A stretch of 33,989 nucleotides of DNA from Planctomycetaceae bacterium (lineage in GTDB: Bacteria > Planctomycetota > SZUA-567). A model generated the notes under the pieces. It had not been told where the DNA came from. It did no database searches and saw nothing but the letters and a program-made list of their open reading frames with translations. Positions 1-33,989 of the stretch are shown one piece after another (positions within the stretch are counted from its first letter, which is position 1; each line of letters opens with the position of its first letter). Location of the stretch: the NCBI GenBank assembly GCA_021201355.1, contig JAJQFC010000088.1:1-33989 (forward strand). Direction: 5' to 3'. Position numbers and translations under genes: made by a program.

Positions 1-227
1 TCAATAATCTGAATCTGTTGCTGGACATTCACTTCGCGGTCGGGGGAGAGGATGGAGAGATCGATATCCGGGTTTTCCCTGGCGGCTTCGAGGGCGCCGT
101 TCTTGACGGAAAGCCAGAATTCCGAGTCCATGGCCTTGGTGACAAAACCGATACTGACCTGGCCAGCGAAGGCGGGAGCGACCAACAACAACGCGGTGAC
201 GACGAGTGACGAGAAAAACCTGTTCAT
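1..227 (-). CDS. Sugar ABC transporter periplasmic substrate-binding protein (RbsB-like), N-terminal part, truncated by window edge
   Basis: Reverse-strand reading from ATG at 227: MNRFFSSLVVTALLLVAPAFAGQVSIGFVTKAMDSEFWLSVKNGALEAARENPDIDLSILSPDREVNVQQQIQIIE; signal peptide followed by the typical start of a periplasmic binding protein; AAGGAG RBS upstream. Not in the ORF track because it is open at the edge. Confidence 0.85.
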   Translation of the reverse strand, partial: MNRFFSSLVVTALLLVAPAFAGQVSIGFVTKAMDSEFWLSVKNGALEAARENPDIDLSILSPDREVNVQQQIQII

Positions 228-624
228 GCCTACTCCTTTGAAAGAGAAAAATTCCAGCCTCATCTCGGCTGCCGGTGAATGGAACGAACGGCACGATGCA
301 TGCGTACACATATGGCGATGCTTCGAACTTCCGTCATATCGTGGGCGTTACGCGTTAATCGCAAGAAGAAGTAAAAAATCGGTGACTGAGGTCATGGCGA
401 GGTGTATAATGAGTTTTGTGCATCAGTATTTTTGATGCATATTTTCCTTAAGCGTTGCTTTATACGCTTAATATTATACGATGAAATACTGCTGGTCAAA
501 TAGATTTACTCAATTTTTACGCACTTTTTACGCATCAATCCACGCATCAAAAGGGTAATGACCTGTTGATGTGCCGAATGCGATGCGTGGTAATGTTTCT
601 GGGAATTGCTATCGGGAAGGCAAT

Positions 625-1659
625 ATGATCACGACTCGCGAATTGGCCCGGCTGGCCGGCGTCAGCCAATTCACCGTATCCCGGAGCCTCAACAACCATC
701 CCGCCATTCCGGTAAAAACCCGGGAGCGGATCGCCGAATTGGCCCGGGAACACGGCTACGAGCCCCGCGCCACCATCAGGAAGCAAACCTCGCGACGCGG
801 AAAAAAGGCTATAGCCGTCCTCATGACCGGGATACCATACACGAACCTCTATCTTGAAAGCATGTTTATAAAGATTTTCAGCGAGATTGAAAAGGCGCAT
901 TACCTGGCGTTGCACGTGAATGATGCGGATTTAACTGTGAATTACGACCGCGTGGCCGAACTGGTGGAAACGGGTATAATCGCCGGTTTTATTATTATCA
1001 ATTTGCATTACAATCCGCATGTCCACGACTACCTGGTCGCCTCGAAGATTCCTCACGTCTACCTGCATTATTTCGGCAAGAATTCCCTGGAGGCCCTGGA
1101 CATTATCGACACGGACAATTACCTGGGCGGCCACCTGGCGGCCAGCCATCTTCTCCAACTCGGGCACAAGAAGATCAAAGTCCTCACCTCCTCCGCCTCC
1201 TCGGACAAGCTCGACAGCCACACCTTCGTCGACCGGACAAGCGGCTTCCGGGAGGCGATCCGCGCGGCCGGCATGACGCTTCCCGACCGGGATTTAGCGT
1301 GGATTCAGGATCACAATTTCGAAAAGGCTTATGAATATGTGTCTAAACATCTCGACCACGTCCGCGCCTACGACGCCGTGTTCGCCCAGACAGACACGAT
1401 GGCCATGGGCTACATAAACGCCTTTCACGACAACGGCATTTCGGTACCGGACGAGATATCGGTTATGGGGTACGACGGTATCGAGGAAGGGATATTGTGC
1501 CGGCCGGCGGTGACGACAATCCGTCAGCCCATATCAGAATTGGCCGAAGAAACGCTGGCGCGGCTTCTCAGCCTTATTCATAACCCGGTCCAAACCACCC
1601 GGCGAAGCTTTATCCAGCCCACCCTCCTTATCCGGCAGTCGACCCGTTCAATCCTGTAA
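625..1659 (+). CDS. LacI-family transcriptional regulator
   Basis: Internal ATG at 625 with GGAAGG upstream gives MITTRELARLAGVSQFTVSRSLNNHPAIPVKTRERIAELAREHGYEP (LacI HTH/hinge) plus periplasmic-binding-like sensor domain. The ORF-track start at 571 is probably too far upstream. Confidence 0.9.
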   Translation: MITTRELARLAGVSQFTVSRSLNNHPAIPVKTRERIAELAREHGYEPRATIRKQTSRRGKKAIAVLMTGIPYTNLYLESMFIKIFSEIEKAHYLALHVNDADLTVNYDRVAELVETGIIAGFIIINLHYNPHVHDYLVASKIPHVYLHYFGKNSLEALDIIDTDNYLGGHLAASHLLQLGHKKIKVLTSSASSDKLDSHTFVDRTSGFREAIRAAGMTLPDRDLAWIQDHNFEKAYEYVSKHLDHVRAYDAVFAQTDTMAMGYINAFHDNGISVPDEISVMGYDGIEEGILCRPAVTTIRQPISELAEETLARLLSLIHNPVQTTRRSFIQPTLLIRQSTRSIL

Positions 1660-1884
1660 TCCCGTCGTCGACATGGTACGATACGGGTCCACGCCATCTG
1701 TCAACCACATGGTTTTCACCACATATCAGGCCTAGCCGGCCAACAACCAAACGCGTGCCTGCCTCACAGATTCTACGCAAATTTTACCCTTCCGTTCACC
1801 TTAGATGTATTTATCGTCTCGGGGGCTGATGCGTCCCGGACGTGTTGTTTTATGAATTGTTTTGAAATTTTTATTTATTTGTAC

Positions 1885-1913
1885 TTGACTATGTCCCTTT
1901 TAGATCATATTGT
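1885..1913 (+). promoter_or_regulatory. Candidate sigma70 promoter for the SDR/ABC operon (TTGACT-17-TATTGT)
   Basis: TTGACT at 1885-1890, 17-nt spacer, TATTGT at 1908-1913, upstream of the gene starting at 2065; flanked/overlapped by two TTGTAC half-sites. Confidence 0.45.
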
Positions 1914-2064
1914 ACCTTCATGCAAAAATAAACACAGACATATCACTGCACATATCACGGAATCACTACCCCTCTCACACTTGAATCACGACGCAATACG
2001 GTTTAAAAACAGAACAATTCGTCATACAATCTAATTCACACACTTGGCTCCTGAAGGAGGATCT

Positions 2065-2841
2065 ATGGCTCTGTCTGGGAAGGTGGCGCTGGTTACCGGG
2101 GCGGCCCGGGGAATCGGCAAGGGGATCGCCCTCGAGCATGCGAAAAGCGGTTGCGACGTGTCAATCGCCGATATCGACGTCGACACGCTCGGCAAGACGG
2201 CGGATGAAATCCGCGCCCTCGGGCGAAAATGCATCCATACGAAATGCGACGTCGCCTCGGTTACGGACGTTGACGCGCTTGTCGCCGAGACGGTACGGGA
2301 ATTCGGCCGGGTCGACATTCTGGCCCACGCCGCCGGGATTTTGCGGTCCTGTTCGGTGGTGGAACAGAATGTGGAGGATTGGGACCGGGTCGTCGCCGTC
2401 AACCTCCGGAGTTCCTTTCTTCTCGGAAAAGCGGTGGGACGCCACATGATCGACCAGAAATACGGAAAAATGGTGTTCATCGACTCCTGCGCGTCAAAGA
2501 CCGGAGAAGCCTTTAACGCCGGCTACTGCGCCGCCACGGCGGGCGTCCGCCACCTCGACCATTCCCTCACCCTGGAACGGGCCGAACACAACATCAACGT
2601 GAACAGTATCGCCCCGGGAACCATCGATACCGAAATGATACAGTCCTGCCTGCGCGACCGCGCACCCCTCTACGGCCTCACCTTCGAAGAATACCTCGAC
2701 CAGTTCAATGAATCGACCCCGCTTAAACGGATGGGTACGCCGGAGGAGGTAGGCAAACTCGCCGTCTTCCTGTCCTCGGACGGTTCGGCCTTCATCACCG
2801 GAACATCCGTGAACATTTCGGGCGGACGAGAATCACACTAA
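2065..2841 (+). CDS. Short-chain dehydrogenase/reductase (SDR) family protein with atypical active site
   Basis: MALSGKVALVTGAARGIGKGIALEHA (TGxxxGxG cofactor motif), AAGGAGG RBS at 2054-2060; C-terminal 'FLSSDGSAFITGTSVNISGG'. YxxxK motif reads Y-C-A-A-T. Confidence 0.88.
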   Translation: MALSGKVALVTGAARGIGKGIALEHAKSGCDVSIADIDVDTLGKTADEIRALGRKCIHTKCDVASVTDVDALVAETVREFGRVDILAHAAGILRSCSVVEQNVEDWDRVVAVNLRSSFLLGKAVGRHMIDQKYGKMVFIDSCASKTGEAFNAGYCAATAGVRHLDHSLTLERAEHNINVNSIAPGTIDTEMIQSCLRDRAPLYGLTFEEYLDQFNESTPLKRMGTPEEVGKLAVFLSSDGSAFITGTSVNISGGRESH

Positions 2842-2983
2842 TTAACATTGTCTTGCCCTGATCAGGCAGCCTTGTCTGAATAATGCGTACTCCAAATTAT
2901 AACATTTGGCCGTGACCCGATGCCGGCAGCGTCGCGTCCAGACAAAACGTACCACGTCACCCGTGTTCTCACCCCAGTACGAG

Positions 2984-3007
2984 GCCAACGCATTTGGCCG
3001 CGTTGGC
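2984..3007 (+). repeat. Perfect 8-bp inverted repeat (GCCAACGC-N8-GCGTTGGC) upstream of the SBP gene
   Basis: Read directly: gccaacgc atttggcc gcgttggc. Also contains one copy of a 10-bp direct repeat CATTTGGCCG (2903-2912 and 2991-3000). Confidence 0.6.
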
Positions 3008-3047
3008 GCATGACTATTCTCATCGGACCGCACAATGGAGACTACAA

Positions 3048-3998
3048 ATGAAAAAACGCATGAGCATCGCCCTTTGTTTTATGGCCGTCCTCGCCCTGGC
3101 CGGCGCCTCGCCGGCTGGTGAACGCCCGATTCGCATCGGCTTCAGCCTGAAGACGGTGAACAATCCCTTCGTCATCAGCGTCAAAAACGGCGCCGCGCGG
3201 GCCGCCGCCGACCTCGGCGCCGACATCAGCATCACCGATTCGCAGATGAATTCGCAAAAGCAAATGCAGGACGTGGAATCGTTTGTCCAGCAGCGGATGG
3301 ACGTCATCCTCATCGACGCCATGGACTCGCAGGCCATCCTTCCCACCATTGACGACGCGGTCGCGGCCGGGATGAAAATCGTCACCGAAGACGTCCGCAT
3401 CCCCGACGCCGGCGACAAGGTTCTTTCCCACATCGGCATCGACAACCACGCGGCCGGCGCCCAGCTCGCCCGCTGGCTCGAAGCCAAGCTTAAGGCCGCC
3501 GGCAAGCGGAACGTCATCATCATCGCCGGCATCCCCGGGAACGAAGCCACGGACAGCCGCGCCAACGGCTACCGGGAAGTCCTCATGAACAATCCGAACA
3601 TCGACGTCCTCGACATCCGCCTCGCCGGCGACAAGCGGGAGGAAGGCCTGACCGTCATGGACGACATGCTCCAGCGCTTCGCGAAAATCGACGGCGTCAT
3701 CTGCTCGAACGACGAACTGGCCCTCGGCGCCATTTCCGCCATTAACGAAGCCGGCCGGGCCGACGACATCCTCGTCTGCGGCTTTGACGGGAATGTTTAC
3801 GCACTTGAAGCAATCAAGGCGGGCGCCATGGCCGCCACCATCGACCACGCGCCGTACAACATGGGGTACCTCGCCATCGAGACCTGCGTCAAGGCCGCCA
3901 AGGGCGAGCCGGTGGAAAAGCTGACGGTCATGGACGTCGAAATCGTCGACGCGACCAATGTGGACGCCATCATCGCCAAACACGCCGGCGAAAACTAA
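3048..3998 (+). CDS. Sugar ABC transporter periplasmic substrate-binding protein (ribose/xylose type)
   Basis: MKKRMSIALCFMAVLALAGASPAGERPIRIGFSLKTVNNPFVISVKNGA...; signal peptide and type I periplasmic binding fold motifs; first gene of an SBP-ATPase-permease order. Confidence 0.9.
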   Translation: MKKRMSIALCFMAVLALAGASPAGERPIRIGFSLKTVNNPFVISVKNGAARAAADLGADISITDSQMNSQKQMQDVESFVQQRMDVILIDAMDSQAILPTIDDAVAAGMKIVTEDVRIPDAGDKVLSHIGIDNHAAGAQLARWLEAKLKAAGKRNVIIIAGIPGNEATDSRANGYREVLMNNPNIDVLDIRLAGDKREEGLTVMDDMLQRFAKIDGVICSNDELALGAISAINEAGRADDILVCGFDGNVYALEAIKAGAMAATIDHAPYNMGYLAIETCVKAAKGEPVEKLTVMDVEIVDATNVDAIIAKHAGEN

Positions 3999-4072
3999 CA
4001 GCCGCCCTCGCCGTCGGCGACGCCCAGAATGCGCGCCGGCGGCGACCAACGGTTCCGCAAAAGGGAAAACCG

Positions 4073-5587
4073 ATGGATCAAAACTCCGACATCATCCTCA
4101 GGATGAAACATATTTCCAAGTCCTATCCCGGCGTCAAGGCCCTGAGTGACGTCAATTTCGACCTCCGGCGCGGCGAAGTCCACGCCCTCCTCGGGGAAAA
4201 CGGGGCGGGAAAGTCCACCTTGATGAAGGTGCTGAGCGGCGTTGTTCAGGCCGACTCGGGCGAGATCATCATCGACGGAAAACCGGTGCACATCACCGAT
4301 GTCAGTGATGCCCGGGAGTGCGGCGTCAGCATTATCCATCAAGAATTGAACCTGATTTCGGAAATGGATGCCGCCCAGAATATCTTTCTCGGCCGCGAGC
4401 CGAAGATATTCGGGAACGTTATTGATTCGAAGCGCATGTACCGGGAAGCGGCCGACATCATGCGCCGCCTCGACTTCTCGATGGACCTGAAAATCCCGGT
4501 GAAAAATTTCAGCGTCGCCACCCGGCAGATGGTCGAAATCGCCAAGGCGCTGTCCCTCGACACCAACATCCTCATCATGGACGAACCGACCGCGCCCCTG
4601 ACGAGCGTGGAAATCAACGAGCTGTTCAAACTCATCCGCACCCTGAAGGAACGGGGCATATCGATAATTTACATCTCCCACCGCCTGGAGGAGATTCCGG
4701 AAATCTGCGACCGCGCCACCGTCCTCCGGGACGGTCACTACATCGGGACGGACGACGTCAAGAACCTCGACCGCGCCACCATCATCCAGATGATGGCGGG
4801 AAGGGTCTTGAAGGAACTGTTTCCGAAAACAGAGGTGCCGATTGGCGAAACGCTCCTCGAAGTCAACAACCTGACGACGCCGCTCCTGCAGGGCGTTTCA
4901 TTTACCGTGCGGCGCGGGGAAATTCTCGCTCTTACCGGCCTCATCGGGGCCGGCCGGACCGAAACGGCCAGGGCCATTTTCGGCATCGACCCGATACAGG
5001 CCGGCACCATCGCCATCGGCGGGAAGGCGGTCTCCATCCGGAGCCCGGCCGAGGCTATCCGCCATGGCATCGGCTTCCTGACTGAGGACCGGAAGGCCCA
5101 GGGATTTGTGCCGGACATGAGCGTGAAGGAAAACATATCGCTCCCGACCCTCAAGTCCATGCAGAAAAGCACCGTCATCAGTTCCCGCCGCGAACGGGCG
5201 GTGGTGGACAGGCACGTAAAGGAACTCAGGATAAAAACGCCGAGCACCGGGCAGAGCGTCCGGTTCCTCAGCGGCGGCAACCAGCAGAAGGTCGTGCTGG
5301 CCAAGTGGCTCAACCTCGACCCGGACATCATCATCCTTGACGAACCGACGCGCGGCATCGACGTCGGGGCCAAGACGGAAATCTACACCATCAAGACGGA
5401 AATCTACACCATCATGGGGGATATCGCCAGGCGGGGAAAGGCGGTCATCATAATCTCTTCCGAAATGGAAGAGGTGATGGCCATATCGGACCGGGCCGTC
5501 GTCCTCTTCGAGGGACGAAAGACGGGAGAGGTGGAACGCCGGGAATATTCGCAGGAATTGTTGATGCACTACGCCATGGGAGGTTGA
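4073..5587 (+). CDS. Sugar ABC transporter ATP-binding protein (two NBDs, RbsA/MglA-like) carrying a 7-aa internal tandem duplication
   Basis: [19 protein letters not shown], second domain [14 protein letters not shown] and [11 protein letters not shown]; duplicated [14 protein letters not shown] after the second D-loop. Confidence 0.92.
   Translation: [504 protein letters not shown]
5372..5413 (+). repeat. Perfect 21-bp tandem duplication inside the ATPase gene
   Basis: aagacggaaatctacaccatc at 5372-5392 repeated exactly at 5393-5413. Confidence 0.97.
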
Positions 5588-5591
5588 GCCA

Positions 5592-6575
5592 ATGAAATTC
5601 GCCAAAACGGAAGCGTCCAGCTTCGAAGGAATCAGTTTTTGGAAACGTTTGTTCGCGTAACGGGAATTCGGCGTCTTTTGCGCCCTCGTCATTATGGTCG
5701 TCCTTGTCACGCTGTTCTCGCACAGCGGAACATTCATGACCTGGCCGAACATGATAAACGTGCTCCGCTCGATTTCCACAAACGGCATCATCGCCATCGG
5801 CATGACATTCGTCATCCTGACGGGCGGCATCGACCTGTCGGTCGATTCGACCCTGGCCCTGTCCGGGGCCTTCGCGGCGCTGACTTTCAACAGTACCGGT
5901 TCGTCCGAACTGGCGTTTTGCGTCTGCCTTGCCACCGGCCTCGCCGTCGGGCTCTTTAACGGCGTCATGGTGGCGCACTTCAACGTGCCGCCGTTTATTC
6001 AGACCCTCGTCACCATGACGGCGGCCCGGGGGATCACCTTCATCGTCACGAACGGCACGCCGATCGGGAAGGTCGGCAGCTTCATCACCTTCTTCGGCCG
6101 GGGAACGATACTCGGCTTTCCCGTGCCTATCCTTCTCATGCTGGTGGCGTACGTCATCGGCTGGTTCATTCTCACCCGCACCACCGTCGGCCGCTATACC
6201 TACGCCATCGGCGGAAGCGAAGAGTGCACCAAATTGTCCGGCGTCAGTGTACGGAAGTACAAGACCCTCGTCTACGTCATCGGCGGTTTGACAGCGTCCA
6301 TCGGCAGCCTCATCCTCATCGCCCGCCTGAATTCGGCCCAGCCGTCCATGGGGGACAAATTCGAAATGGACGCAATCGCCGCGGTCGTCATCGGCGGGAC
6401 ATCCCTGGCCGGCGGAACCGGTACAATTGTTGGAACATTCATCGGTACGCTCATACTCGGCGTACTGATGAACGGCATGAATATGCTCGGGGTGGACTCG
6501 TTTGCCCAATATGTGGTGAAGGGTGGGGTCATCCTGTTCGCGGTTCTCCTCGAGTCCCGGAAAAAGGCGCGGTAG
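5592..6575 (+). pseudogene. Sugar ABC transporter permease (RbsC-like) interrupted by in-frame TAA at codon 23
   Basis: ATG at 5592, reading MKFAKTEASSFEGISFWKRLFA*REFGVFCALVIMVVLVTLFSHSGTF...; the stop is at 5658-5660 and the frame is continuous with the ORF at 5694-6575 (LTGGIDLSV motif). Confidence 0.85.
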
Positions 6576-6776
6576 CCTGTGCTCGGAATCCGGTCCGCCC
6601 TCTGTAAGAATAAGTCTTTCCATAACAGCGAGTTGAACCAATTTTTCGGCGTCACCCGGCGTGCAGCAGGCAAAGCCAATATTACCATTGCGTCCCGATC
6701 CCGGCCCGGTATAATTTGTTTAGCGGTTGGTGTGTAAAAACTTGAGGGCTGAAAAAGCCATTCAACGATACCGATC

Positions 6777-6815
6777 ATCGGGATACCGTGGTGAAAGGTA
6801 TCCCGATTCTTTTTT
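6777..6815 (+). terminator. Rho-independent terminator after the SDR/ABC operon
   Basis: ATCGGGATACC-(9 nt)-GGTATCCCGAT perfect 11-bp stem followed by TCTTTTTT. Confidence 0.9.
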
Positions 6816-6853
6816 CCTGTGGCGCGGTATCACCATGGCGACGGAGCAGGCTT

Positions 6854-7963
6854 TTGGCTAATTTTAAATACGTCCAACTCGCAAACCGTATCCGGGAGGA
6901 GATTTACTCCGGATTACTGGCGCCAGGAAAACGTATTCCGACGGAAGAGCAGCTGTCGGAACGGTTTGCCGTGAGCCGGAATACCGTCCGGCAGGCCTTG
7001 AAAATGCTTGAGGAGGAAGGGTATCTCGCCGGCATACAGGGAAGCGGAACCTTTGTCTCGGCCGAGTTGCCGCGGCCGCCGAGGGCGCTCGAGCCACCCG
7101 CCGAAAAACGCATCGCAGTCGTTATGAACAACTTCGGAAGTTATATCTTCCCAAGCGTCCTTATGGGTATAAGCGACCAACTCTTTGAATCCGGCTATTC
7201 GCTTGTTCTCCGCATCGCCGGAAATCATATCGCGAAAGAGGAACAAATTCTCGTCGATGTTCTTCAGTCAAAAGTGGCCGGGCTCATTATCGAACCGGCC
7301 AGGGCCGCCTGGCCCCGGGCGAATTACGACCTGTACCGGGAAATCGAACGGAACATTCCCTGCGTCCTGACCCACAGCCGGCTGCCCGGCTTCCGGTTTT
7401 CCACCGTCGGCGTCAGCGATGTCGAAGGCGTTGCCCTTCTCGTCGACCACCTGGTGGCGAACGGACACCGGAATATCGCCGCCATCTGCAAGGCGGACGA
7501 GCAAACCGGCATGAACCGCTTCGTCGGATACACCGCAGGGCTCAGGCGGAACAACCTGGTCCTCAGGGAGAAGCATATACTCTGGTACGTGGACGACGAA
7601 AATGAAACCATGTTTACGCCGCAGAATGCCCACCGCGTCTTCGCCGTCCTCGAGGGGTGTACAGCGGTTGTTTGTTTTAACGACCAACTGGTGAACCACT
7701 TCTATCCATTTTTGGAACGAAACAACGTTCGCGTCCCTGAAGACATATCTGTGGTCGGATTTGACGATTCCATCGAACGAGCCGACATTAAACCTCTCAC
7801 CACGGTGGTCCACCCGAAAGAAAAACTTGGCCGGGCCGCCGCCAGGGCGCTCCTCGATCTTATACGCGATCCCGAAGCAGACGCATCCATGCAGTTTCCG
7901 CCCGAACTTGTTTTCCGGGAAACCGTTAAGAACCTTAAACTTCCCTGTGCGGCTGAAATGTAA
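6854..7963 (+). CDS. GntR/LacI-hybrid (AraR-like) transcriptional regulator, TTG start
   Basis: Winged-helix N-terminus YVQLANRIREEIYSGLLAPGKRIPTEEQLSERFAVSRNTVRQALKMLEEEGYL plus LacI-like sensor (VGVSDVEGVALLVDHLVANGHRNIAAI). TTG at 6854 with GGAGCAGG upstream; the ORF-track start at 6788 lies inside the terminator. Confidence 0.88.
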   Translation: MANFKYVQLANRIREEIYSGLLAPGKRIPTEEQLSERFAVSRNTVRQALKMLEEEGYLAGIQGSGTFVSAELPRPPRALEPPAEKRIAVVMNNFGSYIFPSVLMGISDQLFESGYSLVLRIAGNHIAKEEQILVDVLQSKVAGLIIEPARAAWPRANYDLYREIERNIPCVLTHSRLPGFRFSTVGVSDVEGVALLVDHLVANGHRNIAAICKADEQTGMNRFVGYTAGLRRNNLVLREKHILWYVDDENETMFTPQNAHRVFAVLEGCTAVVCFNDQLVNHFYPFLERNNVRVPEDISVVGFDDSIERADIKPLTTVVHPKEKLGRAAARALLDLIRDPEADASMQFPPELVFRETVKNLKLPCAAEM

Positions 7964-8112
7964 GAGCTGCAGCCCTGCCCCATACCGGCGTTGGTGAATA
8001 CAACGCTTGAACCCTTTATGTACGGCAGCATCGCGTGCAGTCCCTCCTCGATCCGCGTGCATTTTCACGACAAATCCAGGCGCTAGAACTGACTTTTAAG
8101 TACCTATGGTCA

Positions 8113-8130
8113 CTTAATTGATAAATTAAG
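8113..8130. promoter_or_regulatory. Operator-like palindrome CTTAATT-GATA-AATTAAG upstream of the iol-like operon
   Basis: Perfect 7-4-7 inverted repeat in the intergenic region before 8407. Confidence 0.4.
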
Positions 8131-8406
8131 ACATTGCATCTTTTTTCTGTACAACCACTTACATAAATTTCGAGTATTTAATGAATTTTTTTAGTGCAAA
8201 TTCAGCGTAATGTGGCATAATGAAAATGTAATTTATTCCTGCGCCATTCCTAATCCTGGTTGCCGCCGCTGCCTTTGCTGGTGATTGTTCCTATTCCCGT
8301 TTGCGGCTTGCCCCTGCGTTTACTGCCTATTCATTTATCAATGACGTCCCTTGTTGTGTGCACAAGACCTTCTTTGTTCATCTTTTGACCATTTTGGGGT
8401 ACTACT

Positions 8407-9420
8407 ATGACGAAAAAGCTTTCCGTTGGCATCATCGGCGCCGGGCGCATTGCCTCCGTGCACGTTCAGAGCCTCGCCGCCATCCCCGAAGTCCACATCG
8501 CCGCCATTGCCGATATTGTCCTCCCTTCCGCCCAAGCCTACGCCGATCAATTCGGCATCGCCAAGGTCTATGACGACTACCGGAAAATCATCGACGATCC
8601 GGCCATCGACGCCGTCTATATCATTTCCTCCACCGATACCCACACGGAAATCATGACAGCGGCGGCGCAGGCGAAAAAGCATATCTTCTGCGAAAAACCC
8701 ATCGCCCTCGATCTGAAAGAAATCGATACGGTCCTGGACGTTGTCAAAAAGAGCGGCGTTACCCTCATGGTCGGCTTCAACCGGCGCTACGACGCCGGCA
8801 ACATGGAGCTCCGCAAGGCAGTGATGGACGGCAGTATCGGCACGCCGGAAATGTGCATCATCAACAGCCGCGATCCGGCGCCGCCGCCCATGGAATACGT
8901 CAAGGTCTCCGGCGGCATCTTCCTCGACATGATGATCCACGACTTCGACCTGGCCCGTTACCTTCTGGACGACGAGCCGGAAGAAATTTTCGCCCAGGGC
9001 GCCTGCCTCATTGAACCGGAAATCGGCAAGTTCGGCGATTATGACACCGCCATGGTGACTATCCGCTTCAAAAAAGGCGCGCTCTGCCACATCGACAACA
9101 GCCGCCGCGCCGTTTACGGCTACGACCAGCGCGCCGAAGTCTTTGGCGAAAAAGGCAAGGTCTATACCGCCAATATCCACGAGAACAACGCGGTCAAGGT
9201 CTCCGTCGGCGGGTACAGCCAGCCGCCCATCCAGAACTTTTTCCTCGAACGCTATCTCGACGCCTACCGGCGGGAGGCGAAGTGGTTCGTCGACTGCGTC
9301 ACAAAGGGCGAAAAACCGCTGGCGGGCGGGCTCGACGGCAAGGTATCCGTCTGCATGGGCTATGCCGCCATCAAGTCGGCCAAGGAACATCGTCCGGTTC
9401 TCCTGAGTGAAATTTGCTAG
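8407..9420 (+). CDS. iolG: Gfo/Idh/MocA oxidoreductase, myo-inositol 2-dehydrogenase-like
   Basis: MTKKLSVGIIGAGRIASVHVQSLA..., CEKPIALD, GGIFLDMMIHDFDLARYLL; overall layout typical of IolG. Actual substrate unknown. Confidence 0.8.
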   Translation: MTKKLSVGIIGAGRIASVHVQSLAAIPEVHIAAIADIVLPSAQAYADQFGIAKVYDDYRKIIDDPAIDAVYIISSTDTHTEIMTAAAQAKKHIFCEKPIALDLKEIDTVLDVVKKSGVTLMVGFNRRYDAGNMELRKAVMDGSIGTPEMCIINSRDPAPPPMEYVKVSGGIFLDMMIHDFDLARYLLDDEPEEIFAQGACLIEPEIGKFGDYDTAMVTIRFKKGALCHIDNSRRAVYGYDQRAEVFGEKGKVYTANIHENNAVKVSVGGYSQPPIQNFFLERYLDAYRREAKWFVDCVTKGEKPLAGGLDGKVSVCMGYAAIKSAKEHRPVLLSEIC

Positions 9421-9570
9421 CGCGCCCGAAATAGGAAAGCGCTTCGCGCGTCGGCCAGGCGCGTCCCCCCGCGCTGTTTCGGCAGTCAAATCGCCAAGTG
9501 GGCGCCGCCATCATGAGGCCGCGTGAAAATCAGACACAATGTCAAACGACCACATTCTGGAGACTTGTTC

Positions 9571-10752
9571 ATGAGTGCAGACATCAATGATCGCCAGCTC
9601 CGCATGGCCATGATCGGCGGCGGTCCCGGTTCGGGTATCGGCGACATCCACCGCAAGGCCGCCCGCATGGACGGGCAGATCGCCCTGGTGGCCGGGGCGT
9701 TTTCGACCAACCCGGAAAAGAACCGGGAACAGGGAAAGATGCAGTTCGTCGACCCGTCCCGGGTGTACGATTCCTGGAAGGACATGCTGGACCGGGAAGC
9801 GGCGCTGCCGCCGGACAAGCGGCCCGACATCGTCAGTATCGTGACGCCGAACCATGTTCATTTCGCGCCGGCGAAGATGGCGTTGGAAAAGGGCTTCCAC
9901 GTCATTATGGACAAGCCGATGACGCTGAACGTGGACGAGGCGCTGGAGCTCCGGGACGTCGTCCGGAAAACCGGCGGGGTCCTCGCCGTCACCCACGCCT
10001 TCGCCACCAACGCCATGGTCAAGTGCGCCCGCGACCTGGTGCGGCAGGGAAAACTCGGGAAACTCCGGAAAATCGTGGTCGAATACCCGCAGGGCTGGCT
10101 CCATGCCCTTATCGAAAAAGACAATCATAAACAGGCGTCGTGGCGCACCGATCCAAAGCTGGCCGGCGCCGGCTGCATCGGCGACATCGGCGTTCACGCC
10201 TCGCACCTGTCCGAAACCGTCACCGGCCTCCGGGTGATCGCCGTGGCGGCCGACGCCGCCGCCGTCGTCGAAGGCCGGACCATAGACGACGACTTCACGG
10301 CCCTGGCGCGCTGGGAAGGCGGCGTCCGCGGTTCCATCGAGGCCAGCCAGATTTCCTTCGGCGAAGGAAACGGCCTCGCCATCCGCGTCTACGGCGACAA
10401 GGCCGGGCTTGAATGGCGTTTCGACAACATGGACTTTCTCATAATTAAATATCAGGACCAGCCCTGGGAAAAATGGGCGCGAGGCAGCACCTACGTGGCC
10501 GAAGCCAGCCCCTCCGCCGCACAGGTCACCCGGTGCGACAAGTACCACGCCGAAGGCTATATCGAAGGTTTCGCCAATATCTACCTCAACTTCGCGAAAA
10601 CTGTTCGGGCGGTCATCGCCGGCCGAAAGCCGTCCGAACTGGATCTGGACTTCCCCAATGTTCTGGACGGAGTGCGCGGCATGGCCTTCATCGACGCCAT
10701 GCTCAAGTCGTCGGCCAATGGGGGAGCCTGGACCGACGTGGCCCAATATTGA
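9571..10752 (+). CDS. Gfo/Idh/MocA family oxidoreductase
   Basis: ATG at 9571; LRMAMIGGGPGSGIGDIHRKAARMDGQIALVAGAFS, DKPMTLN, GCIGDIGVHASHL. Confidence 0.9.
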   Translation: MSADINDRQLRMAMIGGGPGSGIGDIHRKAARMDGQIALVAGAFSTNPEKNREQGKMQFVDPSRVYDSWKDMLDREAALPPDKRPDIVSIVTPNHVHFAPAKMALEKGFHVIMDKPMTLNVDEALELRDVVRKTGGVLAVTHAFATNAMVKCARDLVRQGKLGKLRKIVVEYPQGWLHALIEKDNHKQASWRTDPKLAGAGCIGDIGVHASHLSETVTGLRVIAVAADAAAVVEGRTIDDDFTALARWEGGVRGSIEASQISFGEGNGLAIRVYGDKAGLEWRFDNMDFLIIKYQDQPWEKWARGSTYVAEASPSAAQVTRCDKYHAEGYIEGFANIYLNFAKTVRAVIAGRKPSELDLDFPNVLDGVRGMAFIDAMLKSSANGGAWTDVAQY

Positions 10753-10788
10753 AATACTCTCAGCACCGTACGTGAGAAGGAGTCGATA

Positions 10789-11613
10789 ATGAGCGGGTTT
10801 AAATTGGGAATTTGTGAATGGGCCTTTCCCCTGCCCGGCCCGGCCGGTTTAAAAATCGCCGCCGAACTCGGGTTGCAGGGAATGGAACTGGATTTCGGCG
10901 ATTACGAGAAAGGCTTTCCCCTTTCCAACTCCCGTATCCAGGACCACTACCTCGAATGCGGCGCCAAGCACAACATTGAATTTCCTTCCATCGCCTTCAA
11001 TGCCCTGTGCGCCCACGGCCTGTCGAAGCCGATGGAAAGCGTGGACGGCATGATCGCCATGGAATGCCTGAAGAAAGGCATCGTGGCGGCGGCGGCCATG
11101 AAGATCCCCGTCGTCCAGCTGCCGAGTTTTGAAAACGGCGCGATCAACTCCGAAGCCGAATTCCGGAATACCTGCGAAAAACTCCGGTTCGCCTGCCGGC
11201 TCGCCGGCGAACACGGGCTGATCGTCTCGTCTGAAAACAACCTGTCTCCGGAAGAGACGGACCGCATGGTCGCCGAAGTGGCGGCCGACAACTTCCGCAT
11301 TTTCTTCGACACGCAGAACTACCTTTTGAATCGCGGCTATTCCCAGCCCGATGTTCTCCGCCGCATTCACCGTCACATTGTCCAACTGCACATCAAGGAC
11401 GGCTACAACGGCCATCTCAGTTCCTCCCTTCTCGGGCAGGGCGACGCGCTGTTCGCCGAATCGGCACAGATCATCAACGACGTACACCCTTGCGAATGGC
11501 TGATTCTCGAGAATTACTACAATGTCAAGCCGCTCAGTGAACTTCATCCCGATCCCTTTGAACTTCTCGCGCGCGATATCGCCATCGCCAACTCATTCTT
11601 CTCCTTTAAATAA
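10789..11613 (+). CDS. Sugar phosphate isomerase/epimerase (xylose isomerase-like TIM barrel)
   Basis: MSGFKLGICEWAFPLPGPAGLKIAAELGLQGMELDFGDYEKG...; HIVQLHIKDGYNGH; TIM-barrel isomerase/epimerase pattern. Confidence 0.82.
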   Translation: MSGFKLGICEWAFPLPGPAGLKIAAELGLQGMELDFGDYEKGFPLSNSRIQDHYLECGAKHNIEFPSIAFNALCAHGLSKPMESVDGMIAMECLKKGIVAAAAMKIPVVQLPSFENGAINSEAEFRNTCEKLRFACRLAGEHGLIVSSENNLSPEETDRMVAEVAADNFRIFFDTQNYLLNRGYSQPDVLRRIHRHIVQLHIKDGYNGHLSSSLLGQGDALFAESAQIINDVHPCEWLILENYYNVKPLSELHPDPFELLARDIAIANSFFSFK

Positions 11614-11640
11614 GCGTTCTCCATGGTTTGGCCGCGACGC

Positions 11641-11707
11641 CGCGTCGGCTTCAGGCATACCCCTTCCCCTCAGGTACTCGGGGTATGCCGTCTCGAAGCC
11701 GGACGCG
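11641..11707 (+). other. Long imperfect hairpin in the isomerase-SBP intergenic region
   Basis: Arms GGCATACCCC (11654-11663) / GGGGTATGCC (11680-11689) perfect; extended by GGCTTC/GAAGCC and CGCGTC/GACGCG outside. Confidence 0.6.
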
Positions 11708-11861
11708 GGTCGGGCCGAACATGAACGCGATACCACCGCCGTGGCTCCGCCTACGCATCGTGGCCGTCCCGGCCACCGTCCGTCACGGCCGGCAACCCGC
11801 AAGTGACTGTTCCTCTTCCGGGGATTGAACCATTTCTTGTGTTTTAACGAGGAGATGAATT

Positions 11862-12821
11862 ATGCGTAAAGGTCTTACTCTTGTTATGGCTCCGTGCATC
11901 GCGGCGCTTTTTGTCCTTACCTTCGCCTACCAGGCCGTCGCCGGTGAAGTCACCGCGTCGAACTTCAAGGTCGGGGTGATCATGAAGTCGTTCGACGAAT
12001 TCCAGAACGCGGTCATCGAAGGCGCGGAAGCGGCGTGCAGGGAACTCGGCCTCGAAATCATGGCCACCGCCCCCGACGCGGAAACGGAAGCGGCGCGCCA
12101 GGTGGAAATGATCGAGGATATGGTGACGGGCGGGGTCAATGTACTTCTCATCGCGCCGACCCTTCTCGATACCGTCAGCGAGCCGCTGACCCGCGCCATC
12201 GACAAGGGCATGAAGGTTATCTTCGTCGACTTCTCCGATCACAGCGCCTTCCCCGCCATGCTTTTCGCCATCGGCACCGGCAACTACAACGCCGCCGAAA
12301 CGATGGCCAAGCACTACCTGACCTATTTCGACGATCCGAAAAACTCCTCGGTCGCCATCGTCCGCGGTCTCCTCGGCGCCGAAAACCACAACCAGCGCAC
12401 CCAGGGCTTCGTCGACGTGATGGAAGCGGCGGGCGTCACCATCCTGGACATCCAGGACGCCGGCAACAGCGCCGACCGCGCCGCCACCCTTGTGGAAAAC
12501 TGGATGCAGAAATACGGCGTCGACGGCCTGAACGCCATTATCGCCACCTCCGACTCCCAGGCCCTCGGCGTGATGTCGGCCGTCATCAACGCCGGTGCCC
12601 TCGGCAAAGTCATGACCCAGGGCTTCGACGGCAACACCGCCATCATCGAAGCCGTCCGCGACGGCCAGATGACCTTCACCGGCGCCCAGCGTCCCTACAA
12701 GATCGGCTACGACGCCGTCATGCTGGCCCGCGACTACCTGTCCGGCAAAAAGCTCGACACCTACTACGACACCGGCGTCGACATCATCACCAAGGAAAAC
12801 GCCAACGATTTCCTGAAATAA
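11862..12821 (+). CDS. Sugar ABC transporter periplasmic substrate-binding protein
   Basis: MRKGLTLVMAPCIAALFVLTFAYQAVAGEVTASNFKVGVIMKSFDEFQNAVIEGAEAACRELG...; AACGAGGAG RBS region. Confidence 0.9.
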   Translation: MRKGLTLVMAPCIAALFVLTFAYQAVAGEVTASNFKVGVIMKSFDEFQNAVIEGAEAACRELGLEIMATAPDAETEAARQVEMIEDMVTGGVNVLLIAPTLLDTVSEPLTRAIDKGMKVIFVDFSDHSAFPAMLFAIGTGNYNAAETMAKHYLTYFDDPKNSSVAIVRGLLGAENHNQRTQGFVDVMEAAGVTILDIQDAGNSADRAATLVENWMQKYGVDGLNAIIATSDSQALGVMSAVINAGALGKVMTQGFDGNTAIIEAVRDGQMTFTGAQRPYKIGYDAVMLARDYLSGKKLDTYYDTGVDIITKENANDFLK

Positions 12822-12853
12822 CCGCGCCCGACCCGCAGTGGCGGGGGCATAGT

Positions 12854-12890
12854 GGAAAATGCCGCGGACCAGCGGTTTCGCGGCATTTCC
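12854..12890 (+). other. Stable hairpin in the SBP-ATPase intergenic region without a clear U-tract
   Basis: GGAAAATGCCGCG (12854-12866) pairs with CGCGGCATTTCC (12879-12890) with one bulge; followed by gctcgcgttg. Confidence 0.6.
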
Positions 12891-13074
12891 GCTCGCGTTG
12901 CGTCCAAGAACATTGCCGAAATATCGTGCATGCCCGAGTACGCCCCACCCCTTCTTGTTGCGCCTACACATTCCCATCGCCGGGCTTATTCCTGAGCATT
13001 CAATCAAACCCGCGCCCAAACTTCACCATTCACGAATTTTCTGACAATGCCATAGCTGTCGGAAGGAGCATATC

Positions 13075-14592
13075 TTGGGAGAGATAATCGCGGAACTGAA
13101 GAACATTTATAAGGTTTTTCCCGGCGCCACCGCCTTGAAAAACATGGCGCTGCAACTTCGGGCCGGCGAGATTCACGGCCTTATTGGAGAAAACGGCGCC
13201 GGCAAGTCCACCTTGATTAAAGTCCTCACAGGCGTCCACAAGCCGGATGGCGGCGAAATTTTCATCCGGGGCGAAAAGACAAAACTGGACGGCCCGCTCG
13301 ATGCCAAATACAAGGGCATCAGCTGCGTTTACCAGGAACTGAACATTGTCAAGGAGATGTCCGTCGCCGACAACCTGTTCCTCGGCAATTTCACACGGAA
13401 GCCAAATTCCCGCATTCTGGATTATGACACCATGAATGCCACGACCCGGGACATCATGAAGTCGATGAACCAGGACGTCGACCCCACCGTCAAGTGCGGC
13501 CTCCTCGGCATGGGCCAGCAGCAGATGGTGGAAATCGGCAAGGCCATTCTCCAGAAGGCTAAGGTTCTCATTCTGGACGAACCGACGTCGAGTCTTGGCG
13601 AACAGGAAGTCAAAGAATTATTCACCATCCTGAGAAAACTCAGGGAGGACGGGCTGGCCATTCTCTACGTGTCCCACCGCCTCGAAGAATTGTTCGAGAT
13701 GTGCGATACGGTGACGGTGATGCGGGACGCCAAGCACATCATTACCGCGCCCATGAACAGCATGACGAAGGACGACCTCATCACCCACATGGTCGGCCGG
13801 TCCCTCAACAACCTGTTCCCGAAACAGGACACGACGCCCGGTCAGGTCGCCCTCGAAGTCGCCAACCTCACCAGTCGCGGCCGGTTCAAGGACATCAGCT
13901 TCACGGCACGGCGCGGCGAAATCCTCGGATTCGCCGGACTGGTCGGGGCCGGAAGAACCGAATTGTTCCGCGCCATCTTCGGCGCCGATCCCATCGACTC
14001 CGGAAAAATTCTCATTAACGGCCAGCCGGTCAAGATTCGCGTGCCCAAGGACGCCATCGAACACGGCATCGCCCTTCTCACCGAAGACCGGAAAGTCCAG
14101 GGCCTTGTCCTCGCCCAATCGGTGGAACAGAATATTTCCCTCGCCACCCTCAAGGCCACCAGCCACCGGGGATTCCTTAACATTAAATTGATGGAGAGCA
14201 AGAGCAACAAATCGGTGCGGCTTCTCAACATCAAGACGCCCTCCATCCATTCCACCGTCAGCCAGCTGAGCGGCGGCAACCAGCAGAAGGTGGTTATCGG
14301 CAAGTGGACAAACGCGGAAATGGACATTTACGTCTTCGACGAACCGACGCGCGGCATCGACGTCGGCGCGAAAATCGAGGTCTATAACGCCATGAACCGG
14401 CTCCTGTCCGCCGGCAAGTGCGTCATCATGATCTCGTCCGAATTGCCGGAGCTCCTTGGCATGTGCGACAAACTCATCGTCATGCGGCGCGGACGGATCA
14501 CCGCCACCATGACCAAGAACGACCCGTGCTTTAATCAGGAAGATATTATGAAGGCAGCCTGGGGAGGAGTGATTACCAATGAAGCAATCTAA
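13075..14592 (+). CDS. Sugar ABC transporter ATP-binding protein (two NBDs, RbsA/MglA-like), TTG start
   Basis: TTG at 13075 with GGAAGGA upstream; GENGAGKSTL, ILDEPTSSLG, LSGGNQQKVVIGKW, FDEPTRGIDVGAK. Confidence 0.93.
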   Translation: MGEIIAELKNIYKVFPGATALKNMALQLRAGEIHGLIGENGAGKSTLIKVLTGVHKPDGGEIFIRGEKTKLDGPLDAKYKGISCVYQELNIVKEMSVADNLFLGNFTRKPNSRILDYDTMNATTRDIMKSMNQDVDPTVKCGLLGMGQQQMVEIGKAILQKAKVLILDEPTSSLGEQEVKELFTILRKLREDGLAILYVSHRLEELFEMCDTVTVMRDAKHIITAPMNSMTKDDLITHMVGRSLNNLFPKQDTTPGQVALEVANLTSRGRFKDISFTARRGEILGFAGLVGAGRTELFRAIFGADPIDSGKILINGQPVKIRVPKDAIEHGIALLTEDRKVQGLVLAQSVEQNISLATLKATSHRGFLNIKLMESKSNKSVRLLNIKTPSIHSTVSQLSGGNQQKVVIGKWTNAEMDIYVFDEPTRGIDVGAKIEVYNAMNRLLSAGKCVIMISSELPELLGMCDKLIVMRRGRITATMTKNDPCFNQEDIMKAAWGGVITNEAI

Positions 14593-15589
14593 AACCAAAA
14601 AGTCGATGCCGGCGTGGTTCGGCCCCTTGATGGCCCTGATCATACTCACCGCCATCCTCGCCGTGGTGACGGACCGTTTCATCTACCACGACAATATCAT
14701 GAATGTATTGCGGCAGTCATCCATCAACGCCCTGGTGGCGCTCGGAATGCTGTTCGTCCTCCTGACCGGCGGCATCGACCTGTCCGTCGGTTCCGTGGTG
14801 GCCCTGTCCGCCTGCGTCATGGCCGTCGTCACAAAGGCGACCGGCATCACCTCGGCCATCGTCCTTATTCCCGTCGGCCTCCTCTGCGGCGTGCTGGTCG
14901 GCACCATTAACGGCCTCCTCTTCACCAAGGCCAAACTGCCCCACCCGTTCGTCTCCACCCTCGGCATGATGATGATGCTCCGGGGCGTCTGCCTCCTCAT
15001 CACCGGCGCCAGGCCCATCACCGGCTTCAGCGGTTCGGTCCTCTGGCTCGGCCGCGCCAATTTCATATTCCCGATATGTTTCATTCTCGTCATCATTATG
15101 TGCATCCTCTACTCGATTCTTCTTAACCGGACCACCCTCGGGCGGCAAATCTATGCCGTCGGCGGCAACAAGGAAGCGGCGCGCCTGTCCGGTATCGATG
15201 TCGACAAGACCGTGTGCTTCGTCTACATCGTGTCCGGGTTCATGGCCGCCCTCGCCGGCATCGTCCTTCTCGGCCGGATCAGCACCGCCTACGCCCTGTC
15301 CGGCGACAAGTACGAAATGGACGCCATCGCGGCGTGCGTCATCGGCGGCGCGTCGTTCAACGGCGGCGTCGGCACAGTCCTCGGGACGCTTATCGGCGCC
15401 ATGATGATCGGCGTTCTCCGGAACGGGCTTAACCTCCTTGGGGCGAAATCCGACGTCACCCAGGTGGTTATTGGCGCGGTAATCATCCTCGCCGTCTACA
15501 TCGACGTCATGCGGGCGAGAGCCGCGTACAACCTCGAACGCAACGAACAGGCCAGAGCCATGGAAGCCGAAGAAGCGCAGCAGGCCTGA
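14579..15589 (+). CDS. Sugar ABC transporter permease (RbsC-like)
   Basis: LTGGIDLSVGSVVALSA motif; overlaps the ATPase 3' end by 14 bp; multi-TM. Confidence 0.92.
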   Translation: MKQSKTKKSMPAWFGPLMALIILTAILAVVTDRFIYHDNIMNVLRQSSINALVALGMLFVLLTGGIDLSVGSVVALSACVMAVVTKATGITSAIVLIPVGLLCGVLVGTINGLLFTKAKLPHPFVSTLGMMMMLRGVCLLITGARPITGFSGSVLWLGRANFIFPICFILVIIMCILYSILLNRTTLGRQIYAVGGNKEAARLSGIDVDKTVCFVYIVSGFMAALAGIVLLGRISTAYALSGDKYEMDAIAACVIGGASFNGGVGTVLGTLIGAMMIGVLRNGLNLLGAKSDVTQVVIGAVIILAVYIDVMRARAAYNLERNEQARAMEAEEAQQA

Positions 15590-15617
15590 TGCGGAAATAT
15601 GGTACATGTCAAAGTCG

Positions 15618-15657
15618 CGCCCCCTCAACCGTCGTCACGGGAGGGGGCGTTATTTTT
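15618..15657 (+). terminator. Rho-independent terminator after the iol-like/ABC operon
   Basis: CGCCCCCTC-(14 nt)-GAGGGGGCG followed by TTATTTTTCTTT. Confidence 0.88.
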
Positions 15658-15725
15658 CTTTATTCGTCTTTTACCGGCCCCGCCCGACAGTGAAGAAATG
15701 CTTCTCAAAATATTCGGAATGGCCG

Positions 15726-16817
15726 TTACGACCTGAGGTTCTTGACCGTGTCCCGGAAAATAAGCTTTGGCGGGAACCGCATGGAGACGTCGGCCTCAGG
15801 GTTGGCTATGAGCGCCAGGAGCGCCTCCACCGCCTTTTTGCCGAGTATGGATTTCGGGTTTTCGATGGTGGTAAGCGGTTTCATGTCGTGCCGGTTGAAG
15901 GAATCGTCAAAGCCGGCAATGCTGATATCATCGGGAATGCGCCGGTTGTGGCGTTCGAGGAACGGATAGAGCCGGCTGACCACCTCGTCGTTGTGGCAAA
16001 ATACCGCCGTGCACCCATCCAGCGCCGAAAAGACGCGGTGGGCATTCTGGTCGGTGAACAGGCTGTCGAAGTCTTCGTCCATGAACCAGAGAACGGCGTT
16101 TTCGTCCATGGCCAGATTATTCCGGGCCAGTCCGACGCCGTAGCCCTTGAACCGTCCGGTGCCGGTCTGTTCGTCCGACTTGAAGATGCCGGCGATGCGT
16201 TTGTGGCCGTTGGCGACGAAGTGGTCGATCACCAGGGCGACGCCGTCGACATCGCTGACGCCTATTGTCGGGAATCTGAAACCGGGCAGAACGGCGTGGG
16301 TGAGAATGCAGGGCATTCTCTCTTCTATCCGCCTGTAGAGGTCCTCGTTCAGGAGGGGCCAGGCGGACCGCGTCGGTTCGATAATTAGGCCGGCGAGATT
16401 GGTCGACAGGAGTTCCGTGAGGATCTGCCGCTCTTTCGCTATCCGGTTCGAGGTAATCCGGTACACCATGGTGTATTCGTGCTCGAACAAACTTTCACTG
16501 ATTCCCATCAGCACTTCCGGATAGATATAAGCTGTGCAGCGGGGAAGGACGACGCCGATACTTTTACTGGCGGCCGGAACGGACGGGCGGGGTGCCTGAA
16601 CGGCCCGCTCCGCCACGTATGTGCCGCTGCCCTGAACCTTGACGAGAAAGCCCTCCTCGACCAAAAGGCCTATCGCCTGGCGTACGGTATTGCGGCTGAT
16701 GGAATAGCGGATGGCCAACTCTTCCTCGGCGGGGATCTGCTGTCCCGGGGCGCGGACGCCCAGTTCGATTTCGCTCTTCAGGCGGTCCGCCAGCAATGAG
16801 CATTTAAATCGAGGCAA
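15726..16817 (-). CDS. GntR/LacI-hybrid (AraR-like) transcriptional regulator, paralogous to 6854-7963, probable TTG start
   Basis: LPRFKCSLLADRLKSEIELGVRAPGQQIPAEEELAIRYSISRNTVRQAIGLLVEEGFLVKVQGSGTYVAE...; alignable by eye end to end with the 6854-7963 product. TTG at 16817-16815. Confidence 0.88.
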   Translation of the reverse strand: MPRFKCSLLADRLKSEIELGVRAPGQQIPAEEELAIRYSISRNTVRQAIGLLVEEGFLVKVQGSGTYVAERAVQAPRPSVPAASKSIGVVLPRCTAYIYPEVLMGISESLFEHEYTMVYRITSNRIAKERQILTELLSTNLAGLIIEPTRSAWPLLNEDLYRRIEERMPCILTHAVLPGFRFPTIGVSDVDGVALVIDHFVANGHKRIAGIFKSDEQTGTGRFKGYGVGLARNNLAMDENAVLWFMDEDFDSLFTDQNAHRVFSALDGCTAVFCHNDEVVSRLYPFLERHNRRIPDDISIAGFDDSFNRHDMKPLTTIENPKSILGKKAVEALLALIANPEADVSMRFPPKLIFRDTVKNLRS

Positions 16818-16865
16818 GAGATTTTCCTTGAGGTGATTTGGAACATTTCTACTTCCACTTCTATA

Positions 16866-16894
16866 AGTATATAACGTAATAATAAGGTTGTCTA
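16866..16894 (-). promoter_or_regulatory. Candidate sigma70 promoter of the second AraR-like regulator (TAGACA-17-TATACT)
   Basis: Minus-strand TAGACA, 17-nt spacer, TATACT; TTGTAC half-site further upstream (16920-16915). Confidence 0.5.
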
Positions 16895-16956
16895 GTGTGA
16901 GTATTAAAAAAATAGTACAACTTTTTCCGCGGGACTCTTTTCGCTCCCGACAGAAG

Positions 16957-16988
16957 AAAAAACCCTCCGGCCCGATGGCCGAAGGGTT
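16957..16988 (-). terminator. Rho-independent terminator after uxaA
   Basis: Minus-strand AACCCTTCGGCC-ATCG-GGCCGGAGGGTT followed by TTTT; 12-bp stem with one G-T pair. Confidence 0.85.
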
Positions 16989-17105
16989 ATTTGCAGTTTT
17001 GACTGTATTCAGGGCGAAGACGCCATGCAACAACGCGAATTACCACCACCTCTGTTTCAGCGTTCACTACTGTTCTCCGTCCTGTCCATATTTCCCATCG
17101 GCATC

Positions 17106-18595
17106 TTACAGCGTCACGCCTTCTTTGAAAATGGTGAAGTCATGGAAACTGTGCTCTTCGCTTTTGGTCTGCCGGCCGGATGTTACCGTGAGGATAAGAT
17201 CGGCGAAGCGGTCGACCATTTCGTCCATCGGCGTTCCGGAGGCTAGAGGACTGGCGTCGAAATCGATCCAGTGTTTTTACGCATTGCGAGATCGGCGTTC
17301 GACGACACCTTGACGACCGGCACCGGGCCGCCCAGCGGGTTGCCGCGGCCGGTGGAAAACAACACAAGGTGCGCGCCGGCGGCGGCCATTGCGGAGACAG
17401 ACACAATGTCGTTACCGGGGCCGGACAGGAGGGTGACGCCGCTCTTCGTCACCACACCGCCGTAAGGAAGAATGTCGACGACGGGACGGCTGCCGGCTTT
17501 TTGGGTACAGCCGATGGACTTGTCTTCCAGCGTTGTGATGCCGCCCTGCTTGTTGCCGGGACTGGGATTTTCGTAAATGGTCTGATTGTACCGGACGAAG
17601 TATTTCTTGAAGTCGTTTATCATGTCGACGCCACGGCGAAAAACATCCCCGTCCACCGCCCGGTTGAGAAGGGATCGTTCGGCGCCGAACATTTCCGGAA
17701 CCTCGGTCAGCACCACCTTGCCGCCACGATCGACCAGCCAGTCGGCGAAAGCGCCTAGAAGCGGGTTGGCGGTGACGCCGGACAAGCCGTCCGACGCGCC
17801 GCACTTCATGCCGACGCAGAGTTCCGACACCGGGACGTCCACCCGCCGGGCAGTTGCCGCACCGGCCAGGACAGCGTCAAGAAGATCCCGGCCCGCCGCC
17901 AGTTCATCGTCGACATCCTGTGCTATGAGGTAGCGGATGTTTTGGTTCCTGGCCGGGTTCGATTCCACCAGGGTCTTGAAATCGGCCATGGTGTTGTTTT
18001 CGCAGCCAAGGCCGACGTAAAGAATGCCGCCGCAATTTGGATGGATCGCCATATCGGCAAGGATGGTGCGGGTGGCTTCGTGGTCAGAGCCGAGCTGGCT
18101 GCAACCGAACGGGTGCGGAAACGCCACCACCGTCTCGACGCCCTCGGGTCGGACGGCGTTGCCGTGCGCGGCCAGCCGTTCCACCAGCCAGTTCACGCAG
18201 CCAACGGTGGGAATGACCCACACTTCGTTTCGGATACCCGCCATGCCGTTCGCTCGCTGATAGCCACGGAACGAGGGAATGGCGGCGGCCGGAACCGGCT
18301 TCGGCGGGGCCGGTTCAAAGGTGTACTTTTCCTCGCCGGAAAGGTTTGTTTTCACGTTATGAGTATGGACCCAGGATCCGGCGGGAATGGCCGCCGTCGC
18401 CTGTCCGATGGGGACGCCGTACTTCTGGACCAGCCCGCCGGCGGGGATGTCCCGTACGGAAAATTTGTGTCCGGCCGGCACGTCTTCCCGGAGCGGCCCG
18501 CCGGCGGCGGCGACATCGACAGATTCGCCTTTTTTCAGAGCCTCCAGAGCGACCGCGACGTTATCGTCCGCTGAAAGCATGATGTATTTCTTCAT
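17106..18595 (-). pseudogene. uxaA: Altronate dehydratase (UxaA-like), frameshifted near the 3' end
   Basis: MKKYIMLSADDNVAVALEALKKGE... ; in-frame ORF ends 'SSNADLAMRKNTGSISTPVL*', but the adjacent frame continues HWIDFDASPLASGTPMDEMVDRFADLILTVTSGRQTKSEEHSFHDFTIFKEGVTL*, the expected UxaA C-terminus. A-run at 17274-17278 is one base short. Confidence 0.88.
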
Positions 18596-18674
18596 TTTTC
18601 GATTCCTTCTGTGCCTTGCTTCTCGATGCGGGCGCGGATGCGGACGGGACTTTTTTTTCGGCGAGCCGCAGTAT

Positions 18675-20159
18675 TCAAACAGACCGCAATGCCGCCCTGA
18701 CCCCTTTCCCGGCAATGCCTTCCAGACCGGCCGCGACCTTTTCGGCCAGACCCGGAATAGCGGTCAAATCTTCATCCCAGAGCGTCGCGTCGGCGAGGAT
18801 GGTTCTGGTCAGTCCGGAAAAATCGGCGACATGGCTGTTCCACGCCCTGGCGAAGGCGTCGAGGACCGGCTTGTCATCACGAATCGGGTATGTGCCCCGC
18901 TCTCGTGTCCCGACAAATTGGCCGTCCGCCCATGCACCCCGGTAAAAGGCGATAAGGCACGACAGTGAAAAAGCCAGCCGCGCCGGGACGGTTCCCGTTT
19001 CCGCGTAATAGTCCTTGAGGGACGGCAGCACCCGCACCTTCCATTTTGAGACCGAATTTAGGGAAATCGACAGGAGTTCGTGGCGGACGAACGGGTTTCG
19101 AAAGCGTTCGAACACCGCCCGGGCATATTCCTTTTTCTCGTCGTCCGGGAGTTTGACGCCGGGAAGTATTTCTTCTTCGACCATGGCCCGAAGGTTGCCG
19201 CCCAGGTCCGCGTCGTCCATCATCTCGCCGACCGTGTCGACGCCGGACAGGTAGGCGCCAAGGACGTTCCCGGTATGGGCTCCGTTCAAAACCCGGACCT
19301 TCCGGTCGCGGTACGGCGTCAGGTTGTCTGTGACGACAACGTTCAGGCCGGCGTCGGCGAATCGGAGCTCGTCCTTCAGGCTCGGCTCGCCCTCTATGAC
19401 CCAGAGGTGAAAGTATTCCCCGACGTCCAGGAGTTCGTCCCGGCAATCGTTCGCGGCCCATAGCACCTCTGCTTCATCCCGGGGATAGCCGGTGACGATA
19501 CGGTCGACCAGGGTGTTGTAGAATAGGCAGCAGTCCGCCACCCAAACGCCGGCCGAGTCAGCGAGTCCCCAGTCGGCCAAGTGACGGAGGACCGCTTCCT
19601 TCAACCGTTCGCCGTTCTTTTCGATAAGTTCGCACGGCAGGAACACGAGGCCCTTGTCAGGAGCGCCGCGCCATTTTTCGTACCGCGCCGCCAGCATGGC
19701 GGCCGCCTTGGCCGGGAATGTCTCCGGGCAGCCGTCCGGCCGGGCCGTTGCAACATAGACAATGCCCGCCTCCGTAGTGTTGGAGACGACGTACCGCAGA
19801 TCCCCGTCCCCGGCGGCGGCGAGGAAGCGGTCCCATTCCGTGTAGGGATTGAGGCCGTCCCGGATGACATCGATGTACGACGGCACGTCCATCACCTCGC
19901 CGTTGTCCCGACCCCGCAGCAGCAGGCTGTAGACGTAATCCTGTTCCTTCAGCCGTTCGACCATGCCTTCCGGAATCGGCTGGACAAGGCGGACCGTTCC
20001 CCGGAACAACCCGCTGTCGTTCAGCCGCTTGAACATCCAGTCGACAAAGGCGCGGAGAAAATTCCCTTCGCCGAACTGCATAATGCGGACGGGGGTGTCG
20101 CCCGGAATGATCGGGCAATCGTGGTCGACAAGCCATTGGCGGGAAATCGGGGCTGGCAT
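18675..20159 (-). CDS. uxaB: Tagaturonate reductase (mannitol dehydrogenase family)
   Basis: RIMQFGEGNFLRAFVDWMF, VSNTTEAGIVY, LVDRIVTGYPRDEAE, RKVRVLNGAHTGN, LPARLAFSLSCLIAFYRG: UxaB-type motifs. Confidence 0.88.
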   Translation of the reverse strand: MPAPISRQWLVDHDCPIIPGDTPVRIMQFGEGNFLRAFVDWMFKRLNDSGLFRGTVRLVQPIPEGMVERLKEQDYVYSLLLRGRDNGEVMDVPSYIDVIRDGLNPYTEWDRFLAAAGDGDLRYVVSNTTEAGIVYVATARPDGCPETFPAKAAAMLAARYEKWRGAPDKGLVFLPCELIEKNGERLKEAVLRHLADWGLADSAGVWVADCCLFYNTLVDRIVTGYPRDEAEVLWAANDCRDELLDVGEYFHLWVIEGEPSLKDELRFADAGLNVVVTDNLTPYRDRKVRVLNGAHTGNVLGAYLSGVDTVGEMMDDADLGGNLRAMVEEEILPGVKLPDDEKKEYARAVFERFRNPFVRHELLSISLNSVSKWKVRVLPSLKDYYAETGTVPARLAFSLSCLIAFYRGAWADGQFVGTRERGTYPIRDDKPVLDAFARAWNSHVADFSGLTRTILADATLWDEDLTAIPGLAEKVAAGLEGIAGKGVRAALRSV

Positions 20160-20212
20160 ATAGTGCCTTTCTATGGGTTCGGGAGGAGCGGCAAATACCG
20201 GCTCGGCTGCGG

Positions 20213-21241
20213 CTATTCAGGGAATTTCACGAGAACCTTGAGCATGTCGTCGCCGTGGGCGGAAAAATCGGCAAACGCCGCCGCGACATCGGCGAAATCA
20301 TAGGTGTTCGTGACGATGGCGTCGGCTCCGATACCGGTTTTCTTCATCATGTCGATGACTTCGAGAAAATCCTGTTTGACCGCGTTCCGGGAACCGAAGA
20401 CGGCGATTTCCTTTTTCTGGATGACATTGAAATTGAAATCGGGCAGGGTCGTTTTCGAAATACCGATGACCGCCACCCGGCCGGACGAGGCGACGGCGTC
20501 GACGGCGTTCTGGAAGGTGGACGGCAGGCCAACCGCCTCCACGGTCACGGCGAAACCGTCGCCTCCGGTGGTGGCGGCAACCCATTCGGCGAAATCATCG
20601 GGCGAGGAGTTGACGAATGTTCCGCTGGCTCCGAGATTCTTCGCCCGCTCCAGCTTGCCCGGCGCCACGTCGCAGACGTAGACGTCCGCGCCGAAATGGC
20701 GGGCCGAAAGCATGGCGAGCATGCCTATCGTCCCGGCGCCGATGACCAGAACCTTTTCACCCGGCCGCACCCCGGCGCGCTTGACGCCGTGGTAACTGAT
20801 GCAGAACGGTTCTATGAGAGCCGTCTCCCTTGGGGCCAGGCCCTGTGAATCATAGAGGCGTTCGACCGGCACGGCCAGGTAACGGGAAAAGCCGCCGTCC
20901 CGCTGCGCGCCCATCGTTTCGTTATTGACGCAACAATTCTGCTTGCCGTGGCGGCAGGGATAACAATTCCCGCAGTTGAAGTAAGGGTTGACGGTGGCCA
21001 GCATCCCTTTCCCGACGCCAAGGGAATTTTCCGGAGCGGAAATCACTTCCACGGCCAATTCGTGGCCGGGTACGCGCGGGTAGGAGGCGTAGGCAAAGGT
21101 TCCCCGGAAGGTGCCGAGGTCGGAACCGCAAATGCCGCCGTACAGCACCTTGACGAGGGCTTCGCCGTCTTTGGGTTCCACCATGGGCGCGTCCTCGACG
21201 AGGACCAGGCCCGGTTCCGGGATAAGCACGTGCTTGTTCAC
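20213..21241 (-). CDS. Zinc-dependent medium-chain alcohol dehydrogenase, L-galactonate-5-dehydrogenase (LgoD)-like
   Basis: GICGSDLGTFRG, GHE, NCGNCYPCRHGKQNCC structural-zinc cysteines, VIGAGTIGMLAM; placed next to uxaB/uxaA. Confidence 0.8.
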   Translation of the reverse strand: MNKHVLIPEPGLVLVEDAPMVEPKDGEALVKVLYGGICGSDLGTFRGTFAYASYPRVPGHELAVEVISAPENSLGVGKGMLATVNPYFNCGNCYPCRHGKQNCCVNNETMGAQRDGGFSRYLAVPVERLYDSQGLAPRETALIEPFCISYHGVKRAGVRPGEKVLVIGAGTIGMLAMLSARHFGADVYVCDVAPGKLERAKNLGASGTFVNSSPDDFAEWVAATTGGDGFAVTVEAVGLPSTFQNAVDAVASSGRVAVIGISKTTLPDFNFNVIQKKEIAVFGSRNAVKQDFLEVIDMMKKTGIGADAIVTNTYDFADVAAAFADFSAHGDDMLKVLVKFPE

Positions 21242-21290
21242 TGCGGTGTCTCCATGGGTGCCGCTTGTGGAAAGCGGGAGCGGTTCGGGG

Positions 21291-22580
21291 TCAATAAAAG
21301 AGCTTCAGGATCCCGGTAGTGACGCCGGGAACAAAGGTGATGAGCAAAAGGCAGAATAGCATGAGGCAGAAGTAGGGAACGGCGCTGACGAGGAAATCCC
21401 TAATCTTGCACTTCGTAATGCTGCAGGTGACGAACATCAGCGTTCCCATGGGCGGTGTGATGGCGCCTATGGCCATGTTGAAGATGAACACGAAGGCGAA
21501 CTGGATGTCGTCGATGCCGTAGGCCCGGGCAATAGGGGCGAGAAGCGGAACCAGGATGACGGTGGCGGCGTTTCCTTCGATGAACATGCCGACGATGAGG
21601 AGAAACAGGTTGACGAGAATAAGGAAGAGGTACTTGTTGTCGATAGTGTTCACCATCCAGAGCGTCAGGTTCTGGGGGATTTGTTCGCGGGTAAGAACCC
21701 ACGCCAAGGCCGACGCCCCGCCGACGATAAGCATGATGGTGGAGGTGATGGTCACCGTTTCCTTGACGCTGGTGATAATTTTGGACAGGGAAAGTTCCCG
21801 GTAGAGAAGGCCAAGGAAGCCGGCGTAAAGGACGGCCACCGCTCCGGCCTCGGTCGGCGTGAAAACGCCGATTCTGATGCCGCCGATAATGATGACGGGA
21901 AGGCAGAACGGAAGAAACGCCGGCCTAAATGCGGTGAATAGCTCGCTCAACCCGGGCATGGCGGCGCGGGACGGGCCGTACCCAAAGCGGCGGGATAGGA
22001 TCGAGGTGAGAATCATCATCGACAGACAGAGAACGGCGCCGACGGAGATGCCGGCGATAAAGAGTTTGCCGATGGAGACGTTGGCGATGGAGCCGTAAAG
22101 AATCATGCCGATACCCGGCGGAATGAGCGGCGTGATGGTCGAGGAAAACGCCGTGACGACGGTGGAAAACGGTTTCGACATGCCCTGCTTTTCCATCTCC
22201 GGCACAACCATCTTCGATTGCATAGCGGCATCGGCGAGGTTTGATCCGGAAAGACCGCCCATGAGGGTGGAAAGAAGGATATTGACCTGGGCCAGCCCGC
22301 CCCACATCCTGGCCGTCACCACGTTGCAGAATCCCATAATGCGGGCAGTCACGCCGGAGGAGTTCATGAAGATCCCGGCGCAGACGAAGAAGGGGATGGC
22401 GAGAAGCGGTACGCTCTCGAGACCGGCGGCGAAGCGTTGCACCATGACCATCTGGTTGGCGTTCGGGCTCAACATGAAATAGGTGATGGAACCGGCCAGG
22501 AGAGATATGAATACCGGCACTTTGAGAAACAGGGACACCAGGAGGACGGCTATGGCCAGACCAACCAACGAAATACTCAT
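21291..22580 (-). CDS. dctM: TRAP transporter large permease (DctM)
   Basis: MSISLVGLAIAVLLVSLFLKVPVFISLLAGS... ; ATG at 22580 overlaps the dctQ stop in an ATGA junction. Confidence 0.92.
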   Translation of the reverse strand: MSISLVGLAIAVLLVSLFLKVPVFISLLAGSITYFMLSPNANQMVMVQRFAAGLESVPLLAIPFFVCAGIFMNSSGVTARIMGFCNVVTARMWGGLAQVNILLSTLMGGLSGSNLADAAMQSKMVVPEMEKQGMSKPFSTVVTAFSSTITPLIPPGIGMILYGSIANVSIGKLFIAGISVGAVLCLSMMILTSILSRRFGYGPSRAAMPGLSELFTAFRPAFLPFCLPVIIIGGIRIGVFTPTEAGAVAVLYAGFLGLLYRELSLSKIITSVKETVTITSTIMLIVGGASALAWVLTREQIPQNLTLWMVNTIDNKYLFLILVNLFLLIVGMFIEGNAATVILVPLLAPIARAYGIDDIQFAFVFIFNMAIGAITPPMGTLMFVTCSITKCKIRDFLVSAVPYFCLMLFCLLLITFVPGVTTGILKLFY

Positions 22581-23083
22581 TCCGCATCCTCCTTGTTTTC
22601 CCTGGCTATCCGCCGCTTGCCGACAGCGCGCCCGATTTCCGCAATCCAGAAGTTCACCAGCATGCACGCCGCGCCAACCGGGACGGCGGCGTAGGTCAAG
22701 GCGTAGGGAATTCGGAGGACATTACTGACCCTCCTTCCGGACGCCAACCGCGCGACATATTCGTATCCCCGACAGGCGATGAAAATGAGGACGGCGGTGA
22801 CGACGAGGAATACAAGCACTTCCACCGCCTTCCTGGCCCAAGCCGGCATGATGTCCACGAGAATTTCAATAGAGACGTGGGCGTGAAGCCGGAAAGCGGC
22901 GCTACCGCCGAAGAATACCAGCCAGACGATGAAGAGCATCTGCGCCTCTTCCAGCCAGGTGAGCGGGCTGTTCGCGAAGTAGCGCATCACGACGCCGAAT
23001 GCCGTTGCCCCGAGAAGAAGCACCATGCATACGCCCGCCACTATCAGGTCGAGGTTTTTCAATTGTCGGACAAATGAGTTCAC
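22577..23083 (-). CDS. dctQ: TRAP transporter small permease (DctQ)
   Basis: VVMRYFANSPLTWLEEAQMLFIVWLVFFGGSAAFRLHAHVSIEIL: DctQ hallmark. Confidence 0.92.
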   Translation of the reverse strand: MNSFVRQLKNLDLIVAGVCMVLLLGATAFGVVMRYFANSPLTWLEEAQMLFIVWLVFFGGSAAFRLHAHVSIEILVDIMPAWARKAVEVLVFLVVTAVLIFIACRGYEYVARLASGRRVSNVLRIPYALTYAAVPVGAACMLVNFWIAEIGRAVGKRRIARENKEDAE

Positions 23084-23173
23084 GAATTATCCTCCCGGGG
23101 CAGGTCGGTCCGCCGTCCCCATGCGGCACGACGCGCCACGCGTCCCGTCATGGGGATGACGTCCGAACTATTT

Positions 23174-24163
23174 CTATTCGGCAATGATTTTCTTGATGGT
23201 TTCATACAGGCCCGGGGTCCAGTAGGAAAATTCGGGATAACTGTAGAAAGCTTCAACGGCAGCCTTGTAGTCTTCGTAGTTGATGGGAGTGACGGTGACG
23301 CCATCCGCTTTCATTTTTTCCAGAATTTCCTCTTCGAACTCGACCAGAATCCTGTTCTGGTATTCCCCGGCCTCCCTGGCGGTCCTGACGAGAATGTCCT
23401 GCTGTTCGGCGGTCAGCGTATCCCAGAAGGCGGTGCCGCAGACGAAAATATTGATGGTCTTCATGTGGGCGTCTAAAAGGAGGTTTTTCGCGACTTCGTG
23501 GTACTTGCCGCCCCAGATGGTTCCAAGAGGATTTTCAAGGCCGTCGATAACGCCCTGTTAGAGGGATGTATAAACTTCGCCCAGGGCGAGAGGCGTGGCC
23601 GAAGCCCCGATGGCCTCGAAAGCCTTGACGAAAATCATGCTTTGGGGAACGCGAATCTTTAGACCGGCCATGTCCTTCGGCGACATCACCGGCTTGACGG
23701 TCAGAGTGTGGCGGTCGCCGTAGCGCCAGTTGGAAGCGATGACCTTGAAGCCTTTTTCTTCAAGGAGTTTTTCCTGCCCTTTCCACCAGTCGCTGGCGAA
23801 CAACTTTTCCATCTGCTCCCAGGTCTCGCAGAGGTACGGCGCCTGCAGGATGCCGATATCCGGGACGCCCAAGTCGGCGAACATGGCGGTGTCGGTGGAG
23901 TGGACGACCGGATCGCCCATCCATGCCTGCTCAATCTGGTCTTTGCCGGATCCAAGCTGGTCGTTCGGGAACAGGTTCAGCCTGATGGTGCCGTTACTTT
24001 GTTCCTCGACGAGCTTGGCCCAGTAGACATGGCCCCGACCGTACGGCACATCGATGGTCGGTCCGAACCCGACGTTGACCTCCACGACCGGTTGGCCGGC
24101 GCGGGCCGGGACATTCAGCGCGCATAGCGCCAGGAGAGCGCACACCGCAAACATCTTCTTCAT
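23174..24163 (-). pseudogene. dctP: TRAP transporter substrate-binding protein (DctP), interrupted by a single in-frame TAA
   Basis: ORFs 24163-23558 and 23464-23174 are in the same frame; reading through gives ...ATPLALGEVYTSL*QGVIDGLENPLGTIWGGKYHEVAKNLLLDAHMKTINIFVCG...; stop at 23560-23558. Confidence 0.88.
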
Positions 24164-24228
24164 AACCTTCCTCCATTTTTTCCGAATGGAACAGTAATCG
24201 GACGGTCAGGAAACCGCCGAATGAAATT

Positions 24229-25035
24229 CTATAAAAGCGGCCTTAACGTCTTATAGGACTCAGTCGCGGACGTCAGCGAATCCGGGAATTTATACGACTC
24301 GACGGCCAAAGCCCGGTCATAGCCGATTTCCCGTAATGCTCCGATCGTTTCGGCAAAGTCGTAATGACCGTGGCCGGCGTACCAGCGGTCGCTGTCGGCG
24401 ATGTGGCAATGACCGATCATACTTCCGGCGCGTCGGATGCTGTCCGGAATCGACGCTTCCTCGATATTCATGTGGAAGGTATCGATATGCAAGAGGAGGT
24501 GCCGAGAGTTAAAGGGCGTCAGAAACTCGAGCGCTTCATCGATAGTGGTGAGGAAATCGCTTTCGTACCGGTTGATGACTTCGAACACCAACGGCACGTC
24601 GTCGGCCTCGGCCTTCTTCACCAGCTCCGTGAGGCTTTCTCCAAGATTCCGTACGCACGCCTCTCGGCTTGAGCAGTCTTTTATCTGTCCTTTGACCAGG
24701 CCGACGATAACGACGGCGCCATGCTCCATCGCGGTGTCGATATGATCTTCGATTCGGCGGATGGCCTTACGGCGAACCGTCACATCCTCGCCGGCAAGAA
24801 ACAACCTGTCCTGCGAATAGGCTGTACCGGTGCCAATGGACGACAAGCCGATACCGCATTCATCCAGGAGACGCTTAATGTACGGGCGGTCCACTTCGGC
24901 CGAATCGTCGATATGGAGTTCTATGGCGTCGTAGCCGATTCGCGCCGCCGCGGGGATAATTTCTTCATACGGACCCCGGAGGACAAAAGGCGCCTTCTCC
25001 AGAGCCGTCACCTTGCCGGTAATTGCCAGTTTCAT
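24229..25035 (-). CDS. Sugar phosphate isomerase/epimerase (TIM barrel)
   Basis: MKLAITGKVTALEKAPFVLRGPYEEIIPAAARIGYDAIELHIDD..., LLHIDTFHMNIEEASIPDSIR, GHCHIADSDRWYAGHGHYDF: TIM-barrel epimerase metal/substrate motifs. Confidence 0.85.
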   Translation of the reverse strand: MKLAITGKVTALEKAPFVLRGPYEEIIPAAARIGYDAIELHIDDSAEVDRPYIKRLLDECGIGLSSIGTGTAYSQDRLFLAGEDVTVRRKAIRRIEDHIDTAMEHGAVVIVGLVKGQIKDCSSREACVRNLGESLTELVKKAEADDVPLVFEVINRYESDFLTTIDEALEFLTPFNSRHLLLHIDTFHMNIEEASIPDSIRRAGSMIGHCHIADSDRWYAGHGHYDFAETIGALREIGYDRALAVESYKFPDSLTSATESYKTLRPLL

Positions 25036-25102
25036 TACGTCTCCCAAAATGAGTTTTTGTCCGGAAACCGGCCGTTGATGCCGTCTTCCAGATACTACTT
25101 TA

Positions 25103-25149
25103 GACATATATCTTTGATATATGATTGAAATACGACATATATATCTGTC
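25103..25149. promoter_or_regulatory. Pair of operator-like AT-rich palindromes upstream of the isomerase/TRAP/uxa operon
   Basis: CATATATC-TTT-GATATATG (25105-25123) and near-palindrome GACATATATATCTGTC (25134-25149); GACATATAT recurs 31 bp apart. Confidence 0.5.
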
Positions 25150-25163
25150 TGAGTCGGGAAAAA

Positions 25164-25868
25164 TTATCTACGGAAATACCGCACGGAAATTGAGCAGGAC
25201 CGCTTGACATGCATTGACACGATAGAGTCGATGGCTTCGTAGTCTTTCTTAATGGAGGCTTCTATTATACCGACATGCTCCTCCACGGAGTTGTCGCCTT
25301 TACGCGGACGCGGGTCGGAGACTATCAGCCGTATGCGGTGGTTGTGATCGTAGACGACCGACATGATGTTTTGGAGAAACCGGTTGTTGCAATATTTAAG
25401 AAAGCCGAAATGGAGATCCCGGTCCAGAAGCATAAGGTGGCGGCGCTGTTCCATGGGCGGAAGTTCGGGCGGATTAAGAAACTGCCGTTTTTTCTCCTCC
25501 AACCACTCATATGGAATGAAATTACTGGCCTGCTTGACTATATACGCTTCGTTAAGAACGCGCATATGGAAGATTTCTTTAATCAGATCTTCCGTCACCT
25601 CAGCGACGATGGTACCTTTACGGGGATATATGTAAACAAACCCCTCCTTTTGCAAATGCTGCAGCGCTTCGCGTATGGGGGTGCGGCTGACCCCCAGCTC
25701 GTGCTGGAGTTCATCCTCGGATATGTCCATTAAGGGCGCCAGCTCGCCTTCGATTATCTTGTTCTTGATAATCTCGTACGCGTGGGCTTTCTTATCGGTG
25801 TTGACCGATAGCGTGGGTGAACTGTTCAAAGGCCTCTCACATAACATTGACTGATATATCTCTTGCAT
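25164..25868 (-). CDS. GntR-family regulator, FadR/FCD subfamily
   Basis: AYEIIKNKIIEGELAPLMDISEDELQHELGVSRTPIREALQHLQKEGFVYIYPRKGTIVAEV plus FCD-like C-terminal helical domain (LDRDLHFGFL...EEHVGIIEAS). Confidence 0.9.
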   Translation of the reverse strand: MQEIYQSMLCERPLNSSPTLSVNTDKKAHAYEIIKNKIIEGELAPLMDISEDELQHELGVSRTPIREALQHLQKEGFVYIYPRKGTIVAEVTEDLIKEIFHMRVLNEAYIVKQASNFIPYEWLEEKKRQFLNPPELPPMEQRRHLMLLDRDLHFGFLKYCNNRFLQNIMSVVYDHNHRIRLIVSDPRPRKGDNSVEEHVGIIEASIKKDYEAIDSIVSMHVKRSCSISVRYFRR

Positions 25869-26001
25869 ACTACATCATGATTGAGTAAAGTCAAGCCGGG
25901 AAACGCGTTTTTTCATTCTTTTTTTTACAAATATCTGTGTGCAATAAAAAGATACGGATTCACCGATTTGCAGCGAAGTACAGACAAAACCGATAAAACG
26001 T

Positions 26002-26028
26002 GAGGACGCCCCTGCCCGGAGCGTCCTC
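26002..26028 (-). terminator. Candidate terminator after the GH4 operon
   Basis: GAGGACGC-(11 nt)-GCGTCCTC stem; on the minus strand followed by ACGTTTTATC. Confidence 0.6.
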
Positions 26029-26063
26029 GTGAAGTCCGAATAGATTAGATCCTTCAAGTATTT

Positions 26064-27563
26064 TTAGACGTTTACCTTCTCCTTCGCCGCCTTGGACACC
26101 ATGTGCCGCATTGCTTCGGTGTGCTCGGAAAGTTCCTCGATGGTCCGGGTTTTCTGTCTCGTCGACCCGGTGTACGGTTTCGGCGGGATAAGCGTACCGG
26201 CCTTTTCCTTTTCAGCCCAGCGCTGTTCGGCCGCCGCGATGGCGTCGGCGTACTGCGGCAGCCAACGCTTTTGGGCAATGAGCATTTCATCCACCATCTG
26301 CCAAACTTCCTCAGGGTCGCACACCGCCCCGGTAAGCGGGTCGAGAAGCGCCGCCTGGCGGAGAAGGACGTCGTCTCCCGACACCGCCGCTTCAACGGCG
26401 AGCCGCTGCACCGCCACCGACTGGCCGAGGACGGCGGCGCAGCCGGCGGGGAGATTGCCGATTCGCGGCACCGAAACGCCGTTGCCGTCTATGTAACACG
26501 GGACCTCGACAATGCAGTCGGGCGGTAAATTTTCGATGCAGTGGTGGTTGATGACATTCAGCGTGCCGCGGTAGATCCGCCGGGTCTTCATGGCCTCGAT
26601 GATATGCGACGTATGCTCGACCGACCGGTTGGACCCGTCGTAGGTCCAGGGCGGTTCCTTAAGCCAGTTGGGGTAGTCGGTTTCAAACCAGTTGCGGCTT
26701 TCCTTGCAAATACGGAGGTACCCGCAGGTCTCGCCGTTGATCCAGCTTCCCATCTGGATCCATTTCGGTATGTCGGCCGTCCGTTTCCGGTACCAGGGGA
26801 CATATTCGGAAAGGTGGCCGTTCGATTCGGTTGAATAGTAACCGAACCGGCGCAGCATATCGATACGGACTTTCTCTTCCTGAGAATAGACCTCGTGTTT
26901 TAGAAAGGCGTCGAGAAGCGTGTGCCGGAGTTCCTTCCCGTTGTGCTTCACAGAAAGATACCATGTCTGATGGTTCAGGCCGGCGCAGATGAAATCCAAT
27001 TCAGACCGGTCGTAGCCGAGGATTTCGGCGATCTGCTCCTCGCCGTGTATCTCGCCGTGGCACAGGCCGATGGTATTGACCTTGCCGTAGTGGTTGCATG
27101 CCCACGTCACCATGGCGTTCGGATTAGAATGGCTGAGGTGGACAACATCCGGTTTGGCGACTTCCCGGATGTCCCTGCACATGTCAAGCATCATGGCAAT
27201 GACCCGCTGGCCGTACATGATGCCGCCGATGCACAGGGTGTCGCCGACGCATTGGTCGATGCCGTATTTCAGGGGAATTTCAACATCGGTTTCGAACGCC
27301 TCGAGGCCGCCGATGCGGACGCTGTTGATGACGAAATCGGCGTCTTTCAACGCTTCGCGCCGGTCCGTAGTCGCCCGGATCTTCAAATCAATTCCGTTGG
27401 CGTCGACGTCGCGCTGGCACAGCTCCCGCACCATGTCCAGGTTCGTGGCATTGATGTCCATAAAGACAATCTCGGAGTCGCGAAGTTCCGGAACCGTCAT
27501 GATGTCGGTGAAAATCTGTCGGCAAAAGCCGATGCTGCCGGCGCCGATAAACGCAATTTTCAT
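26064..27563 (-). CDS. Glycoside hydrolase family 4 (alpha-glucosidase / alpha-galacturonidase type; CHGx motif)
   Basis: ATG at 27563: MKIAFIGAGSIGFCRQIFTDIMTVPELRDSEIVFMDIN..., NPNAMVTWA, GLCHGE, LNHQTWYL. The ORF-track extension to 27911 overlaps the permease and is spurious. Confidence 0.88.
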   Translation of the reverse strand: MKIAFIGAGSIGFCRQIFTDIMTVPELRDSEIVFMDINATNLDMVRELCQRDVDANGIDLKIRATTDRREALKDADFVINSVRIGGLEAFETDVEIPLKYGIDQCVGDTLCIGGIMYGQRVIAMMLDMCRDIREVAKPDVVHLSHSNPNAMVTWACNHYGKVNTIGLCHGEIHGEEQIAEILGYDRSELDFICAGLNHQTWYLSVKHNGKELRHTLLDAFLKHEVYSQEEKVRIDMLRRFGYYSTESNGHLSEYVPWYRKRTADIPKWIQMGSWINGETCGYLRICKESRNWFETDYPNWLKEPPWTYDGSNRSVEHTSHIIEAMKTRRIYRGTLNVINHHCIENLPPDCIVEVPCYIDGNGVSVPRIGNLPAGCAAVLGQSVAVQRLAVEAAVSGDDVLLRQAALLDPLTGAVCDPEEVWQMVDEMLIAQKRWLPQYADAIAAAEQRWAEKEKAGTLIPPKPYTGSTRQKTRTIEELSEHTEAMRHMVSKAAKEKVNV

Positions 27564-27610
27564 TCTTTCTCCTAAAAGAGGAAACAACGGTAACAAGGTT
27601 TGAATGCTTT

Positions 27611-28423
27611 TTATTTTCCGGCGCTGTCGATCATTCCCTTGACGAAGTACCGCTGAAGCGCCAGGTACGCGACTATAACCGGAACCACCGCCAACAACGC
27701 CCCGGCCGCGGCTGCACCGAAGTTCGCGGCCGACTGCCCGAAGAACGACGCCACCGCCAGCGTCACGACGCGAATTTGATTCGACTGGAGCAGGTAAAGG
27801 GAGAACTGGTAATCGTTCCAGATGAACACGCCGGTCAAGATGATGACCGTCGCCGTGACCGGCTTCAGGAGAGGAAGGATAATGCGATAGAAAATCATGA
27901 ACCGGCTGCAACCGTCGATTTCCGCCGCTTCGTCAAGTTCCCTCGGGATGGAGTCGATGAAATTGACATACATGAAGATACTCAGGGGCAGCTGGAAGGT
28001 GACGAGGACGCAGATAATTCCCCAGTAGGTGCTCACGCCGCCCAACCGGCTCATCAGCGTCACCAGGGGAACCAGCATGCTCAGGGGCGGGATCATCATG
28101 ACGCCGAGGACAAGCTTCAGGATGGTGCTGTTGAAGCGGTGTTTCATTCGGGCGAGCGGGTATGCCGCCATCGCGCCGAGAAAAGCGACAACAACAACGG
28201 AGACGGCCGTAATCAGGGCGCTGTCCCGCATGGCGTTCAGGATTTTCGCCCGTTCGACCGCCTGGACGAAATTGTCGGGATCGATGGTTGTGGGAAACAG
28301 CCACCGCGACGACATATCGGTTTTCGGTTTCAACGCGACAGTGACAAGAATGTAGAACGGGATAAAATGCGCCATCGATATGAGGACGGCGACGATATTG
28401 TATATGGTGTTTTTTATCTTCAT
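27611..28423 (-). CDS. Carbohydrate ABC transporter permease (MalG type)
   Basis: MKIKNTIYNIVAVLISMAHFIPFYILVTVALK...; EAA loop 'ELDEAAEIDGCSRFMIFYRIILPLLKP'. Confidence 0.9.
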   Translation of the reverse strand: MKIKNTIYNIVAVLISMAHFIPFYILVTVALKPKTDMSSRWLFPTTIDPDNFVQAVERAKILNAMRDSALITAVSVVVVAFLGAMAAYPLARMKHRFNSTILKLVLGVMMIPPLSMLVPLVTLMSRLGGVSTYWGIICVLVTFQLPLSIFMYVNFIDSIPRELDEAAEIDGCSRFMIFYRIILPLLKPVTATVIILTGVFIWNDYQFSLYLLQSNQIRVVTLAVASFFGQSAANFGAAAAGALLAVVPVIVAYLALQRYFVKGMIDSAGK

Positions 28424-28463
28424 GACATGGACTCCGGAACGCCTGGCTGCATGTGCGGTTGGT

Positions 28464-29348
28464 TTAATATTCAAATTTCCGCCGGTTAAAGAACCTGAGC
28501 ATGAGGAGGCTGACAATGAGAATGAAGACAAACAGGACAATGCCCATCGCCGCCGAATACCCGGCCTGCTGGGAGCGGAAATAGGTGGCGTCGATCAACG
28601 TCGACATGGAGTGCGATTCATAGCCCGGGCCGCCGTTGGTGAGCGCCTTAATCTGATCAAACAGTTTCAGCCCGCCAATGAGGTTTATGGTGACGCTCGT
28701 CACGATGGCCGGCTTGAGGAGAGGGAGGGTGATATAGAAGAACTGGCTTACCGCGCTCGCCCCGTCGATGTCCGACGCTTCGTAGAACGACTTCGGAATG
28801 TTCTGCAACCCGGCTAAATAGATGACCATGGATATACCCACGAACTGCAGGGTGTTGATTAACATTATAATGACGATGGCGCGCCTGCCGTCCGCCAGCC
28901 AATCCACCGGCGACATTCCCACCAGTGCCAGGATGTCGTTCAGGGCGCCGTTGTTGTATTGGAAAAGAAAATACACCATATATCCCATAATCACCCCGGC
29001 GATCATCACCGGCATGTAGATTATGGTCCGAGCGAAATTCCGCAGTTTGAATGAGTGGTTCAACAACACCGCATACCCGAGGCCGATGCACTGCTGGAGG
29101 ACCGTGCAGCCAAAGCCGTAGATAAGCGTATTGATCATGGCCTTCCGGACATTCGGGTCGGAGAAGAGTTGCCGGTAATTGTCGAAACCGACATTGTTGC
29201 TGCTCTGTGAAAACCCGTTCCAGTCGGTAAAGGAAATGCCGATGCCCATCACAAATGGATAGAAAACAAACAGGGCGAACAGGAGTAACGCCGGGAGGTA
29301 GAGAAGATTTATCGCATGCTTTTTCCAGAAGTCCGTCAAAGTCTCCAT
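28464..29348 (-). CDS. Carbohydrate ABC transporter permease (MalF/UgpA type)
   Basis: METLTDFWKKHAINLLYLPALLLFALFVFYPFVMGIGISFTDWNGF; EAA loop 'SFYEASDIDGASAVSQFFYITLPLLKP'. Confidence 0.9.
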   Translation of the reverse strand: METLTDFWKKHAINLLYLPALLLFALFVFYPFVMGIGISFTDWNGFSQSSNNVGFDNYRQLFSDPNVRKAMINTLIYGFGCTVLQQCIGLGYAVLLNHSFKLRNFARTIIYMPVMIAGVIMGYMVYFLFQYNNGALNDILALVGMSPVDWLADGRRAIVIIMLINTLQFVGISMVIYLAGLQNIPKSFYEASDIDGASAVSQFFYITLPLLKPAIVTSVTINLIGGLKLFDQIKALTNGGPGYESHSMSTLIDATYFRSQQAGYSAAMGIVLFVFILIVSLLMLRFFNRRKFEY

Positions 29349-29412
29349 GTTGTCCTCGTTTGGATCCGACGCCGCGGCAAACCCGCCGGAGTGCCGCGGC
29401 GCGGGATGAGGG

Positions 29413-30663
29413 TTATTGTTTAATAAGACGGTTGTACTCCGCTTCGAACCGCTCCAGCGCCTCGTTTTCATTCATGCTTCCCGCCAGGATCGCTACGCCG
29501 ATTGTTCCCAGGGTGTCCCACATGCCGCTCGGGAGGTAGGCGCGGTCAAAGACCGGGAAGGTTTGAATATCGGCATACTTCGCATAAAACGGTTTAAGGA
29601 CGCCGGTGTCGCTCGTCGTTGTGGTCAGGCCGGCCGGATTGCCGCCGGCGCTCGCGACGGCGAATATGCTTTCCGGCCTCGCCAGGAACCCGATAAAGGC
29701 GAGCGCTTCCGCCTTGTTTTTCGAATCTTTCCACACGCCTATGGCTGCCCGCTCGCCGGTCATCAGCGTCGGTTCGGTATCTGGGCGAACGGAGGGAATG
29801 GGGATAAAGCCGAGTTTGGCGTTCGGGTTGTACGTCATTGCCTCGACAATAACCGAGTTTGACGCCTGCATGACAAATCCGCAGCTGCCCTGCGCGAACA
29901 TCTGGATGGATTCGACCTGTGAGGCGGTGACGGCGTTCGTGTTGAAATAACCCTTGTCCCGGTACCTGACGAGAAGCCGGAGCATTTCACGCCACTTCTC
30001 CGACGGGAACGTGCCCGCCACTATTTGTTTCGTTTCTTCCTGAGCCTGCGGATCGCCGGAGATGAACGACTGCCCCGTCCAGATGAAAAAATAGCCGAGC
30101 GGGTGAATGTCCTTTCCCCCGACCATCATCGGCGTCACTCCGGCCTCCTTCAGTTTTGCGAACGCGTCGTCGAGATCGTCCCACGTGCGGATGGCGTCGG
30201 GATCGACGCCGGCTTTTTCCAGGACGTCCGCGTTGTACGCGAGGCCGGACACTTCCATGTCCATTGGCAAAACGTAGAAGTCGCCGCCGGGGCCTTCTAT
30301 GGCTGGACGAATGAGAGGATTGACGTCCTTCGCCCAGGGCTGGGTCTGCATCGGTTCAAGATATTCCCGGTACCGCATGTACGACCAGCCGTGCGTCGAC
30401 CAGAGGTCGCTCAGGTCGTTGGCGGCCATCTTTGTCTTGAGGACTGCCTCGGTATCGGATCCGAGCGGCATGATTTCTATTTCAATGGACCCAACCTCCT
30501 TGGCGTACTCCTTCGCCAGCTTTTCCAGGGCCAGAGTCTGAGGTTCCGTCGTGTGCATGGCGATAATCATGGACAGCGATTTCTTTTTTTCGCCCTGAGT
30601 CATGAAATAGATTCCGCCAACGACGACAACCGCCGCCACTACGAGAAGCGCCTTGTTCATCAC
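29413..30663 (-). CDS. Extracellular sugar-binding protein of the MalE/UgpB type
   Basis: MMNKALLVVAAVVVVGGIYFMTQGEKKKSLSMIIAMHTTEPQTLALEKLAKEYAKEV...; conserved SBP family 1 organisation; between MalF-like and MalK-like genes. Confidence 0.88.
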   Translation of the reverse strand: MMNKALLVVAAVVVVGGIYFMTQGEKKKSLSMIIAMHTTEPQTLALEKLAKEYAKEVGSIEIEIMPLGSDTEAVLKTKMAANDLSDLWSTHGWSYMRYREYLEPMQTQPWAKDVNPLIRPAIEGPGGDFYVLPMDMEVSGLAYNADVLEKAGVDPDAIRTWDDLDDAFAKLKEAGVTPMMVGGKDIHPLGYFFIWTGQSFISGDPQAQEETKQIVAGTFPSEKWREMLRLLVRYRDKGYFNTNAVTASQVESIQMFAQGSCGFVMQASNSVIVEAMTYNPNAKLGFIPIPSVRPDTEPTLMTGERAAIGVWKDSKNKAEALAFIGFLARPESIFAVASAGGNPAGLTTTTSDTGVLKPFYAKYADIQTFPVFDRAYLPSGMWDTLGTIGVAILAGSMNENEALERFEAEYNRLIKQ

Positions 30664-30674
30664 AGCCCCTTTTT

Positions 30675-31784
30675 CTAGGTGTCAAGAAAGATGCTCTGTT
30701 CCGTTTCCTTGTCGAACAGGTGACAATGCGCCATGTCGAATTCGAATTCCTCCTGATCGCGAATGGGGACGACATACCCCCGATCCGATGTCAGGCGCGC
30801 TATCATCTGGCCGCTGTCTTGTTCGTTGAAATAGACGATAACCTCGTGTCCCATCTCCTCCTTGACGAGAATTCGGCCGCTCACCGACGATCGGTTCGGC
30901 CGGTCCGTCAGCCGGATGTGTTCGGGTCGGATCCCGAGAATCAATTCTTTCCCGAGATAGGGCTTGATCAGTGGAATACGTTCGTTCGGGACGCGCATAA
31001 CGTGGTTGTTGAATAATAGCGCCGGCTCGCCGTGGTCGGCGATGACCGTGACGTCGACAAAGTTCATCGTCGGCGATCCGATGAAGCTGGCGACGAACTT
31101 GTTCGCCGGGCGGGTGTAGAGATTGAGCGGCGTGTCGACCTGCATGATCCGTCCGTCCTTCAGAACGGTTATCCGGTCGCCCATGGTCATAGCCTCGGTC
31201 TGGTCGTGGGTGACGTAAATCATCGTGGCGCCGAGATCCTTGTGGAGCTGACTGATTTTGACACGCATGGACACCCGGAGTTTGGCGTCGAGATTGGACA
31301 ACGGCTCGTCGAAAAGGAAGACGTCCGGTTCCCGGACCATGGCGCGGCCAAGCGCGACACGCTGGCGCTGACCGCCCGACATCTCTTTCGGGCGCCGCTC
31401 CAGGAGTTCGGTGATTTCCAGTTTTTCGGCCGCCTTCCGCACCCTGCTTTCTATCTCGGCCGGCGGGGTTTTCCGCATTTTGAGACCGAAGGCCATGTTT
31501 TCGTACACCGTCATGTGCGGGTAGAGGGCATAGTTCTGAAAAACCATGGCGATGCCCCGCTCCTTGGCCGGTACCTTGTTCATCACCCGGCCGCCGATGG
31601 AAATAGTGCCGCCCGTCAATTCCTCCAAGCCGGCAATCATCCTGAGCGTTGTGGACTTGGCGCACCCGGACGGCCCGACCAGCACCATGAATTCGCCGTC
31701 GCGAATTTTCAGGTCGATGCCGTGCACAGCCTCAAATCCGTTCGGGTACCGTTTTTCCACTTTCTGGAGCGTCACTTCGGCCAT
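30675..31784 (-). CDS. Sugar ABC transporter ATP-binding protein (MalK/UgpC/MsmK family)
   Basis: MAEVTLQKVEKRYPNGFEAVHGIDLKIRDGEFMVLVGPSGCAKSTTLRMIAGLE, MSGGQRQRVALGRAMVREPDVFLFDEPLSNLDAKLRV, C-terminal TOBE-like domain. Confidence 0.94.
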   Translation of the reverse strand: MAEVTLQKVEKRYPNGFEAVHGIDLKIRDGEFMVLVGPSGCAKSTTLRMIAGLEELTGGTISIGGRVMNKVPAKERGIAMVFQNYALYPHMTVYENMAFGLKMRKTPPAEIESRVRKAAEKLEITELLERRPKEMSGGQRQRVALGRAMVREPDVFLFDEPLSNLDAKLRVSMRVKISQLHKDLGATMIYVTHDQTEAMTMGDRITVLKDGRIMQVDTPLNLYTRPANKFVASFIGSPTMNFVDVTVIADHGEPALLFNNHVMRVPNERIPLIKPYLGKELILGIRPEHIRLTDRPNRSSVSGRILVKEEMGHEVIVYFNEQDSGQMIARLTSDRGYVVPIRDQEEFEFDMAHCHLFDKETEQSIFLDT

Positions 31785-32035
31785 GATTTCCTCCCTGCAT
31801 GCCTGCAGACAAAAATGCGCACGGAGCCGCGCTGCTCCGAGAGCCGCCTAGGAGCGCCGGATAAATGCATCAAATGGTGGCGCGCTATTCAGTAAGCTTT
31901 TGGGTTGGTGAAACCGTACCGGTGCGGCCGGATGTTAATAAGAAGTTTTCCGATCCCCATGAACACAAGAATCGTACCTGCTGACCTGCCGCTCTGATCA
32001 TTACCGGGTACGACGGGCGTTACGGTTGTCGTTTA

Positions 32036-32061
32036 TTGGTTAAACCCGGATCTTTAACCAA
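32036..32061. promoter_or_regulatory. Operator-like inverted repeat TTGGTTAAA-N8-TTTAACCAA
   Basis: Perfect 9-bp arms in the divergent malK-like/LacI intergenic region. Confidence 0.5.
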
Positions 32062-32242
32062 AACGTCTGAAACCTGAATCGCATGGATTATGGTAAAACA
32101 GTTCGTGGTAAAAAGTGGCTTATCGCGAAAAAGCGTGGTAAAGTACTAGAGGATAGTGAAAAAAGCATTGGCAAGGTGATGATATCATTATTTCATCATA
32201 CCGCGTGTATTAGGCTATTCAACCGGTTTTTGCTTATATTCT

Positions 32243-32264
32243 TGCTTAAATTACACTTTAAGCA
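32243..32264. promoter_or_regulatory. Operator-like inverted repeat TGCTTAAA-N6-TTTAAGCA upstream of the LacI gene
   Basis: Perfect 8-bp arms 40 bp upstream of the ATG at 32304. Confidence 0.5.
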
Positions 32265-32303
32265 CAAGCTTGTCTAAAACTTTATCAAAAATAGGGATCA
32301 GGA

Positions 32304-33290
32304 ATGTCTATTACGAAAATAGCGAAACTGGCCGGCGTCTCCATCGCCACCGTCTCCAACGCCCTCAAGGGGACCGGGCGCGTTTCGCCGGCGACGGCGA
32401 AGAAAATCAAGGCTATCGCAAAAAAAGAAAATTACACCGTCCGCGCCAAAAAGACCGCGGCGCCACGGGAGACGAAGCAGGTGACGTTCGTCCTTGCCGA
32501 TCATAAAACGCATCTTCGCCATCTCAGCTTCAACATGCGGATTTTTGAAGGCGTTCAGGAAAAGTGCGACCGGCTCGGCTACACCGTGGTGCTTCATTCC
32601 CACGCCAGCCGAACCGACCTGGTCAAACAATCCCAAGGATCCGTCGGCGTGCTCATACTTGGTCATATTCCGCAGCCGCAAACATTGATAGACGCGGCCC
32701 GGAAACCGGTTGTCTGGGTCTCCCGCTACGAAACCGGTAGTGCCGACGCCGTCCTTGAGAACAATCGCGAAATCGCCCGCCTCGCCGCCGCCCACCTCAT
32801 CGCCCGCGGCCATAAAAGCATCGGGTATATTGACGATCAATATATCGGCACCGTCTCGGACAGAGGCTATTACTTTGAACGGTTCTTGCGGGAAGCCGGG
32901 GTCAAGCCGGTTATTTTTCGCGACACTATTCTCTTCGACCTTCTCGGGAACGATCCGATTATCAACACGGACAAGCTCTACCGGATACTGACAAAGATGT
33001 TCTCCGGCAAGGATAAACCAACCGCCCTTTTCTCTCCCGGCGACAGCATGACGCTTTCCATGTATTCCTTTTTTAAGCAACACGGCATACGACCGTTGAA
33101 AGACATCGACATCGTATCCTGCAACAACGAAATGCCGTACATCGCCGAAATCCGTCCGCGCCCGCCGACCATCGACTTCAATCTGCGGGAGATGGGCGTC
33201 CGTGCCGTCGAATCCCTCCTCTGGCGAATTTCAAACCCGTCACGGCCGGCCCAGAAAATTCTCGTTGAGCCGTTTCTCGTGTTGCCATAA
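32304..33290 (+). CDS. LacI-family transcriptional regulator
   Basis: MSITKIAKLAGVSIATVSNALKGTGRVSPATAKKIKAIAKKENYTV; AGGGATCAGGA upstream; divergent from the malK-like operon. Confidence 0.92.
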   Translation: MSITKIAKLAGVSIATVSNALKGTGRVSPATAKKIKAIAKKENYTVRAKKTAAPRETKQVTFVLADHKTHLRHLSFNMRIFEGVQEKCDRLGYTVVLHSHASRTDLVKQSQGSVGVLILGHIPQPQTLIDAARKPVVWVSRYETGSADAVLENNREIARLAAAHLIARGHKSIGYIDDQYIGTVSDRGYYFERFLREAGVKPVIFRDTILFDLLGNDPIINTDKLYRILTKMFSGKDKPTALFSPGDSMTLSMYSFFKQHGIRPLKDIDIVSCNNEMPYIAEIRPRPPTIDFNLREMGVRAVESLLWRISNPSRPAQKILVEPFLVLP

Positions 33291-33332
33291 CACACCGTAA
33301 CTATCGTTAACAGGTTAGATGCCTATCTAAAC

Positions 33333-33380
33333 AAACCGTCCGAAACCCCGCAGCCCTGCCGGGAGGTTTCGGACGGTTTT
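33333..33380 (+). terminator. Strong rho-independent terminator after the LacI gene
   Basis: AAACCGTCCGAAACC-(17 nt)-GGTTTCGGACGGTTT perfect 15-bp stem ending in TTTT. Confidence 0.9.
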
Positions 33381-33557
33381 ACGTTTCGACACTGTTAAAT
33401 GGTAAAATCGAGTAATCTTTTTAGTTGCATGTTCGGCCGGGATTGACCGCGTCACAACCTTCTCCGAAATGCCGAGAAATGCCTTGATTAACGCTATGCG
33501 TTATGTGTAATCTGGGTTCCGCTTCGAGGGGGGACAGTGGCGGCAAGGTGATCCACG

Positions 33558-33989
33558 ATGAAATGCTCGACAACGGCCGTTTCTACGGAAGTGCTCCGTC
33601 GGTTCGCGCTCCTCCTCCTCGCGCTCCTGCTCAGTTCCGGCCATGCCCTAACGGAAGACGTCGCTCCGGCCGGAGAAGACATCGCGGCCTATATCAACAG
33701 CGGCCACTACCAATTCAGCCTCGGCGGCGATGCGGAGTGGAACTCCCAAATTTTTATCAATACCGCCAACAGAGGCCGCCTGGCGATAAACGGAAACTTC
33801 AACACAATCGCCCTCCGCGCCGGCGGCATAAGCCTGCTGCGCGATTTTACCGTGGACAACGATATTTCCATTACGAACACCATATTCCGCCCAGCGGACC
33901 CCCATCCCGCCGCGAACGACTACCTCATCGGCATCGCCACCGCCAACGTCAACACCACCCTGCGCCTGGCCGGGACCACGTTCGACGGC
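33558..33989 (+). CDS. Secreted/surface protein, possibly autotransporter- or beta-helix-like, truncated by window edge
   Basis: ATG at 33558: MKCSTTAVSTEVLRRFALLLLALLLSSGHALTEDVAPAGEDIAAYINSGHYQFSLGGDAEWNSQIFINTANRGRLAINGNFNTIALRAGGISLLRDFTVDNDISITNTIFRPADPHPAANDYLIGIATANVNTTLRLAGTTFDG...; signal peptide and beta-rich strand pattern; open at the edge so absent from the ORF track. Confidence 0.65.
   Translation, partial: MKCSTTAVSTEVLRRFALLLLALLLSSGHALTEDVAPAGEDIAAYINSGHYQFSLGGDAEWNSQIFINTANRGRLAINGNFNTIALRAGGISLLRDFTVDNDISITNTIFRPADPHPAANDYLIGIATANVNTTLRLAGTTFDG

Follow-up and report, generated by a model that had tools for sequence, protein, structure and literature searches.

The window analysed here, a stretch of 33,989 nucleotides, carries a uxaA-like dehydratase gene whose reading frame breaks at a short run of A residues. 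We suggest that a one-base deletion beside this run would have disrupted the gene. We regard the break as an ordinary frameshift and put the probability that it is an unprogrammed one-base indel at roughly 0.93, taking a real mutation and a consensus error together. Translation past the break would add 10 wrong residues and then meet a stop, with about 55 conserved residues of the GD_AH C-terminus lost. Thus, the truncated product is probably inactive. As to the source of the indel, we slightly favor a mutation that recently inactivated the gene, within a uronate-catabolism operon in decay, over an error in the consensus.

The gene is of the altronate/galactarate-dehydratase type, in the UxaA/GarD superfamily. 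The features at its 3' end and just downstream are as follows.

17243 to 18595, minus strand: uxaA/garD-type dehydratase gene in frame 0, which covers the SAF-type N-terminus and the greater part of the GD_AH domain and is cut off by a premature TAG
17274 to 17278, minus strand: A5 run, the site of the frame break (T AAA AAC ACT), with CGT at 17281-17279 before it and CACTGG from 17273 after it
17106 to 17273, minus strand: conserved C-terminal 55 codons (HWIDFDAS...IFKEGVTL) and a stop, in the shifted frame
16961 to 16988, minus strand: terminator-like hairpin with a T tail, downstream of the uxaA-like gene

From its ATG at 18595 the frame stays open to the TAG at 17245-17243, but its end, which reads ...AMRKNTGSISTPVL before the stop, departs from the family consensus at CGT AAA AAC ACT (17281-17270). 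The frame one base off reads HWIDFDASPLASGTPMDEM...IFKEGVTL, with a stop ending at 17106. The minus-strand letters and both translations thus confirm the preliminary description, which had reported a uxaA frameshift at the A-run with the conserved C-terminus continuing in the other frame. Its placing of the tail end at 17106 is also correct, but the terminator that it put immediately after is the hairpin at 16988-16961, about 120 bases past the stop.

The Pfam profile PF20629 (GD_AH_C) matches the first frame over profile positions 1-187 (E 2.3e-77) and the second over 184-242 (E 1.4e-9), and the two matches abut at the A-run. Because the domain is divided in this way between two abutting frames, the shifted-frame tail is not a chance match. 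Taken by itself, the tail matches positions 188-242 (E 3.5e-10). By sequence, the N-terminal SAF-type domain and the complete GD_AH domain are all present, divided between the two frames. Against the galactarate dehydratase equivalog TIGR03248, the truncated protein scored 239.8 bits, far under the cut-off of 730.85, so we infer altronate dehydratase identity from the uxaB context. The source genome has one uxaA-type gene and one uxaB gene above the respective cut-offs.

The intact form of the site can be read from relatives. Four congeneric orthologues (63-67% identical) have a single open frame through the site and no A6 run. Those from two genomes of the same family (about 48-58% identical) are also open through it, with no six A's. 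At the site, the orthologues read R-K-x-H-W-I-D-[FY]-[DN]-A or near. With one domain across two frames here and single-frame orthologues elsewhere, the ordinary indel, real or a consensus error, is supported among the options first listed for the break. In one of the family-level relatives (G013), the sequence is CGTAAAAAGCACTGG where the window has CGTAAAAACACTGG, and it is one base longer at exactly the break point. Therefore, the base missing from the window need not be A, and judged from this alignment, loss of a non-A base beside the A5 run would fit equally well as loss of an A. The original proposal to restore the frame by inserting one A thus holds for the single missing base, and A as its identity is not required. 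Other copies of the site were absent from the GTDB species genomes in a pattern scan with a variable gap, and no second assembly of the same species was found. A protein search of genome contigs returned a single distant relative, from Clostridium sp.

We also compared the tail with the body of the gene. The ratio of tail to body identity is 0.79-1.02 for the window gene and 0.77-1.25 for ortholog-ortholog pairs, and by this measure there is no relaxed constraint in the uxaA tail. Since the tail is relatively no more diverged than it is between intact orthologues, the break is either recent or not real. This absence of decay in the tail is a point against real decay. The normally conserved tail is also what would be seen if the organism's gene were intact and one base had been dropped in the draft, through a consensus or assembly error. 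We regard such an error as a serious candidate, at somewhat under even odds.

The quality of the assembly bears on this question. The source genome is a draft in 372 contigs, 83% complete. For an estimate of lesion density, a self-trained frame model was run over the window and 20 other contigs totalling 183 kb. In simulation it picked up 50 of 61 one-base deletions. The uxaA break, whose tail is short, escaped it. About four other credible frame breaks were found in the 183 kb sampled, two of them fairly clear (L042, L047) and two likely (L033, L044).

L047, about 6697, minus strand: EamA-type permease gene, frame break beside a C7 run (frame model; Pfam on the upstream half)
L042, about 13673, minus strand: Radical SAM gene, frame break in a short, homopolymer-rich stretch of G, A and C runs (GACGGGAAACCCCC) (frame model; Pfam on the upstream half)
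L033, about 1308, and L044, about 13572, minus strand: long, repetitive reading frames resembling surface proteins, each with a likely frame break (frame model)

In Pfam, the upstream halves match Radical_SAM, cut short, in L042 and EamA in L047; the downstream halves gave only a weak match in L042 and none in L047. In-frame stops at L046:1440, L047:6108 and L052:4201 were rejected as lesions, being normal gene junctions. One frame change in L041 sits at a run of 10 N. Most of the other frame breaks lie at or beside short homopolymers. This recurrence of one-base breaks, together with the fragmentation of the draft, is a point for a consensus error, and given such comparable breaks the uxaA break is not exceptional in this draft. 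However, A5 is short for consensus errors on most platforms.

A recent inactivating mutation draws its support from the operon, in which a second lesion was found.

18675 to 20159, minus strand: intact uxaB (tagaturonate reductase), which lies upstream of the uxaA-like gene in its operon
20213 to 21241, minus strand: Zn-dependent alcohol-dehydrogenase-family gene, intact
21291 to 23083, minus strand: TRAP transporter large and small permease genes
23177 to 24163, minus strand: TRAP substrate-binding protein gene dctP with an in-frame TAA (23558-23560), the second operon lesion

At the dctP TAA, both congeners compared have CAG, for a conserved Gln, and the frame and DctP domain of the window gene run on past the TAA to 23177. 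This lesion was not part of the earlier finding. It is a substitution-type nonsense codon, which is less common as a consensus error. With two lesions in one operon, real decay is somewhat favored. The remaining window genes have no clear lesion, and homologues of these operon genes lie on one contig in two congeners. A uxaC gene was not detected in the source genome, while seven of eight relatives carry one; this absence is weak evidence because the genome is only 83% complete. Elsewhere in the window are two regulators with LacI-type sensor domains, at 6788-7963 (plus strand) and 15726-17033 (minus strand). The latter has a GntR-type DNA-binding domain, and the former matches LacI-family models only from about position 56. 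For annotation, neither a working UxaA nor this TRAP importer should be credited to the genome without a read check, and similar care is due with the comparable breaks in other parts of the draft.

The preliminary description had also offered slippage and a phase-variable tract as options. A full-length product would need a -1 shift, or an RNA longer by one base. The required shift does fall at the A-run, and the tail remains conserved, as would be expected if full-length enzyme were made by transcriptional slippage or ribosomal -1 frameshifting there. However, a programmed -1 ribosomal frameshift was rejected, because the site has no proper heptamer (T_AAA_AAC where X_XXY_YYZ is needed in frame) and no stimulatory structure. 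By the established rule, T_AAA_AAC would put the P-site Lys tRNA on UAA, with no proper re-pairing. Downstream of the A5 run, folding was no better than that of shuffled sequences (z 0.24). The site is not conserved in the orthologues, which are in frame without it. Selection against slippage-prone A/T runs is evident from nine nucleotides in many bacterial genomes (PMC1088944), and in E. coli, insertions through slippage become exponentially more frequent as runs lengthen (PMC5574713); A5 is therefore short for transcriptional slippage. We thus consider production of the full-length enzyme by either route very unlikely. It is just as improbable that A5 acts as an efficient frameshift or slippage site specific to this species, by which UxaA would be rescued or regulated.

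A phase-variable A-tract that turns uxaA on and off would account for a homopolymer at the break. Yet an A5 run is ordinary here, since the 217 kb sampled hold 413 A/T runs of length 5 and 157 longer ones, and the tract is not retained in congeners, whose genes are in frame without it. A catabolic enzyme is also an unusual target of phase variation. We give this option hardly any weight. The short A5, the unconserved site, the lack of a proper heptamer and the unremarkable fold together make recoding or phase variation unlikely.

The gene and its break can be placed among known systems. Like the UxaA/GarD superfamily of altronate and galactarate dehydratases (PF20629, structure 6U7L), the window gene has the same domain order and, with both frames counted, the full conserved C-terminus, and it adjoins uxaB. 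It differs in that its frame is broken at codon 441. With genes that use transcriptional slippage, such as Thermus dnaX and IS elements (PMC1088944), it shares a frame change at an A-run, but the run is A5 and not about A9, it is not conserved, and there is no functional sign. From ordinary frameshifted pseudogenes and homopolymer indels in drafts we saw no difference: the window gene, like them, has a single-base break, intact orthologues and similar breaks elsewhere in its genome.
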